Below are positions 1-64,000 of a DNA stretch of 64,000 bases, piece after piece. This DNA comes from Williamsia herbipolensis (GTDB lineage: Bacteria > Actinomycetota > Actinomycetes > Mycobacteriales > Mycobacteriaceae). The DNA lies in the NCBI RefSeq assembly GCF_000964005.1, contig NZ_JXYP01000036.1, forward strand, positions 1-64,000, read 5' to 3'. Position numbers and translations under genes: made by a program. Position 1 is the first letter of the stretch, and each line of letters starts with the position of its first letter. The notes beneath the pieces were generated by a model. It was not told the DNA's origin. It made no database searches and saw only the letters and a list, made by a program, of their open reading frames with translations.

Positions 1-432
1 ACGGTCGATCTCTCCGCGATCATGTGGGGTGAGGTGCGCGGTCTCGCGGACCAGGATCGTCGCTCGCCACTCGGTGAGCGCGCCGGACGCCAACGCGACA
101 CGCGTGTGCGGCATCTCGCGCATCAACGCACGCGCAAACCCGAGATACCGACCACCAGCAGAGCCGGACGCTTTGCGTGCGAGTGCGACCTCGGCAGCCA
201 ACCCACGACCCTGGCGCGCCTTCGGTACGCCGGCGGCGGACTCGGATTCGACGCGGAGTTCCTCCAGTCGCATCGTCTCCACAGCCTGCGCCGCAGCGCA
301 TCCCGCCTTGATCGCCTCGAGAAGCGAGATACGTTCGACTGCTTCGGCCTCGGTGGTGGCCCTGCACAGGTCCCGCAACGACGACACCATGCGCTGCAGA
401 GCAGCGACGTCGTTCTCGTCGAGCGCGATCAT
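1..432 (-). CDS. DUF222 / HNH endonuclease family protein, N-terminal part, cut by the window edge
   Basis: An open minus-strand frame begins with ATG at 432 and stays open for 144 codons to the left edge. The protein starts MIALDENDVAAL and continues with an alpha-helical region containing RQGRGLAAEVALARK, GGRYLGFARAL and ALTEWRATILVRET. This is the layout of the DUF222 domain that precedes a C-terminal HNH nuclease in the 13E12-type repeat families of Mycobacteriales. The nuclease half would lie outside the window, so its integrity cannot be judged. A LexA-like box lies 16 bp upstream of the start, which fits the known SOS control of 13E12 genes in M. tuberculosis. A second DUF222/HNH gene is at 36401-37915. 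The family is called from domain style and is fairly sure; the biological role is unknown. Confidence 0.75.
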   Translation of the reverse strand, partial: MIALDENDVAALQRMVSSLRDLCRATTEAEAVERISLLEAIKAGCAAAQAVETMRLEELRVESESAAGVPKARQGRGLAAEVALARKASGSAGGRYLGFARALMREMPHTRVALASGALTEWRATILVRETAHLTPHDRGEIDR

Positions 433-447
433 CAATCCCCCCGGATC

Positions 448-463
448 TCGAATACATGTTCGA
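448..463. promoter_or_regulatory. LexA-like SOS box upstream of the DUF222 gene
   Basis: The sequence TCGAATACATGTTCGA is a 16-bp near-palindrome that differs at one position from the actinobacterial SOS consensus TCGAAC-N4-GTTCGA. It lies 15 nt before the ATG at 432. LexA control of 13E12/DUF222 genes is established in M. tuberculosis; its use here is inference. The rest of the 433-577 gap shows no other clear element. Confidence 0.5.
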
Positions 464-577
464 GGCTACCGAACATCTGCCACCATGTCCAGTAAATGGT
501 TGCCATACAACATGTTTGAGTGGACATACGCGATTGCGCACATCACGGTGATGACGAACCGGGCCGTACCGAGCAGC

Positions 578-1052
578 TCAGTAGCCGTGTCCGGACCGCT
601 CCCCGTCATGCTCGACGCGGATGCCGGGTAGGTAACCGAATCGGTATCCGGCGCGAAGTAGCTTGCGGCGCTTCTTGTCCTCGGACCAGCGGCGGCGGGG
701 CCAGCCGGCGGCGAACACCGATCCCCGCCACACGGACGGGTTGCCGGTGAATGTCGCCGCGTGTTCGACGACGCCGTCGATCTGTGCATCGAGGCCGAGC
801 CTCGACGTGTGTACGACTGGCGGCCAGGGAAACAGAGCCCACTTCGGGGCTGCCGCGTGACCGTGGATTGTCGTCCGCGACGATCGAGGGAAGCCCCGAT
901 CCGACCGGGTCGAGGACCGCGCGGGCTCGCGTCTCCCACCGTTCTTGCGCCGACTGACGACTCATCCCGGTCGCCCGACCGATGGCCGCCCACGGCGCGC
1001 CCTGCACCCGGAGCACCACCGCCGTCTCGATCCCGTCGCAAGTCTCTGTCAA
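578..1052 (-). pseudogene. Helix-turn-helix protein gene interrupted by a single-base frameshift
   Basis: A TTG start at 1052, preceded by AGGGA, gives a protein beginning LTETCDGIETAVVLRVQGA. It has a clear helix-turn-helix at residues about 18-38 (GAPWAAIGRATGMSRQSAQ), followed by ERWETRARAVLDP. The frame loses protein-like character after VADD. Removing one A from the AA pair at 868-869 restores a sensible reading (IHGHAAAPKWALFPWPPVV, then VWRGSVFAAGWPRRRW and GYLPGIRVEHDG) ending with TGA at 578-580, about 157 residues in all. It starts 14 nt after the acyl-CoA synthetase gene on the same strand. It could be a true pseudogene or a sequencing error. The family resembles small actinobacterial HTH proteins of unknown role; no more specific function is visible. 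Confidence 0.6.
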
Positions 1053-1066
1053 GCATTCCCTGACAG

Positions 1067-2629
1067 TCAGATGGCGCGTTCGGCGCGCTCCCAGTACGGG
1101 TCGCGGAGCTTGCGCTTGTACAGCTTGCCGTTGTCGTCGCGGGGCATCTCGTCGACGTAGTCGATGGAGCGCGGGAGTTTGAACTTCGCCAGGCGTGCGC
1201 GGGCGTAGTCCATCAGCTCCTCGCTCAGCGCGTCGCCACCGGCCACGCCGTCGGCCGGCAACACGACGGCCTTGATCTCCTCACCCCAATCGGAGTGCGG
1301 GACACCGAAGACCGCGACATCGGCGACCTTCGGGTGCACCACCAGCTCACCCTCGATCTCGGCCGGATAGATGTTGACCCCGCCCGAGATGATCATGTCG
1401 TTCTTGCGGTCGAGCAGATAGAGGAAGCCCTCGTCGTCCATGTACCCGATGTCGCCGGTGGTGAACATGTTTCCCACCCTTGCCTTCTGGGTCTTCTCCT
1501 TGTCCTTGTAGTACTCGAACGAGGAGCCCTTCATCTCCATGTAGACCTGTCCGCTCTCGCCGCGCGGCACCTCGTTGCCGTCGTCGTCGAGAACCTTGAC
1601 GATCGAGTACGACCACGCCTTGCCCACCGAACCGGGATGGGTGAGCCACTCGTCGCCGAAGATGGTGGTCCCGCCGCCCTCGGTGGCCGCGTAGTACTCG
1701 GTGACCACCGGGCCCCACCACTCGAGCATCTGTTGCTTCACCTCACGCGGACACGGCGCGGCCCCGTGGATCATGTTGCGCAGCGACGAGACATCGTATG
1801 TCGCACGTACCTCCTCGGGCAGCGCGAGCAGGCGGCGGAACTGGGTGGGCACCATGTGACTGTGGGTCACGCGGTGCTCCTGGATCAGGCGGAGCATCTC
1901 CTCGGGATCCCACTTGTCCATCAGAACGACGGTGTGGCCCAACTGGATCGAGATCATCACGAAGTTGACGACAGCGGTGTGGTAGAGCGGTGATCCACAG
2001 ATGTGCACGTGGTCGTCGTGGGGCACGAGTCCCATCACGCCGAAGAAGCCGATGCCGCCCATCGCCGCCTGCTCGGGTGCGACACCGGGCAGAGGTCGCC
2101 GGACACCCTTCGGTTTGCCGGTGGTGCCCGAGGTGTACAGCATGGGCGCACCGGTGGTCCGGTCGGAGGGTTCGGAGTCGTCGACGTCGGCGACCAACTC
2201 GTCGAGACCACGGAACCCGTCGATGGACCCGTTCGCGAAGAGGTCGGCGGCAGCCATGCCGGCCTCCCGGGCCGCGATGACCGCCGACTCGGCGAAGCGC
2301 TCGTCGGCGACGAAGATCTTGGCCTCGCTGTCGCCGAGGATGTAGGCGATCTCGGGTCCGGTGAGGTGCCAGTTGACCGGCGCGAGATAGAGCCCGATCT
2401 GCAGAGCGGCGAACTGCAGGCACACCGTCTCGATGCAGTTGGGCATCGCGATGACGAGGGTGTCGCCGGTCGACAGTCCGTGCGCACGCATCCCGTTGGC
2501 GAGCCGGTTGGCCCGCGAGACGAGCTCGCCGTAGGAGATCTGCGAGCCCGACGGATCGATCAGCGCGACCGCGTCGGGCGTTGCGCGAGCGATGTTCCAC
2601 AGACCGATCGGAGCTTCGTTGTCCGCCAT
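1067..2629 (-). CDS. Acyl-CoA synthetase (FadD type, AMP-forming)
   Basis: This 520-residue adenylate-forming ligase would activate a carboxylic acid with ATP and CoA. The AMP-binding signature YTSGTTGKPKG is near residue 167, the second core motif YYAATEGGG near 315, the TGD motif near 392 and a C-terminal lysine motif DDNGKLYKRKLR near 500. The ATG at 2629 is preceded by GGAGG. A KstR-like box at 2646-2659 sits just upstream, in the 27-nt gap to the next gene, which argues for its own sterol-induced promoter. Sequence style recalls mycobacterial FadD4 more than FadD17 or FadD19, so the substrate is unsettled. A sterol side-chain acid or a branched product of it is the contextual guess. Confidence 0.88.
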   Translation of the reverse strand: MADNEAPIGLWNIARATPDAVALIDPSGSQISYGELVSRANRLANGMRAHGLSTGDTLVIAMPNCIETVCLQFAALQIGLYLAPVNWHLTGPEIAYILGDSEAKIFVADERFAESAVIAAREAGMAAADLFANGSIDGFRGLDELVADVDDSEPSDRTTGAPMLYTSGTTGKPKGVRRPLPGVAPEQAAMGGIGFFGVMGLVPHDDHVHICGSPLYHTAVVNFVMISIQLGHTVVLMDKWDPEEMLRLIQEHRVTHSHMVPTQFRRLLALPEEVRATYDVSSLRNMIHGAAPCPREVKQQMLEWWGPVVTEYYAATEGGGTTIFGDEWLTHPGSVGKAWSYSIVKVLDDDGNEVPRGESGQVYMEMKGSSFEYYKDKEKTQKARVGNMFTTGDIGYMDDEGFLYLLDRKNDMIISGGVNIYPAEIEGELVVHPKVADVAVFGVPHSDWGEEIKAVVLPADGVAGGDALSEELMDYARARLAKFKLPRSIDYVDEMPRDDNGKLYKRKLRDPYWERAERAI

Positions 2630-2645
2630 CTGCGACCTCCAAAAT

Positions 2646-2659
2646 GAGAACGTGTTCTA
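2646..2659. promoter_or_regulatory. KstR-like operator upstream of the acyl-CoA synthetase
   Basis: GAGAACGTGTTCTA matches the KstR consensus TNNAACNNGTTNNA except at the first base and is nearly palindromic. It lies 16 nt before the ATG at 2629 and overlaps the 3' end of the upstream oxidoreductase gene. Confidence 0.7.
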
Positions 2660-3712
2660 CCTGTCGGGGTCAGAGTAGACCAGAGCACCCAACTCGCGAA
2701 CAAGGTCGACCGAGCGGGCGGTCACCATGAGCATCGAGACCCCCGCCGATTCCCACCGACCGATCTCCGCGCGCACCTCCTCGGCGGTGCCGACGATCAT
2801 GGTCTCGCGCACCATCTCGTCGGGGACCGCGGCGACGGCGGCCTCCTTCCGACCGGCCCGGAAATGCGCCCCGATCTCGTCGACGGCGTCGCCGTACCCC
2901 ATCCGCCGATAGACCTCGGCGTGGAAGTTGAGCTCCTCGGCGCCCATGCCGCCGACGTACAGCGCGGTGCTGGGCTTGTAGCGCGCGATCGCGGCCGGCA
3001 CGTCGTCGGTGATCTCGACCTGCACCGTTGCGGACACCTCGAACTCGTCGCGGGTGCGTCGCGCCCCCGGGCGTGCCATGCCCTCGGCGAGGCATTCCTC
3101 GTAGTGGTCGGCCAGTCGCGGGGTGTAGTAGATCGCGAGCCACCCGTCGGCGATCTCGCCGGTCAGAGCGATGTTCTTCGGGCCCTCGGCCCCCAGCCAG
3201 ATGGGGATGTCGCTGCGCAACGGGTGCGTGATCGGCTTCAGGGATTTGCCGAGACCCGTCGACCCGGGCGCATCGGCCGGGTACGGCAGCCGGTAGTGCG
3301 GGCCGTCGTTGACGACCTTGCCCTCACGTGCCAGGACATCGCGGATGACCTGCACGTATTCGCGCGTGCGGGCCAGCGGCTTCGCGAACGGCTGGCCGTA
3401 CCACCCCTCCACCACCTGCGGACCGGACACACCCAGACCGAGGATGTGCCGGCCACCGCTGAGGTGGTCGACGGTGAGCGCGTGCATGGCGACCGATGTC
3501 GGCGGCCGGGCCGCGATCTGCGCGACGGCGGTCCCGAGCCGCACCCTCGACGTGGCGCTCCCCCACCACGCGAGCGGGGTGAAGGCGTCCGACCCCCACG
3601 ACTCGGCGGTGAACACCGCGTCGAACCCCGATTCCTCGGCCGCGGCGATGAGCTCGGGGGCGTTGTCGATCGGGCCCGCGCCCCAGTAGCCGAGTTGGAG
3701 TCCGAGCTTCAT
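2657..3712 (-). CDS. LLM class F420-dependent oxidoreductase (Rv3520c-like)
   Basis: The 351-residue protein has the TIM-barrel features of the luciferase-like monooxygenase family, with MKLGLQLGYWG at the N-terminus, AAEESGFDAVFTAES near residue 27, LSGGRHILGLGVSGP near 83 and IPIWLGAEGPK near 168. Family members of this type use cofactor F420 in mycobacteria. Length and position, divergent from a DUF35-ltp4-ltp3 operon, match Rv3520c in the M. tuberculosis cholesterol cluster. A perfect KstR box lies in the shared promoter region at 3762. The exact sterol intermediate it reduces is not known. Confidence 0.88.
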   Translation of the reverse strand: MKLGLQLGYWGAGPIDNAPELIAAAEESGFDAVFTAESWGSDAFTPLAWWGSATSRVRLGTAVAQIAARPPTSVAMHALTVDHLSGGRHILGLGVSGPQVVEGWYGQPFAKPLARTREYVQVIRDVLAREGKVVNDGPHYRLPYPADAPGSTGLGKSLKPITHPLRSDIPIWLGAEGPKNIALTGEIADGWLAIYYTPRLADHYEECLAEGMARPGARRTRDEFEVSATVQVEITDDVPAAIARYKPSTALYVGGMGAEELNFHAEVYRRMGYGDAVDEIGAHFRAGRKEAAVAAVPDEMVRETMIVGTAEEVRAEIGRWESAGVSMLMVTARSVDLVRELGALVYSDPDR

Positions 3713-3761
3713 GACCGACCGTCTTTCCGTCGAGGCGAGGGCGCTTCCTTGCGCCCAATTC

Positions 3762-3775
3762 TAGAACCTGTTCTA
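3762..3775. promoter_or_regulatory. KstR operator, perfect match, shared by divergent genes
   Basis: TAGAACCTGTTCTA is a perfect palindrome and a perfect match to TNNAACNNGTTNNA. It lies between the LLM oxidoreductase (start 3712) and the DUF35 gene (start 3781), so one repressor dimer pair could control both. It ends only 5 nt before the ATG at 3781. Confidence 0.85.
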
Positions 3776-3780
3776 CTCCC

Positions 3781-4797
3781 ATGGTGACCATCAGTGAGAC
3801 CACGCCCGGGTACGTCGCCGCGGCGAGAGCAGAGGTGCCCCCACCGGCGACACCGGTGCTCTCCGCGCCGTTGAGGAACAGCTTCGACTACACCCGCTCG
3901 CTCGGCCCGGTGTTGACGAGATTCGCCGAGGGACTGCTCGCCGGCGAGATCGTCGGCGGTCGGTCCGCGGACGGCCGCGTGATCGTCCCGCCGAGCGAGT
4001 TCGATCCGGCGAGCGGCGCCCCGACGACAGATTTCGTCACCGTCGGCCCCGCCGGGGTGGTCACGACGTGGTCGTGGCAACCCGAACCGCTGCCCGGGCA
4101 GCCCCTCTCCGAGCCGTTCGCATGGGCGCTGATCCGCCTCGACGGCGCCGACACCGACGTCCTGCACGCGGTGCGGGTGTCCACACCCGACGAGATCACC
4201 TCCGGCGCGCGGGTCGTCCCCGTGTGGTCGGAGCAACGCACCGGACGCATCGACGACATCTCGTGGTTCGTTCCCGGCGACACGGCCACCGACGCCCCGG
4301 CGAACGCCGGCGAGGGACCGGCCACACCGGGCATGATCACCACCCCGATCGGCCTCGCGATCGACCACACCGCCACCGTCGAGGAGAGCTGGTACCTCGA
4401 GGGCCTCAAGAACGGCAAGTTGTACGGCAACCGCACCGCCGACGGCGTGTACTTCCCTCCGCGACAGGCGAGTCCGGCCACCGGCGAGCCGGCGGGTGAG
4501 CGGGTGGAGTTGCCGGACCACGGCATCATCACCACGTTCTGCATCGTCAACGTGCCGTTCCTCGGCCAGCAGATCAAGCCGCCCTACGTCGCCGCGTATG
4601 TGCTCCTCGACGGCGCCGACATCGGCTTCCTGCACCTCATCCTCGAGGTCGAGGCGAGCGAGGTGCGGATGGGGATGCGTGTGCAGGCGGTGTGGCGTGA
4701 CGAATCCGAATGGGACCACACGCTGCGCAACATCAGTCATTTCCGTCCGACCGGGGAACCCGATGCGGACTACGACTCCTACAAGAGCCATCTGTGA
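3781..4797 (+). CDS. Tandem DUF35 OB-fold protein (Rv3521-like), partner of the Ltp proteins
   Basis: The 338-residue protein contains two related halves. RFAEGLLAGEIVGGRSADGRVIVPP near residue 47 is echoed by YLEGLKNGKLYGNRTADGVYFPP near 205, each followed by a beta-rich OB-type segment. DUF35 proteins pair with thiolase-like Ltp proteins and with MaoC-type hydratases in sterol side-chain removal. The two tandem ltp genes downstream support that role. The CxxC zinc-ribbon cysteines usual in DUF35 proteins are not visible in either half. The ATG at 3781 has no ribosome site and lies just after the KstR box, so a leaderless mRNA or a slightly later start is likely. Confidence 0.82.
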   Translation: MVTISETTPGYVAAARAEVPPPATPVLSAPLRNSFDYTRSLGPVLTRFAEGLLAGEIVGGRSADGRVIVPPSEFDPASGAPTTDFVTVGPAGVVTTWSWQPEPLPGQPLSEPFAWALIRLDGADTDVLHAVRVSTPDEITSGARVVPVWSEQRTGRIDDISWFVPGDTATDAPANAGEGPATPGMITTPIGLAIDHTATVEESWYLEGLKNGKLYGNRTADGVYFPPRQASPATGEPAGERVELPDHGIITTFCIVNVPFLGQQIKPPYVAAYVLLDGADIGFLHLILEVEASEVRMGMRVQAVWRDESEWDHTLRNISHFRPTGEPDADYDSYKSHL

Positions 4798-4807
4798 GGA
4801 CGCGACC

Positions 4808-5854
4808 GTGACCATGCCCCGTATCGCGATCATCGGTTTCGCGCACAGCCCCCACGTCGAGCAGACGTTCGGCACCACCAACGGCGTCGAGATGTTGATG
4901 CCCTGCTTCGCGAAGCTCTACGCCGAGCTCGGCATCAGTCGTACCGACATCGACTTCTGGTGCAGCGGATCGTCGGATTATCTGGCGGGGCGGGCGTTCT
5001 CGTTCATCTCGGCCATCGACTCGATCGGCGCGGTGCCGCCGATCAACGAATCACACGTCGAGATGGACGCCGCGTGGGCCGCGTACGAGGCCTGGGTGAA
5101 GATCGCCACCGGCGAGGTCGACCTCGCCCTGGCCTACGGTTTCGGCAAGACCTCCGCCGGCACCATGGATCTCACCCTCGCGCTGCAGACCGACCCGTAC
5201 ACCGTCGCGCCGCTGTGGCCCGACGCGCGGTCGTTGGCCGCATTGCAGGCCCGCACCGGACTGGAGTCGGGGGCCTGGACCGAGGCCGACATGGCCGCGG
5301 TCGCCGCGCGCACCATCGGCGCCTCGGTCGAGGAGCTGCTCGCCGCTCCCCTGGTCGCCGATCCGCTTCGTGCGCACGACCTCTCGCGCTACACCGACGG
5401 CGCGGCCGCGGTGATTCTCGCCTCCGAGGACCGTGCACGCGAACTGGTCGCGAACCCGGCGTGGATCACCGGGTGGGACCACCGCATCGACTCGCCCAAC
5501 TTCGGCGCGCGCGACCTCACCGACTCCCCGTCGACGAGGCTGGCCGCCGACACCGCGCTGGGTGACCACCGTGCGGTCGACGTCGCGGAGATCTACGCGC
5601 CGTTCACCCACTCCGAGCTCATCCTGCGCACGGCGATGAAGCTGCCCGACTCGGTGCGGATCAACCCGTCCGGCGGCGCCCTGGCCGCCAACCCGATGTT
5701 CGCCGCAGGAGTCGAGCGGGTCGGTTTCGCGGCCTCGTCCATCCTCGCCGGCGAGGCGAACACCGCGGTGGCCCACGCCACCAGCGGTCCACTGCTGCAA
5801 CAGAACATGGTGGTGGCGCTCTCGAGCGACGCTGCTGCCGGAGATGAGAACTGA
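4808..5854 (+). CDS. ltp4: Thiolase-fold lipid-transfer protein Ltp4-like (SCP-x type aldolase/thiolase)
   Basis: This 348-residue thiolase-fold protein (MPRIAIIGFAHSPH) lies directly before a second such gene, in the same order as Rv3522 and Rv3523 of M. tuberculosis. It keeps a C-terminal NPSGGALAANPMFAAG segment but lacks the classical nucleophile cysteine context of degradative thiolases. Ltp3 and Ltp4 are needed for breaking down C24-branched sterol side chains in Rhodococcus, and proteins of this class act as retro-aldolases together with DUF35 partners. The GTG at 4808 was chosen because GAGG lies 8 nt upstream; an ATG two codons later is possible. The stop overlaps the next ATG by one base, showing translational coupling. 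Confidence 0.82.
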   Translation: MTMPRIAIIGFAHSPHVEQTFGTTNGVEMLMPCFAKLYAELGISRTDIDFWCSGSSDYLAGRAFSFISAIDSIGAVPPINESHVEMDAAWAAYEAWVKIATGEVDLALAYGFGKTSAGTMDLTLALQTDPYTVAPLWPDARSLAALQARTGLESGAWTEADMAAVAARTIGASVEELLAAPLVADPLRAHDLSRYTDGAAAVILASEDRARELVANPAWITGWDHRIDSPNFGARDLTDSPSTRLAADTALGDHRAVDVAEIYAPFTHSELILRTAMKLPDSVRINPSGGALAANPMFAAGVERVGFAASSILAGEANTAVAHATSGPLLQQNMVVALSSDAAAGDEN

Positions 5855-7023
5855 TGGGGCGCAATCGCGCGGCGGTCATCGGGACCGGCCAGACCAAGTA
5901 CGTGGCCAAGCGGCACGACGTGACCATGGCCGGGATGTGCCGCGAGGCCATCGACGCCGCGCTCGCCGACTCCGGCTACACGATGGACGACATCGACGCC
6001 GTGGTGGTCGGCAAGGCACCCGACCTCTTCGAGGGCGCCATGATGCCGGAGCTCGCGATGGCCGAGCACCTCGGTGCCGTCGGCAAGCGACTCATCCGCG
6101 TCCACACCGCGGGGTCGGTGGGTGCGTCGACCGCGGTGGTGGCGTCGTCGCTGATCAGCAGCGGCGTGCACCGCCGGGTGTTGGCGGTGGCGTGGGAGAA
6201 GCAGTCGGAGTCGAACGCCATGTGGGCGTTGTCGATCCCCGTCCCGTTCACCATGCCGGTCGGCGCGGGTGCCGGCGGGTTCTTCGCCCCGCACGTGCGC
6301 TCCTACATCCGACAGTCCGGTGCGCCCGAGCACATCGGGGCGATGGTGGCGGCGAAGGATCGCCGCAACGGCGCCAAGAACCCCCTCGCACATCTGCACC
6401 AGCCCGACATCAGCGTCGAGTCGGTGATGGCCTCGCAGATGCTGTGGGACCCGATCCGCTACGACGAGACCTGTCCCTCGTCGGACGGCGCGTGCGCGGT
6501 GATCATCGGCGACGGGAAGGCCGCCGACGACGCCGTGGCGGCGGGGACCCCGGTCGCGTGGATCCACGCCACGGCGATGCGCACCGAACCGTTGTCGTAC
6601 GCCCACCGCAACCAGGTGAGCCCGCAGGCCGGTCGGGACGCCTCGGCAGCTCTGTGGAAGGCCGCCGGTATCACCGACCCCCTCGAGGAGGTCGATACCG
6701 CCGAGATCTACGTCCCCTTCTCGTGGTTCGAGCCGATGTGGTTGGAGAACCTCGGTTTCGCCGCACAGAACGAGGGGTGGAAGCTCACCGAGAAGGGCGA
6801 GACCGACTTCGGCGGACGCATGCCGGTCAACACCTCCGGCGGCGTCCTGTCGTCCAACCCCATCGGGGCGTCGGGCATGATCCGCGTCGCCGAGGCGGCG
6901 ATCCAGGTGCAGGGCAAGGCGGGCGATCACCAGGTCCCCGACGTCCGAAAGGCCTTCGGCCACGCCTACGGTGGTGGGTCGCAGTACTTCTCCATGTGGC
7001 TCGTGGGTGCGGAGAAGCCGTGA
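5854..7023 (+). CDS. ltp3: Thiolase-fold lipid-transfer protein Ltp3-like
   Basis: The 389-residue protein is a SCP-x/thiolase-family member. The N-terminus AAVIGTGQTKYVAKR, the central TAGSVGASTAVVASSLISSG and the C-terminal MPVNTSGGVLSSNPIGASGMIRVAEA and HAYGGGSQYFSMW match the Ltp3 pattern, with a GS in place of the thiolase cysteine near residue 89. It pairs with Ltp4 and the upstream DUF35 protein in removing the propionyl unit or branched unit of sterol side chains. Its last 19 nt are repeated exactly at the start of the next gene. Confidence 0.83.
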   Translation: MGRNRAAVIGTGQTKYVAKRHDVTMAGMCREAIDAALADSGYTMDDIDAVVVGKAPDLFEGAMMPELAMAEHLGAVGKRLIRVHTAGSVGASTAVVASSLISSGVHRRVLAVAWEKQSESNAMWALSIPVPFTMPVGAGAGGFFAPHVRSYIRQSGAPEHIGAMVAAKDRRNGAKNPLAHLHQPDISVESVMASQMLWDPIRYDETCPSSDGACAVIIGDGKAADDAVAAGTPVAWIHATAMRTEPLSYAHRNQVSPQAGRDASAALWKAAGITDPLEEVDTAEIYVPFSWFEPMWLENLGFAAQNEGWKLTEKGETDFGGRMPVNTSGGVLSSNPIGASGMIRVAEAAIQVQGKAGDHQVPDVRKAFGHAYGGGSQYFSMWLVGAEKP

Positions 7024-7091
7024 TGATGTTGACGACGGAGTTTCGGAGCAGCCCACGACTCGATGTCACAGCGGGTGCGGAGAAGCCGTGA
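7005..7091. repeat. Exact 19-bp direct repeat at the ltp3 / NTF2-like gene junction
   Basis: GGGTGCGGAGAAGCCGTGA occurs at 7005-7023 and again at 7073-7091, separated by 49 nt. The first copy holds the ltp3 stop and the second the GTG start of the next gene. Collapsing the two copies would give a GTGA stop/start overlap of the kind seen throughout this window, so the 68-bp segment looks like a recent duplication or small insertion. Confidence 0.8.
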
Positions 7092-7525
7092 GCAAGCCTG
7101 CCTATCTCGACATCGATCGCGAGAACAACCCGGCCGTGGTGGCGGGCAGGATTTCGCGGGAGATGGTCGCCGTCCGCGACAAGCAGGGGTGGCTGGACAA
7201 CTTCGCCGACGACGCCGTGGTGGAGGATCCCGTCGGCCCGTCGATGTTCGACGAACACGGGAACGGCCACCGTGGCCGCGACGCCATCTCGGCGTTCTGG
7301 GACATGACGATCGCGACCACCGAGCGGCTCGATTTCGAGTTCGACGAGGAGATCATCTGCGGCAACGAGGTCGCCTACATCGGGCGCATCGTCAGCCACA
7401 TCGGCGGCCATGTCACCACCTCGCGCGGTGTGTTCACCTATCGCGCCGATGCGAGCGGCAAGCTCGTCGCCCTGCGCGCCTTCTGGGAGGTCCAGAAGAC
7501 GATGGAGTCCCTCCGGCCCGAGTGA
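7088..7525 (+). CDS. NTF2-like (SnoaL-fold) protein
   Basis: The 145-residue protein from GTG 7088 shows the NTF2-like pattern: a helical N-terminus, WLDNFADDAVVEDPVGPS near residue 33, GRDAISAFWDMTI near 60 and a beta-rich end GVFTYRADASGKLVALRAFWE. This fold hosts ketosteroid isomerases, dehydratases and small hydrolases, so a steroid-modifying role in the ltp operon is plausible but unproven. The gene follows ltp3 after 64 nt and is convergent with the beta-lactamase gene, only 6 nt away. Confidence 0.75.
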   Translation: MSKPAYLDIDRENNPAVVAGRISREMVAVRDKQGWLDNFADDAVVEDPVGPSMFDEHGNGHRGRDAISAFWDMTIATTERLDFEFDEEIICGNEVAYIGRIVSHIGGHVTTSRGVFTYRADASGKLVALRAFWEVQKTMESLRPE

Positions 7526-7531
7526 GAGCGT

Positions 7532-8419
7532 TCAGGCGGCGCGCGCGACGAGCGACGCCACCCGGGCGATCACCGCGTCGGCGGCCGTGGCGTCGGGGAC
7601 GTCGCGGGCGTTGCGGGTCTGCACGACCAGCAGGATGCGTCGGCCGCCGGGTCCGATGAGGAGCCCGGCGTCGTCGGCGCTGCCGTAGTCGCCGGTCCCC
7701 GTCTTGTCCGCCGTGGTCCACCCTGCGGGCAGATCGGCCCGGAACCTCTTGTCCGACGTGCGGGTTCCGCGCATCCACCCGACGAGCGTGGTGCGATCCC
7801 GCGGGTCGAGACGGGTGCCCACCATGATCGCCCGCAGGCCCGCGGCCCACGCCTGCGGGACGGTGGTGTCGCGGACGTCGCCGGGGAACGCGGTGTTCAG
7901 TGCCGTCTCCTGTCGCACCATCAGCGTGGCCGGTTCGCCGGTACTGCGGGCGAACGCGGTCAGCGCACGTGGGCCGCCGATCGCGGCGAACATGAGGTTC
8001 GCCGCGGTGTTGTCGCTGAGCTGCAGTGCGGCGACGGCGATCTCGGGATAGGTCATGGTCCCGCCGACGTGCTTCCCGGTCTCCGGCGAGTTGGCGACGA
8101 TGTCGCTCGCGCGCACCGGCACCGGCCTGGTCAGCGAGAGGCGTCCGTGGCGTGCGGCGTCGAGGACGGCCGCGGCGAGGTACACCTTCGACATCGACAG
8201 GACCGGGAACCGCTCACCGGCGTTCACCGCCGCGATCACCCGACCCGTCCGCAGGTCACGAGCCCACACCCCGATGGTCGTTTCGGCCTGTTTCGCCGAC
8301 GCCACGATCTGCGCGTCGATCGAGATGGGTTGCGGCGCCGCGCTCGCCGACGCGGCGAGCACCCCCGAGGTCACCGACACCGAGACGAGGACGACGGCGA
8401 GACGACCGAACATGCGCAT
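7532..8419 (-). CDS. Class A beta-lactamase, secreted
   Basis: From the ATG at 8419 the product is 295 residues with a signal peptide (RMFGRLAVVLVSVSVTSGVLAASASA, cleavage near residue 28). All active-site motifs of class A serine beta-lactamases are present: SxxK (SMSK, residues 75-78), SDN (135-137), the omega-loop glutamate in ETALN (171) and KTG (239-241). It should therefore hydrolyse beta-lactams in the cell envelope. It sits between the ltp operon and cyp125, inside the sterol cluster, with no KstR box of its own; this insertion is unusual. An upstream TTG at 8428 is a weaker start. Confidence 0.9.
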   Translation of the reverse strand: MRMFGRLAVVLVSVSVTSGVLAASASAAPQPISIDAQIVASAKQAETTIGVWARDLRTGRVIAAVNAGERFPVLSMSKVYLAAAVLDAARHGRLSLTRPVPVRASDIVANSPETGKHVGGTMTYPEIAVAALQLSDNTAANLMFAAIGGPRALTAFARSTGEPATLMVRQETALNTAFPGDVRDTTVPQAWAAGLRAIMVGTRLDPRDRTTLVGWMRGTRTSDKRFRADLPAGWTTADKTGTGDYGSADDAGLLIGPGGRRILLVVQTRNARDVPDATAADAVIARVASLVARAA

Positions 8420-8458
8420 GGCGAACAATCTGCCATCGCACCGGCGCGGTGTCGAGGC

Positions 8459-9706
8459 TCAGGTGTAACGGACCTGCATCTCCTTGATGCCGTTGATCCA
8501 TCCGTGGCGCAGGTATCGCGGATCGGCGACCTTGGTGATGTCGGGCATGTGGTCGGCGATGGCGTTGAAGATGAGGTTGATCTCCATACGGGCCAGGTTC
8601 GCGCCCACGCAGTAGTGGGCGCCGTGGCCGCCGAACCCCACGTGCGGGTTGGGGTCTCGGGTGATGTCGAAGGTGAACGGATCGGTGAACACCGCCTCGT
8701 CGTAATTGGCGGAGCCGTAGAACATCCCGACCCGCTCGCCCTTGCGGATCTGCACACCCCCGAGTTCGAGATCGCGGCGCGCGGTGCGTTGGAAGCAGTT
8801 GACCGGCGTGGCCCAGCGGACGATCTCGTCGGCGGTCGTCGCGGGCCGCTCGCGCTTGAACAGTTCCCACTGATCGGGGTGGTCGAGGAACGCGTCCATG
8901 CCGCGCGAGATCGCGTTGCGGGTCGTCTCGTTGCCGGCGACGGTCAGCATGATGAAGAAGTAGCCGAACTCGATCTCGTCGAGGGCGAGACCGTCCATGT
9001 CGGCGTGCACGAGCTCGGTGACGATGTCGTGCATCGGGCAGGCCTTGCGCGCCTCGGCCATCTGATAGGCGTAGCCGAGGATCTCCGCGGCCGCGATCTG
9101 ACCGTCGTCGGCGAACTCGGGATCGTCGTAGTTCATCATCGCGTTCGACCACGCGAACAACTTCTGCCGATCCTCCTGCGGCACGCCGAGCAGATCGGCG
9201 ATCGCCTGCAGGGGGAGCTCGACGGCGACGTCGTGGACGAAGTCGCCGACCCCGCCCTTGGCCGCGGCCTCGGTGACGATCTGACGCGCGCGGTCGGCGA
9301 GGCCCTCCTCGAGCGCGTGCACCGCCTTGGGCGTGAACGTCTTCGACACCAGCTTGCGCAGACGCGTGTGCTCGGGCGGGTCGTGGTTGATGACCAGCGC
9401 CTTGGTGATCTCGAGTTGTTCGGGATCCAGGTCGTCGTCGTAGCGGATGATCACGCCGTTGTCGTTGGCCGACCACAGTTCGTTGTTCTTCGAGATGGCA
9501 CGGATGTGTTCGTGCTTGGTGACCACCCAGTAGCCGCCGTCGTGGAAGCCGCCGCCCTTGCCGTCGGCCTGGGCGTTCCACCAGATCGGCGCGGTCTGGC
9601 GCAGCTGCGCGAAGAGCTCGGCGGGGATGCCCTGCTGCAGCAGGTCGGGATCGGTGAAGTCGAACCCGTCGCCGAACACCGGACAGGAATTCTGTGTGCT
9701 GGTCAC
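8459..9706 (-). CDS. cyp125: Cytochrome P450 CYP125, steroid C26 monooxygenase
   Basis: The 415-residue P450 has the I-helix oxygen motif VAGNETTRN near residue 255, ExxR in the K helix and the haem loop FGGHGAHYCVGANLA with the cysteine near residue 358. CYP125 oxidises the terminal methyl of cholest-4-en-3-one to the C26 acid and so starts side-chain degradation. The GTG at 9706 is preceded by GAGGTGG, and the open frame further upstream is not used. The gene is divergent from fadA5 across a KstR-like box, exactly as Rv3545c/Rv3546 in M. tuberculosis. Confidence 0.93.
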   Translation of the reverse strand: MTSTQNSCPVFGDGFDFTDPDLLQQGIPAELFAQLRQTAPIWWNAQADGKGGGFHDGGYWVVTKHEHIRAISKNNELWSANDNGVIIRYDDDLDPEQLEITKALVINHDPPEHTRLRKLVSKTFTPKAVHALEEGLADRARQIVTEAAAKGGVGDFVHDVAVELPLQAIADLLGVPQEDRQKLFAWSNAMMNYDDPEFADDGQIAAAEILGYAYQMAEARKACPMHDIVTELVHADMDGLALDEIEFGYFFIMLTVAGNETTRNAISRGMDAFLDHPDQWELFKRERPATTADEIVRWATPVNCFQRTARRDLELGGVQIRKGERVGMFYGSANYDEAVFTDPFTFDITRDPNPHVGFGGHGAHYCVGANLARMEINLIFNAIADHMPDITKVADPRYLRHGWINGIKEMQVRYT

Positions 9707-9808
9707 TGCGACCACCTCTTCAGATCTGGGTGAACGTGTTGCAGTTTCGATTGAAACACTGTTTGCCCAGCTTGACCATGGGTTGGCGGTGCCGAGATGG
9801 ACTCGAAT

Positions 9809-9822
9809 GGAAACTTGTTCTA
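9809..9822. promoter_or_regulatory. KstR-like operator in the cyp125-fadA5 intergenic region
   Basis: GGAAACTTGTTCTA matches TNNAACNNGTTNNA apart from the first base. It lies between the divergent starts at 9706 and 9870, where KstR binds in mycobacteria and rhodococci. The rest of this 163-nt gap shows no other obvious site. Confidence 0.65.
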
Positions 9823-9851
9823 GTTTTGTCAGACAACCGAGACAGAGATGA

Positions 9852-11036
<1,185 letters not shown>

Positions 11037-11048
11037 GAGACTGTTCCA

Positions 11049-11555
11049 ATGAGTGCCGACAACCGCAGCAGAGACACCCCCCGCGCGAAGCCCGATGCCC
11101 TCGACTCGGCGGCGGTCGGGGCGATCCTCAAATGGGGATCGAGGGCCAACACCGCCCTCTACAAGGCGACCGGCGGTCGGCTCGGCGCGAAGTGGCGCAT
11201 CGGCGGCGGCTTCCGGAAACCGGTACCGGTGTGCCTGCTGACGACGACCGGCCGCAAGAGCGGCGAGAAGCGCACGGTGCCGCTGCTGTGTCTGCGCGAC
11301 GGTGACGCGGTGGTGCTGATCGCCTCGCAGGGCGGCCGGAAGAACAACCCGCTCTGGTACCTCAACCTCGTCGCCGACCCGGACGTGACGATCCAGATCA
11401 AGAACGACACCCGGCGATACGTCGCACGCACCGCCGACCCAGCCGAACGCGAGCGACTGTGGCCGCGATACGCCGAGATCTACGCCGACGTCGACCAGTA
11501 CCAGGAGTGGGCCGACCGCACGATCCCGCTGGTGATCTGCGAACCGGCGGGCTGA
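11049..11555 (+). CDS. Deazaflavin (F420)-dependent nitroreductase / quinone reductase, Ddn-like
   Basis: The 168-residue protein carries the Ddn family core: WRIGGGFRKPVPVCLLTTTGRKSGEKRTVPLLC near residue 51, GGRKNNPLWYLNLVADPDV near 97 and YPDVDQYQEW-like ending YADVDQYQEWADRTIPLVIC. Such proteins use reduced F420 to reduce quinones and nitroimidazoles at the membrane. It follows fadA5 by 12 nt and matches the position of Rv3547 (ddn). The physiological substrate is unknown; a menaquinone role is family knowledge. Confidence 0.87.
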   Translation: MSADNRSRDTPRAKPDALDSAAVGAILKWGSRANTALYKATGGRLGAKWRIGGGFRKPVPVCLLTTTGRKSGEKRTVPLLCLRDGDAVVLIASQGGRKNNPLWYLNLVADPDVTIQIKNDTRRYVARTADPAERERLWPRYAEIYADVDQYQEWADRTIPLVICEPAG

Positions 11556-11636
11556 ATCCGACAATGGTTCGTCGTGGCCGAACGTTTCGGTCACACGTTG
11601 CGGAAACCACGTCGGGGCCGTCGGGGAACGGCCACA

Positions 11637-13019
11637 ATGGCACGGGTGAACTACATGCCACCGACAGACGCCATGTTCCTGCTGGCCGAATCACGCGAGC
11701 ACCCGATGCATGTCGGTGGACTGCAGCTGTTCACCCCGCCCGAGGGTGCCGGGCCCGACTACGTGATGAACATGATCAGCGAGATCCGATCACAGACCGA
11801 GGTCTCCTCCCGCTTCGCGATGCGTCCGGCCGACCCGGTGAGTTCGGTGGGCAACCTGTGGTGGGCGCAGAACGAGACGATCGATTTCGACTACCACATC
11901 CGCCACTCGGCGGTCCCCCGCCCGGGCCGCATCCGTGAGCTGTTCCAGCTGACCTCGCGCTGGCACGGAACCCTTCTCGACCGGCACCGCCCCATGTGGG
12001 AGATGCACGTGGTCGAAGGCATCGAGGACGGCCGGTTCGCGGTCTACACCAAGGTGCACCACTCGTTGTTCGACGGCGTCTCGGCGCTGCGCAACATGCA
12101 GAACACCCTGACCGAGGACCCGAACGACACCGAGCTGCGCGTGCCGTGGACCCCGAAAGAACGTCGCCCCAAGCCCTCCGGCGGCGGTTCGCGGAACCCG
12201 CTCGCGCTCGTCGGCGATGCGTTCTCCCTCGGCACCACCGCCGCCGGTCTCGTACCCGCCGGCCTGAAGATGCTGCGACAGGCCCTCGGCGACCACAACT
12301 TCACCACCCCGCTCGACGCCCCGCGCACGATCTTCAACACCCCCATCGGCGGCGCCCGGCGCTTCGTCGCGCAGTCGTGGGAGATCGAACGGGTCAAGGC
12401 CGTCGGCGACGCCGTGGGCGCGACCCTCAACGACGTCGTGCTCGCGATGTGCAGCGGCGCGCTCCGCCGCTACCTCACCGAACTCGGTGAGCTGCCGGAG
12501 AAGTCGCTCACCTCCATGGTCCCGGTGTCGTTGCGCCCGGGCGAGTCCGCCGACGGCGGCGGCAACGCGGTCGGCGCCGTCATCGCCTCGTTGGCGACCG
12601 ACGTCGACGACCCGGTCGATCGCCTGATGGCGATCCGCGAGTCGGTGCAGGCCTCGAAGAACCTGATGAAGGAACTGAGCCCCACGCAGATCCTGCTGTT
12701 GAGCGCGGTGAACATGTCGGCGCTGGCGCTCTCGCCCGTGCCGGGGTTCGTGAGCCTCACCAAGCCGCCGTTCAACGTCATCATCTCCAACGTGCCCGGT
12801 CCGCAGAAACGCATGTACTGGAACGGTTCTCGTCTCGACGGCGTCTACCCGGCGTCGATCGTCCTCGACGGACAGGCCCTGAACATCACGTTGACGAGCA
12901 ACGACGACCAGCTCGACTTCGGGATCATCGGATGCCGCCAGACGCTACCCAGCCTGCAGCGCCTCATCCATCACATCGAGGACTCGTTGACCGAACTGGA
13001 GAAGGCCGTCTCCGCCTGA
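11637..13019 (+). CDS. Wax ester synthase / diacylglycerol acyltransferase (WS/DGAT)
   Basis: The 460-residue protein from ATG 11637 contains the acyltransferase active-site motif HHSLFDG near residue 140 and the family signatures PLNDVV-like ATLNDVVLAMCSGALRRYL near 263 and NVIISNVPGPQ near 380. WS/DGAT enzymes transfer fatty acyl groups from CoA to diacylglycerol or long-chain alcohols to make storage lipid. It lies 81 nt behind the ddn-like gene and may be co-transcribed with fadA5, which would link sterol breakdown to lipid storage; that link is inference. Confidence 0.9.
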   Translation: MARVNYMPPTDAMFLLAESREHPMHVGGLQLFTPPEGAGPDYVMNMISEIRSQTEVSSRFAMRPADPVSSVGNLWWAQNETIDFDYHIRHSAVPRPGRIRELFQLTSRWHGTLLDRHRPMWEMHVVEGIEDGRFAVYTKVHHSLFDGVSALRNMQNTLTEDPNDTELRVPWTPKERRPKPSGGGSRNPLALVGDAFSLGTTAAGLVPAGLKMLRQALGDHNFTTPLDAPRTIFNTPIGGARRFVAQSWEIERVKAVGDAVGATLNDVVLAMCSGALRRYLTELGELPEKSLTSMVPVSLRPGESADGGGNAVGAVIASLATDVDDPVDRLMAIRESVQASKNLMKELSPTQILLLSAVNMSALALSPVPGFVSLTKPPFNVIISNVPGPQKRMYWNGSRLDGVYPASIVLDGQALNITLTSNDDQLDFGIIGCRQTLPSLQRLIHHIEDSLTELEKAVSA

Positions 13020-13064
13020 CGCGACACCCCTCGGCGGCCGGCGCGGCTGATCTACGATGACGCC

Positions 13065-13727
13065 ATGACCGATCATGATCGTGCCGCGACCCGTCGCGAG
13101 ATCACCACTGCCCTGTCGTCCGCATTCGAGCGTCGCCACGAGGTGCTCGACGCCATCGTCGACGCGCCCGACCGCGCCGCGTCGGTGACCGCCATCGCCG
13201 CCCTGTTGTCGGTGTCGCCCCTCGGCGCCGAGGCCGTGATGGGAATGTCGTTCGAGCAGTTGACCGTCGAGGCCCGGCGCGCCAACCAGGCGGAGCTCGA
13301 GGACCTCGACAGCCGGCTCACCTTCACCCTCGCCGAGCGTCCCGCGGCGACCGGCGACTCGGTCACGCTGCGGCAGTTCGACACCTCGGCCGACGCAGAT
13401 CTGTTCTCTGCGCGCACCGCCGAGATCGGTGCCGCCGGCGACGGGTCGGGCAAGCCCGCGGCCGGCCTCGACGACGAGATCGCCTCCGCCTCGGATCGCA
13501 TGTTCGCCGAGGAGGCGGCGTGGTTCGTCGCGCACGAGGGCTCGGAGAAGATCGGCCTGGTGTTCGGTGAGCTGGTCGACGGCGAGGTCAACGTCCGCAT
13601 CTGGATCCGCCCCGAACATCGCAAGAAGGGTTACGGCACAGCCGCTCTGCGCGCGTCGCGGTCGGAGATGGCGTCGCAGTTCCCCGGCGTCCCGATGGTG
13701 GTCCGCGCACCGGGCGCCCAGGCCTGA
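13065..13727 (+). CDS. GNAT-type acetyltransferase with a gyrase-A-like N-terminal segment
   Basis: The 220-residue protein has two parts. Residues about 8-80 (ITTALSSAFERRHEVLDAIVDAPDRAASVTAIAALLSVSP, then AEAVMGMSFEQLTVEARRANQAELEDLD) resemble the helical segment of type II topoisomerase A subunits. The C-terminal part (FVAHEGSEKIGLVFGELVDGEVNVRIWIRPEHRKKGYGTAAL) is a GNAT fold with the acetyl-CoA loop RKKGYGTAAL. The target is unknown. It follows the wax ester synthase by 45 nt and is tightly followed by a DUF1304 gene. Confidence 0.7.
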   Translation: MTDHDRAATRREITTALSSAFERRHEVLDAIVDAPDRAASVTAIAALLSVSPLGAEAVMGMSFEQLTVEARRANQAELEDLDSRLTFTLAERPAATGDSVTLRQFDTSADADLFSARTAEIGAAGDGSGKPAAGLDDEIASASDRMFAEEAAWFVAHEGSEKIGLVFGELVDGEVNVRIWIRPEHRKKGYGTAALRASRSEMASQFPGVPMVVRAPGAQA

Positions 13728-13728
13728 C

Positions 13729-14097
13729 GTGCCCGTCGCCGCCGCGGTCTTCGCGGCGCTGGCCGCGGTCCTGCACGTCGCCATCTTCGTGATGGAGTCC
13801 GTGCTGTGGACGCGACCGGCCGTCTACCGTCGGTTCGGCCTCGCCTCCGCCGACGAAGCCGCGGCCACCCAGTCGATGGCCTACAACCAGGGCTTCTACA
13901 ACCTCTTCCTCGCCCTGGGCATCGTCATCGGCATCGCGGTGGGCGGCAGCGTCGGCACCGCACTCGTGGTCTTCTGCTGCGCGTGCATCGTCGCGGCGGC
14001 GGCAGTACTGCTCACGACAGGACTGTCGTATCTGCGCGCCGCCGCGACGCAGGCGGTGTTCGCCGTCGTCGCACTGGTGCTGTTCGCGGTCCTGTAG
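13729..14097 (+). CDS. DUF1304 family membrane protein
   Basis: The 122-residue protein begins with GTG at 13729, one base after the preceding stop. It has four hydrophobic segments and the family's conserved first half, HVAIFVMESVLWTRP and NQGFYNLFLALGI. DUF1304 proteins are small inner-membrane proteins of unknown function. It converges on katG, whose stop is only 6 nt away. Confidence 0.85.
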   Translation: MPVAAAVFAALAAVLHVAIFVMESVLWTRPAVYRRFGLASADEAAATQSMAYNQGFYNLFLALGIVIGIAVGGSVGTALVVFCCACIVAAAAVLLTTGLSYLRAAATQAVFAVVALVLFAVL

Positions 14098-14103
14098 ACC
14101 CGT

Positions 14104-16374
14104 TCAGCCCTTCACGACGTCGTAGCGGTCGGACATCATCACCTTGTCCCACACCGCGACGAAGTCGTGCACGAAGCGCTCCTGGCCGTCGCTGCCGGCG
14201 TAGACCTCGGCGACCGCGCGCAGTTGCGAGTTCGACCCGAACAGCAGGTCGTTGCGTGAGGCCTGGAACCGGGTCTCACCGGTGTCGCGGTCGTCGACGG
14301 TGAACGCCGTCGGACCCGACGCACCGTCGGATCCCGCGACCGGGTTCCACACGTAGTCCATGCTCGTCACCGCGTCGAAGAAGTCGGTGCTCAACGTCCC
14401 GACGCGGTCGGTGAAGACACCCGTCGACGAGCCGTCGTGGTTGCAGCCGAGCACCCGGAGGCCTCCGGTGAGTGCCACCCACTGCGGCGCCGAGAGGTCC
14501 AGGAGGGCGGCCCGGTCGAGGAACATGCGCTCGGGCGCCACCGACGACACCGAGTGGTAGTCGGGCAGCACGTAGTTGCGGAACCCGTCGACGACCGGTG
14601 CGAGCCACGCGAATTGCTGGGGATCGGTCTGTTCCTGGGAGGCGTCGACACGACCCGGCGTGAACGGCACCGTGACGGTCACACCCGCGTCGGCGGCAGC
14701 CTTCTCCACGGCTACACAGCCCGCGAGCACGATGAGATCGGCCAGACTGACCGACGTACCGCTCGACCCCTTGATCTCCCGGAGCTTCGCGACAACGTCG
14801 ACGGTGCGGGCGTTGACGGCCCAGTCCTTCTGCGGCGCCAACGCCAGGCGGGCGCCGTTCGCGCCGCCGCGCTTGTCGGAGATGCGGAAGGTGACCGCCG
14901 ACGAGAACGCCGTGTACGCGAGGTCGGACACCGACAGCCCCGACGCCCCGATGGCCTGCTTGAGGGCGGCGATGTCGGAGTCGCCGAGCGCCGGGCCGTC
15001 GGCGGCGGGCAGCGGGTCCTGCCAGGAGAAGTCGTCGGCGGGCACCTCGGGGCCGAGGTAGCGCGCCTTCGGTCCCATGTCGCGGTGGGTCAGCTTGAAC
15101 CACGCCTTCGAGAACTGCTCGGTGAAGTAGTCGAAATCGGACAGGAACCGTTGGCAGATCTCGCGATACACCGGGTCGACCTTGAGGGCGATGTCGCTCG
15201 TCATCATCATGAGCGGTTCACTGCGGCCTTCGATGTGGGCGTCGGGGGTCTTCGGCGCGTCCGGGTCGACCGGCGTCCACTGCAGCGCGCCGGCGGGACT
15301 CTGCGTCTTCTCCCACTCGAAGCCGAAGAGGTTCTCCAGGTACGTGTTGTCCCACTGCGTCGGGTTCTGGGTCCACGAGCCCTCGATGCCGTTGGTCATC
15401 GTGTTCTCGCCGTTGCCCGCACCGCGCGGGTTGTGCCAGCCGAGGCCCATGGCCTCGATGGGGGCGATGTCCGGCGGCGCGCCGATCTCCTCGGACGGCA
15501 CCTTCCCGTGGCTCTTGCCGAACGCGTGTCCGCCGGCGATCAGCGCGACCGTCTCCTCGTCGTTCATCGCCATGCGGCCGAAGGTGATCCGGATGTCGAC
15601 GGCCGAGGCGGCGGGATCACCCTCCTGATTCGGACCCTCGGGGTTCACGTAGATCAGGGCCTGGTGCGACGCGGCGAGCGGCTGCTCGAGCTCGTAGTCG
15701 GCATCGCCGGGCTGACCGGTCCAGCGCTTGCTGCGGTCGACCATGGCGTCGTACGACTCGGGACTGGTGTTGTCGATCCACTCCGCACCCCAGTAGGTGG
15801 CGTCGTCGGCCTCCCACGCGTCGCGGCGACCGCCGCCGAATCCGTAGGTGGGGAAACCCATGATCTCCAGCGAACAGTTGCCGGCGAGGATCATGAGGTC
15901 GGCCCACGACAGCGCGTTGCCGTACTTCTTCTTGATCGGCCACAGCAGGCGACGGGACTTGTCGGTGTTGCCGTTGTCCCACCAGCTGCTGATCGGCGCG
16001 AAGCGTTGCAGCGCCTGCCCGGCACCACCGCGACCGTCGGCGATGCGATAGGTGCCCGCGGAGTGCCAGGCCATGCGGATCATCTGCGGGCCGTAGTTGC
16101 CGTAGTCCGACGGCCACCACGACACCGAGGTCGTCAGGAATGCCTTGATCTCGGACTTGAGCGCCTCGAGGTCGATGGCGGTGAAGGCGGCCTCGTAATC
16201 GAAGTCACGCAACGGGTTCGCGGCCGGGCCGTCGGCGTGGAGCTGCTCGACGCGCAGACGGTCGGGGTACCAGTCCGACAACGTGGGCTTCGAGGTCTCC
16301 GCCCCGCCGATCGTGTTGCCACCGAAGGGACACTTCCCCTCGAGGACCTCGGAGTATTCGGAGTAGGTGGTCAT
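14104..16374 (-). CDS. katG: Catalase-peroxidase KatG
   Basis: The 756-residue bifunctional haem enzyme removes hydrogen peroxide and peroxidises small substrates. The distal motif [12 protein letters not shown] (Arg, Trp, His) is near residue 102, the tyrosine of the Met-Tyr-Trp adduct in IYVNPEGPN near 228, the methionine in [10 protein letters not shown] near 254 and the proximal histidine in [11 protein letters not shown] near 268. Both the active N-terminal and the inactive C-terminal peroxidase domains are present. The ATG at 16374 is preceded by GAGAGG; no furA gene is adjacent. It could protect against peroxide made by sterol acyl-CoA oxidation, which is inference. Confidence 0.96.
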
Positions 16375-16496
16375 GGCGCGAACCTCTCGTGGAGCGATGG
16401 AAGTCGGGGGGCTTGCTTCCATTCATACTCATCCGCGCGCGGCTGGGTGAGGAAAGTTGCGACCCTGTGCCCGAGGTATCGGTTCGGACACAGCGC

Positions 16497-16856
16497 CTAG
16501 CGGCGGCGCGGCATCGAGATGCGTGCGGTGATCCGGGTGATCGCGCCGTCGGCGTCGAGATCGAATCGTTCACGCACCCGCGCGGCGAGTCCGAGTGCCA
16601 CGACCACCTGGAAGTCGGCGTGCACCGCACGATCGCGCTCCGCGATCTCGGCGATCTCGACTCGTTTGATTACCCGATACTTCCGGCTGCGGTCGAGATC
16701 GCGGATGATCGCGGGCCCGCTCGATCCGGTGGGTATGCCGTTCTCGACGCGACGACACCCGTCGGCGAGACGGACCGCCGACACATCGTGACTGGCCAGC
16801 GCCTCGATGTAGGCGCGCGCCGCATCGACCGCCGGCGTGGTCGAGGGCGGGGTCAC
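16497..16856 (-). CDS. NTF2-like (SnoaL-type) protein in the SDR operon
   Basis: The 119-residue protein starts with GTG at 16856, overlapping the SDR stop as GTGA. It shows the NTF2-like pattern: AARAYIEALASHDVSAVRLADGCRRVENG, then SSGPAIIRDLDRS and alternating beta strands ending ADGAITRITARISMPRRR. It is probably translated together with the two SDRs upstream and may act on a ring-degradation intermediate. No catalytic residue can be assigned with confidence. Confidence 0.72.
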   Translation of the reverse strand: MTPPSTTPAVDAARAYIEALASHDVSAVRLADGCRRVENGIPTGSSGPAIIRDLDRSRKYRVIKRVEIAEIAERDRAVHADFQVVVALGLAARVRERFDLDADGAITRITARISMPRRR

Positions 16857-17773
16857 CGGGCTCCGTACACCGGGAACGGTGCCGGCGCCTCGGCGAGGAT
16901 CTCCGCGACCACGGGACCGAGCTCGGCGGGATCCCACCGGGAACCCTTGTCACGCAGCGCACTGCGTTGCCACCCGTCGCTGACCGACACCGTGCCGCCC
17001 TCCACCTCGAACACGCGACCGGTGACGTCGCGCGATTCCGGCGAGCCGAGCCACACGACGAGCGGAGAGACGTTGGCCGGGTCCATCGTGTCGAACGAGC
17101 CGTCGGTCGGCGGGGCCATCTGGGCGGCCATCGCCTCCCCGGCACTGGTGGTCATACGGGTGCGGGCCGACGGCGCGATCGCGTTGACCGTGATCCCGTA
17201 GCCACCGAGTTCGGCGGCGGCCTGAATGGTCATCTGCGCGATCGCGGCCTTCGCCGCGGCGTAGTTGCCCTGTCCCACCGAGCCGTACAGGCCGGCCCCC
17301 GACGAGGTGTTGACGATGCGTGCCTCGCGCTGCGCGCCGGCCTTCGACTGTTCGCGCCAGTAGGCCGCGGCGTGACGCAGCATCGCGAAGTGTCCCTTGA
17401 GATGGACGCGGATGACGTCGTCGAAGTCGTTCTCGCTCATCGACACCAGCATCTTGTCGCGCAGGAAACCGGCGTTGTTCACGAGGATGTCGAGCGCCCC
17501 GAACTCCTCGACCGCCTGGGCCACGAGGTGGGCGGCGCCCTCCCAGCTCGCGACGTCGTCGCCGTTCACCACGGCCTCACCACCGGCCGCGACGATCTCC
17601 GCGACGACCTGCTCTGCGGGGGACTCCCCTGTCCTGCTGCCGTCGAGGCCGGCGCCGATGTCGTTGACGACCACCTTCGCGCCGCTCGCGGCGAAGGCGA
17701 GTGCGTGCTCGCGGCCGATACCGCGGCCGGCGCCGGTGACGATCGCGACGCGTCCGGAATTGATCGTGCTCAT
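16853..17773 (-). CDS. Short-chain dehydrogenase/reductase (Rv3548c-like)
   Basis: The 306-residue SDR has the NAD-binding motif TGAGRGIGREHA near residue 14, NNAGFLRD near 93, the catalytic serine and YxxxK in SSGAGLYGSVGQGNYAAAKAA near 150-167, and a C-terminal extension ending VYGAR. It resembles the HSD17B4-type hydroxyacyl-CoA dehydrogenases. The ATG at 17773 overlaps the preceding stop as ATGA. With the SDR upstream and echA20 divergent, the arrangement matches Rv3548c-Rv3549c/Rv3550 of the KstR2 regulon. Confidence 0.88.
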   Translation of the reverse strand: MSTINSGRVAIVTGAGRGIGREHALAFAASGAKVVVNDIGAGLDGSRTGESPAEQVVAEIVAAGGEAVVNGDDVASWEGAAHLVAQAVEEFGALDILVNNAGFLRDKMLVSMSENDFDDVIRVHLKGHFAMLRHAAAYWREQSKAGAQREARIVNTSSGAGLYGSVGQGNYAAAKAAIAQMTIQAAAELGGYGITVNAIAPSARTRMTTSAGEAMAAQMAPPTDGSFDTMDPANVSPLVVWLGSPESRDVTGRVFEVEGGTVSVSDGWQRSALRDKGSRWDPAELGPVVAEILAEAPAPFPVYGAR

Positions 17774-18573
17774 GGTCTGGTCTGTTCCCATCGGTTGTCG
17801 GTGGTGGCGGCGTCGAGGAACGCTGGGCGCTCCCCTCCGCCGTGCACGGTGAGGGTCGATCCGGTGATGTAGTCGGCCATGGGTGAGAGCAGGAACGCCA
17901 CGGCGCGGCCCACGTCGGCGCCGGTCGCCATCCGACCCATGGGGATGGTGGCGCCGACCGCGGCGATGCCGGCCTCGTCGCCGTAGTGCAGCGCGGACTG
18001 TTCGGTGCGGACGGGACCGGCGATCACCGAGTTGATCCGCACCCGCGGCGCCCACTCGACGGCCAAGGACCCGGTGAGGCTGTCGAGACCGGCCTTCGCC
18101 GCGCCGTAGCCGGCGGTGCCGGGTGACGGTCGGTGGCCGCTCACGCTGGACACGTTGACGATCGACCCGCCGTCGTCCTGGTAGCGCATCACGCTGTAGG
18201 CGGCCTGCGCGACCACCAACGGCGCCAACATGTTCAGTTCCACGATCTTGCGGTGGAAGTTCGGCGAGGCGTCGGCGGCCGGGGCGAACGGTGAGCCACC
18301 CGCGTTGTTCACGACACCGTCGAGTCGGCCGTGGCGTTCGGTGATGCGGTCGATCATCGCGTCGACCGCGTCGGGGTCACGCACGTCGCACGAGACGAAC
18401 TCGACCGCGCTGTCCGCATCGTCGGCCGGGCGGCGGGCGCAGGCGATCGGGATCGCCCCCAGCGACGTGAGCACCTCGCAGATCCCGGCGCCCACACCAC
18501 GGACACCACCGGTCACGACGACCACCTTGCCGGCCAGTCCGATGTCCACGCAGTCTCCGATCGTCGCTCTCAC
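17770..18573 (-). CDS. Short-chain dehydrogenase/reductase (Rv3549c-like)
   Basis: The classical SDR features are VTGGVRGVGAGICEVL near residue 20, NNAGG near 91, SSVSGHRPSPGTAGYGAAKAGL with Tyr and Lys near 155-159, and the C-terminal YITGSTLTVHGGG. It heads a three-gene minus-strand operon and is divergent from echA20 across a KstR2-like box. The GTG at 18573 gives 267 residues; a GTG at 18549 (VDIGLAGK) is an alternative start nearer the family's usual length. The substrate is probably a CoA-linked ring C/D intermediate, by context. Confidence 0.86.
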   Translation of the reverse strand: MRATIGDCVDIGLAGKVVVVTGGVRGVGAGICEVLTSLGAIPIACARRPADDADSAVEFVSCDVRDPDAVDAMIDRITERHGRLDGVVNNAGGSPFAPAADASPNFHRKIVELNMLAPLVVAQAAYSVMRYQDDGGSIVNVSSVSGHRPSPGTAGYGAAKAGLDSLTGSLAVEWAPRVRINSVIAGPVRTEQSALHYGDEAGIAAVGATIPMGRMATGADVGRAVAFLLSPMADYITGSTLTVHGGGERPAFLDAATTDNRWEQTRP

Positions 18574-18590
18574 CGCCTGCTACGCTACCA

Positions 18591-18604
18591 AGCAAGTGTT
18601 TGGT
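18591..18604. promoter_or_regulatory. KstR2-like operator between the SDR operon and echA20-ipdABC
   Basis: AGCAAGTGTTTGGT matches the KstR2 consensus ANCAAGNNCTTGNT with one mismatch (C to T in the right arm). It lies 17 nt before the SDR start and 51 nt before the echA20 ATG, so it can serve both directions. Confidence 0.75.
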
Positions 18605-18655
18605 TGGTAACCACCGGCCGAGCCACCACTTGCGAGAGAGGACGTGGGAGCGCAC

Positions 18656-19411
18656 ATGCCGATCACGACATCGACGATCGAGCCGGGCGTCGTGGCCGTC
18701 ACGGTCGATTTCCCGCCGGTCAACGCCCTGCCCAGCGCCGCGTGGTTCGAACTCGGCGACGCGATCATCGCCGCGGGCGCCGACCCGACGACCCACGTGG
18801 TGATCCTGCGGGCCGAGGGCCGGGGCTTCAACGCCGGCGTGGACATCAAGGAGATGCAGGCCACCGAGGGGTTCGGCGCCCTCATCGGCGCCAACCGCGG
18901 GTGCGCGCACGCCTTCGGTGCGGTGTACGACTGCGCGGTGCCGGTGATCGTGGCGGTCAACGGGTTCTGTGTGGGCGGTGGCGTCGGCCTCGTCGGCAAC
19001 GCCGACGTGGTGATCGCCTCCGACGACGCCGTCTTCGGACTCCCCGAGGTCGACCGCGGCGCACTCGGCGCGGCCACGCATCTCGCACGGTTGGTACCGC
19101 AACACCTCATGCGGACGCTGTACTTCACCGCCCAGAACGTGACCGCGCAGCAACTCGAGCACTTCGGGTCGGTGTACCGGGTGGTGCCGCGCGAGGGGCT
19201 GCTCGATGCCGCACTCGAGGTCGCCCGGCTCATCGCCGCGAAGGACACCCGGGTGATCCGCGCCGCGAAGGAGGCCATCAACGGCATCGACCCGGTCGAC
19301 GTGAAGACGAGCTACCGCCTCGAGCAGGGCTACACCTTCGAACTCAACCTCGCCGGTGTCGCAGACGAACATCGCGACGCCTTCGTCACCACCGGAAAGG
19401 CCCGCGCATGA
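18656..19411 (+). CDS. echA20: Enoyl-CoA hydratase/isomerase family ring-opening hydrolase EchA20
   Basis: The 251-residue crotonase-fold protein has AEGRGFNAGVDIKEMQ near residue 50 and the oxyanion-hole region NGFCVGGGVGLVGNADVVIAS near 101, followed by LPEVDRGALGAATHL. EchA20 hydrolyses the steroid ring D in the CoA ester formed from the last two rings. The ATG at 18656 has GGGAG 6 nt upstream; a GTG at 18644 is possible. The stop overlaps the ipdA ATG as ATGA, and the gene order matches Rv3550-Rv3553. Confidence 0.9.
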   Translation: MPITTSTIEPGVVAVTVDFPPVNALPSAAWFELGDAIIAAGADPTTHVVILRAEGRGFNAGVDIKEMQATEGFGALIGANRGCAHAFGAVYDCAVPVIVAVNGFCVGGGVGLVGNADVVIASDDAVFGLPEVDRGALGAATHLARLVPQHLMRTLYFTAQNVTAQQLEHFGSVYRVVPREGLLDAALEVARLIAAKDTRVIRAAKEAINGIDPVDVKTSYRLEQGYTFELNLAGVADEHRDAFVTTGKARA

Positions 19412-20331
19412 CAGCGGCCGTGCGGACGCAGACCGACAAGAGTTACTCGCTCGAGGAGGCTGTCGCCGAGATCTCGAGCGGCATGACGATCGGGATCGGT
19501 GGATGGGGATCGCGGCGCAAGCCGATGGCCCTGGTGCGGGCGCTGGCCCGGTCGGAGGCCACCGACCTCACCGTGGTCACCTACGGCGGGCCCGATCTCG
19601 GGTTGCTGTGCGCCGCAGGCAAGGTCAGCAAGGCCTACTACGGGTTCGTGTCGCTGGACTCGCCGCCCTTCTACGATCCGTGGTTCGCCCATGCGCGCAC
19701 CACGGGTACCATCGAGGTCCGCGAGATGGACGAGGGCATGGTGAAGTGCGGGCTCGAGGCGGCCGCGTCGCGACTGCCGTTCCTACCGATCCGGGCCGGC
19801 CTGGGGTCGTCGGTGCTCGACTTCTGGGGCGGCGAGTTGCGCACGGTCGCCTCGCCCTATCCCGACGCCGACGGTCGCGTGCAGACGCTGATCGCCATGC
19901 CCGCTCTCGACCTCGACGTCGCGCTGGTGCATCTCGACATCGCCGACGTGCACGGCAACGCGGCCTACACCGGTGTCGACCCGTATTTCGACGACCTGTT
20001 CTGCGGGGCCGCGCGGCGACGCCTCCTCGAGGTCGACCGTGTGGTCGAGACCGCCGAACTCGTCGACGAGGTTCCCCTGCAACGCATGCTGCTCAACCGC
20101 ATGAACGTCGACCGGGTGATCCACGCGCCGGGCGGCGCGCATTTCACCTTCGCCGGCGACTACGGCCGCGACGAGGCCTTCCAGCGTTTCTACGCCGAAT
20201 CGGCGGCCGACCCGGCGTCGTGGGAGGCCTTCTCCGACCGTTTCCTGCAGGTCGACGAGGCGACATATCAGGAACGGATCGTCGAATGGGCGGCCCGGCG
20301 AGACGCCGAGCAAGCGGGAGGGAAAGCATGA
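19408..20331 (+). CDS. ipdA: Ring C hydrolase, alpha subunit IpdA (CoA-transferase fold)
   Basis: The 307-residue protein has the class I CoA-transferase fold: MTIGIGGWGSRRKPMALVRAL near residue 26, VVTYGGPDLGLL near 57 and VHLDIADVHGNAAYTGVDPYFD near 173. IpdAB resembles a CoA-transferase but acts as a hydrolase that opens the last steroid ring of COCHEA-CoA. The gene is coupled to echA20 and ipdB through ATGA overlaps, and the pairing with a distinct beta subunit downstream fits the known heteromeric enzyme. Confidence 0.92.
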   Translation: MTAAVRTQTDKSYSLEEAVAEISSGMTIGIGGWGSRRKPMALVRALARSEATDLTVVTYGGPDLGLLCAAGKVSKAYYGFVSLDSPPFYDPWFAHARTTGTIEVREMDEGMVKCGLEAAASRLPFLPIRAGLGSSVLDFWGGELRTVASPYPDADGRVQTLIAMPALDLDVALVHLDIADVHGNAAYTGVDPYFDDLFCGAARRRLLEVDRVVETAELVDEVPLQRMLLNRMNVDRVIHAPGGAHFTFAGDYGRDEAFQRFYAESAADPASWEAFSDRFLQVDEATYQERIVEWAARRDAEQAGGKA

Positions 20332-21092
20332 GTGACGTGACCCGCGCGGAGATCTGCGTGATCGCCTGCGCCGAGATCTTCAGCGGCGCAGGGGAGATCA
20401 TGGCGTCGCCCATGGCGACGACCCCGCTCATCGGTGCACGCCTGGCGCGGCTGACCACCGAACCCGACCTGCTGATCACCGACGGTGAGGCGTTGATCTT
20501 CGCCGACACCCCGGCCGTGGGACGTTCGGCGCCCATCGAGGGGTGGATGCCGTTCCGCAAGGTGTTCGACGTCGTCGCGTCGGGCCGGCGTCATGTGGTG
20601 ATGGGCGCCAACCAGATCGACCGCCACGGCAACCAGAACCTGTCGGCGTTCGGGCCGCTACAACACCCGACCCGCCAGATGTTCGGCGTGCGTGGCGCTC
20701 CCGGCAACACCCTCAATCATCCGACGAGTTACTGGGTGGCCAAGCACTCGTCGCGGGTGTTCGGAGGTCAGGTCGACGTGGTGTCCGGGGTGGGGTACGA
20801 CCAGATCGACCCGAACAACCCGGCTTTCGGCTACCTCGACATCCATCGTGTGGTCACCAACCTCGGTGTGTTCGATTTCGGCGGGCCCGACCACACGATG
20901 CGGGCGCGCTCGCTGCATCCGGGGGTCACCGCCGACGAGGTCGCCGCGAACACCGGCTTCGAGATCGCCGATCTCGACTCGGTGGGCGTGACGCGCGAAC
21001 CCGACGCCACCGAACTGGAACTGATCCGCACGGTGATCGACCCGAAGGGCCTGCGCGAGCGTGAGGTCAAGCCGGTGGAGGTGAGCCGATGA
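20328..21092 (+). CDS. ipdB: Ring C hydrolase, beta subunit IpdB
   Basis: The 254-residue partner subunit has the CoA-transferase-like elements LLITDGEALIFADTP near residue 50, GRRHVVMGANQIDRHGNQNLSAFG near 86 and GGPDHTMRARSLHPGVTADEV near 185. Its start overlaps the ipdA stop and its own stop overlaps the ipdC start, so the whole echA20-ipdABC unit appears translationally coupled. It forms the active enzyme with IpdA. Confidence 0.92.
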   Translation: MSDVTRAEICVIACAEIFSGAGEIMASPMATTPLIGARLARLTTEPDLLITDGEALIFADTPAVGRSAPIEGWMPFRKVFDVVASGRRHVVMGANQIDRHGNQNLSAFGPLQHPTRQMFGVRGAPGNTLNHPTSYWVAKHSSRVFGGQVDVVSGVGYDQIDPNNPAFGYLDIHRVVTNLGVFDFGGPDHTMRARSLHPGVTADEVAANTGFEIADLDSVGVTREPDATELELIRTVIDPKGLREREVKPVEVSR

Positions 21093-22168
21093 CCGGTCGC
21101 GCGGCGCCGATGCGGACCGCCTTCACCGATCTGGTCGGGTGCGACTACCCCATCGTGCAGACCGGCATGGGATGGGTGTCGGGGGCGTCGTTGACCTCGG
21201 CGACTTCGAACGCGGGTGGCCTGGGGATCCTCGCCTCGGCGACGATGACCTTCGACGAGCTCGAGATGGCCGTGAAGAAGACGAAGTCGTTGACCGACAA
21301 GCCCTTCGGGGTGAACATCCGTGCCGACGCCACCGATGCGGGCGAGCGGATCGACCTGCTGATCCGCGAGGAGGTGCGGGTCGCCTCGTTCGCGCTGGCG
21401 CCGAAGAAGGAGCTCATCGCGAAGCTGAAAGACCACGGCATCGTGGTGATCCCGTCGATCGGCGCGGCCAAGCACGCCGTCAAGGTCGCCTCCTGGGGAG
21501 CCGACGCGGTGATCGTGCAGGGCGGCGAGGGCGGCGGTCACACCGGTCCGGTCGCCACCACGTTGCTGCTGCCGTCCGTGCTCGATGCACTGGGGCCCGA
21601 CGGGATACCGGTCGTCGCGGCCGGTGGCTTCTTCGACGGCCGCGGTCTCGCGGCAGCACTGTCGTACGGCGCGGCCGGCGTGGCGATGGGCACCCGTTTC
21701 CTGCTCACCTCCGACAGCACCGTGCCGGATTCGGTGAAGCAGGAGTACCTGGGCCGCAGCCTCAACGACACCGTCGTGTCGACGAAGGTCGACGGCATGC
21801 CACACCGGGTGCTGCGCACCTCGCTGGTGGAGAAGCTCGAGGGCGGCAACCCGGTCAGCGCGCTCGTCGCCGCCGCGCGCAACGCCAACGAGTTCAAGCA
21901 GATGACCGGCATGAAGTGGACCACGATGCTCACCGACGGCCGCAGCATGCGGAAGTCCGGGGAGCGCAGCTGGCAGCAGATCATCATGGCCGGCAACACC
22001 CCGATGCTCCTCAAGGCGGGTCTGGTCGACGGAAGCACCGACGCCGGCGTCCTCGCCTCCGGGCAGGTGGTCGGCATGATCGACGACCTCCCCAGCTGCG
22101 AGGCACTGATCCAGTCGATCGTCGGCGACGCCCGTGACCGGATCGCCGCACTCGCCCGAATCGACTGA
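21089..22168 (+). CDS. ipdC: IpdC, NAD(P)H-dependent flavin oxidoreductase of ring C/D degradation
   Basis: The 359-residue TIM-barrel protein belongs to the nitronate monooxygenase-like flavoenzyme family: DYPIVQTGMGWVSGASLTSATSNAGGLGILAS near residue 19, VIVQGGEGGGHTGPVATTLLLPSVLDAL near 136 and PVVAAGGFFDGRGLAAALSYGAAGVAMGTRFLLT near 172, which forms the FMN phosphate site. It ends the coupled echA20-ipdABC unit. IpdC acts early in breakdown of the hydroxylated HIP-CoA intermediate; the precise step comes from the family literature, not from the sequence. Confidence 0.9.
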   Translation: MTGRAAPMRTAFTDLVGCDYPIVQTGMGWVSGASLTSATSNAGGLGILASATMTFDELEMAVKKTKSLTDKPFGVNIRADATDAGERIDLLIREEVRVASFALAPKKELIAKLKDHGIVVIPSIGAAKHAVKVASWGADAVIVQGGEGGGHTGPVATTLLLPSVLDALGPDGIPVVAAGGFFDGRGLAAALSYGAAGVAMGTRFLLTSDSTVPDSVKQEYLGRSLNDTVVSTKVDGMPHRVLRTSLVEKLEGGNPVSALVAAARNANEFKQMTGMKWTTMLTDGRSMRKSGERSWQQIIMAGNTPMLLKAGLVDGSTDAGVLASGQVVGMIDDLPSCEALIQSIVGDARDRIAALARID

Positions 22169-22212
22169 TCGAGCGCGGCGGCACCCTCTTTCGGCTGGCT
22201 ACGCTGGACGCC

Positions 22213-23694
22213 GTGGCCGACTCCGATCCCCTGTACGCACAACGTGATCGCGCGGATTCGTTCGGTGCGGTGGCGCGCGCCTACGACGCCCATCGTCCCC
22301 GGTATCCGGATGAGGTGATCGACGACATCGCGGCCGCAGCCGGTGGTGGGCTCGTACTCGACGTCGGGGCGGGCACCGGCATCGCCTCGGCACAGCTCGC
22401 CGATCGCGGACTCGAGGTCCTCGCGCTCGAGCCGGATGCGGCGATGGCGGAGGTGGCCGCGGCCAAGGGGATCTCCGTCGAACAGGGCACCTTCGAACGG
22501 TGGGATGCCGCGGGACGGACATTTGATCTCATCCTGTTCGCACAGTCGTGGCACTGGGTCGACACCGCCGTCGCCATTCCCACGGCGATGTCGCTGCTGA
22601 ACCCGGGCGGTCGGCTCGTGTTGTTGTGGCACATGACGAATCCCGAGTCGCCGTCGGCCGAGGAGTTCGACGCGGTCTATCGCCGGTACACGCCCGCCAC
22701 CGCACCGCGCGGTTCGAGCGACGACGTCTCGCTGGCCGATGCGCTGACCGCGGGCGGCTTCACCGTGACCGAGAAGACGTACCCGGTGCGCGCGGACTAC
22801 ACGACCGACGACTGGCTCGACATGGTGTTCACGTTCTCCGCGCAGATCGTGCTCCCCGAGGCCGACAAGGTCTCGCTGCGCAGCGATCTCGCCGCGCTCG
22901 TCGGCCCCGACGGGGTAACCGTCGCCGGCGTCGCCTACGTCGCGACCGCCACCGCACCGACTCGTCCGGTGCACACCGATCGCAGGCTCGCCCTGAGTTT
23001 CGGGGCCGAGGCCGACAACTACGAGCGGCATCGACCGGACTTCCCGGCCGAGATGATGGACGCGGTCGCCGAACTGGGGTCGCGGGTGCTCGACGTCGGG
23101 ACCGGCACCGGTAAGGCCGCGGCCGCACTCGTCGCGCGGGGATGCGAGGTGCTCGGCGTCGAACCCGATCCGCAGATGGCCGCGATCGCCCGCGCGAAAG
23201 GTGTTGTGGTCGAGGAGGGGACGTTCGAGCAGTGGGATCCCGACGGTCGGCAGTTCGACCTCGTGGTGTTCGCGCGGTCCTGGCACTGGGTCGATCCCGA
23301 GGTGGCGTTGCCACGGCTCGCCACGATCGTGCCGGTGGGCGGCCACGTCGCCCTGCTCGCGCACGAGGCGAGTTGGCGCACGTTCGACGATCCGCGGATC
23401 CGTGCGGTGATCGAGCGTGTGGTGCCCCTCGGCGACACCGCCGCACGCCGTGCGACCGACGAGGTGGTGGCGCGGTTCACCGCGGCCGGATTCGACGTGC
23501 GTACCGAGGAGTTCCCGATGACGCAGTCGGTGTCGACCCAGGAGTGGCTCGACTCGGTGTTCACCTACTCGCGATTCCTCGTGCTCGACGAGGCCACGAG
23601 AACCGATCTGCGCCACGAGCTGATCGACGCGATCGGCACGAGCGAGATCACCGTCTCCGGCACCCCCCGCGCCATGATCGCGCGTCGACGCTGA
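22213..23694 (+). CDS. Protein of two tandem class I SAM-dependent methyltransferase domains
   Basis: The 493-residue protein is an internal duplication. Residues about 16-245 and 258-493 each contain a Rossmann motif I (LDVGAGTGIAS near residue 50; LDVGTGTGKAA near 295), an acidic motif II (ALEPDAAM; GVEPDPQM), a FERWD/FEQWD segment and a SWHWVD signature. Both halves keep the SAM-binding glycines, so both could be active. Most relatives are single-domain proteins. Start is GTG 22213. The substrate is unknown. It follows ipdC by 44 nt, so it may be read through from the ipd operon, or have its own promoter. Confidence 0.8.
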   Translation: MADSDPLYAQRDRADSFGAVARAYDAHRPRYPDEVIDDIAAAAGGGLVLDVGAGTGIASAQLADRGLEVLALEPDAAMAEVAAAKGISVEQGTFERWDAAGRTFDLILFAQSWHWVDTAVAIPTAMSLLNPGGRLVLLWHMTNPESPSAEEFDAVYRRYTPATAPRGSSDDVSLADALTAGGFTVTEKTYPVRADYTTDDWLDMVFTFSAQIVLPEADKVSLRSDLAALVGPDGVTVAGVAYVATATAPTRPVHTDRRLALSFGAEADNYERHRPDFPAEMMDAVAELGSRVLDVGTGTGKAAAALVARGCEVLGVEPDPQMAAIARAKGVVVEEGTFEQWDPDGRQFDLVVFARSWHWVDPEVALPRLATIVPVGGHVALLAHEASWRTFDDPRIRAVIERVVPLGDTAARRATDEVVARFTAAGFDVRTEEFPMTQSVSTQEWLDSVFTYSRFLVLDEATRTDLRHELIDAIGTSEITVSGTPRAMIARRR

Positions 23695-23695
23695 C

Positions 23696-24196
23696 TCAGT
23701 CGACGTCGTCGGCGCGGTGCGCGAGCCCGATGGTGATCTCCTGCAGCACCGGCAGGGCGTCGGCGACCGCGGTCAGTTGCGCGGTGGTGAGGCCGGACAA
23801 CACCGTGTCGATGAGCGCCGAACTCGCGCGGTCGTAGCGCTCCAACAGATCGCGCGCATGGTCGGTGGGCGCGATCCAGGCCTGGCGCAGGTCGTCGGCG
23901 CCCGGCAACCGGGTGACCAGGCGGGCGGTGGTCATCACGCGGAGCACGTTGCTGATCGTGGGGCGGGCCAGGTTGAGGCCGGCCGCGAGCTCCCCCGAGG
24001 TCTGCGGTGATCGTTCGGCGAGGGCACGCAGCACCTGGATGTGGGCGTCGGGCAGGTCGGGAAGACCCTCCGCCGACCGTGCGGATCGCAGGATCGCGCG
24101 CCGCAGCGGGCCGATGACCCGACCGAGATCGGTCGCGATCTGCGACGTCGAGGGTGCCGATGCGTTGCCGTTCACCGCTGCTCCACTGCCGGACAC
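23696..24196 (-). CDS. MarR family transcriptional regulator
   Basis: The 166-residue winged-helix regulator has LRALAERSPQTSGELAAGLNLARPTISNVLRVMTTARLVTRLPGADDLRQAWIAPTDHARDLL, with the recognition helix at residues about 75-95 and the wing after it. The GTG at 24196 was chosen because GGGAGG lies 6 nt upstream; a GTG at 24229 would add 11 residues. It is divergent from the phenolic acid decarboxylase and an imperfect palindrome lies between them, so it is probably the phenolic-acid-responsive repressor of that gene. Confidence 0.87.
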   Translation of the reverse strand: MSGSGAAVNGNASAPSTSQIATDLGRVIGPLRRAILRSARSAEGLPDLPDAHIQVLRALAERSPQTSGELAAGLNLARPTISNVLRVMTTARLVTRLPGADDLRQAWIAPTDHARDLLERYDRASSALIDTVLSGLTTAQLTAVADALPVLQEITIGLAHRADDVD

Positions 24197-24257
24197 GTCA
24201 GACCTCCCTGGTGAGGAGACAGTAGCCACCGAAAGGGACTATTGCCACAGGTAATGG

Positions 24258-24270
24258 TTTTGTGACAAAA
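24258..24270. promoter_or_regulatory. Putative MarR operator before the phenolic acid decarboxylase
   Basis: TTTTGTGACAAAA is a 13-bp palindrome with a single central base, in an AT-rich patch (GGTTTTGTGACAAAATTA) 8 nt before the ATG at 24279. It lies between the divergent MarR and decarboxylase genes. The operator assignment is inference from position and symmetry. Confidence 0.55.
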
Positions 24271-24278
24271 TTACTCGC

Positions 24279-24803
24279 ATGACCACCACTTCCGTTGCGA
24301 ATCCCATCCCCACCCAGGACCTGTCCGCCATCGTCGGCCACCGGTTCATCTACACCTACGCGAACTCGTGGCAGTACGAGATGTACGTGAAGAACGCGAC
24401 GACGATCGACTACCGCATCCACACCGGCATAGTCGGCGGTCGCTGGGTGAAGGACCAGGAGGTCGACCTCGTCGCCCTCGACGACGACGTCTTCAAGATC
24501 TCCTGGAACGAGCCGACCGGCACCTCGGTCGTCGTCAACGTGCTGCCCGGCAAGCGGCGACTGCACGGCACGATCTTCTTCCCGAAGTGGGTCGAGGACG
24601 CCGGTTCCAAGACCGTCGTGTTCCAGAACGACCACCTCGACGAGATGCGGACGTTCCGTGACGCCGGGCCCACCTACCCGATCTACGTCGTCCCCGAATT
24701 CGCCTACATCACGCTGTTCGAGTTCGTCGGCGCGGACGACGAATCGGTGATCTCCGTCGGTCCGTCGGAGCTGCCCGAGGGATTCGCCGACCGCACCAAC
24801 TGA
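24279..24803 (+). CDS. padC: Phenolic acid decarboxylase
   Basis: The 174-residue protein matches the small beta-barrel phenolic acid decarboxylase family: [38 protein letters not shown] near residue 23, [35 protein letters not shown] near 68 and [17 protein letters not shown] near 130. It decarboxylates p-coumaric, ferulic and caffeic acids to vinyl phenols without a cofactor. It is coupled to a DUF3237 gene (ATG overlapping at 24803) and is probably repressed by the divergent MarR protein. Gene symbol is by family. Confidence 0.92.
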
Positions 24804-25270
24804 TGGTCACCCGCTCCGCACCGCGCCTGGAGTTCGTGGCCCACCTCGCGATCGATGTGGGGCCGGCGATCGACCTCGGCGACCTCCCCGACGGCCATCG
24901 GCGCATCGTGCCGATCCTCGGTGGATCCGTCACCGGCCCGCGACTGTGCGGGCGGGTGCTGCCGGTCGGGGCGGATCACCAGTATCTGCGCTCGGAGCGG
25001 GTCACCGAACTCGATGCGCGGTATGCCCTCGAGACCGACGACGGCGCACGTATCGCGGTCGAGAACGTCGGTCTCCGGGTGGGCAGTGCGGCCGACGTCG
25101 CCGCGCTGCTCCGCGACGAGCCGGTGGATCCGGACCGCATCTATTTCCGCACCCAGCCGCGCCTGTCGAGCGCCCATCCGGAGTACTCCTGGCTCGCGGA
25201 CACCCTGTTCGTCGCCACGGGGGAACGGACACCGAGCACGGTCGAACTGGACGTGTTCGCCGTCGGATGA
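24803..25270 (+). CDS. DUF3237 family protein
   Basis: The 155-residue protein has the DUF3237 pattern: APRLEFVAHLAIDVGPAID at the start, RRIVPILGGSVTGPRLCGRVLPVGADHQYLR near residue 34, LDARYALETDDGARIAVENVGLRVG near 65 and the ending DTLFVATGERTPSTVELDVFAVG. Function of the family is unknown. Its ATG overlaps the last base of the decarboxylase stop, so the two are made together, hinting at a role in handling phenolic acids or vinyl phenols. Confidence 0.83.
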   Translation: MVTRSAPRLEFVAHLAIDVGPAIDLGDLPDGHRRIVPILGGSVTGPRLCGRVLPVGADHQYLRSERVTELDARYALETDDGARIAVENVGLRVGSAADVAALLRDEPVDPDRIYFRTQPRLSSAHPEYSWLADTLFVATGERTPSTVELDVFAVG

Positions 25271-25415
25271 CCGGTGCTCAGTGCAGGACCTTCAGTCCCA
25301 CAACACCTCCCACGATGACCGCGAGGAGTACGACCGTCGTCCACGAGGCCGACTCGTCACCCGAGTGCCGTTGTGACTGCCGTCCACGGTGGCAAATCCG
25401 GGGTCGGAGCCGGTC

Positions 25416-27074
25416 TCAGCGATCCAGCCAGTGATCGACGGTCAGATCGGTCCCGGCGGCGAGAGCCTGGGCCTGCGCGCCGAACCCCACGATGTCGGAC
25501 CCGTCGGCGAGCTCGATCGATCCCAGCAGCATCGGCGCCGGCAGCTCCGCGAGGAAGCCACCCAGCGCGGCCGACGACAGGACCCACTTCTCGCCGCGGA
25601 TCGCCCGCCCGCCGACATCGTCGCGGACCAATCCGGGTTTCGGCGGCGTCGTGTCGAGTGCGACGAGACGATAGGCCGGTGCGGTGAGCACCTCACCCGC
25701 CCACCGGGCACCGCGGTCGACGAGCTGGTGATCGAGCGGTTGCCCCCGCAGGTGTGCGCCGAACACGGCGAGTTCGACCGTGTCGCTGACCTTCTCGGCC
25801 CAGCTCGGCCGGGAGTCAACTCCGGCAATACGGCGCGCGAGATCGACGAGCACCGCGTCGCGATGGGATCCCGAGAGCAGCGTGACACCGAACTGCGCGG
25901 GCCCGGCCATACCGGCGGGGACGGCGAGAGCGCACATGTCGAACAGGTTGCAGAAGTTCGTGAACGTGCCCATGCGCGAGTTCACGCCGACAGGGTCGGC
26001 GGCCACCTCGGCAAGCGTCGGATGCGCCGGGGCGGTCGGGACCACGAGCGCGTCGACACCGTCGAGGAGGGCGAGAGCGGACGCGGCGAGATCGGCGACC
26101 CGTCTGCGGTCGGCGAGCAGGTCGGTTGCCGAGAACCGTGACGCCGCACCGATGATGCGCGCCACGGTGGGATCGAGATCCGGCGCCCCCGTCCCCACGA
26201 ACCCACCGACGGCATCGTGGCGTTCGGCGACCAGCGCGCCGTCGTAGAGCAGCGCGGCCGCGGCCAGGAAGTCGGTCATGTCGATCTCGCGGACCGAACA
26301 GCCTGTCGCAGCCGCGGTCTCGACGTAGCGGCTGAACGCCGCCCGCCACTCCGAGTCGAGCATCGACAGGTCGGCGGGAACGGCGATCACCGGGTCCCGG
26401 GTCGCGGCGAGCGCCGTGTCGGAGGGGAACGGCCGCGGGCCGGCCGCCGTCGCCATCACACCCATCGCCCGGTCGGCGGTGTCGAGGTCGGCGGCGAACA
26501 CCGTGACGCAGTCGTAACTGGCACACGCCGGCACGACACCCTCGGTGGAGACGACCCCCACCGTCGGCTTGATCCCGACGATGCCCTGCAGACCCGCGGG
26601 CACCCGACCCGAGCCGGCCGTGTCGGTCCCGATCGCGATGTCGGCGAACCCGAGGGCCACGGCCACCGCCGACCCCGAACTCGAGCCTCCGGAGATGTGA
26701 TCGGGTCGGCGCGAATCCCGGACCGCGCCATAGGGGCTGCGCGTCCCGACCAGGCCGGTCGCGAACTGGTCGAGGTTGGTCTTGCCGATCACGACCGCAC
26801 CCGCGGCACGCAGTGCGGCCACGGCCGGCGCGTCGGAGTGGGCGATGCGCGCGAACGACGGGCACCCGGCCGTGGTCGGCAGCCCGGCCACGTCGACGTT
26901 GTCCTTGACGGCGAGCACCACGCCAGCGAGCGGCCCGGCGGCGGCCACCGATGCGGCCAGCTCGGCCTCGACCTCACGTTCGGGGCGCAGGTGGATGAAC
27001 ACCTCACCGCGCCCGGTGCGTGCGATCTCGGAGTGGATCCCGGCGATGCGGCCGGTCGCGACGGTCGCGGTCAC
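25416..27074 (-). CDS. atzF: Allophanate hydrolase (AtzF-type)
   Basis: The 552-residue protein has an amidase-signature domain with the catalytic lysine in LAVKDNVDVAGLPTTAGCP near residue 56 and the Gly/Ser-rich loop HISGGSSSGSAVAVALGFADIAIGTDTAGS near 128, plus the C-terminal domain typical of AtzF (residues about 440-552, VFGAHLRGQPLDHQLVDRGARW). It hydrolyses allophanate to ammonia and carbon dioxide. The GTG at 27074 overlaps the stop of the carboxyltransferase gene as GTGA. It is the last step of the guanidine/urea pathway encoded by this operon. Confidence 0.9.
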   Translation of the reverse strand: MTATVATGRIAGIHSEIARTGRGEVFIHLRPEREVEAELAASVAAAGPLAGVVLAVKDNVDVAGLPTTAGCPSFARIAHSDAPAVAALRAAGAVVIGKTNLDQFATGLVGTRSPYGAVRDSRRPDHISGGSSSGSAVAVALGFADIAIGTDTAGSGRVPAGLQGIVGIKPTVGVVSTEGVVPACASYDCVTVFAADLDTADRAMGVMATAAGPRPFPSDTALAATRDPVIAVPADLSMLDSEWRAAFSRYVETAAATGCSVREIDMTDFLAAAALLYDGALVAERHDAVGGFVGTGAPDLDPTVARIIGAASRFSATDLLADRRRVADLAASALALLDGVDALVVPTAPAHPTLAEVAADPVGVNSRMGTFTNFCNLFDMCALAVPAGMAGPAQFGVTLLSGSHRDAVLVDLARRIAGVDSRPSWAEKVSDTVELAVFGAHLRGQPLDHQLVDRGARWAGEVLTAPAYRLVALDTTPPKPGLVRDDVGGRAIRGEKWVLSSAALGGFLAELPAPMLLGSIELADGSDIVGFGAQAQALAAGTDLTVDHWLDR

Positions 27075-29071
27075 GCAACACGCTCCCGGGCGACGGAGAC
27101 CTCGCCGCCGTCGGACCAGCGGCGACGTTCGAGCGCGCGTGCGGCCTCCATCGCCGCCCGCGATGCCGTGATGTCCTCGGCGTTCGCGTCGAGGAACGCC
27201 TGGTGCTCGGCGATGGAGAACCGCCCCTCGTCGATCCGGATGTGGCCGCGACCGGCGGCGGTGTCGGCGCGCATGTCGAGCAGTTCCTCCGCGCTCACCG
27301 GGTACCAGCGGATGCGGTCGAAGAACCGCAGCAGCCAGGGGTTCTCGGGGTCGAAGCCGACGGTGGCCTGCGGGTGACGGTGGTTCCAGACCTGCGTGGT
27401 GCGTCCCACGAACTGGTAGCCACCCGGGCCCTCCATCCCGTAGACACACAGGTACGCGCCGCCGATGCCGACGGCGTTCTCCGGCGTCCACGTGCGGGCG
27501 GGGTTGTACTTGGTGGTGACCAGCCGGTGTCGCGGATCGGTCGGGACCGCGACCGGCGCACCGAGATACACATCTCCCAGTCCGAGGACGAGGTACTCGG
27601 CGTCGAACACCACGCGGTGCACGTCGTCGACCGACGGCAGTCCGTTCATGCGTCGGATGAACTCGATGTTCCACGGGCACCACGGCGCATCGGCGCGGAC
27701 GCCGTGGATGTAGCGCTCGGTGGCCTCGCGTGTCGCCGGGTCGTCCCACGACAGGGGCAGATGCACGGTGCGGCTCTCGACGACGAGATCGGTGACCGAC
27801 GGGAGTTCGGCCTCGCACTCACGCAACCACGCGAGCACGGTCTGCTGACCGATGCACGACGGATCGAACTTGACCTGCAGCGAGCGGATGCCGGGTGTGA
27901 GATCGACGAGGCCGGCGGGACGGTCGTGCTCGATCCGTTCGGCCAGCGCGTGTACACGTGCCCGTGATGCGAGATCGAGTGCCATGTCGCCGTATTCGAC
28001 GAGCACGTTGTCGTCACCGCTGCGGCGGTAGGTGACGGTGGATCCGCCGTCGACGGTGTCGGCGGTCGCGAGCACGCCGTGGTCGTCGTCGCCGCCGGTG
28101 GAGACCACCGGGATGTACTGCGACCGTCGCGATCCGCCGATCGCCCGCGGATCGGCGGCCTCCGACGCGCGCACGGGGACGAACCGCACGCGGTTGCCCG
28201 GAGCGATCTGGCCCAGCTTCCATCGGTCGGCGGTGGTGACGGTCACCGGGCAGACGAAGCCGCCCAGGCTGGGGCCGTCGGGGCCGAGCAGGATCGGGGT
28301 GTCGCCGGTGAAGTCGAGGGCGCCCACCGAGTAGGCGGTGTCGTGGATGTTCGACGGGTGCAGGCCTGCCTCTCCCCCGTCGTCGCGCGCCCATCGCGGC
28401 TTGGGCCCGATCAGCCGGATGCCGGTGCGGTCGGAGTTGAAGTGCGCCTCGTAGTCGGTCGCGTACAGGGTCGCGATGTCGTCGTCGGTGAAGAACTCCG
28501 GTGCACTGTGCGGACCGACGGTGACCGCGAGCTCCCAGCGCGACCCGATGGCGGGTTCCTCCTCGTACTGGATGCGTCGCGCGGCACCCGCCGGGGCGTG
28601 ATCGGCGACGGTGAGCTGATCGCCGTCGCGCAGAGAACGTCCGTCCTTACCGCCGAAGCGGCCGAGGGTGAACGTCGCTGCGCTGCCGAGGAACTCCTGT
28701 GCGGAGACCCCTCCGGCGACGGCGATGTACGCCCGCATGCCGAGGGTGACCGCGCCGACCGCCAGCACCGATCCCGCCGTGACGGCGATGGGGGCGCACT
28801 GCGCGACCGGCTCGCCGTCGAGGGTGACCGGCGCCGGGGCCCCGGTCACGGCCACGACGGCGTCGCCGGTGAAACGCAGGGCCGGGCCGATCATGGTGGC
28901 CTCCAGGGCCGGCACGCCCTCGGGGTTGCCGACGGCGATGTTGGCGAGCCGGAACGACAGGTCGTCCATCGGCCCCGACGGCGGCACGCCGACGCCCCAG
29001 TACCCGATCCGACCCGGCCAGTCCTGCACGGTGGTCATCGGTCCGGCCCGCTCGACGACGATCGTCGACAT
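27071..29071 (-). CDS. Carboxyltransferase part of a urea/guanidine carboxylase (KipA-KipI fusion), without biotin carboxylase or BCCP
   Basis: The 666-residue protein begins directly with the KipA-like carboxyltransferase segment (AGPMTTVQDWPGRIGYWGVGVPPSGPMDDLSFRLANIAVGNP, residues 8-50) and continues with a KipI-like segment (residues about 345-630, including WCPWNIEFIRRMNGLP and YGMEGPGGYQFVGRTTQVWN). Full urea carboxylases of about 1200 residues carry an N-terminal biotin carboxylase and a C-terminal biotinyl domain; neither is present here, and no biotinylation motif (AMKM) is seen. The neighbours (two DUF1989 proteins, permease, allophanate hydrolase) point to guanidine carboxylation. 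The missing half must come from another locus or the reaction differs. Start overlaps the upstream stop as TGATG. Confidence 0.82.
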   Translation of the reverse strand: MSTIVVERAGPMTTVQDWPGRIGYWGVGVPPSGPMDDLSFRLANIAVGNPEGVPALEATMIGPALRFTGDAVVAVTGAPAPVTLDGEPVAQCAPIAVTAGSVLAVGAVTLGMRAYIAVAGGVSAQEFLGSAATFTLGRFGGKDGRSLRDGDQLTVADHAPAGAARRIQYEEEPAIGSRWELAVTVGPHSAPEFFTDDDIATLYATDYEAHFNSDRTGIRLIGPKPRWARDDGGEAGLHPSNIHDTAYSVGALDFTGDTPILLGPDGPSLGGFVCPVTVTTADRWKLGQIAPGNRVRFVPVRASEAADPRAIGGSRRSQYIPVVSTGGDDDHGVLATADTVDGGSTVTYRRSGDDNVLVEYGDMALDLASRARVHALAERIEHDRPAGLVDLTPGIRSLQVKFDPSCIGQQTVLAWLRECEAELPSVTDLVVESRTVHLPLSWDDPATREATERYIHGVRADAPWCPWNIEFIRRMNGLPSVDDVHRVVFDAEYLVLGLGDVYLGAPVAVPTDPRHRLVTTKYNPARTWTPENAVGIGGAYLCVYGMEGPGGYQFVGRTTQVWNHRHPQATVGFDPENPWLLRFFDRIRWYPVSAEELLDMRADTAAGRGHIRIDEGRFSIAEHQAFLDANAEDITASRAAMEAARALERRRWSDGGEVSVARERVA

Positions 29072-29748
29072 CAGCCGGCCTCGGGGCGGGTGACGATCAC
29101 ACGCACGGCGGTCGGGTCGAATCCGTTGCAGGGATTGTTGATCTGCGGACAGTTCGAGATCAGGACGAGGGTGTCGACCTCGGCGCGCAGGGCCAGTCGT
29201 TTGCCGGGCGCCGAGAGACCGTCGACGATGCCCAGCGCGCCGTCGGGATCGACCGGGACGTTCATGAAGAAGTTCACGTTGCCGACCATGTCGCGCTTGC
29301 CCAGGCCGTGCCGTGCGCCCTCGATCAGGAAGTTCTCGACGCACGCGTGCTGATGCTTCGTGTGGTGGCCGTACCGCAACGTGTTCGACTCCTGCGAGCA
29401 CGCGCCGCCGAGGGTGTCGTGATTGCCGACCTCATCGGCGACGATGGTCATCAGCGGGTTCGACTCCTGGTCGCGGATCACCGAACCGGTCGTCAGGAAC
29501 ACGTTGCCCTGGGCGCTGATCGTCGCCTGCGCCGAGTAGCGGGCCGCGGGATCGACCGTTCCGCCGGCGGTCACGCCGTAGAACAGGGTGTCGACGGCCT
29601 GGTTGCCGTACAGATCGACGATCGTGAGGACGTCACCGGCCGCGACGACCTGCGACCACGGGCCGCGGGGGTCGACCTCGGAGTCGGTGATGACGGTGCC
29701 TGGGACCAGCGCCTGATCGGCGGCGGTCGCTACAGCGGGGGCAGACAT
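29071..29748 (-). CDS. DUF1989 urea carboxylase-associated protein (carboxyguanidine deiminase subunit type), second of two
   Basis: The 225-residue protein has the DUF1989 core: AAGDVLTIVDLYGNQAVDTLFY near residue 36, VADEVGNHDTLGGACSQESNTLRYG near 104, HACVENFL near 133 and SNCPQINNPCNGFDPTAVRVIV near 195. Paired DUF1989 proteins next to urea carboxylase-like enzymes have been shown to deiminate carboxyguanidine to allophanate, making the associated enzyme a guanidine carboxylase. It shares an operon with its paralogue upstream. Confidence 0.85.
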   Translation of the reverse strand: MSAPAVATAADQALVPGTVITDSEVDPRGPWSQVVAAGDVLTIVDLYGNQAVDTLFYGVTAGGTVDPAARYSAQATISAQGNVFLTTGSVIRDQESNPLMTIVADEVGNHDTLGGACSQESNTLRYGHHTKHQHACVENFLIEGARHGLGKRDMVGNVNFFMNVPVDPDGALGIVDGLSAPGKRLALRAEVDTLVLISNCPQINNPCNGFDPTAVRVIVTRPEAG

Positions 29749-29763
29749 GGTGAGCTCCTCTGG

Positions 29764-30600
29764 TCAGGACGCGGCGAGGACCGCGTCCTCGGAATTGGCC
29801 ACGGCGCGTCGGTATTCGGGATCGGCGTCGTCGGCGCGGGCGATCAGGTCGGCGAGGTCGGCGTGGGCACGCCAGGCCAGCACCTCGAGCGGACCGGTGT
29901 CGAACTCCGGCGCCGGGTCGACCGGGTGTGCGGTGTTGGCGATCGCGACGATGCACGGCATGTGCAGGACGAGGTCGACGCACTTGTCGAGTCCGGCCGA
30001 CCCCTTCGAGGTGAGGTTCCCGTCGGATTCGACGACGACCCCGTGGAAGAACGACACCGACGGCGCGACGTCTGCTGGGGTGAGTCCGTGTTTCGCGGCG
30101 GCGACGGTGAACAGCTCGCGCCCGGCCGGGCTCTGCGAATGGAGTTGTCCCGAACCGTACTTCGCCGCGTTGCCGGCGAGGGTGGTGGTGCCGCAGAGGG
30201 CGTCGTGGTGGCCGGAGTCGTCGGCGACCACGGTCGCGAGCACTCGACCCTGGTCGCTCAGCAGGGGGTGCCCCGCGCCGAGGTAGGCCTGCCACGGCAC
30301 CTTCACGGTGTCGGCGACGTTGAGTCGCTCCCACGGGGCGTCGGCGCGCCACAACAGGAGGTGCGCGCACGCGCTGCCGGTGACGTCGCGCAGACGCAGT
30401 CGGGTCCCACGGGCGAGGACCTTGGTGGCGTAGCGACCGCCGGGAACGGTCTCGGCCCACGTCATGGCGTCGGGCGCGACACCGCTCGGAGGCTGCGGCC
30501 AGCGCGACGCCGGCACCACCGGCATCGAGTCGGTGATCGCACCCTCCTGCGCGCGTGCGTGCGCCTTGGCCCCGGCGGTGGAGGCGGTCGGCGCGCTCAT
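29764..30600 (-). CDS. DUF1989 urea carboxylase-associated protein, first of two
   Basis: The 278-residue protein is a longer DUF1989 member with VPGGRYATKVLARGTRLRLRDVTGSACAHLLLW near residue 51, VADDSGHHDALCGTTTLAGNAAKYG near 124 and DKCVDLVLHMPCIVAIANTAHPVDP near 207. It presumably forms the heteromeric carboxyguanidine deiminase with the next gene product. The ATG at 30600 overlaps the permease stop as ATGA, which ties uptake to the degradative enzymes. Confidence 0.85.
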   Translation of the reverse strand: MSAPTASTAGAKAHARAQEGAITDSMPVVPASRWPQPPSGVAPDAMTWAETVPGGRYATKVLARGTRLRLRDVTGSACAHLLLWRADAPWERLNVADTVKVPWQAYLGAGHPLLSDQGRVLATVVADDSGHHDALCGTTTLAGNAAKYGSGQLHSQSPAGRELFTVAAAKHGLTPADVAPSVSFFHGVVVESDGNLTSKGSAGLDKCVDLVLHMPCIVAIANTAHPVDPAPEFDTGPLEVLAWRAHADLADLIARADDADPEYRRAVANSEDAVLAAS

Positions 30601-32171
30601 CGCGACCGCTTCGCGCCGACGAGGGCGTCGGTCGGGACCGGTGCGCCGGGGAGGTTGCGGACCCGGAGGTAGGCCGCGGCCCCGACGACGAGGGTGAGCG
30701 CCACGAAGATGATCGCGAAATAGTGCAGGAACCACGATGTGCCGTCGGGGTCGTACACCTCGGCGCGCGGCCAGGCGATGTTGATCATCAGCAGCGTGCC
30801 CATCACGACGGCGATGACGTTGACGAGGATCCCCCATCGACCGAGATCGAAGACCGGGCGACCGAAGCTCAGGCTGGTGCCGCGCAGCCGGTGGATCAGC
30901 GCGGGGATCGTGACCATGAGGTAGGCGATGTAGACGATGACCACCGAGACGCTGGTGATGGCGGCGAACACGCCGGCCTGACCAAGGTTGACCAGCAGGA
31001 CCGCGATCGCCAGTGCGCTCACCACGATGCCGGTGTTGACCGGGGTCCCGGTGCGGGAGTTGACCTTCGCCAGGAACGATCCGAACGGGAGTCGGTTGTC
31101 ACGGGCCATGGAGAACATGACGCGTGACGCCGAGGCCTGGATGGCGAGGGTGGCCGAGAAGATGGCGATCGCGACGATCGTCAGCAGGGTCTTTCCCATC
31201 CAGGTGTCGAGCTGGCTCGTGATCACCCAGGCGATGCCGTCGGCGGACAGCTCCGGGGCACCCAGCGAGGGGGCCGCCATCAGCGCGCCGAGGATCATCA
31301 GGCCGCCGCCGATGAACGAGACGAGCAACGCGTTCACGATCGCCTTGGGCGCGGTGCGGCGCGGGTCGCGGGTCTCCTCGGACAGCTCTGCAGCAGAGTC
31401 GAATCCGTACATCACGTAGGCGGCCATCAGCATCGAGGCGAGGAACCCCGGCAGGTAGCCCAGACCCGTAGTGTGACCTCCGGTGTCGAGGACGGCCTGC
31501 GCGGGCGTGCGCTCGGAGTGGACGAACATGAGCACCACGAGCAGGACCACACCGATGATCTCGATGGTGACGCCGATGATGGTGATGCGGCCCATGAACG
31601 ACACACCCACGGCGCTGATGACGGTGCACAGCGCAATCGTGATGCTGCCCAGGATGATCGCGTTCGTTGCGCCCGAGACCGACGCGAGCGCGGTGTCGCT
31701 GCCGACGAGTTGGAAGCCCGACCAGATCGACGGGAGCACACTCTGCATCGCGATCGCCAGCGCCGAGACGCTCACGATGTAACCGATCAGCATGAACCAC
31801 CCGGCGAACCAGCCGACCCCGTCGCCGGCCAGGCGCCGCGACCACTGATAGATGGCACCGGCGACCGGGAACTTGCCCGACAGTTCGGCGAACACCAGGC
31901 AGACGCAGAACTGGCACACGAACACGATCGGCCAGGTGAAGAAGAAGCTCGGCCCACCGAGCCCGAATCCTAGTGCGAACAGGGCGAACACGGTGGTGAG
32001 GATGGACACGAAGGAGAACCCGGAGGCGAAGGCGGCGTATCCGCCGATGCCTCGGTGCAGTTCCTGGGTGTAGCCGAGCTGCGAAAGAGCCTCGGCGTCG
32101 GCGGCCGAGGAGTACTGCTGCCCGCCGTCGTCTCGTGCGGCGGCGGTGGTGGGTGGTTCGAGGGCGGTCAT
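30597..32171 (-). CDS. APC-superfamily amino acid/amine permease
   Basis: From the ATG at 32171 (AGGAG 7 nt upstream) the protein is 524 residues with about 12 membrane segments, starting after a cytoplasmic LGYTQELHRGIGGYAAFASGFSFVSILTT region. This N-terminus is typical of the UAAP-linked permeases found with urea carboxylase gene sets. It probably imports guanidine, urea or a related cationic nitrogen compound; the substrate is inferred from the operon. No guanidine-I riboswitch motif was recognised in the 165-nt leader region up to the divergent TetR gene. Confidence 0.88.
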   Translation of the reverse strand: MTALEPPTTAAARDDGGQQYSSAADAEALSQLGYTQELHRGIGGYAAFASGFSFVSILTTVFALFALGFGLGGPSFFFTWPIVFVCQFCVCLVFAELSGKFPVAGAIYQWSRRLAGDGVGWFAGWFMLIGYIVSVSALAIAMQSVLPSIWSGFQLVGSDTALASVSGATNAIILGSITIALCTVISAVGVSFMGRITIIGVTIEIIGVVLLVVLMFVHSERTPAQAVLDTGGHTTGLGYLPGFLASMLMAAYVMYGFDSAAELSEETRDPRRTAPKAIVNALLVSFIGGGLMILGALMAAPSLGAPELSADGIAWVITSQLDTWMGKTLLTIVAIAIFSATLAIQASASRVMFSMARDNRLPFGSFLAKVNSRTGTPVNTGIVVSALAIAVLLVNLGQAGVFAAITSVSVVIVYIAYLMVTIPALIHRLRGTSLSFGRPVFDLGRWGILVNVIAVVMGTLLMINIAWPRAEVYDPDGTSWFLHYFAIIFVALTLVVGAAAYLRVRNLPGAPVPTDALVGAKRSR

Positions 32172-32336
32172 GTCAGCACTCCTGTGTCTCGTGCCCGCTG
32201 CATCACCGGAGCGGTTTTCTATCGGATGATCGAAATGTAACGACCTCCGGGTTTCCGGCGGTTTCGCGTCTGTGAACACCGTGTCAACGAGTGCTCACCG
32301 CCGAGGCGACCGCTGTTCGGCAGTAACCTCGGGCGG

Positions 32337-32954
32337 GTGAGCATCCGTCAGCCCGCCACGACGGGACCCGGTCGACCGCGCCTGGTGGCGCAGCGCCGCG
32401 TCGGCGGCAACCCGCGCGAGGAGATCCTCGACGCGGCCGGGGAACTGTTCACCACACAGGGTTTCGCGGGTACGTCGACCCGCGCGATCGCCGAGGCGGT
32501 GGGACTACGCCAGGCGTCGCTCTACCACCACTTCGGGACCAAGGAGGACATCCTCGCGGCACTCCTACAGGAGACCGTCTCCCCCACCATGGACTTCGCG
32601 CTCGCGCTGGATCCCGAGGCCGACGCGTGGGACCGGATGACCGACCTGGTCCGCTTCGACGTCGACCAGCTCGTCACGTCGCGATGGAACCTCGGCGCCC
32701 TGTACCTGTTGCCCGACGTGCGCGGTGAGCGGTTCGAGGACTTCCGGTCGGCACGCCTCGCCCTGCGCGACGTCTACGCGGCGATCGCCGGCGAGATCGT
32801 GGGCCACGACGACCCGCGCACCGCCGTGCCGTTCCGCCTGGTGGAGTCGGTGATCGCCCTGCGGTCCGACGGCGAGCTTGGCGCCAACGAGGCGGCCGGT
32901 CGTGCCGCCGTCACCGATCTCGTCGTCGACGCGGTGCTGCGGATCCTGCGCTGA
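32337..32954 (+). CDS. TetR family regulator divergent from the guanidine-type operon
   Basis: The 205-residue protein starts with GTG 32337. Its HTH is at residues about 25-70: REEILDAAGELFTTQGFAGTSTRAIAEAVGLRQASLYHHFGTKEDIL. The C-terminal ligand domain is helical with no further recognisable motif. The divergent layout with the permease operon makes it the likely local regulator, and its effector might be a nitrogen compound; neither is shown by the sequence. Confidence 0.86.
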   Translation: MSIRQPATTGPGRPRLVAQRRVGGNPREEILDAAGELFTTQGFAGTSTRAIAEAVGLRQASLYHHFGTKEDILAALLQETVSPTMDFALALDPEADAWDRMTDLVRFDVDQLVTSRWNLGALYLLPDVRGERFEDFRSARLALRDVYAAIAGEIVGHDDPRTAVPFRLVESVIALRSDGELGANEAAGRAAVTDLVVDAVLRILR

Positions 32955-33045
32955 GCCACTCGCGCCCCACGCATCCGCGCGACCGGTACGTTCGAGGCGA
33001 AGGTGCGGCGTCCGCCGAGACCTCGAGCGCGAAGGAGCGTTGTCG

Positions 33046-33333
33046 ATGAGCGATCTGCATGTGGTGGCGACCATCCCGGCCAAGCCCGGATTCGAGAAGG
33101 AGGTCGGAGACGCACTCGCCGAGCTCGCCGCCGCGACCCGCGACGAGCCTGGCTGCATCTCCTACGACCTCTACGAATCACAGGCCGAGCCGGGCACTTT
33201 CGTCACCGTCGAGCTGTGGAAGGCGCAGTCCGATCTCGACGCCCACATGGCCTCGCCGCACCTGACCGCGGCCATGGGCAAGGTCGGCGAGCATCTCGGC
33301 GCACTCAAGATCCACCCACTCACCGCGAAGTAG
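33046..33333 (+). CDS. Antibiotic biosynthesis monooxygenase (ABM) domain protein
   Basis: The 95-residue protein has the dimeric ferredoxin-like ABM fold: LHVVATIPAKPGFEKEVGDALAELAAATRDEPGCISYDLYES, then PGTFVTVELWKAQSDLDAHMASPHLTAAMGK. Members act as quinol monooxygenases, haem oxygenases or have no known activity. ATG 33046 follows AAGGAG. It converges on kstR2 with an inverted repeat between the stops. No link to the sterol pathway is evident beyond position. Confidence 0.87.
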   Translation: MSDLHVVATIPAKPGFEKEVGDALAELAAATRDEPGCISYDLYESQAEPGTFVTVELWKAQSDLDAHMASPHLTAAMGKVGEHLGALKIHPLTAK

Positions 33334-33343
33334 CGGCGCGGCC

Positions 33344-33374
33344 CGCTGATCGGGCGACCAGTGATCGATCAGCG
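33344..33374. terminator. Inverted repeat between convergent ABM and kstR2 genes
   Basis: CGCTGATCG (33344-33352) and CGATCAGCG (33366-33374) are perfectly complementary around a 13-nt loop, and GC pairs extend the stem. The right arm includes the kstR2 stop. It could act as a bidirectional terminator although no T-tract follows. Confidence 0.45.
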
Positions 33375-33947
33375 CGGGACGAGTCCGTGCAGGACGACGC
33401 CGAGATACTGATCGGCCACCGTCTGCGCGGGCATCGTCCCGCCCGGCCGGTACCACCGCACGGCCACCCACACGGTGTCGCGGAGAAAGCGGTAGACCAG
33501 CTCGACGTCGAGATCGGCGCGAAAAGTGCCGTCGCGCACGCCCTTGGCCAGGATCGTCTCCCACAGTCCGCGGAACTCGCGATTGCGTTCGGCGATGTAG
33601 CCGAACCGTTCCAGCGACGACAGGCGCTTGGCCTCGTCCTGATAGATGGCCACCGCGTGGTGGTCGCGATCGATCGACTCGAACGACGCGACCACCAACT
33701 GGGTCAGGGCATCGTCGGCGGGCGGATCGGCGTCCACGATCTCGTGATAGCGCGCGAACAGGTCGTCGAGGAACTGCCGCAGGATCTCGTCGACCATCGA
33801 CTCCTTGGAGTCGAAGTGGTGATACAGACTGCCCGACAGGATGCCCGCCGCGTCGGCGATGTCGCGGACGGTGGTGGTGCGCAGACCCTGCTCGGCGAAC
33901 ATGCGCCCGGCGAGGGCGAGCAGCTCGTCGCGTCGTGACGAGGCCAC
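33369..33947 (-). CDS. kstR2: TetR family repressor KstR2
   Basis: The 192-residue protein has the HTH RDELLALAGRMFAEQGLRTTTVRDIADAAGILSGSLYHHFDSKESMVDEILRQFLDDLFARYHEIVD and the KstR2-typical C-terminal AIYQDEAKRLSSLERFGYIAERN and DVELVYRFLRDTVWVAVRWYRPGG. KstR2 represses genes for breakdown of the last steroid rings and is released by HIP-CoA. A KstR2-like box 43 nt upstream suggests autorepression, and two further boxes at 18591 and 41463 define its targets in this window. Confidence 0.93.
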   Translation of the reverse strand: MASSRRDELLALAGRMFAEQGLRTTTVRDIADAAGILSGSLYHHFDSKESMVDEILRQFLDDLFARYHEIVDADPPADDALTQLVVASFESIDRDHHAVAIYQDEAKRLSSLERFGYIAERNREFRGLWETILAKGVRDGTFRADLDVELVYRFLRDTVWVAVRWYRPGGTMPAQTVADQYLGVVLHGLVPR

Positions 33948-33989
33948 GGGCGGCCACCTTCCCGATCGAGGGTCGATCGCATCGACCCT

Positions 33990-34003
33990 AGCAAGCGCTC
34001 GGT
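33990..34003. promoter_or_regulatory. KstR2-like operator upstream of kstR2
   Basis: AGCAAGCGCTCGGT matches ANCAAGNNCTTGNT with one mismatch (T to C). It lies in the 78-nt gap between the kstR2 start and the aldehyde dehydrogenase stop, fitting autoregulation. Confidence 0.75.
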
Positions 34004-34025
34004 TTGGTGACCTGCCCGTCGGCGG

Positions 34026-35528
34026 TCAGCGGTTCTTGCGCGTCGCCCGTCGCGTGATCCACTTCCACATCGACAGCTGCAGATTCGTCGAACGGCTGTC
34101 CATGGAGGTGAACGGCGCCGACATCAACTGCCCGAAGCTGATCGGCATCCGCGAGTGGGTGACCGCGCGGGCGTGCGAGAACGTCGCGAAGCCGAATTTC
34201 CCGTGATAGCTGCCCATTCCGCTGCCGCCGACACCGCCGAACGGGAGTTCGGCGCTGAGCAGGTTGAGCGCGAAGTCGTTGCCGTTCACCGATCCCGAGC
34301 GCGTGGACCGCTGCAGCGCCTCGTACCGCTCGTTGTCGGGGCCGAACCAGTAGATGGTCAGCGGGTGTCCGTGGCCGTTGATGTGGTCGACGGCCTCGGA
34401 GAGGTCACGGTAGGGATAGAGCGTCAGCACGGGGCCGAAGACCTCGTCCTCCTCGATCTTCATCCCCGCCTTCACACCGGTCAGCACTGTCGGCGGGATC
34501 TTGCGCGCGTCGGCGTCGGGCAGCTTCTCACCCGGCGGGACCACCTGCCGCTTGGTGGCGCCGAGGCTGACGGCGTCGTCGATGAGATCGACGATGCGCG
34601 TGTAGTTCTTCTCGTTGACCGTCGAGGTGAACTGCTCGTTGTGCAGGATCGAGGGGTAGTTCTGTCGCCACCGCGCGACGATGAGATCGGTGAAGCGCTG
34701 CAGGTGGGCCTCGGGCACGAAGGCGTAGTCGGGGCAGAGGCAGACCTGGCCGCTGTTGACCATACGGGCGTCGGCGAGACGCTTGGCCGCGTCGGCGATA
34801 TCGGCGGCGACGTCGATCACGACCGGGTTCTTGCCACCGAGCTCGAGGGTGACCGGCACCAGGTTGCGGCCGGCCTCGGTGGCGACCGAGGCGCCCACCC
34901 CGGGCGAACCGGTGAAGAACATGTGGTCGACCTTGAGCTTCGCGAAGTCCGAGCCCGAACCGTGTGCGCCGGTGAGGACCGCGAACTCCTCCAGCGAGAA
35001 GTAGTCAGGCGCGTGCTTCGCCAGCACCGCGGTGGTGCGGGCGGTCACCGACGAGGGCCGCATCATCACCCGGTTGCCGGCCGCGAACGCCGAGCCGGCC
35101 GGGACCACGGTCAGCTGCAACGGGAAGTTCCAGGGGCCCATGATGCCGACGACGCCGAGCGGGTCGTGCCGGATGCGCTGCGAGAACCCGGCGACGGCCA
35201 TCGACTTCGCGACCTTCTCGGTGCGCATCCACTGTGCGACGTGCTTGCGCTGATGGGCGAGGTCGATCATGCAGCCGGCCACGTCGGTGGCGATCGAGAG
35301 GTCGCGCGGTCGGGTGCCGAAGTCGGCGTCGAGCGCCTCGGCGATCTCCTCGGCGTTGTCGAGCAACAGGGCCGACAGTCGGTTGATCCGGTCGATACGG
35401 GTGGCCGCGTCGGGGATGCCGTCGCGCAGGAAGGCCGCGCGCTGCAGTTCGAGGAGCTCGTCGAGCGACCGCTCGTCGGCCGACCGGAAATGCGCGGCCG
35501 GGGCCTTCTGCGTGCTGGGTGTGCTCAT
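34026..35528 (-). CDS. Aldehyde dehydrogenase (coniferyl aldehyde dehydrogenase type)
   Basis: The 500-residue NAD(P)-dependent enzyme has PLGVVGIMGPWNFPLQL near residue 120, the general-base glutamate in VTLELGGKNPVV near 222, the catalytic cysteine in NSGQVCLCPDYAFVPE near 255 and EVFGPVLTLYPYRDL near 365. It oxidises an aldehyde to the acid. ATG 35528 follows AAGGAG. It lies upstream of kstR2 on the same strand, separated by the KstR2 box, so it need not belong to the regulon. The C-terminus with FTSMDSRSTNLQL and a basic WKWITRRATRKNR tail may associate with membrane. Confidence 0.89.
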   Translation of the reverse strand: MSTPSTQKAPAAHFRSADERSLDELLELQRAAFLRDGIPDAATRIDRINRLSALLLDNAEEIAEALDADFGTRPRDLSIATDVAGCMIDLAHQRKHVAQWMRTEKVAKSMAVAGFSQRIRHDPLGVVGIMGPWNFPLQLTVVPAGSAFAAGNRVMMRPSSVTARTTAVLAKHAPDYFSLEEFAVLTGAHGSGSDFAKLKVDHMFFTGSPGVGASVATEAGRNLVPVTLELGGKNPVVIDVAADIADAAKRLADARMVNSGQVCLCPDYAFVPEAHLQRFTDLIVARWRQNYPSILHNEQFTSTVNEKNYTRIVDLIDDAVSLGATKRQVVPPGEKLPDADARKIPPTVLTGVKAGMKIEEDEVFGPVLTLYPYRDLSEAVDHINGHGHPLTIYWFGPDNERYEALQRSTRSGSVNGNDFALNLLSAELPFGGVGGSGMGSYHGKFGFATFSHARAVTHSRMPISFGQLMSAPFTSMDSRSTNLQLSMWKWITRRATRKNR

Positions 35529-35647
35529 GCGGGTCGATCTCCTTCGATCCTTCAATGAAACAAACTCATCGATGTGTTGCTTTGCAGTATGCGCCACATC
35601 ACACCTCCCGCGCCACCGGGTGGGCTCGGACCGTAGAGTTCGGCCTC

Positions 35648-36034
35648 ATGAGAGACCTGCTCCCGGTGATCGGTCTGTGGTCGCTCGCGGTCGGCGCGCT
35701 GTCCGGTTTCGCGATGGTGCTCGTCGTCGACAAACCGCAGTACCTGCACAAGGTCGGCATCAAGCACCACCGTCGCGTGTTCCAGACGCACCTCGACTGG
35801 ATCCTCATGGGCCTGCTGCTGATCGCCGTCGGACTCGTCGCGACCGACACCCCCGCATGGGTCCTGGTGCTCGTCACCATCGGCGCGATCGTCAACCCGC
35901 TGCTGTTCGTGCCGCTCGCCTTCGAGGAGAAGATCCAGGAGACGCTCGCCTACCGCACCGCGTCAGGACTCTCGTTCGTGTCGCTGTCGGCGGGCCTCGT
36001 CGCCGTCGCCATCGCGCAGACCATCGCCTACTGA
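35648..36034 (+). CDS. Small four-helix membrane protein of unknown function
   Basis: The 128-residue protein has four hydrophobic segments: LLPVIGLWSLAVGALSGFAMVLVV, WILMGLLLIAVGLVA, WVLVLVTIGAIVNPLLFVPLAF and GLSFVSLSAGLVAVAIAQTIAY. The loop between the first two is basic (HKVGIKHHRRVFQTHLD), with histidines that could bind metal or quinone. It is divergent from the aldehyde dehydrogenase. No function can be assigned. The repeat array begins 10 nt after its stop. Confidence 0.75.
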   Translation: MRDLLPVIGLWSLAVGALSGFAMVLVVDKPQYLHKVGIKHHRRVFQTHLDWILMGLLLIAVGLVATDTPAWVLVLVTIGAIVNPLLFVPLAFEEKIQETLAYRTASGLSFVSLSAGLVAVAIAQTIAY

Positions 36035-36044
36035 TCGACGAATG

Positions 36045-36216
36045 GCTGACTGTGTGGAAACGGCCGTCGAGAGCGTGACCCGCGGTTGCTGACTGCGTGG
36101 AAACGGCCGTCGAGAGCGTGACCCGCGGTTGCTGACTGTGTGGAAACGGTCGTCGAGTGCGTGACCCGCGGTTTGCTGACTGTGTGGAAACGGTCGTCGA
36201 GTGTGCTGGCAGCGTG
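36045..36216. repeat. 43-bp tandem repeat, four copies
   Basis: A unit starting GCTGACTGTGTGGAAACGGY and ending CGTGACCCGCGGTT runs at 36045-36087, 36088-36130 and 36131-36174 (one extra T), with a fourth copy from 36175 that diverges after its first 30 bases. Units 1 and 2 differ by one base. The fourth copy also forms the left arm of the palindrome at 36175-36272. Confidence 0.92.
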
Positions 36217-36272
36217 ACGCGCGCCGACGACGAGACAACGCACACTCGGCGGCCGGCTTCCGCACCGTCAGC
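36175..36272. repeat. Large imperfect palindrome, left side of the DUF222/HNH gene
   Basis: The arm at 36175-36206 (GCTGACTGTGTGGAAA to CGAGTGTGC) is imperfectly complementary to 36240-36272 (GCACACTCGG to ACCGTCAGC) around a 33-nt loop. A matching palindrome with related arm sequence is on the other side of the gene at 37935-38032. Confidence 0.85.
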
Positions 36273-36287
36273 GGCAGTAGAACGCAA
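36239..36287. repeat. Left 49-bp inverted repeat bracketing the DUF222/HNH gene
   Basis: Read on the minus strand this segment begins TTGCGTTCTACTGCCGCTG. It matches 37920-37968 on the plus strand at 41 of 49 positions by hand alignment, with most differences in a 9-nt central block. The two copies face each other across the gene at 36401-37915. Confidence 0.85.
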
Positions 36288-36400
36288 CCACCCACCCGAA
36301 ATACACTCACGCCCAACACTATTCACTGAAATCAATCACCCACACCTCGAGCATGCGTGCTAGAATAGACGTACAGTCACACCTGGGGAGGGGGCAGTCC

Positions 36401-37915
36401 GTGAGCGATCTCGTGGCGAAATACGCTGCCCTACAGGCCCTTGTCGACGAGATCGCCAAGGAGACCTCGGACGCCTGCGACGACGAAACCGTCGCACAAC
36501 TGGCGATCACCCACCAGACCGTTGTCCGCCAATTCGAATCCATCGGTAACCAGCGGATCCTCGAGGTCTCCGACCGCGACGCCCACCGCACCGTCGGATG
36601 CGTGACCATCACCGAATTCCTCCAGACGAAACTCCGCATCACTTACCCCAAGAAGCGGTTACAGACGGTGCAGGCGTTGGAACCGCTACTTACGATGACC
36701 GGGGAGAAGCTGCCGCCGGTGTGCCCGAACACGGCTCGCGAGTTGGCCGCCGGAACGATCGGGCCCGATCACGTGCATGCGGTTCTCGACGTGATGAAGA
36801 AGATCCCGTCAGCGGTCGATGCCGAGCGTCGTGCGTTCGCCGAACAGACTCTCGCCGAGTTCGCGACGACGTTGACGCCGAAAGAGATCACCGCGGCCGG
36901 TGTGCGGATCCTCGCGCATCTCGATCCCGACGGGCAACTGACCGACGACCGCGACCGGGCACGCAACCGGAACCTGAACCTCGGTTGCCAGGACTCGCAG
37001 CTGATGTCGAAACTCACCGCCACGCTCGATCCGATCACGCGTGCTCTCTTCGATGTGGTGTTGGCGAAGTGGGCGGCGCCCGGTATGAACAACCCCGACG
37101 ACGACCGGTCCCCTATCGGTGACGGCAGTGACATCGATCCCGACCTGCTCCGCGAGGCCGCTGATCGGGATTGCCGTTCGCAGAGTCAGCGGAACCATGA
37201 CGCGTTGAAGGCCCTGCTGGATGCCGCGGTGAACGGTGGACTCCTCGGTGGGTCGCATCGGGGGTTGCCGCCGCAGATCATCGTCTCCATCACCGACGCA
37301 CAATTACGCGAACACGCCGGTGTGGCGCGCACCGCCACAGGCAGCGACCTCCCCATTAGCGATGTCGTGAAGCTGGCCGCCGACGCCCAACCGCATCTCG
37401 CGGTGTTCGACAACGTCACCAATGAGCCGTTGTACTTCGGCCGCGGCCGGCGCCTCGCGTCGCAGGCGCAACGGTTGATGGCCTTCGCCGAGTACAAGGG
37501 TTGTAGCAAAGACGACTGTCGTGTCCCGTTCGCCCACACCGAAATGCACCACGCGGAGACCGATTGGGCCGACGGCGGACTCACCGATGCCACCCACATG
37601 GCACCCGCCTGCGGACGCCACAACCGGGCCGTCGGACCTGAACCCCACCAGTGGACGACCGAAAAGATCACCGCCGGCCCCGACCGGGGACGGTATGGCT
37701 GGCGACGCAACACCGACCCACCGGAGATGCTCCGCGCCAACCGCCTATACCGTATCGACGAACTGCTACAACAGCATTCGACGAGTAATGACCCGTGGGC
37801 CGAACCTCCAGACGTCGACGAACCATCGCCACCGATCCCCGATGTCGAACACCCGCGAGTGTCACGCTTCGACATCGTCTGGCCCCGGGCTCCGCTCTAC
37901 CCCACTGCCTCGTAG
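36401..37915 (+). CDS. DUF222 domain HNH endonuclease family protein (13E12-type)
   Basis: From the GTG at 36401, preceded by GGGGAGGGGG, the protein is 504 residues. The DUF222 region (residues about 40-300: TITEFLQTKLRITYPKKRLQTVQALEPLL, ARELAAGTIGPDHVHAVLDVMKKIP) precedes a C-terminal HNH domain at residues about 365-410 with CSKDDC, HTEMHHAETDWADGG and CGRHNRAVG, so the His, Asn and His metal/catalytic positions are intact. The proline-rich tail ends near the right inverted repeat. Such genes are multicopy in Mycobacteriales and their role is unsolved. It separates kstR2-side genes from fadA6, unlike M. tuberculosis, and is framed by palindromes, which suggests mobility. Confidence 0.88.
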   Translation: MSDLVAKYAALQALVDEIAKETSDACDDETVAQLAITHQTVVRQFESIGNQRILEVSDRDAHRTVGCVTITEFLQTKLRITYPKKRLQTVQALEPLLTMTGEKLPPVCPNTARELAAGTIGPDHVHAVLDVMKKIPSAVDAERRAFAEQTLAEFATTLTPKEITAAGVRILAHLDPDGQLTDDRDRARNRNLNLGCQDSQLMSKLTATLDPITRALFDVVLAKWAAPGMNNPDDDRSPIGDGSDIDPDLLREAADRDCRSQSQRNHDALKALLDAAVNGGLLGGSHRGLPPQIIVSITDAQLREHAGVARTATGSDLPISDVVKLAADAQPHLAVFDNVTNEPLYFGRGRRLASQAQRLMAFAEYKGCSKDDCRVPFAHTEMHHAETDWADGGLTDATHMAPACGRHNRAVGPEPHQWTTEKITAGPDRGRYGWRRNTDPPEMLRANRLYRIDELLQQHSTSNDPWAEPPDVDEPSPPIPDVEHPRVSRFDIVWPRAPLYPTAS

Positions 37916-37919
37916 CTCG

Positions 37920-37968
37920 TTGCGTTCTACCGCCGCTGACTGTGCGGAAAGTCGTCGTCGAGTGTGCG
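37920..37968. repeat. Right 49-bp inverted repeat bracketing the DUF222/HNH gene
   Basis: This segment begins TTGCGTTCTACCGCCGCTG, 5 nt after the stop codon of the gene, and ends GAGTGTGCG. It is the inverted partner of 36239-36287 (41 of 49 identical). Confidence 0.85.
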
Positions 37969-38032
37969 CTGTCCGGCTGTCGACTCACGCAATGCGGTGA
38001 GCACACTCGACTGAACTTTCCACACACTCAGC
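37935..38032. repeat. Large imperfect palindrome, right side of the DUF222/HNH gene
   Basis: The arm at 37935-37967 (GCTGACTGTGCGGAAAG to CGAGTGTGC) pairs imperfectly with 38001-38032 (GCACACTCGA to CACACTCAGC) across a 33-nt loop. Arm and loop lengths equal those of the left palindrome, while the loop sequences differ. Confidence 0.85.
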
Positions 38033-38151
38033 CCCACCACCCGACTCCAAGTGCGACACAGTCCGCCGGGTCGCTCGAGCCATGCCCGGGGCGGTGTTCC
38101 GACTGCTACCCCTGTGGCGATACATCCTCGTGTGGCACAAACCGAGATAGT

Positions 38152-38210
38152 CAGTTGCCCAACTGCGGTCGTTACCTGCCCAACTGCGGGCGTTACGTGC
38201 CCAACTGGCG
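38152..38210. repeat. Three imperfect 20-21-bp tandem repeats next to the fadA6 stop
   Basis: The core TGCCCAACTG occurs three times with spacing of 20-21 nt (38157, 38177 and 38198), with CGTTACSTGCCCAACTG complete in the last two. The array ends directly at the fadA6 stop codon. Apart from these repeats and the palindrome, the rest of the 37916-38210 gap shows nothing recognisable. Confidence 0.8.
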
Positions 38211-39365
38211 TCAGAGTCTCTCGATGATGGTGACGTTCGCGGTCCCGCCGCCCTCACACATCGTCTGGAGGCCGTAGCGGCCGCCGGTGCGCTCGAGTTC
38301 GTTCAGCAGGGTCGAGAAGAGTTTCGCGCCGGTGGCACCGAGGGGGTGGCCCAGGGCGATGCCGCCGCCGTTCGGGTTGACCCGGGCGGGATCGGCGCCG
38401 GTCTCCTTCAGCCAGGCCAGCACGACCGGAGCGAACGCCTCGTTGATCTCGACGACATCGATGTCGTCGATCGACAATCCGGTCTTCTCCAGCGCCCACT
38501 TCGTCGCGGGGATCGGAGCCGAGAGCATCATCACCGGGTCGTCACCGCGCACCGACAGGTGGTGGATCCGGGCGCGCGGGGTGAGGCCGTGCTGCTTCAG
38601 AGCCGCCTCAGACACGACCAGCGTGGCCGCGGCGCCGTCGCAGATCTGTGACGCGACAGCCGCGGTCAGCGACGATCCCTCGGCCAAGACCTTGAGCCCG
38701 GCCATCGTCGAGAGCGAGGTCTCGCGGGGACACTCGTCGACGACGCACTCCCCCATCGCCACGGTCTCCTTCTCGAAACGACCCTCGGCGATGGCGGCCA
38801 GCGCACGCTGATGCGACTGCAGCGCCCACCCCTCCATGTCCCCGCGGCTGATCTCCCACCGCTTGGCCATCATGTCCGCACCGGTGAACTGTGAGATGTC
38901 GGCGTCGCCGAACCGTTCGGCCCAGCCGTTCGATCCGCTGAACGGGGTGTCGAACCCGTACTCGCGCCCGGCGAGCATCGCCGACGAGATCGGGATGGCG
39001 CTCATGTTCTGGATGCCGCCGGCGAGCACCACGTCCTGGGTTCCGCTCATCACCGCCTGGGCGGCGAAATGGATTGCCTGCTGTGATGATCCGCACTGAC
39101 GGTCGACGGTGGTGCCGGGAACGCCCAACGGCTGACCGGCCGCGAGCCACGCCGAACGGGCGATGTTGCCGGCCTGCGGTCCGATGGTGTCGACGCACCC
39201 GAAGATGACGTCGTCGACGACATTCGGATCGATGCCGGTGCGCTCGAGGACGGCGTTGATGACGTGGGCACCCATGTCGGCGGGGTGCGTCTTCGCCAGC
39301 GACCCGTTGCGTTTGCCGACCGGGGTCCGGATGGAGTCGACGATGTAGGCCTGCGGTTGTGACAT
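38211..39365 (-). CDS. fadA6: Thiolase FadA6 of steroid ring degradation
   Basis: The 384-residue thiolase has the nucleophile in VDRQCGSSQQAIHFAAQ near residue 89, NEAFAPVVLAWLKETG near 318, NPNGGGIALGHPLGATGAKL near 340 and the C-terminal catalytic region MCEGGGTANV near 372. FadA6 performs the thiolysis that follows IpdAB ring opening. It is last in a minus-strand operon fadE30-ipdF-fadA6 controlled from the KstR2 box at 41463. In M. tuberculosis the neighbour is kstR2; here a DUF222 element and other genes intervene. Confidence 0.91.
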   Translation of the reverse strand: MSQPQAYIVDSIRTPVGKRNGSLAKTHPADMGAHVINAVLERTGIDPNVVDDVIFGCVDTIGPQAGNIARSAWLAAGQPLGVPGTTVDRQCGSSQQAIHFAAQAVMSGTQDVVLAGGIQNMSAIPISSAMLAGREYGFDTPFSGSNGWAERFGDADISQFTGADMMAKRWEISRGDMEGWALQSHQRALAAIAEGRFEKETVAMGECVVDECPRETSLSTMAGLKVLAEGSSLTAAVASQICDGAAATLVVSEAALKQHGLTPRARIHHLSVRGDDPVMMLSAPIPATKWALEKTGLSIDDIDVVEINEAFAPVVLAWLKETGADPARVNPNGGGIALGHPLGATGAKLFSTLLNELERTGGRYGLQTMCEGGGTANVTIIERL

Positions 39366-39382
39366 CGAGAATTCCTTTTCGC

Positions 39383-40195
39383 TCAGGCGCGTTGGCTGGA
39401 GATCGAGACGATCTCGCCGGTCAGGTAGGTGGTGTAGTCGCTGGCGAGCATCGCGATGGTGGCGGCGATCTCCCACACCTCCGCGGCCCGGCCGTACGCC
39501 TCCCGGGAGGCCAGTTCGTCGAGCAGTTCGTCGCTGGTCACCTTGGCCAGGAACGGGTGCTTCGCGATCGACGGCGCCACGGCGTTGATGCGCACGCCGT
39601 ACTCGGCCGCCTCGATCGCCGAGCACCGGGTCAAAGCCATCACACCGGCTTTCGCTGCGGCGTAATGGGATTGACCCTTCTGCGCCCGCCAGCCGAGCAC
39701 CGAGGCGTTGTTGACGATGACACCACCGTGGGGCACCGAGGCGAAATACCGCAGCGCCGCGCGGGTGGCGCGGAAGGTGCTGTTCAGCGTGATGTCGAGG
39801 ACGCGGTCCCACGCCTCGTCGGTCATCTCGACGATCGGCGTCTCACCACCGAGGCCGGCGTTGTTGACCAGGACGTCGATCCGGCCGAGTTCGCGGGCTG
39901 CGGCAGCGATGAGCTCGTCGACCTGGCTGGTCTCGGAGACGTCGCAGACCGCCTGGGCCACGGTCTGATCCGGGAACTCGCCCACGAGTTTCTCGACGGT
40001 CTCACCGAGCCGGCGCTCATGGAAGTCGCTGACGAGGACGTCGGCGCCCTCGAGCAGCGCACGACGTGCGGTGGCGAAACCGATGCCGGTCCCCGCCGCT
40101 GCGGTCACCACGACCTTGCGGCCCGCGAGCAGTCCGTGCCCGGGGATCTCCGCGGGCGGCTGCGACAGATCCACGGGCGACAGATCAGAAGTCAT
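39383..40195 (-). CDS. ipdF: Short-chain dehydrogenase IpdF
   Basis: The 270-residue SDR has VVVTAAAGTGIGFATARRAL near residue 28 (an AAAGTGIG variant of the TGxxxGIG motif), VNNAGLGGETPIVEM near 110, and the Ser/Tyr/Lys region NNASVLGWRAQKGQSHYAAAKAGV near 160-176. It matches Rv3559c (IpdF), which oxidises a hydroxyl group on the HIP-CoA-derived intermediate. The ATG at 40195 overlaps the fadE30 stop as ATGA, and fadA6 starts 17 nt after its stop. Confidence 0.89.
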   Translation of the reverse strand: MTSDLSPVDLSQPPAEIPGHGLLAGRKVVVTAAAGTGIGFATARRALLEGADVLVSDFHERRLGETVEKLVGEFPDQTVAQAVCDVSETSQVDELIAAAARELGRIDVLVNNAGLGGETPIVEMTDEAWDRVLDITLNSTFRATRAALRYFASVPHGGVIVNNASVLGWRAQKGQSHYAAAKAGVMALTRCSAIEAAEYGVRINAVAPSIAKHPFLAKVTSDELLDELASREAYGRAAEVWEIAATIAMLASDYTTYLTGEIVSISSQRA

Positions 40196-41445
40196 GGTCG
40201 CGCCTCTCGCGGCAGGCCGAGCACCCGTTCGGCGATGATGGTGCGCTGGATCTCGTTCGAGCCACCGTAGATGGTGTCGGCGCGGGTGAAGAGGAACAAC
40301 CGTTGCCAGGGCCCAAGTTCGACACGTTCGGGGGTGGTGATGTCGTTCGCGACGCCCTCGCTGGTGTGGTCGGGGGCGATGAGCGCCGAAGCCCCCGAGA
40401 TGGCCATCGCGAGTTCGCCGAGGTCGCGGTGCCAGTTGGCCCACAGCAACTTCGACACCGACGCCTGGCCGCCGGCGCCTCCGGTGTCGACTGTGGCGAG
40501 GGTGCGCAGGGCGTGGGCGCGCATCACCTGCAGGCCCACGTGCGCGGACACCAGTCGCCCGCGGATGTCGGGATCGGACGCGGCGCCGGTGGCCTTCGCC
40601 AGGTCGATCAGTCGGTCGAGTTCCCGGGCGAAGCCGACCTGCTGGCCGAGGGTCGAGACGCCGCGCTCGAACTCGAGGAGTCCCATCGCGACCTTCCACC
40701 CGTCGCCCGGCGCACCGACGATGAGGTCGGCGTCGGTGACGGCATCGTCGAAGAAGACCTCGTTGAACTCCGATGTGCCGGTGAGCTGTTGGATGGGCCG
40801 CACGGTGATGCCGGGCTGGTCGAGCGGCACCAGCAGGAAGCCGAGGCCGTGGTGGCGCGTCGACCCGCGCTCGACACGGCACAGCACGAACACCCACTGC
40901 GCGACGTGGGCGAGTGAGGTCCAGATCTTCTGGCCGTTGATGACCCAGCGACCGTCTTCGAGCCGTGCGGTGGTGGACACGTTCGCGAGATCGGATCCGG
41001 CGCCGGGTTCGGAGTACCCCTGGGCCCACAGCTCGGAGACGTCGGCGATCGGTGGGAGGAACCGTTCCTTCTGGGCGTCGGTGCCGAAGGCGATGAGCGT
41101 GGGACCCAGCAGTTCCTCACCGAGGTGGTTGACCCGTGCCGGGGCGTCGGCGCGGGCGTACTCGGTGTGGAACGCGATGCGCTGGGCGAGAGTGGCGTTG
41201 CGGCCGCCGTGTTCGGTCGGCCAACCGAGGCAGGTCCAGCCCGCGCGGGCCAGGTGCCGGTCCCAGTCGAGGCGTCGGTGAAAGAACTCGTGTTCGCTTC
41301 CCGGTCCGCCACGTCCGACGAGGGACGCGAACTCCCCGGTCAGGTTCTCGCGGAGCCAGGTGCCGACCGACGACGCGAAGTCGTCCACCGATCCCGGATG
41401 TCGACCCAGGTCGACACCTCGGTCGGCAAGATTGGTCGCAGTCAT
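40192..41445 (-). CDS. fadE30: Acyl-CoA dehydrogenase FadE30 (IpdE1 subunit)
   Basis: The 417-residue protein has the acyl-CoA dehydrogenase signatures WAQGYSEPGAGSDLANV near residue 145, VINGQKIWTSLAHVAQW near 173, FNEVFFDDAV near 228, FERGVSTLGQQVGFARE near 263 and the FAD-domain end TIYGGSNEIQRTIIAERVLGLPREA. The match to Rv3560c is close in every block. FadE30 works as a heteromer with FadE33 on the HIP-CoA pathway; no fadE33-like gene is in this window. It begins the operon opposite fadD3, with a perfect KstR2 box between. Confidence 0.92.
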   Translation of the reverse strand: MTATNLADRGVDLGRHPGSVDDFASSVGTWLRENLTGEFASLVGRGGPGSEHEFFHRRLDWDRHLARAGWTCLGWPTEHGGRNATLAQRIAFHTEYARADAPARVNHLGEELLGPTLIAFGTDAQKERFLPPIADVSELWAQGYSEPGAGSDLANVSTTARLEDGRWVINGQKIWTSLAHVAQWVFVLCRVERGSTRHHGLGFLLVPLDQPGITVRPIQQLTGTSEFNEVFFDDAVTDADLIVGAPGDGWKVAMGLLEFERGVSTLGQQVGFARELDRLIDLAKATGAASDPDIRGRLVSAHVGLQVMRAHALRTLATVDTGGAGGQASVSKLLWANWHRDLGELAMAISGASALIAPDHTSEGVANDITTPERVELGPWQRLFLFTRADTIYGGSNEIQRTIIAERVLGLPREARP

Positions 41446-41462
41446 GAGCCCTAGCGTAACCT

Positions 41463-41476
41463 ACCAAGCACTTGCT
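41463..41476. promoter_or_regulatory. KstR2 operator, perfect match, between fadE30 and fadD3
   Basis: ACCAAGCACTTGCT fits ANCAAGNNCTTGNT at every fixed position. It lies 17 nt before the fadE30 ATG (41445) and 35 nt before the fadD3 GTG (41512), so one site controls both divergent units. Confidence 0.9.
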
Positions 41477-41511
41477 TGTTTTTGCTGTCTCGTGACCCGA
41501 AGGAGAGCCGC

Positions 41512-43110
41512 GTGACGAATCACCAGACCAGCGTGGCCGCACTGCGCGCGGTCGCCGCCGAGCACCCCGACGGTGTCGCGATCGTCGACGACCAGTGGGG
41601 CGAGGACGTCACGCTGACCTGGTCGCAGTTGCTGGCGGCGGTCCGCACGTTCGCCGGAGCGCTCGTCGAGAACGGCGTCGCGGCGGGCGATCGGGTCGCG
41701 ATCTGGTCGCCCAACAGCGCGCACTGGCCGGTCGCGGCACTCGGGGCGCACTACGCGGGCGCGACACTGGTCCCGTTGAACACCCGCTACACCGCCACCG
41801 AGGTCGTCGACGTGCTCGTGCGCACCCATGCGCGCGCCCTGGTGGTGGCCGGGACGTTCCTCGGCACCGATCGGCTCGCCGCGGTGACCGAACAGGTCGA
41901 CCTCGGCGCCGACACCGACGTGCGGGTCGCGGTCCGGATCCGACTCGACGACCAGCCACACGCCACGGTCGACCACAGCCGAGGCGCGGGGATCGACTGG
42001 GACGACTTCCTGGCCGGCGCGACCGACGGGTCGCGTGCGCAGGCCGACACCCGCGCCGACGCGGTCGCGCCGGAGGACCTGTCGGACATCCTGTTCACGT
42101 CGGGCACCACCGGGCGCAGCAAGGGCGTGTTGGCCGAGCACCGGCAGTCGATGGCCGGTGCGTACGCGTGGGGCGCGAACGGGCGACTCTCCCCCGACGA
42201 CCGCTACCTGATGGTCAATCCCTACTTCCACACGTTCGGCTACAAGGCCGGCATCCTCGCGTGCACGCTGTTCGCGACCACGATGGTGCCGCTCGCGGTC
42301 TACAGCGCCCCGGCGGCGATGACCGCCGTGGAACGACACCGGGCGACGGTGTTCCCGGGAGCGCCGACCATCTTCCAGACCATCCTCGACGACCCGGGCC
42401 GGTCGGCCGCGGATCTGTCGTCGCTGCGACTGGTCGTCACCGGCGCGGCGATCGTGCCGGTGGTGCTCGTCGAACGCATCCAGCGCGACCTCGGGGTCGA
42501 CACCGTCATCACCGCCTACGGGCTGAGCGAGGCGAGTGGGTTCGTGTCGACGTGCACTCCCTCCGACGACGACCTGACCGTCGCCACGACGTGCGGGCGG
42601 GCGTTCGAGGGCATGGAGATAACACTGTCGGATGCCGGTGAGGTGCTCACCCGCGGCGCGATGGTGATGCGGGGTTACCTCGACGACCCCGTCGCGACGG
42701 CCGAGGCCATCGACGTCGACGGATGGCTGCACACCGGTGACATCGGCACCCTCGACGACCGGGGAAATCTGTCGATCACCGACCGACTCAAGGACATGTA
42801 CATCTGCGGCGGTTTCAACGTCTACCCCGCCGAGGTCGAACAGACCTTGACACGCATCGCCGACGTGACCGAGGCCGCGGTCGTGGGAGTACCCGACGAA
42901 CGACTCGGAGAAGTCGGGCGGGCATTTCTCACGGTGCGATCAGGTGCGACCATCGACGTCGACTACGTGATCGAACACTGCCGTTCCACTTTGGCGAATT
43001 TCAAGATCCCACGCAGCGTGGTGGTGATCGATGAATTCCCGCGTAACGCGGCCGGAAAGATTCTGAAACGCGAACTTCTCGGCAGGACAGCGAATTCCGG
43101 GGCGAAATAG
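41512..43110 (+). CDS. fadD3: HIP-CoA synthetase FadD3
   Basis: The 532-residue AMP-forming ligase has the ATP-binding signature ILFTSGTTGRSKGVL near residue 188, YGLSEASGF near 338, the hinge region TGDIGTLDDRGNLSITDRLKDMYICGGFNVYPAEVE near 408 and the catalytic lysine in NAAGKILKREL near 515. FadD3 activates the propanoate side chain of the two-ring intermediate HIP with CoA and so commits it to ring C/D breakdown. GTG 41512 follows AAGGAG. It is divergent from fadE30 as in M. tuberculosis, but is then followed by lsr2 instead of fadE31-33. Confidence 0.93.
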   Translation: MTNHQTSVAALRAVAAEHPDGVAIVDDQWGEDVTLTWSQLLAAVRTFAGALVENGVAAGDRVAIWSPNSAHWPVAALGAHYAGATLVPLNTRYTATEVVDVLVRTHARALVVAGTFLGTDRLAAVTEQVDLGADTDVRVAVRIRLDDQPHATVDHSRGAGIDWDDFLAGATDGSRAQADTRADAVAPEDLSDILFTSGTTGRSKGVLAEHRQSMAGAYAWGANGRLSPDDRYLMVNPYFHTFGYKAGILACTLFATTMVPLAVYSAPAAMTAVERHRATVFPGAPTIFQTILDDPGRSAADLSSLRLVVTGAAIVPVVLVERIQRDLGVDTVITAYGLSEASGFVSTCTPSDDDLTVATTCGRAFEGMEITLSDAGEVLTRGAMVMRGYLDDPVATAEAIDVDGWLHTGDIGTLDDRGNLSITDRLKDMYICGGFNVYPAEVEQTLTRIADVTEAAVVGVPDERLGEVGRAFLTVRSGATIDVDYVIEHCRSTLANFKIPRSVVVIDEFPRNAAGKILKRELLGRTANSGAK

Positions 43111-43128
43111 TCCGGTCGAAAGAGGCGG

Positions 43129-43458
43129 TCAGTGCGCCGCGTTGTAGAGCTCGACGATGTCGCCCGACACCCGGCCCCGCGCCGACACACCGTGTCCGTT
43201 ACGACGTGCCCACTCGCGGATCGCGGCGCTCTGGCCTGCGTCGACACCGGTCGATGCGGACGAGCGGCCTCGACGCTTCCCGCCGACCCGGCGCGCGTGC
43301 TCGACCCACGTGTCGATCTCGGCGCGCAGGCGTGCCGCGTTCTCGGCGGAGAGATCGATCTCGTAGCTGATCCCGTCGATGCCGAATTCCACGGTCTCGT
43401 CGGCCGATGCGCTCTCGTCGACGTCATCCACCAGGGTGACCGTCACCTTTTTCGCCAT
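43129..43458 (-). CDS. lsr2: Nucleoid-associated protein Lsr2
   Basis: The 109-residue protein starts [16 protein letters not shown], has the dimerisation domain ([34 protein letters not shown], residues about 25-58) and the C-terminal DNA-binding domain with the AT-hook-like RGR in [14 protein letters not shown] near residue 94. Lsr2 is the actinobacterial H-NS counterpart that binds AT-rich DNA and silences horizontally acquired genes. It follows lysS as in M. tuberculosis (Rv3597c/Rv3598c). Its upstream region carries two clear symmetric sequences. Confidence 0.95.
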
Positions 43459-43533
43459 CTCGCTGCCCCCACCATGAATTGTTCGATTCGTTATTGCCGC
43501 GGGCGGGCAGGGAGAACACTGGTGAGTGCCCCC

Positions 43534-43567
43534 GGTTACAGCCCCCCGGCCGAAACCCACTGTAACC
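43534..43567. promoter_or_regulatory. Perfect 8-bp inverted repeat in the lsr2 upstream region
   Basis: GGTTACAG (43534-43541) and CTGTAACC (43560-43567) are perfectly complementary, 18 nt apart, about 80-110 nt upstream of the lsr2 start. A second palindrome, GACAATTGTC, is at 43583-43592. They may be regulator sites or a hairpin after lysS; which is not decided by the sequence. Confidence 0.5.
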
Positions 43568-43613
43568 ACATATCGGGGGTACGACAATTGTCATCGGGTG
43601 ATGACTGCGGCAT

Positions 43614-45128
43614 TCATTCGTTCGGCTTCACGAACGGAAACAGGATTGTCTCCCGGATTCCCAATCCCGTCAGCGCCATGAGAAGTCGGTCGATACCCAT
43701 TCCCGTGCCGGTGGTCGGCGGCATTCCGTGTTCCATCGCGGTGAGGAATTCCTCGTCGAGGACCATCGCCTCGTCGTCCCCGGCCGACGCGAGTCGCGCC
43801 TGATCGACGAATCGCTCCCGCTGGATCACGGGGTCGATCAGCTCCGAGTAGCCCGTGGCCAGTTCGAATCCACGGACATAGAGGTCCCACTTCTCGACCA
43901 CGCCGGGGATCGAGCGGTGATCGCGGGTGAGCGGCGAGGTCTCGACCGGGAAATCGCGGACGAAGAACGGGCGGTCGATGTGCCTGCCCACCTGGTCCTC
44001 CCACAATTCCTCGACGAGCTTGCCGTGCCCGTATCCCTTGTCGCGCGGAACGGCCAGGCCGACCTTCTCGGCCAGTGCCAACAGGGTCGGCACCGAAGTC
44101 TCCGGGGTGATCTCGGTACCGACCGCCTCCGACAGCGACGGGTACATCGAGATCGTCAGCCACTCACCGGACAGGTCGTAGACCGTGCCGTCGGCGAGCG
44201 TGGGGGTCAGGGTGCCCAGCGCCCGCTGCGCCACGTCCTGCACCAGTTCACGGGTCATCACCGCCGAATCGTCGTAGGTGCCGTAGGCCTGATAGGTCTC
44301 CAGCATCGCGAACTCGGGCGAATGCGTGGAGTCGATGCCCTCGTTGCGGAAGTTGCGGTTGATCTCGAAGACGCGCTCGAGTCCGCCCACCACGCAGCGC
44401 TTGAGGAACAACTCCGGCGCGATCCGCAGGTACATGTCGATGTCGAGGGCGTTGGAGTGGGTGACGAACGGGCGGGCCGCGGCGCCGCCGTGTTGGGCCT
44501 GCAGCATCGGCGTCTCGACCTCGATGAAGTCTCGCTCGGCGAGAGCCGCACGGAGCTCGCGGATCACCGCGACACGGGTGCGGGCCGTCTCGCGGGCGGA
44601 CGGACGGACGATGAGGTCGACGTACCGCTGGCGGACGCGCGCCTCCTCGCTGAGTTCCTTGTGCGCGACGGGCAACGGCCGCAACGCCTTCGAGGCGATC
44701 TGCCAGGCATCGGCCATCACGCTGAGCTCGCCGGTGCGCGAGCTGATCACCTCGCCGTGGACGTAGACGAAGTCACCGAGATCGACATCGCTCTTCCATG
44801 CGGCGAGCGCCTCCTCGCCGACACCGTTGTAGCTGATCATCACCTGCAGCTGGGTCCCGTCGCCCTCCTGCAGGGTGCCGAAACACAGCTTTCCCTTGTT
44901 GCGCACGAACATCACGCGTCCGACGACGCCCACCTGTGTGCCGGTGGCGTGGTCGACGGGCAGGTCGGGGTGCTCGGCACGCACCTGCGCGAGTGAGTGC
45001 GTGCGCGGGATCGACACGGGGTACGCCTGGCCGCCGTCGGCGAGGATCCGGGCGCGCTTCTCACGTCGGATGCGCAGCTGCTCGGGCAGGTGGTCGATGT
45101 TGTCGGGCGAAGTGTCGGTCACCCGCAC
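43614..45128 (-). CDS. lysS: Lysyl-tRNA synthetase, class II
   Basis: The 504-residue enzyme has an N-terminal OB-fold anticodon-binding domain ([32 protein letters not shown] near residue 65) and the class II catalytic motifs: motif 2 [23 protein letters not shown] near 258 and motif 3 [15 protein letters not shown] near 475. It charges tRNA-Lys. It is followed by lsr2 after 155 nt. There is no fused MprF/LysX membrane domain. Confidence 0.97.
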
Positions 45129-45146
45129 GACCCTATCGGCACCCGA

Positions 45147-45587
45147 TCAGTGGGCCGAGATCACCGCGAGGTCGCGGCGCTGCGATGCGCTCAGCGGTCG
45201 ATGACCGAGGTCACGGGTGCTCCGCAGGGCGCGGTGGCCGCCGAGCAGGAACCGGGCACCCGGTACCCCACGGGCGTGCAGGTGCCAGGTGAGCCACTCG
45301 GCGTCGTGCCCGTCGGCGCCGACGAGCACCCAGCGGGTGTCGGCGGTGATGCCGCGCAGCGATTCGGCGGTGTCGGGGACGAGGCGGTCGACGACGATCG
45401 CGGCGTCGATCGCCAGCGCGCCGGCGATCACGCCGTGGGTGTCACGCTCACGCTGATCGCGGATGTCGACGACGCGGTGACCTGCGGCGACGGCCGGGGA
45501 GAACTCGTCGACGCGGAGCGACAGGACGCCGATACGACGCGTGGTGACGGGATGGGAGATGTGCGCACGGGGTGCCAGGACAGGCAT
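45147..45587 (-). CDS. Rhodanese-like domain protein without the catalytic cysteine
   Basis: The 146-residue protein from ATG 45587 (GAGGT upstream) shows a rhodanese fold: FSPAVAAGHRVVDIRDQRERDTHGVIAGALAID near residue 30 is the typical first half. The loop that should hold the active-site cysteine reads VLVGADGHDAEW, so sulphur transfer is unlikely. It lies between coaX and lysS, where M. tuberculosis has only a very short gene. A role in binding or regulation is possible; nothing more is visible. Confidence 0.75.
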   Translation of the reverse strand: MPVLAPRAHISHPVTTRRIGVLSLRVDEFSPAVAAGHRVVDIRDQRERDTHGVIAGALAIDAAIVVDRLVPDTAESLRGITADTRWVLVGADGHDAEWLTWHLHARGVPGARFLLGGHRALRSTRDLGHRPLSASQRRDLAVISAH

Positions 45588-45675
45588 GTGGGATACCTCG
45601 AGGTGAGATGTGGGGACAGCAGGAGTCGATGAGGGCTTTCTCAGCCCCGACAACACTCCGCGCCACGACACGTCA

Positions 45676-46509
45676 TCACGGGGCAGAGTCTGCCACAGGT
45701 CCCCGCTTGCGCGCACGCGCCAGGTCGTTCTGCCGCTCGAACACCAGCCGCAGTCCCTCGAGGGTGAGGTGGCCGTGGTGGACGTCGAGGGTGCGGCACT
45801 CGTCGAAGACGAGCGGTGCGAGGTAGCCCGTCGCGACCACGGTCACCTCGTCGGTGTCGGCGAAGCCGGGGATCTCGCGACGCACCCGCGTCACCAGCCC
45901 GTCGACCTGCCCCGCGAAGCCGTAGAGGATGCCCGACTGCAGCGCCTCGACGGTGTTCTTGCCGACCACGCTGCGCGGCGGCAGCAGTTCGACGGTGCGC
46001 AGGGTGACGGTGCGGGCCGCGAGCGCGTCGACGGCGAGGTCGATGCCGGGGGCGATGGCCCCACCGAGGAACTCCCCCTTCGCCGACACCACGTCGACGA
46101 GGGTGGTGGTGCCGAAATCGACGACGATGCAGGCCGTCCCGTACGTGGCGTGCGCGGCGAGCGCGTTGGCGACGCGATCGGTCCCGACCTCCTTGGGATT
46201 GTCGACGAGCAGTGCGACACCGGTGCGCAGCCCCGGTTCGAGCAGGACGTGCGGACCTGACCCGAAGTACTTGCCCACCACCACACGCATCTCGCGCAGC
46301 AGCGACGGGACCGTGGATAGGCCCACCACCGACACGACGCGATCGACGTCGTCGCCGAGCAGACCCCGCAGGGTGAGGGCGAGTTCGTCGGCGGTCATCC
46401 GTGGTTCGGTGCGGATCCGCCAGTCGCGCACCAGGTGTGCGTGATCGCCGCGGCCGGCGAACACGCCGAGGTGGATGTTGGTGTTGCCGACGTCGAGGGC
46501 GAGGAGCAT
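45676..46509 (-). CDS. coaX: Type III pantothenate kinase CoaX
   Basis: The 277-residue protein has the ASKHA-type phosphate motif MLLALDVGNTNIHLGVF at the start, GTDRVANALAAHATYGTACIVVDFGTTTLVDVVS near residue 108 and GGAIAPGIDLAVDALAARTVTLRTVEL near 149. It phosphorylates pantothenate in the first step of CoA synthesis and needs no high-affinity ATP site. It lies 6 nt after panD, so pantothenate synthesis and phosphorylation are made together. Confidence 0.95.
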   Translation of the reverse strand: MLLALDVGNTNIHLGVFAGRGDHAHLVRDWRIRTEPRMTADELALTLRGLLGDDVDRVVSVVGLSTVPSLLREMRVVVGKYFGSGPHVLLEPGLRTGVALLVDNPKEVGTDRVANALAAHATYGTACIVVDFGTTTLVDVVSAKGEFLGGAIAPGIDLAVDALAARTVTLRTVELLPPRSVVGKNTVEALQSGILYGFAGQVDGLVTRVRREIPGFADTDEVTVVATGYLAPLVFDECRTLDVHHGHLTLEGLRLVFERQNDLARARKRGPVADSAP

Positions 46510-46515
46510 CTGACG

Positions 46516-46932
46516 CTATCCGACGAGTTCGCGGGGATCGAGCAGACCCGACCCGGCCGGCGCGTGGGCCGGGTCGGCGCCGGAGGAGACGATGCGGTTG
46601 TCCTCGTCGACGAACACCACGTGGGGACGGTAGGTGGTCAGTTCCTCCGGGCTCAACACGCCGTAGGCGATGATGATGACGAGGTCGCCGGGATGGACGA
46701 GATGGGCTGCGGCCCCGTTGATCCCGATCACGCCGCTGCCCCGGGGACCGGCGATGGCGTAGGTCTCGAGGCGGGCGCCGTTGTCGATGTCGACGATGGT
46801 GACCTGCTCGCCCTCGAGGATGTCGGCGGCGGTGAGCAGATCGGCGTCGATCGTCACCGAACCGACGTAGTGGAGATCGGCCTGCGTGACCCGTGCGCGG
46901 TGGATCTTGGAGGTCATCATGGTGCGGAACAT
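46516..46932 (-). CDS. panD: Aspartate 1-decarboxylase PanD
   Basis: The 138-residue proenzyme contains [10 protein letters not shown], placing the self-cleavage site at Gly24-Ser25, which yields the pyruvoyl cofactor. [25 protein letters not shown] is the conserved C-terminal block. It makes beta-alanine from aspartate for pantothenate. It lies 6 nt after panC. Confidence 0.97.
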
Positions 46933-46938
46933 GGTGTC

Positions 46939-47907
46939 TCAGTGCCCTTCCGGGTGATCGGCCGACACGGTGTCGGGGTCGCCGCTGCCGCGGTTGAGGA
47001 ATCCGGTGCCGACCGCGACACCGACGTTGTCGAGGAGTCGGGTGGTCCCGACGCGGGCGGCCACGAGCAGTCGGCCGTCGCCGTGCTCGGGTGGCGGACC
47101 GAGGTCGACGCCGCGGACCTCGAGGTAGTCGACGTCGATATCGGGACGCTCGGCGAGCACGCCGCGGGCGGTGGACAGGATGGCCTCGACCCCACCGGCG
47201 GCCGCGTAGGCCCCGGCGACCAGGGCCGCCGACAGCGCCGTCGCCGATTCTCGTTGTGCGGGGGTGAGATAGCGGTTGCGGCTCGACATGGCCAGCCCGT
47301 CGGGTTCGCGCACCGTGGGCACCCCGACGATCGCGATGTCGAGGTTGAGGTCGGTGACCATCTGCCGCACCAGGACGAGCTGCTGGTAGTCCTTCTCGCC
47401 GAAGTAGGCGGCGTGCGGCGCGGCGATGGCGAGCAGTTTCGCGACGACGGTGAGCATGCCCGCGAAATGCGTGGGCCGGGAGGCGGCCTCGAGGTCGGCA
47501 CCTGCCGGTCCGGGGTGCACGGTGGTGCGGGGGCCGTTGGGGTACATGTCGGCCGCGGTGGGCGCGAACAGCAGTTCCACACCCATCTCCTCGCAGATCG
47601 CGCGGTCGGCGTCGAAGGTGCGCGGGTAGGCGTCGAGATCCTCACCGACCCCGAACTGCAGGGGGTTGACGAAGATCGACACGATCACCACGGTCGGCCC
47701 CTGTGCCTTCGCCGCGCGGATGAGCTCGCGGTGGCCGGCGTGCAGGGCGCCCATGGTCGGCACCAGTACCACCCGTTTGCCGGTCGACCGCAGCGCCCGG
47801 CTGATCTGGGTGAGCGTCGCCGGGTCGCGGTGCACGGTGAGCGATCCCGCGACGTAGGGACGTCCGGGCGTCGTGGGGGCGGGTGGAGCGGGGTCGGGCG
47901 GGGTCAC
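46939..47907 (-). CDS. panC: Pantothenate synthetase PanC
   Basis: The 322-residue enzyme has the HIGH-type motif TMGALHAGHRELIRAAK near residue 51, YFGEKDYQQLVLVRQMV near 167, the KMSKS-like MSSRNRYL near 207 and RLLDNVGV near the C-terminus. It joins pantoate and beta-alanine with ATP. The GTG at 47907 overlaps the preceding stop as GTGA; the first 25 residues are a proline-rich extension, so translation could begin a little later. Confidence 0.95.
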   Translation of the reverse strand: MTPPDPAPPAPTTPGRPYVAGSLTVHRDPATLTQISRALRSTGKRVVLVPTMGALHAGHRELIRAAKAQGPTVVIVSIFVNPLQFGVGEDLDAYPRTFDADRAICEEMGVELLFAPTAADMYPNGPRTTVHPGPAGADLEAASRPTHFAGMLTVVAKLLAIAAPHAAYFGEKDYQQLVLVRQMVTDLNLDIAIVGVPTVREPDGLAMSSRNRYLTPAQRESATALSAALVAGAYAAAGGVEAILSTARGVLAERPDIDVDYLEVRGVDLGPPPEHGDGRLLVAARVGTTRLLDNVGVAVGTGFLNRGSGDPDTVSADHPEGH

Positions 47908-48854
47908 AGGTCACCTCGAGGTGGGGTCGAACCGGTCAGGACGTCGATCAACGCCGACGGGGCATCGGTGCGGGCGGCGTCGCGCAGCGACATGGCGCGG
48001 TAGGTCTCGGCGAGATCGGGATCGGCCGCGCCCAGGGCGGCGAGGTGCGCGGCGACGGCGGCGGCGTCCCCCCGGGCGACCGGTCCGGTGAGCGCCGACG
48101 GGCCGAGTTCGAGCACGTTGGCCAGCGCCGCCGACACCAGCGGACCGAGGATGCGCTCCGGCACGCCTGACGCGAGCGGATCGGAATCGATGGCGGAGAA
48201 CCCCTCGCCGGCCGACTGCTCCAGGGCGATCCGCAGCGCGGCGACGGCGTCGGACACCAGCGCGACAACATGATTCGCGCCGTGGGCCAGCGCTGCGTGG
48301 TACAGCGGGCGGGCCTTCTCGGCGACGGCGACGGGTTCGCCGCCCATCTCCAGCACCAGGGAGGTCCCGACGGCGTGGCCGATCTCGTCGGCGGCGGTCA
48401 CACCGAAGCAGGCCGAGCGGAGTCGGGTGATGTCGTCGTCGCTGTCGACGAAGGTCATCGCCGGGTGCAGGGCGAGCGGTGTGGCGCCGAGCGCGGTCAG
48501 GGGTTCGAGGATCGCGACGCCGCGCGCGCCGGCGGTGTGGGCGACGATCGTGCCCGGGCGGACCGCGCCCGATCGTGCGAGGTCGGCGATCACGGTCGGC
48601 AGGGCGGCGTCGGGCACGCTGACGATCAGCAGTTCACTGCGGGCCGCGACGGCGGCGAGGTCGAGGATCTGCGATTCGGGCAGGCGGCGGGCGGCGCGCG
48701 ATCGCGACTGCGGTGACCGTGCGACCACCGCGCCGACCACGTGGTCGGCGCGTTCGAGGGCTGCACCGAGGGCGGTGCCCACCCGACCGGCCGACACGAT
48801 CCCGACGGTGAGTCGGGCCGGCGCGGGCCAGTTGGCGATACCCGGTGAGGTCAC
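47904..48854 (-). CDS. Rossmann-like / DUF2520 oxidoreductase-like protein (Rv3603c-like)
   Basis: The 316-residue protein has an N-terminal Rossmann motif (VGIVSAGRVGTALGAALERADHVVGAVVARS near residue 18) and a C-terminal helical DUF2520 domain (HAALAHGANHVVALVSDAVAALRIALEQ, then GPVARGDAAAVAAHLAAL). It resembles ketopantoate reductase and pyrroline carboxylate reductase relatives. Its tight coupling to panC (GTGA) suggests a part in pantoate supply, which the sequence alone does not prove. Confidence 0.87.
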   Translation of the reverse strand: MTSPGIANWPAPARLTVGIVSAGRVGTALGAALERADHVVGAVVARSPQSRSRAARRLPESQILDLAAVAARSELLIVSVPDAALPTVIADLARSGAVRPGTIVAHTAGARGVAILEPLTALGATPLALHPAMTFVDSDDDITRLRSACFGVTAADEIGHAVGTSLVLEMGGEPVAVAEKARPLYHAALAHGANHVVALVSDAVAALRIALEQSAGEGFSAIDSDPLASGVPERILGPLVSAALANVLELGPSALTGPVARGDAAAVAAHLAALGAADPDLAETYRAMSLRDAARTDAPSALIDVLTGSTPPRGDL

Positions 48855-48979
48855 CGATGTCCTCCGATGCTCGTTCCGGTCCCAGCCATCGGGTACCGGA
48901 CGTTCCTGGGCGAGGATAGGTCGCCGATCACCTCAGCAGCCAACGCGTGTGATCGGGGTCACCGATGCGGCGGTGTCGT

Positions 48980-50077
48980 TCAGTCGCGACGACGGCGGCG
49001 GCCACCGGGGGTGGGCGCGCGGAACTGCTCGATGAGCTCCGACACCGACCGGCCGTTGGCGTGCGCGCCCGGCTCGGTCTCCGGTGCGCGGTGTCGGTCG
49101 CGACCGCGGGTCGACGCGGAGGTGTCCCACGCGGCGGTGGTGTCGGCGACGGCCTCGGGTTCGGGCTCCGCTTCCGTCTCGGGAGCGACGATCGGCTGGG
49201 GTTCGGGTTCCGGTGCGGACTCGGGGACCGATGCGGCGCCCGCGCCCGATCGACCGTGGCGGCCGCTGCTCGCGGCGGGGGTCTCGACCGGCGGGGTGGA
49301 GACCGGCGGCTCGGGATCGCGCGGCTCGGGTCGGCGCGGGGTCGCGACCGGCGAAGGCTCCGGAGCGGCGGCCGGCTCGGGTGTCACCGGCGCCGACGGG
49401 GCGGGGACCGACGGCGCGGGGGTGGCCCACTCGTCGGTCGGCGTCTCGTCGGTGAACACGGGAGCCTCGGTGAACGCAGGGGCCTCGGGTGATCGGGACG
49501 CGGGCGCCTCGGTGGGCGCGGTGCCCGCGAAGTCCCGCTCGGCCACGACGCTGTCGTCGAGGAGCGCGGTCGGTGGCCGGGGTCCGCGGGTGCGCTCGAG
49601 TTCGGGGTAGCGCTCCGTCGACAGCGCGACCCGCTGTTCGGGCAGTTCGCCGACCAGCAGCTCGAGGCTCGACCGCAACGCCGCGACCTGGGCCTGGAGC
49701 TCGTGGAGTTCCTCGTTGGTCTCGGCGCGCACCTCTTTGCGGATCTGGGCCTCGACGCCGAGTTCGTACTGCCGACGCGCGGTGATCTCGCGTTCGAGCT
49801 GCAACTCGTAGACCAGTCGCAGGTCGCGGGTCTTCGCCTCGGCCGAGTCGGCCTGGCGGCGGAACTTGGTCACCAGGATCGCCCCGATCACCGCTGCCCA
49901 CAGCGCCGCGATGACCGCGAGGCTCGCGACGATGCTGCGGGTCGGGCTGAAGATCATCGCGACGCTCGCGCCGATGGCGAGGGCGAGCAGCAGACCGAGC
50001 AGGTACTGGGCCGGACCACGGCGCTGACGGCGTGCGTCGGCCTTGCGGCCACCGGAGGTCGTCATGGGCGTCAACAT
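48980..50077 (-). CDS. Membrane protein with coiled coil and Pro/Ala/Glu-rich tail (Rv3604c-like)
   Basis: The 365-residue protein has two membrane segments (YLLGLLLALAIGASVAMIF and IVASLAVIAALWAAVIGAILV), then a helical coiled-coil region (residues about 75-150: REITARRQYELGVEAQIRKEVRAETNEELHELQAQVAALRSSLELL). It ends in a long low-complexity tail rich in Pro, Ala and Glu, closing [22 protein letters not shown]. The ATG at 50065 is an alternative start. The topology suggests an envelope scaffold, but no activity is known. Confidence 0.82.
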   Translation of the reverse strand: MLTPMTTSGGRKADARRQRRGPAQYLLGLLLALAIGASVAMIFSPTRSIVASLAVIAALWAAVIGAILVTKFRRQADSAEAKTRDLRLVYELQLEREITARRQYELGVEAQIRKEVRAETNEELHELQAQVAALRSSLELLVGELPEQRVALSTERYPELERTRGPRPPTALLDDSVVAERDFAGTAPTEAPASRSPEAPAFTEAPVFTDETPTDEWATPAPSVPAPSAPVTPEPAAAPEPSPVATPRRPEPRDPEPPVSTPPVETPAASSGRHGRSGAGAASVPESAPEPEPQPIVAPETEAEPEPEAVADTTAAWDTSASTRGRDRHRAPETEPGAHANGRSVSELIEQFRAPTPGGRRRRRD

Positions 50078-50155
50078 ACCTGCGTTCGCGTGACGGTTGT
50101 GCGAGGTCGATCGGTGGTTCCCCGACCGAAGTTCACGAGGGGTCGTACCGGAGGG

Positions 50156-51224
<1,069 letters not shown>

Positions 51225-51228
<4 letters not shown>

Positions 51229-51602
51229 CGGTCCCCTCGCGGTGAGCGCGAACGCCGCGCGACGACGGCGACGTCGGCGAAGGTGAGCGGGATCGGCGCC
51301 GACGGCTTGTGCAGCGTGACCTCGCAGGCCGCCACCCGGTCGTCACGCATGATGTCCTCGGCGATCTCGGCGCTCACCGTCTCGATGAGGTCGCGCGGTT
51401 CGCCCGCGACGATGTCGTGGGCGCGCTGGGCGAGACCGCCGTAGTCGACGGTGTCGGCGAGGTCGTCGCTCGCGGCGGCCGGGCGCAGGTCGAGCCACAG
51501 CACGATGTCGACGACGAAATCCTGTCCGTCGCGACGCTCGTGGGCGAACACGCCGTGGTGACCGCGAACGGCCAACCCGCGCAATTCGATCCGGTCAGCC
51601 AT
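51225..51602 (-). CDS. folB: Dihydroneopterin aldolase FolB
   Basis: The 125-residue protein from ATG 51602 has the family core [35 protein letters not shown] near residue 4 (with the catalytic glutamate), [16 protein letters not shown] near 50, [14 protein letters not shown] near 74 and [11 protein letters not shown]. It cleaves dihydroneopterin. The start lies inside the last codons of folP, an 8-nt overlap. Confidence 0.95.
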
Positions 51603-52521
51603 CCACTCGCCCTCGCCGTCCACCGTCGTTCCATGCCGTCGCGACGGCGATGGCGTCGCGACTCGAGACCACATCGTGCACACGCACGCCCCACGCCCCG
51701 TTCATGGCGGCCAGTGCACTGATCGCCGCGGTGGCGACCTCACGACCGGCCGGCGGGCGGGGATCGGCGTCGCCGCCGAGCAGCGCACCGAGGAAACGCT
51801 TGCGCGATGCCCCGACGAGCACCGGGAACCCCAGACCGACCAGCGTCGGCAGGGCGTGCAGCAGGGCCCAGTTGTGTTCGGTGGCCTTGGCGAATCCGAG
51901 CCCGGGGTCGAGGATCACCGATCCCGGGTCGACGCCCGCCGACACCGCGGCGTCGACCTGGGAGAGCAGTTCGCCGCTGACCTCGGCGACCACGTCGCGG
52001 TAGCCGCCGACGTCGTCGACCCGGTGGGCGAAGCGTTGCTCACCGGTGCGGTCGCGCGCCGGTCGCCAGTGCATGAGGATCCACGGCACGCCCGCGTCGG
52101 CGACGACGCGCGCCATGTCGGGGTCGGCGCGGCCGCCGGACACGTCGTTGACGATCTGGGCGCCCGCCGCGACGGCCGCCTCGGCGACCGGGGCGTGCAT
52201 CGTGTCGACGGAGACGACGATCCCGTCGGCCGACAACGCGCGGACCACGGGGACGACTCGGGCGATCTCGGTCTCGGGATCGATGCGGACGGCGCCCGGG
52301 CGGGTCGATTCCCCGCCGACGTCGACGAGGTCGGCACCCTCGTGGGTGAGGCGACGTCCGTGGGCGACGGCGGCGTCGATGTCGAGGTAGCGGCCGCCGT
52401 CGGAGAAGGAGTCCGCGGTGACGTTCAGGACACCGATCACCCGGGTCCGACCGCCGGTGGTGGCGATGGACGCACGACGTGCGGGCTCCGGTGACACCCG
52501 GTCAGCGTAGGCGAGGGACAC
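51595..52521 (-). CDS. folP: Dihydropteroate synthase FolP
   Basis: The 308-residue TIM-barrel enzyme has [18 protein letters not shown] near residue 30, [12 protein letters not shown] near 58, [13 protein letters not shown] near 122 and [14 protein letters not shown] near 203, with the SRKRFLG substrate loop near 237. It condenses dihydropterin pyrophosphate with para-aminobenzoate and is the sulfonamide target. GTG 52521 is used here; a GTG eight codons later is also possible. Confidence 0.95.
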
Positions 52522-52549
52522 CGTCGTGCGGCTCGGTGGGACCGGGGAG

Positions 52550-53164
52550 CTAGCGCACCGCGGAGCGGCGTGCGATCAGGTCGAGTGCCTCGCCGCGGCT
52601 CACCGCGCTCGTCTTGAAGATCCCGCGGACCGCGGAGGTGGTCGTCGAGGCGCCGGGCTTGCGGATGCCGCGCATCGCCATGCAGAGGTGCTCGGCCTCG
52701 ATGACGACGATCACCCCGCGCGGATCGAGTTTGCGGACGAGGGCGTCGGCGATCTGGGTGGTGAGGCGTTCCTGCACCTGCGGGCGCTTGGCGTAGAGGT
52801 CGACCACGCGCGCGAGTTTCGACAGGCCGGTGACCTGTCCGTCCTTGCCGGGGATGTACCCGACGTGCGCGACACCGTGGAACGACACGAGGTGGTGTTC
52901 GCAGGTCGAGTACATCGGGATGTCCTTGACGAGGACCAGCTCGTCGTGACCGACGTCGAAGGTGGTCGCGAGCACCTCGTCGGGTTCGACGTGCAGACCG
53001 CCGAACATCTCCTGGTACGCCCGCGCGACCCGCGCCGGCGTCTCCTTCAGACCGTCCCGGTCGGGATCCTCACCGATGGCGACGAGCAGTTCACGCACCG
53101 CCGCCTCGGCGCGGGGCTGGTCGAAAGGTGCGATGGCAGCACGGTTCTCTTCGGTTCTGGTCAT
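52550..53164 (-). CDS. folE: GTP cyclohydrolase I FolE
   Basis: The 204-residue enzyme has [18 protein letters not shown] near residue 41 and the zinc site with the cysteine and histidines in [24 protein letters not shown] near 85, completed by the cysteine in [17 protein letters not shown] near 155. It converts GTP to dihydroneopterin triphosphate, the first folate step. The order folE-folP-folB-folK places folate synthesis directly after ftsH, as in M. tuberculosis. Confidence 0.97.
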
Positions 53165-53265
53165 CAGGAGCTCGCTCTTCTGTGAGTGCCCGGGGTGAGA
53201 GTGTTCGGGTGAGGGGTGGATGTGCGATGCGTCGCCGGCCACGGTGGGCCGACGACGCATGACGG

Positions 53266-55680
<2,415 letters not shown>

Positions 55681-55870
55681 GTCCCAGCCGGCGCCGGCGC
55701 GTCCCTTCGATGTAGGTACACCTGAACTGTCAGGCTACCTGTCAACGTCGCGGCACGACGCAGCGTTCCCGGACGACGGTACGACCTTCCGGCGAAGCGG
55801 ACTCGCAGGTCAGCGGTCGACCGCGGCACCCACAGAGCCCATCGGGCCGACCGGAGGAGACCCACCACCC

Positions 55871-56989
55871 ATGACCGGACGCCGCATCGACGTGGTGACG
55901 ATCCCCGGCGACGGCATCGGCCCCGACCTCCTCGCCGGCGCCGTCGCGGTGATGCGCGCGGCGGCCGGACAGGTGGGCGTCGCCCTCGACATCGAGACCA
56001 TCGACGCAGGTGCGAAGGTGTTTTCGGCGACCGGCTCGGCTTTCCCCGCCGATCGTCTCGATCGGCTGCGCGCCGCCGACGGCGTGCTGAAGGGGCCGGT
56101 CGGGCTGCCCGAGGTGCGCCACCCCGACGGCACCGAGGCGGGCGTGCTCGGCGGGATCCTGCGCACCGGACTCGACACCTACGCCAACGTGCGGCCGGTG
56201 CGGCTGCTGCCCGGGATCGCGGGCGCGACCCGGCATGCACCCGGTGAGATCGATTACGTCATCGTGCGCGAGAACACCGAGGGGCTCTACCTCTCGCGCG
56301 GCAACGGCGCCGCCACCGCCGAGGCCGCCGTCGACCAGTTGATGGTGACCCGGGTCGGGGTCGAACGCGTCGCGCGGTTCGCGTTCGAGCTCGCCCGCAC
56401 CCGCGCCGGTGCACCCTCCGACGGCGTGCGCCGGGTGACCTGTGTCGACAAGAGCAACGTGCTGCGCAGCTACGCGCTGTTCCGGTCGGTGTTCGACGAG
56501 GTGGCCGAGCAGTACCCCGACATCGCCGCCGAGCACCTCTACGCCGACGCCGCCGCCCACGACCTCGTGGTGCGCCCCGGGCGGTTCGACGTCCTGGTGA
56601 TGGAGAACTTCCTCGGCGACATCCTCAGCGATCTCGGCGCGGGAACGGTCGGCGGTCTGGGGATGTGCGCATCGGGCAACATCGGCGAGCACGCCGCCTA
56701 CTTCGAACCGATCCACGGCAGCGCCCCCGACATCGCCGGCACCGACCGCGCCAACCCGATCTCGCAGATCCTCAGCGCCGCACTGCTGTTCGACCACGCC
56801 GGCGTCGGTGACGCCGGCGATCTGATCCGGACCGCCGTCGTCGGGGCGCTGGGCGAGGCGACGCTGCGGATCGGTTCCGACGGATGCCCGGTGGGCGGGA
56901 CCGCCGCGGCGGTCGCCGAGATCGTGCGCCGCATCGACGCGGCGAGGGTCGCGCCGGCCGCTACCGTGGTGTCGTGGCCAGAAACATAG
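55871..56989 (+). CDS. Isocitrate/isopropylmalate-family beta-decarboxylating dehydrogenase
   Basis: The 372-residue protein has [17 protein letters not shown] at the start, [13 protein letters not shown] near residue 135, VDKSNVLR near 195, the metal-binding [35 protein letters not shown] near 250 and [15 protein letters not shown] near 286. This family oxidises and decarboxylates 2-hydroxyacids (isopropylmalate, isocitrate, homoisocitrate or tartrate). The substrate cannot be decided; tartrate or 3-isopropylmalate-like acids are candidates. ATG 55871 follows GGAGGA at a slightly long distance. It is divergent from ftsH. Confidence 0.87.
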
Positions 56990-57459
56990 CGACCAACGAC
57001 CGCGTCGAGCTCGACGAACTGCTCGACTTCGTCCGCACCCGACACAACCTGATCCTCACGACGACCCGCTCGGACGGCACCCCGCAGATGTCGCCGGTGA
57101 CCGGCGGTGTCGACGCCGAGGGACGCATCGTCATCTCGACCTATCCGGGCCGGGCGAAGACCCGCAACGCCGAGAAGCACCCGGAGGTGTCGGTGCTCGT
57201 CCTCTCGGCCGAGTTCAACGACGCCTGGGTACAGGTCGACGGGACCGCCGAGGTGCTGCACCAGCCCGAGTCGCTCGAAGGACTCGTGGAGTACTTCCGG
57301 TCGATCTCCGGGGAACACCCCGACTGGGACGAGTACCGGGCGGCGATGGCGACGCAGAACAAGTCGCTCATCCGGGTCACCCCCACCCGCTGGGGCCCCA
57401 TCGCGACCGGCGGCTTCCCCCAGGAGGTCGCCGACAAGCTGGACGCCCAGGACTCCTGA
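56974..57459 (+). CDS. PPOX-class (pyridoxamine oxidase-like) F420-dependent protein
   Basis: The 161-residue split-barrel protein has HNLILTTTRSDGTPQMSPVTGGVDAEGRIVISTYPGRAKTRNAEKHPEVSVLVLS near residue 28 and the C-terminal TPTRWGPIATGGFP. Similar small actinobacterial proteins bind F420 or flavin and reduce quinones or nitro compounds. GTG 56974 places the start 16 nt inside the preceding gene, so the two are translationally coupled. The cofactor is inferred from family style. Confidence 0.8.
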   Translation: MARNIATNDRVELDELLDFVRTRHNLILTTTRSDGTPQMSPVTGGVDAEGRIVISTYPGRAKTRNAEKHPEVSVLVLSAEFNDAWVQVDGTAEVLHQPESLEGLVEYFRSISGEHPDWDEYRAAMATQNKSLIRVTPTRWGPIATGGFPQEVADKLDAQDS

Positions 57460-57498
57460 CCCCGCCCGAGCCGCGTCTGGGTGCCCGATCGACGGGGT

Positions 57499-58170
57499 TC
57501 ACCGCCCGGTCGGCGGGGTGGGCCAGCGGTCGGTGAAGAGGAGGTCGTCGAGGGGGCGTTCGGTCGCCCATCCGGTCTCGACGAGCATCGGGCGTTCGTA
57601 GAATTCCTCGACCGGTCCCAGACACAGGATCGCGACGGGCTCGGCACCCTCGGGGAACCCGAGGAGATCGCCGAGTGCGGCCGGGTCGAACAGCGACACC
57701 CAGCCCATCCCGTACCCCTCGGCGCGCGCGGCGAGCCACAGGTTCTGGATCGCACACGACACCGACGCGAGATCCATCTGCGGCATCGTGCGGCGACCGA
57801 ACACGTGCCGTTCGCGGTGGTCACCGAGCGCGACGACGAGCACCTCGGCGGCCTCGGATATGCCCTCCACCTTCAGCGCCATGAAATCGTCGGACCGTTC
57901 CCCCAGCGCGTCGGCGGTGCGGATCCGCTCGTCCTCCACCAGGTCGCGGATCGACGCGCGGACCTGCGCGTCGGCGATGCGCACGAATCGCCACGGCTGC
58001 ATCAGCCCGACGCTGGGCGCGTGGTGCGCGGCCGCCAGCAACCTCCCCAACACGTCGTCGGGCACGACACCACCCGCGAAATGCCGGATGTCACGGCGCT
58101 TCTCGATCACCCGGTAGACCGCGTCGCGGTCGGCGGGCGGGAACCGATCGCACGGTCCGGGAGCGGTCAC
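57499..58170 (-). CDS. bluB: 5,6-Dimethylbenzimidazole synthase BluB
   Basis: The 223-residue nitroreductase-fold protein has VIEKRRDIRHFAGGVVPDDVLGRLLAAAHHAPSVGLMQPWRFVRI near residue 17 (the BluB signature SVGxMQPW) and AEGYGMGWVSLFDP near 153. BluB breaks down reduced FMN with oxygen to make the lower ligand of cobalamin. The GTG at 58170 overlaps the amidase stop as GTGA. Confidence 0.9.
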   Translation of the reverse strand: MTAPGPCDRFPPADRDAVYRVIEKRRDIRHFAGGVVPDDVLGRLLAAAHHAPSVGLMQPWRFVRIADAQVRASIRDLVEDERIRTADALGERSDDFMALKVEGISEAAEVLVVALGDHRERHVFGRRTMPQMDLASVSCAIQNLWLAARAEGYGMGWVSLFDPAALGDLLGFPEGAEPVAILCLGPVEEFYERPMLVETGWATERPLDDLLFTDRWPTPPTGR

Positions 58171-59552
58171 AGCCCGTCGAAGCCGGGTGCGATACGGGGC
58201 CACGGTCGGGCCTGTTCGATCTGCGCGGCGAGTCCCAGCAGGGTCGCCTCGCTGCCCGGTCGGCCGAAGACCTGCACGGCCATCGGTGTCTTCGACGCCG
58301 GGTGCACACCGAACGGCACCGACATCGCCGGCCACCCCAGCAGGTTGATCAGTCCGGCGAACGGCGCGTAGCCGATGTTGGCGTACATGTTCGCGAGCCA
58401 GCCGCGCTCACTCCACCGCGCGGCGTCGATCGGCGGCCGCGCGAGCATGGGGGTCATCGCCACGTCGGCGCCGGCGGTGTCGAGGTAGCGCTCCACGCGG
58501 GCCACGGTCGCGGACTTCTGCTGCTCGGTGACGAGTCCGCGCCGGTTCACGACGCGCCCCAACGCCGTGTGCCGGCGGCTGCGCTTCTGCAACTTGCGCA
58601 GATCACCACCGTGCCCGGCGATGTCGTCGGCATCGGCGGCCGCGCCGCCCACCCACCGCAGCATCAGCGGAGCGGGGTTCGTCGGATAGGGCAGATCGGC
58701 GGCGCTGATGTGGTGGCCGATCTCTGCGGCGACCTGCGACGCCGCGGTCAGTGTGGCGGCCCAGTGCGGGTCGGTCGATCCGATCGCGAGGGGGAAGTTG
58801 TCGGCCACCACGATGCGCAGCGCGGAGGCGTTCGACCCGGTCGCGGCGGTGGCCAGGGACATGTCGTCGGCCATCACCGCGAGCATCAGTCCGGCATCGG
58901 CGACGGTGGTGGCGAGCGGGCCGTTCTCGGCCATGCCGTACCAACCGTTGCCGCCGCCCTGAGGCGGGACGACGCCCGAGCCGGGTTTGATGCCGAACAG
59001 TCCGCAATCGGCGGCGGGGATGCGGATCGACCCGAGACCGTCGTTGCCGTGCGCCAGCAGCACCTGCCCGCTGGCGACCGCGGCGGCCGAGCCGCCCGAC
59101 GATCCGCCCGCGGTGAGGTTGCGGTTCCACGGGTTGCGGGTGATCCGATCGGGGCTGTCGGTCGCGCCGAACAGACACAGTTCGGGCACCGCGGTGATCC
59201 CGACGACCACCGCACCGGCGGCGGTCAGCCTCGACACGATCGCGTGGTCGGCCGGTTGCGGATCGTGCACGGTGGCGCGGGATCCGATGGTCATCGGCTC
59301 ACCGGCGACGGCGACGTTGTCCTTGATCGCGATCGGTACGCCGGCCAGCGGCAGCGACCCGAGGTCGGTACGTCGGGAGAGTGCGGCGGCCTCGGCGCGG
59401 GCGGCGTCGGCGCGCACCCGGACGAAGGCGCCGACGTCGGAGTCGCGGGCCGAGATCCGCGCCAGCGCGTCGTCGACGGCCTGCTCCGGACGGACCCGAC
59501 CGGCGGCGACGTCGGCGGCGAGATCGATCGCGGTCGTCATGGCCGTGACCAC
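58167..59552 (-). CDS. Amidase-signature family hydrolase
   Basis: The 461-residue protein has the catalytic lysine in GVPIAIKDNVAVAGEPMTIGS near residue 71 and the Gly/Ser loop NRNLTAGGSSGGSAAAVASGQVLLAHGNDGLGSIRIPAADCGLFGIKPG near 142, which supplies both serines. The D-G-L-G-S-I-R-I-P block is the standard amidase signature, with L in place of the more usual G/A. The amide substrate is unknown. The start (GTG 59552, or ATG 59540) directly follows the hpt stop. Confidence 0.88.
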   Translation of the reverse strand: MVTAMTTAIDLAADVAAGRVRPEQAVDDALARISARDSDVGAFVRVRADAARAEAAALSRRTDLGSLPLAGVPIAIKDNVAVAGEPMTIGSRATVHDPQPADHAIVSRLTAAGAVVVGITAVPELCLFGATDSPDRITRNPWNRNLTAGGSSGGSAAAVASGQVLLAHGNDGLGSIRIPAADCGLFGIKPGSGVVPPQGGGNGWYGMAENGPLATTVADAGLMLAVMADDMSLATAATGSNASALRIVVADNFPLAIGSTDPHWAATLTAASQVAAEIGHHISAADLPYPTNPAPLMLRWVGGAAADADDIAGHGGDLRKLQKRSRRHTALGRVVNRRGLVTEQQKSATVARVERYLDTAGADVAMTPMLARPPIDAARWSERGWLANMYANIGYAPFAGLINLLGWPAMSVPFGVHPASKTPMAVQVFGRPGSEATLLGLAAQIEQARPWPRIAPGFDGL

Positions 59553-60134
59553 TCAGCCCTGGTAGACGTTCGGGTTCAACCGGCCGATGTAGGGCAGGTC
59601 GCGGTAGCGCTCGGCGCAATCGAGTCCGTAGCCGACGACGAACTCGTTCGGGATGTCGAAACCGACCTCGGCGATCTCGACGTCGCGGCGCACGGCGTCG
59701 GGCTTGCGGAGGAGCGTGCACACGGCGATCGACTTCGGGTGCCGTGCGCTGAGGTTCTTCAGCAACCACGAGAGGGTGAGGCCCGAATCGATGATGTCCT
59801 CGACGATGAGGACGTCGCGGCCGGCGATGTCGCGGTCGAGGTCCTTGAGGATCCGCACCACACCCGACGACGACGTCGCCGAGCCGTACGAGCTGACGGC
59901 CATGAACTCCATCTGCGACGGGATCGGGAGTGCACGTGCGAAATCGGTCATGAACATGATGGCGCCCTTGAGGACCCCGATGAGGACCAGGTCGTCGTCG
60001 ATGTCGGGGTACCGGGCGGCGATCGCCTGCGCCAGCTCGTGGGTGCGTTCGGCGATCTGCGCCTCGCTGATCACCACGGCCTCGATGTCGTCGCCGTAGG
60101 GATCAATCCCGTAGCGGTCACGGTTCTCGGTCAC
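59553..60134 (-). CDS. hpt: Hypoxanthine phosphoribosyltransferase
   Basis: The 193-residue enzyme has [21 protein letters not shown] near residue 49, the PRPP-binding loop [16 protein letters not shown] near 105 and [27 protein letters not shown] near 158. It salvages hypoxanthine and guanine. It starts with GTG 60134. In M. tuberculosis hpt directly follows tilS; here a plus-strand gene separates them. Confidence 0.95.
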
Positions 60135-60443
60135 CCGTCAGCCCTCTCGCCCTCGGCGCGCTTCTCGCCGTCTGCGCGTTCGACAGACAGCTTGTCACGT
60201 CGTGCCGTGAGAGCTGCAGACGAGGCCGGATAGTGGATAAGCTGCCCATCACGAGATGATCACGAGCAAAATTCGGGTTGGTACAACAACGTGAATTTGC
60301 TGGCGCTAATATCGAATTTCTCCGACACCCCGGACGAACGCACGAGAACGCCGCTTTCGCGAGATACCTCAACGGAGAGAACGAGAGATCGACACCGGAA
60401 CACGTGTCGACCGAACGCTCGACAAGTGAACGGATGCACGGCC
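60135..60443. other. Intergenic region between hpt and the secreted protein gene
   Basis: This 309-nt divergent gap holds the promoters of hpt (minus) and the secreted protein (plus). It contains an AT-richer stretch around 60270-60320 (TAATAT near 60306) that may be the plus-strand promoter. No operator, riboswitch or further gene was recognised. Confidence 0.5.
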
Positions 60444-61085
60444 ATGAAGATCAGAACCGCACTCGTCTCCGCAGCGGTGACCGTCGCCTCGGTGGCCGCG
60501 CTCACCACCGGTGCGCAGGCGTCGGCAGCCCCCGCGGCCGCGCCCACCGTGAATGTCGCGATCGCCAAGCAGTCGGTGTCGCTCACCGCGGTCAACGGAT
60601 CGTTCCGTTCCAGCGACAAGAACCTCGAGGTCCTCGATGGACAGGGTCGCGTCGCGCGGACGCTCCCGCTGAACCTGGTCCTCGACAACGTGTCGACCCC
60701 CGTGAAGACGTCCATCACGGGTCGCACCGCCACCCTCACGCCGCAGATCGGGCGGATCGAGGCGAACACCTACTTCACCGATCCCCCTCGCACCCGCAAG
60801 CAGCGAGACGATCAGGCACTACAGACGCTCGGTGACAACCTCGGGGTCGCGACCGGTGTCGGCGCACTGGTCGGCACGATCATCGGGGCGGGCCTGGGTT
60901 GCGTGATCCTGATTGCGACCGGTTGCCTTCCCGGCCTCGTCACCGGCGCCGGTATCGGTGGCACCATCGGCACCATCAGCGCCGGCGGCCCGGTCCTGAT
61001 CGGCAACATCAACGAGTACTTCAAGACGATCCGTTCCCCGTTCGTCCCGCCGAAGCCGGCCCCGAAGCCTGCTCCGGCGCGCTGA
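60444..61085 (+). CDS. Secreted protein with a glycine-zipper hydrophobic region, unknown function
   Basis: The 213-residue protein starts at ATG 60444 with a signal peptide (KIRTALVSAAVTVASVAALTTGAQASA, cleavage near residue 29). A beta-rich region follows (residues about 35-110), then a basic stretch DPPRTRKQRDDQ. Next is a glycine-rich hydrophobic segment (GVATGVGALVGTIIGAGLGCVILIATGCLPGLVTGAGIGGTIGTISAGG, two cysteines) and the proline/lysine tail PPKPAPKPAPAR. The glycine zipper suggests membrane insertion or oligomerisation after export. It is not in the syntenic M. tuberculosis position and a hairpin terminator follows it. Confidence 0.8.
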   Translation: MKIRTALVSAAVTVASVAALTTGAQASAAPAAAPTVNVAIAKQSVSLTAVNGSFRSSDKNLEVLDGQGRVARTLPLNLVLDNVSTPVKTSITGRTATLTPQIGRIEANTYFTDPPRTRKQRDDQALQTLGDNLGVATGVGALVGTIIGAGLGCVILIATGCLPGLVTGAGIGGTIGTISAGGPVLIGNINEYFKTIRSPFVPPKPAPKPAPAR

Positions 61086-61094
61086 CCGGGCACT

Positions 61095-61119
61095 CCCGCT
61101 GAGCGGACTCCTCAGCGGG
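61095..61119. terminator. Hairpin terminator between convergent secreted-protein and tilS genes
   Basis: CCCGCTGAG (61095-61103) pairs perfectly with CTCAGCGGG (61111-61119) around a 7-nt loop. It begins 9 nt after the secreted-protein stop and covers the tilS stop, so it can serve both directions. Confidence 0.7.
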
Positions 61120-62056
61120 GCGTTGTCGTCACGGTCAGCTCGACACCGTCGGCGACGACGTTGAGTCGATGCCCGCTGTCGCCGCCGATGGCGACCGCGG
61201 CGTGCGGGCGAGGGTCGAAGACGAGGTCGTCCACGGCCAGGATCAGTCGTTCCGTCGGTTCGGTCGCACCGACCGAGATCATCCATCGGCGCACCACCCT
61301 GCGCCGTATCGCCGCCGGTAGCGCCGCCAACACCGTGCGGTCGAGGCCGTTCGTGCCGCCACCTGCGTCGACGTCGTCGGCGAGGGCGTCGAGCACCTCG
61401 GCGTCCTCGCGGAGGCGGCGTGCGGTGCGTGCCAACGCGGGCGCCACACCCCCACCGAGGATGTCCTCGAGCACCGGGATCACCTCGGCGCGTAGCCGCG
61501 CACGGGCGAAGCGGGGGTCGGTGTTGTGGGGGTCGTGCCAGGGTTCGAGGCCGAGTTCGTCGCAGGCGGCGTGGGTGACCGACCGGCGAAGGGCGAGGAG
61601 CGGTCGACCCCAGGGCGGCGCCCACGCGACCATGCCCGCGATCGAGCGGGGCCCCGAACCGCGGCCGAGGCCCAGCAGCACCGTCTCGGCCTGATCGTCG
61701 AGGGTGTGCGCCAGCAGTACCGGCGCGCCGTCACGGGCGTCGGCGAGGGCGCCGTGGCGCGCGCGGCGGGCCGCACCCTCCGGGCCGCCCCTGGTCGACA
61801 CCGACACCCCGATCACCTGCGCCCGGGCACCGAGCCCGCGCGCCTGATCGGCGGCACGCTCGGCCACTGCGCGTGAATCACGCTGCAGCCCATGGTCGAT
61901 GACGAGGGCGGTCACGGCCAATCCCGCCGCGACCGCACCGGCGGTCAGCGCCAACGAGTCGGCGCCACCGGAGAGACCGACGCAGACCTCGTCGCCGATC
62001 GGGTGGCTGTCCGCGAGATCGACGACAGCGCCGGCGATCTCGCGGAGCGGGCTCAC
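61112..62056 (-). CDS. tilS: tRNA(Ile)-lysidine synthetase TilS
   Basis: The 314-residue protein has the PP-loop ATPase motif CVGLSGGADSLALTAG near residue 30, VIDHGLQRDSRAVAERAADQA near 55, LAHTLDDQAETVLLGLGRGSGPRSIAGM near 115 and DPHNTDPRFARARLRAEVIPVLE near 168. It modifies the wobble cytidine of the minor tRNA-Ile to lysidine. The GTG at 62056 overlaps the metalloprotease stop as GTGA; an upstream ATG at 62074 is less likely. Confidence 0.94.
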   Translation of the reverse strand: MSPLREIAGAVVDLADSHPIGDEVCVGLSGGADSLALTAGAVAAGLAVTALVIDHGLQRDSRAVAERAADQARGLGARAQVIGVSVSTRGGPEGAARRARHGALADARDGAPVLLAHTLDDQAETVLLGLGRGSGPRSIAGMVAWAPPWGRPLLALRRSVTHAACDELGLEPWHDPHNTDPRFARARLRAEVIPVLEDILGGGVAPALARTARRLREDAEVLDALADDVDAGGGTNGLDRTVLAALPAAIRRRVVRRWMISVGATEPTERLILAVDDLVFDPRPHAAVAIGGDSGHRLNVVADGVELTVTTTPR

Positions 62057-63129
62057 AGGACCCGGTCGATCCATCGTCTCGGCTCGTCGATCTCCTCGGG
62101 GAGCGGCATGGTGTCCGGTCCGGTCCAGATCGCGTTGAAGCGCTCCATACCGACGGTCGTGACGACCTCGTCGGTGAACGCCTTGCCCCGGATGTACTGC
62201 GCGAGTTTGGCGTCCATGCCGATGAGTGACCGCAGCAGCTTCTGCAGCGGGTTCTGGGGACGTTTGCGGCGCTGGTCGAACGCCGCGCGGATGCGTTCCA
62301 CGGTGGGCACGTGGCCCGGTCCGACGGCGTCCATCACGTGGTCGGCGTGCCCCTCGAGAAGGGTTCCCAGCATCATCAGCCGGGTGAAGGCGTCGTACTG
62401 CTCGGGCGTCTGCAGCAGCTGCATCGCACCGAGAACGCCCTTCTCCCGGGGCTTCTCGGACTTCAATGCCGCCGAGATGCGCGCGACCATCTCGCCGCCC
62501 GACTCCCCGTTGTCGGCGCTGATGAGCGCGATGTTGTCGAGCATGTAACCGCGCAACCAGGGGTTGGCCGAGAACTGGACCCGGTGGGTGACCTCGTGCA
62601 GGCACACCCACAGCCGGAAGTCCGACGGCACCACCTTCAGCGAGCGTTCGACGGCGATGATGTTGGGCGTCACCAACATCAGCACGCCGTCGTCGCCGGT
62701 GCGCGGGTCCGGGGAGAAGGGGTCGTACTGGCCGAGTATCGCCCCCGACAGCAGCGCGAGCAGGCCACCCGCCTGCACCCCGCCGAGACGGCCCGCGATG
62801 TTCAGACCGCCTGGCGATCCGGGCTGACCACCCCCGAGCATCGACGACATCGACCTGGCGGCGGCGTCGATCCACTGCCCGCGATCGAGCACCGACGCCG
62901 TCGGGACGGGCAGGCCGTCGGCGAGACCGGTCACCTCACGCACCGGGGCCTCGGCGGCGACGGCGGCCGAGGCGAGCTCCGACCGCGCCGCCTCGAGGGT
63001 GTAGCGCGTGGTCAGCGGGCCCGGGCGGGCGATGCGGCGACCGATCCCCGCGGCCACGCCCCAGTCGATCTGCGCGCCGGGCGGCCGGGCATCGGGCGAC
63101 TCGGCGCCGGACGTGCCGGGGGTGCTCAC
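62053..63129 (-). CDS. DUF2342 zinc-dependent metalloprotease family protein (Rv3626c-like)
   Basis: The 358-residue protein has the zinc motif HEVTH in RLWVCLHEVTHRVQFSANPWLRGYML near residue 188 and the family blocks GVLMLVTPNIIAVERSLKVVP near 155 and LLEGHADHVMDAVGPGHVPTVERIRAAFDQRRKRPQNP near 265, where the glutamate may be the third zinc ligand. The GTG at 63129 overlaps the upstream stop as GTGA. The substrate is unknown; the position between dacB and tilS matches M. tuberculosis. Confidence 0.9.
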   Translation of the reverse strand: MSTPGTSGAESPDARPPGAQIDWGVAAGIGRRIARPGPLTTRYTLEAARSELASAAVAAEAPVREVTGLADGLPVPTASVLDRGQWIDAAARSMSSMLGGGQPGSPGGLNIAGRLGGVQAGGLLALLSGAILGQYDPFSPDPRTGDDGVLMLVTPNIIAVERSLKVVPSDFRLWVCLHEVTHRVQFSANPWLRGYMLDNIALISADNGESGGEMVARISAALKSEKPREKGVLGAMQLLQTPEQYDAFTRLMMLGTLLEGHADHVMDAVGPGHVPTVERIRAAFDQRRKRPQNPLQKLLRSLIGMDAKLAQYIRGKAFTDEVVTTVGMERFNAIWTGPDTMPLPEEIDEPRRWIDRVL

Positions 63130-64000
63130 CGGCAGCCGCAGTCGCGCAGGCGGGTCACGACGGCGTCGAGGGCCGGGCGGGCCCGGTTCGCGTCGGTCCC
63201 GTTGGACAGCAGGGCGAAGGTGAGCACGCGGTTCTCCCGGGTCTGGACGATGCCGGCGAGGGTGTTCACGTCGGTGAGGCTGCCGGTCTTGGCCTTGATC
63301 CATCCGGCACCCGACCGGGCGCCGTTGCCGAAGCGGTCGGCGAGCGTGCCGGTGGCGCCGGAGATGGGCAGCATCTCGACCAGCGGTCGCAGTTTCGCGT
63401 TGCCGGTGCCCGCGGCCGCACGCAGGATGCCGTCGAGCACCGCGGCCGAGAGGCGGTCACGGACCGACAGTCCGTTGGTGTCGCTCAGCGAGACCCCGGC
63501 GGTGTCGAGTCCGGCCGAGGCCAGGGTCGACTGCACGGCGGCGACACCGCCGTCGAGGCTCGAGGGTCCGCCGGTGGCCTGGGCGACCTCGATGGCGATG
63601 GTCTCGGCGAGCACGTCGTCGGAGTCGACGAGCATGTCGCGCAGTCGCGTCTCGAGCGGCGCCGAGCGCACCGAGGCGATCTGTCGGGCACCGGTCGGGG
63701 CGGTCGCCTCGGTGACCGCGCTGCTGGACACACCGAGGTCGGCGGCGAGCGCCTTGCCCGCGGCGACGGCCGGGGTCGCGCTGCGCGGGGAGTAGAGCTC
63801 GGTCGGGTCGATGCGTCCCGAATCGGCCATCACCGACTGGATCGGCGCGATGCTGCCGCCGGCGATGTCGGCGGTCTCCCACGACGGCGCGAACGACGTC
63901 CCGGTGTAGAGGCCGGTGTCGACGGCGACCGAGGTGACCCGGACGCCTGATCTCTGGATCTGCGCGGCGAGGTCGGAGATGCGGGCGGCGTCGGTGAAGA
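63126..64000 (-). CDS. dacB: D-alanyl-D-alanine carboxypeptidase / PBP4 (S13 family), C-terminal part, cut by the right edge
   Basis: At least 290 residues are visible and the frame is open through the right edge. The SxN motif is in SLSDTNGLSVRDRLSAAVLDG, and the KTG motif in GWIKAKTGSLTDVNTLAGIVQT. TSFAPSWETADIAGGSIAPIQSVMADSGRIDP is typical of the S13 region. The N-terminal SxxK motif and signal peptide lie outside the window. The enzyme trims or cleaves peptidoglycan cross-links in the cell wall and matches Rv3627c by position. Confidence 0.9.
   Translation of the reverse strand, partial: FTDAARISDLAAQIQRSGVRVTSVAVDTGLYTGTSFAPSWETADIAGGSIAPIQSVMADSGRIDPTELYSPRSATPAVAAGKALAADLGVSSSAVTEATAPTGARQIASVRSAPLETRLRDMLVDSDDVLAETIAIEVAQATGGPSSLDGGVAAVQSTLASAGLDTAGVSLSDTNGLSVRDRLSAAVLDGILRAAAGTGNAKLRPLVEMLPISGATGTLADRFGNGARSGAGWIKAKTGSLTDVNTLAGIVQTRENRVLTFALLSNGTDANRARPALDAVVTRLRDCGCR

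Follow-up and report, generated by a model that had tools for sequence, protein, structure and literature searches.

A DUF222/HNH gene framed by inverted stem-loops in Williamsia herbipolensis: a putative mobile unit with palindromic ends

IS200/IS605 elements have palindromes near both ends, carry a single gene and produce no target duplication. In MITEs, a gene-less inverted-repeat pair occurs beside a gene-bearing parent transposon that shares its ends, whereas HNH homing endonuclease genes reside in an intron or intein and are missing at orthologous sites. Many actinobacteria carry DUF222/HNH (13E12-type) genes in multiple copies, and we know of no role assigned to them. In PMC3116915, the REPIN-RAYT system is described as inverted palindrome doublets, singlets and ordered tandem clusters including flanks, with an adjacent gene as the proposed mobiliser; the REPs measure 20–40 bp and the RAYTs are described as single-copy. 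IS200/IS605 elements are also mentioned in PMC3116915 and PMC6006769. In M. tuberculosis, REP13E12 (13E12) genes are multicopy DUF222/HNH genes with gene conversion, according to parts of PMC13061034 and PMC10589994, the former presenting them as a gene-conversion hotspot with concerted copies. The titles and abstract openings of the papers listed on DUF222, DUF222/HNH, REP13E12 and REPIN-RAYT contain no description of a unit composed of hairpins and a DUF222-HNH gene.

The window, a 64,000-nt stretch of DNA from Williamsia herbipolensis, contains a locus of this composition with the following features.

36045–36087, 36088–36130 and 36131–36173, plus strand: three tandem 43-nt copies of an outer half-arm, outside the left stem-loop
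36175–36272, plus strand: left stem-loop (SL1), 98 nt, with a variable loop of about 33 nt
36239–36287, plus strand: inner left half of a 49-bp inverted repeat, 41/49 identical with 37920–37968
36361–36366, plus strand: possible −10 box TAGAAT of the DUF222/HNH gene, read by eye
36401–37915, plus strand: DUF222/HNH gene, 504 aa, start GTG at 36401 (ATG at 36353 also possible)
36515–37480, plus strand: DUF222 domain
37502–37624, plus strand: HNH-type signature C-x4-C ... HH ... DW..GG ... C-x2-HN, by eye
37920–37968, minus strand: right half of the 49-bp inverted repeat
37935–38032, minus strand: right stem-loop (SL2), 98 nt, inverted relative to SL1
38033–38068: probable degenerate outer half-arm at the right end (weak, by eye), compared with the right ends at loci C5, C23 and C49

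An earlier note, made from the window sequence alone, had described two 98-nt palindromes flanking the DUF222/HNH gene. Both are present and fold far better than shuffled sequences, the inward strands of SL1 and SL2 reaching −63 and −57 kcal/mol in RNA folding (z of −6.3 and −6.7, 200 shuffles). The covariance model R1, in whose building set SL1 and SL2 were themselves included, gave 99.9 bits for SL1 on the plus strand versus 53.4 on the minus strand, and 99.0 bits for SL2 on the minus strand versus 56.2 on the plus strand. Ungapped pairing over the 33-nt arms (17/33 and 16/33) is not outstanding within the window because the arms contain a bulge, whereas the fold and the covariance model do stand out. 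When up to 3 mismatches are allowed, the window contains 7 occurrences of the arm core, where 0.31 would be expected. The 49-bp inverted repeat of that note was reproduced at the same identity and is contained in a longer one (36175–36295 versus 37912–38032, 121 nt, 74% complementary). The half-arm tandem at 36045–36173 does not appear in the note; similar half-arms, repeated at other periods, are found beyond most of the remaining left ends in the source genome and beyond three right ends (C5, C23, C49). Written out in order, the unit comprises [half-arms]-stem-loop-promoter-DUF222/HNH gene-(stem-loop-[half-arms]), the promoter being read by eye.

The folded stem is kept by covariation. In alignment A1, which holds 66 of the 89 stem-loops from the retrieved loci (a 90th entry was an overlapping false call, and 23 stem-loops were omitted by hand, mostly near-duplicates), 98.3% of the paired positions carry standard pairs, compared with 94.5% in shuffles, and none of the 500 shuffles reached the observed value. 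The covariation score was 0.152, against 0.083 in shuffles and 0.012–0.046 when the partners were slid by 1–3 columns. Two weaker measures gave 6 pairs changed on both sides versus 4.4 in shuffles (reached by 50/500) and 20 further pair types versus 17.2 (reached by 14/500). Clear swaps are seen for columns 17–89 (C-G in 37 sequences, G-C in 19) and 23–82 (A-U in 33, G-C in 24). Among the non-Watson-Crick pairs, scored on the strand that runs from the outer arm inward, 101 G-T stand against 7 A-C; without column pair 11–95 the counts are 43 versus 7, and without 3–103 as well, 22 versus 6. The G-T excess recurs in gene-less pairs, where each of the two stem-loops shows it on the strand running inward from its own side (11 versus 2 and 10 versus 1). 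Since G-T intermediates far outnumber A-C intermediates, the alignment suggests that selection acts on the folded single strand of the stem, with which DNA and RNA are alike compatible.

A genome search with the arm, which the earlier note had proposed, detected 39 occurrences of the arm core (at most 1 mismatch) in the source genome, versus 1 for a reversed control. At 70 bits or more, R1 locates at least 19 places there. The genome has 28 DUF222 genes, and 14 of the places lie no more than 2 kb from 9 of them; these and all further stem-loop counts are lower bounds, 150 first-look candidates having been scored per genome. Four loci (the window, C5, C23 and C49) have the arrangement stem-loop-gene-stem-loop. 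Five (C1, C13, C15, C26 and C30) have the left stem-loop alone, the homology stopping at the stop codon of the gene, and C25, of the same gene group, is without either stem-loop. The motif GTCAGC, found 3′ of the stop codon in copies without a right hairpin, was considered as a scar and rejected, as it is readable as the stop codon of the convergent neighbour. Gene-less inverted stem-loop pairs occur at C5:116804–117032 and C6:32174–32395. In addition, a stem-loop is followed by a 61-nt gene piece at C50:28021, and a half stem-loop by a C-terminal gene piece at C22:49324; both look like decayed units. A second DUF222 subfamily of the source genome (C49:89221, C9:22550, C4:121547 and C3:95547) comprises 88–90% identical copies that are without SL palindromes and whose boundaries lie shortly ahead of the start codon and at approximately the stop codon.

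The unit was followed through eight Williamsia genomes, namely the source genome (G000) and seven relatives (G001–G007). The window site is without the unit in 6 of the 7 relatives: the flanks are adjacent, 63–228 nt apart, in G001, G002, G003, G004 and G007, and are separated by a methyltransferase gene in G005, while in G006 the left flank alone aligned. No copy of the SL palindrome was seen at this site in the relatives; palindromic arrays of another kind occupy it in G001, G004 and G007, and short tandem repeats, again of another kind, in G002 and G003. Window positions 38083–38144 are 77% identical to the 3′ end of the methyltransferase gene, which is intact here in G005; as this segment is a 3′ remnant, the rest of the gene was probably removed by the arrival of the unit or by a later event. 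At the C23 site, six relatives have the flanking genes separated by 0–42 nt, and the source genome has gained 1.95 kb between them; in G006 the two flanks are far apart. Neither the window site nor the C23 site showed a visible target duplication, but the relatives are only about 75–90% identical there.

The ends of the unit differ in a consistent manner. Left ends are 88–94% alike across loci (6/10 compared) and right ends 81–94% (4/4), whereas the left and right ends of one element are 70–72% alike; the C5 left end is 73–79% alike to the hairpins resident at the C5 site in G002. Because ends of the same type are more alike across loci than the two ends within an element, the ends travel with the gene. 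Two gene copies in G002 are 96.5% identical over 1,638 nt from the half-arm/stem-loop onward, with the first approximately 240 nt identical and the C-terminal tails differing. One of their two sites has just a half-arm and another palindrome in G003. At that site, four other relatives are without the unit, G005 apparently has the gene (contig end), and the G000 copy lies in the opposite orientation. These comparisons indicate that the unit is mobile and has spread to several intergenic sites of the source genome, in agreement with the note's suggestion of a mobile unit with palindromes as ends.

We favor, with a probability of about 0.5, a mobile element with palindromic ends that the DUF222-HNH protein moves by palindrome cutting and copying repair, and we infer that this protein is the mover. 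A transposase or recombinase acting in trans, with the DUF222 gene as cargo of palindrome-ended units, would equally have inverted-repeat ends and gene-less derivatives, as suit a transposon, and the transposase search covered Y1 alone. That search found the Y1 (IS200/RAYT) transposase in 0/8 Williamsia genomes, with matches in 5/14 control genomes, and this absence, together with the lack of a target duplication at the two closely read sites (window and C23) and the loss of flanking DNA that accompanied the window insertion, renders a trans-acting enzyme unlikely. The unit resembles IS200/IS605 elements in its palindromes near both ends, its single gene and the lack of a visible target duplication, but no Y1 gene is found in the eight genomes and the hairpins of the unit are inverted copies favoring opposite strands. 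An element moved by the DUF222-HNH protein would share with HNH homing genes a nuclease-like gene absent at orthologous sites, one-sided flank loss and concerted copies. It differs from them in that the unit lies outside an intron or intein and seems to land at intergenic palindromes or at palindrome-free sites.

Among the relatives, R1 locates at least 30 places of 70 bits or more in G002, 24 in G003, 14 in G005, 3 in G004 and 2 in G007, and 0 in G001 and G006. Proximity to genes was counted in G000, G002 and G003: 27 of the 30 strong copies in G002 and 22 of the 24 in G003 are not near a DUF222 gene, so that the idea of palindrome copies always flanking such genes does not hold. Over the retrieved stem-loop loci, 24 gene-less inverted pairs of 209–234 nt were counted (2 in G000, 9 in G002, 8 in G003, 1 in G004 and 4 in G005), some in tandem arrays, such as three units with a 266-nt period in G003. 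One gene-less site (L061) is common to five species, so copies of this kind can be old. In the favored reading, the gene-less pairs would belong to the same family as MITE- or REPIN-like elements, some of them having decayed from gene-bearing copies.

The likeness to a MITE lies in the gene-less form SL1-linker-SL2 beside SL1-gene-SL2. The differences are that no target duplication was visible, that the terminal repeats are palindromes in their own right, and that the linker of the gene-less pairs is without a clear gene remnant by eye. With REPIN-RAYT, the hairpin family has in common the doublets (the 24 gene-less pairs), singlets, tandem clusters and an adjacent gene, but the stem-loops measure 98 nt instead of the 20–40 bp of REPs, and the linked DUF222-HNH gene is multicopy, whereas the RAYT is a single-copy Y1 tyrosine transposase. 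The layout resembles that of REPIN-RAYT or MITE-transposon systems, with the DUF222-HNH protein putatively in the place of the transposase.

In a family-level survey of 301 genomes, with 13 candidates scored per genome, at least 21 had a stem-loop match at E ≤ 0.01, and matches of 70 bits or more were confined to Williamsia. The stem-loop as a general feature of DUF222 genes was rejected, as 56 of 56 loci from other species showed no significant stem-loop. In Gordonia spumicola, G. malaquae and W. limnetica, the homology between DUF222 paralogues stops about 30–280 nt from the ORF. The paralogues of G. spumicola (L106, L108–L115) and G. malaquae (L107, L116–L118) are 86–93% alike, and their homology runs out about 30 nt beyond a short hairpin lying across the stop codon. 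A known RNA was discarded as the identity of the stem-loop: an Rfam covariance search of window positions 35500–38600 returned no family up to E 5, and five related loci gave sub-threshold matches only, near palindromes (best E 0.15). Carriage of the unit by a phage or plasmid was likewise set aside, with no phage match and four weak plasmid matches; six viral-contig stretches with the arm core gave just two weak model matches, of 19.6 and 17.7 bits.

Several gene-bearing sites correspond to gene-less palindromes in other species. The C5 site has gene-less pairs in G002 and G003 (L181 and L189), the C13 site gene-less stem-loops in G002 (L178) and a half-arm in G003, the gene site L173/L194 of G002 and G003 one stem-loop in G005 (L209), and the C1 site one diverged stem-loop in G007 (L251). 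The expectation that orthologous gene-less loci keep a palindrome was thus borne out at these four sites and failed at the window site. Two histories would account for this: a preference of the gene for landing at resident palindromes, or loss of the gene from these sites with the palindromes left behind. At L173, about 650 nt (approximately 1880–2525) lie between the stem-loop and the gene in excess of L194.

Gene-less copies at the same sites in several species are also what one would see if the palindromes were independent intergenic repeats, such as two-way terminators or insulators, with the DUF222 genes as passengers spread by homologous recombination or gene conversion. According to a crude gene caller, convergent genes flank 22 of the 45 stem-loop clusters for which both neighbors were callable, and the G-T excess on the inward-read strand at both ends would fit RNA that comes in from the flanking genes. 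Intergenic palindromic arrays in other species have no adjacent DUF222 gene recognized by motif scan, and the part of PMC13061034 cited above makes REP13E12 a hotspot of gene conversion. However, the units entered sites that have no such palindrome in relatives (window and C23), left-end and right-end identities are preserved together with the gene, and most hairpins of the source genome are gene-linked (14/19); we consider independent repeats a possible but rather doubtful explanation.

In the protein tree, the stem-loop-linked genes form two clades, with support of 1.0 (G002/G003) and 0.944 (G000, including the unlinked C25), which are separated by unlinked lineages; the link to the stem-loop consequently arose twice or was lost more than once. 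When related but unlinked DUF222 genes are compared at shared positions, those of G001 (L219–L224) and G004 (L214–L218) are 73–75% identical and their flanks largely 76–85%, whereas paralogues within G001 or G004 are about 84–88% identical (medians 85.0 and 86.7). Because paralogues within a genome are more alike than genes at orthologous positions, these unlinked genes show concerted evolution, as PMC13061034 reports for REP13E12 of M. tuberculosis. Multicopy DUF222/HNH genes and gene conversion are common to both, but the available parts of PMC13061034 and PMC10589994 mention no such stem-loops.

The window protein matches Pfam DUF222 (PF02720) with 190.7 bits (cut-off 24.4, E 4.9e-56). It has no match to Pfam HNH up to E 1, and Pfam HNH weakly matches 11 of 24 aligned relatives (best E 0.004). 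We take its C-x4-C/HH/C-x2-HN residues to be a putative HNH-type signature. The elements C-x4-C, HH, GG.TD and C-x2-HN are present in 8 of the 9 stem-loop-linked genes of the source genome. The C5 gene (L060), which belongs to a full unit, is frameshifted within the HNH part, and C13 has R in place of the final H; the Asn at the center of the textbook HNH motif is unconserved among the linked genes. In VIA-align, the modelled N-terminal part (residues 41–176) aligns with ParB/Noc DNA-binding domains, whereas Foldseek with the modelled protein gave no significant ParB/Noc match among the 50 matches listed. A likeness of the modelled N-terminus to palindrome-binding ParB/Noc domains is seen in one structural comparison and not in the second. 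A sequence search for relatives of solved structure returned nothing significant (best E 0.25).

The nine linked copies of the source genome are under purifying selection (median dN/dS 0.149 over 36 pairs). Such selection, at dN/dS of about 0.15, and the position of the left hairpin directly upstream of the promoter region, as read by eye, would suit a defense or repair nuclease whose hairpins regulate or insulate the gene. This is very improbable given that PADLOC gave no match, that the C5 gene is frameshifted in its HNH part, and that the hairpins are mostly gene-less in G002 and G003.

In the favored mechanism of palindrome cutting and copying repair, the DUF222 part would bind the palindrome arms and the HNH part would nick or cut at them. 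Repair against another copy would then insert or convert the unit, in a copying, homing-like manner rather than by cut-and-paste, and the palindrome would serve both as the end of the element and as a preferred landing site. More tentatively, DUF222-HNH proteins could form a new class of mobilizing nuclease, in which a ParB-like domain reads the arms, HNH cuts, and the unit is copied into palindromes. If this is true, such a nuclease spreads its own gene together with gene-less hairpin pairs, in a REPIN-like system whose origin involved no Y1 transposase. This would account for the multicopy, gene-converting DUF222/13E12 genes across Mycobacteriales. Should the protein bind and nick the hairpin, REPIN-like elements would have evolved on more than one occasion, each time with an unrelated enzyme. 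The defined ends, gene-less derivatives, empty sites and covarying hairpin make the role of DUF222/HNH a direct biochemical question.

Other repeats were observed nearby and in other genera. Window positions 38150–38214 hold a separate interspersed repeat of about 55–65 nt, a tandem of the CCCAACTG type, with 87–96% matches at more than 10 other places of the source genome; G002 and G005 hold several more. Palindromic arrays of a different kind, composed of 15–16-nt half-arms (GTCGAGTGGGCGG..., GCCGAGCGTGCCGAAA...), lie between genes in Williamsia and other genera, including the window site in G001, G004 and G007 (L166, L169 and L172) and L236–L250, among others. One of these half-arm motifs occurs exactly in 8 of 61 family genomes.
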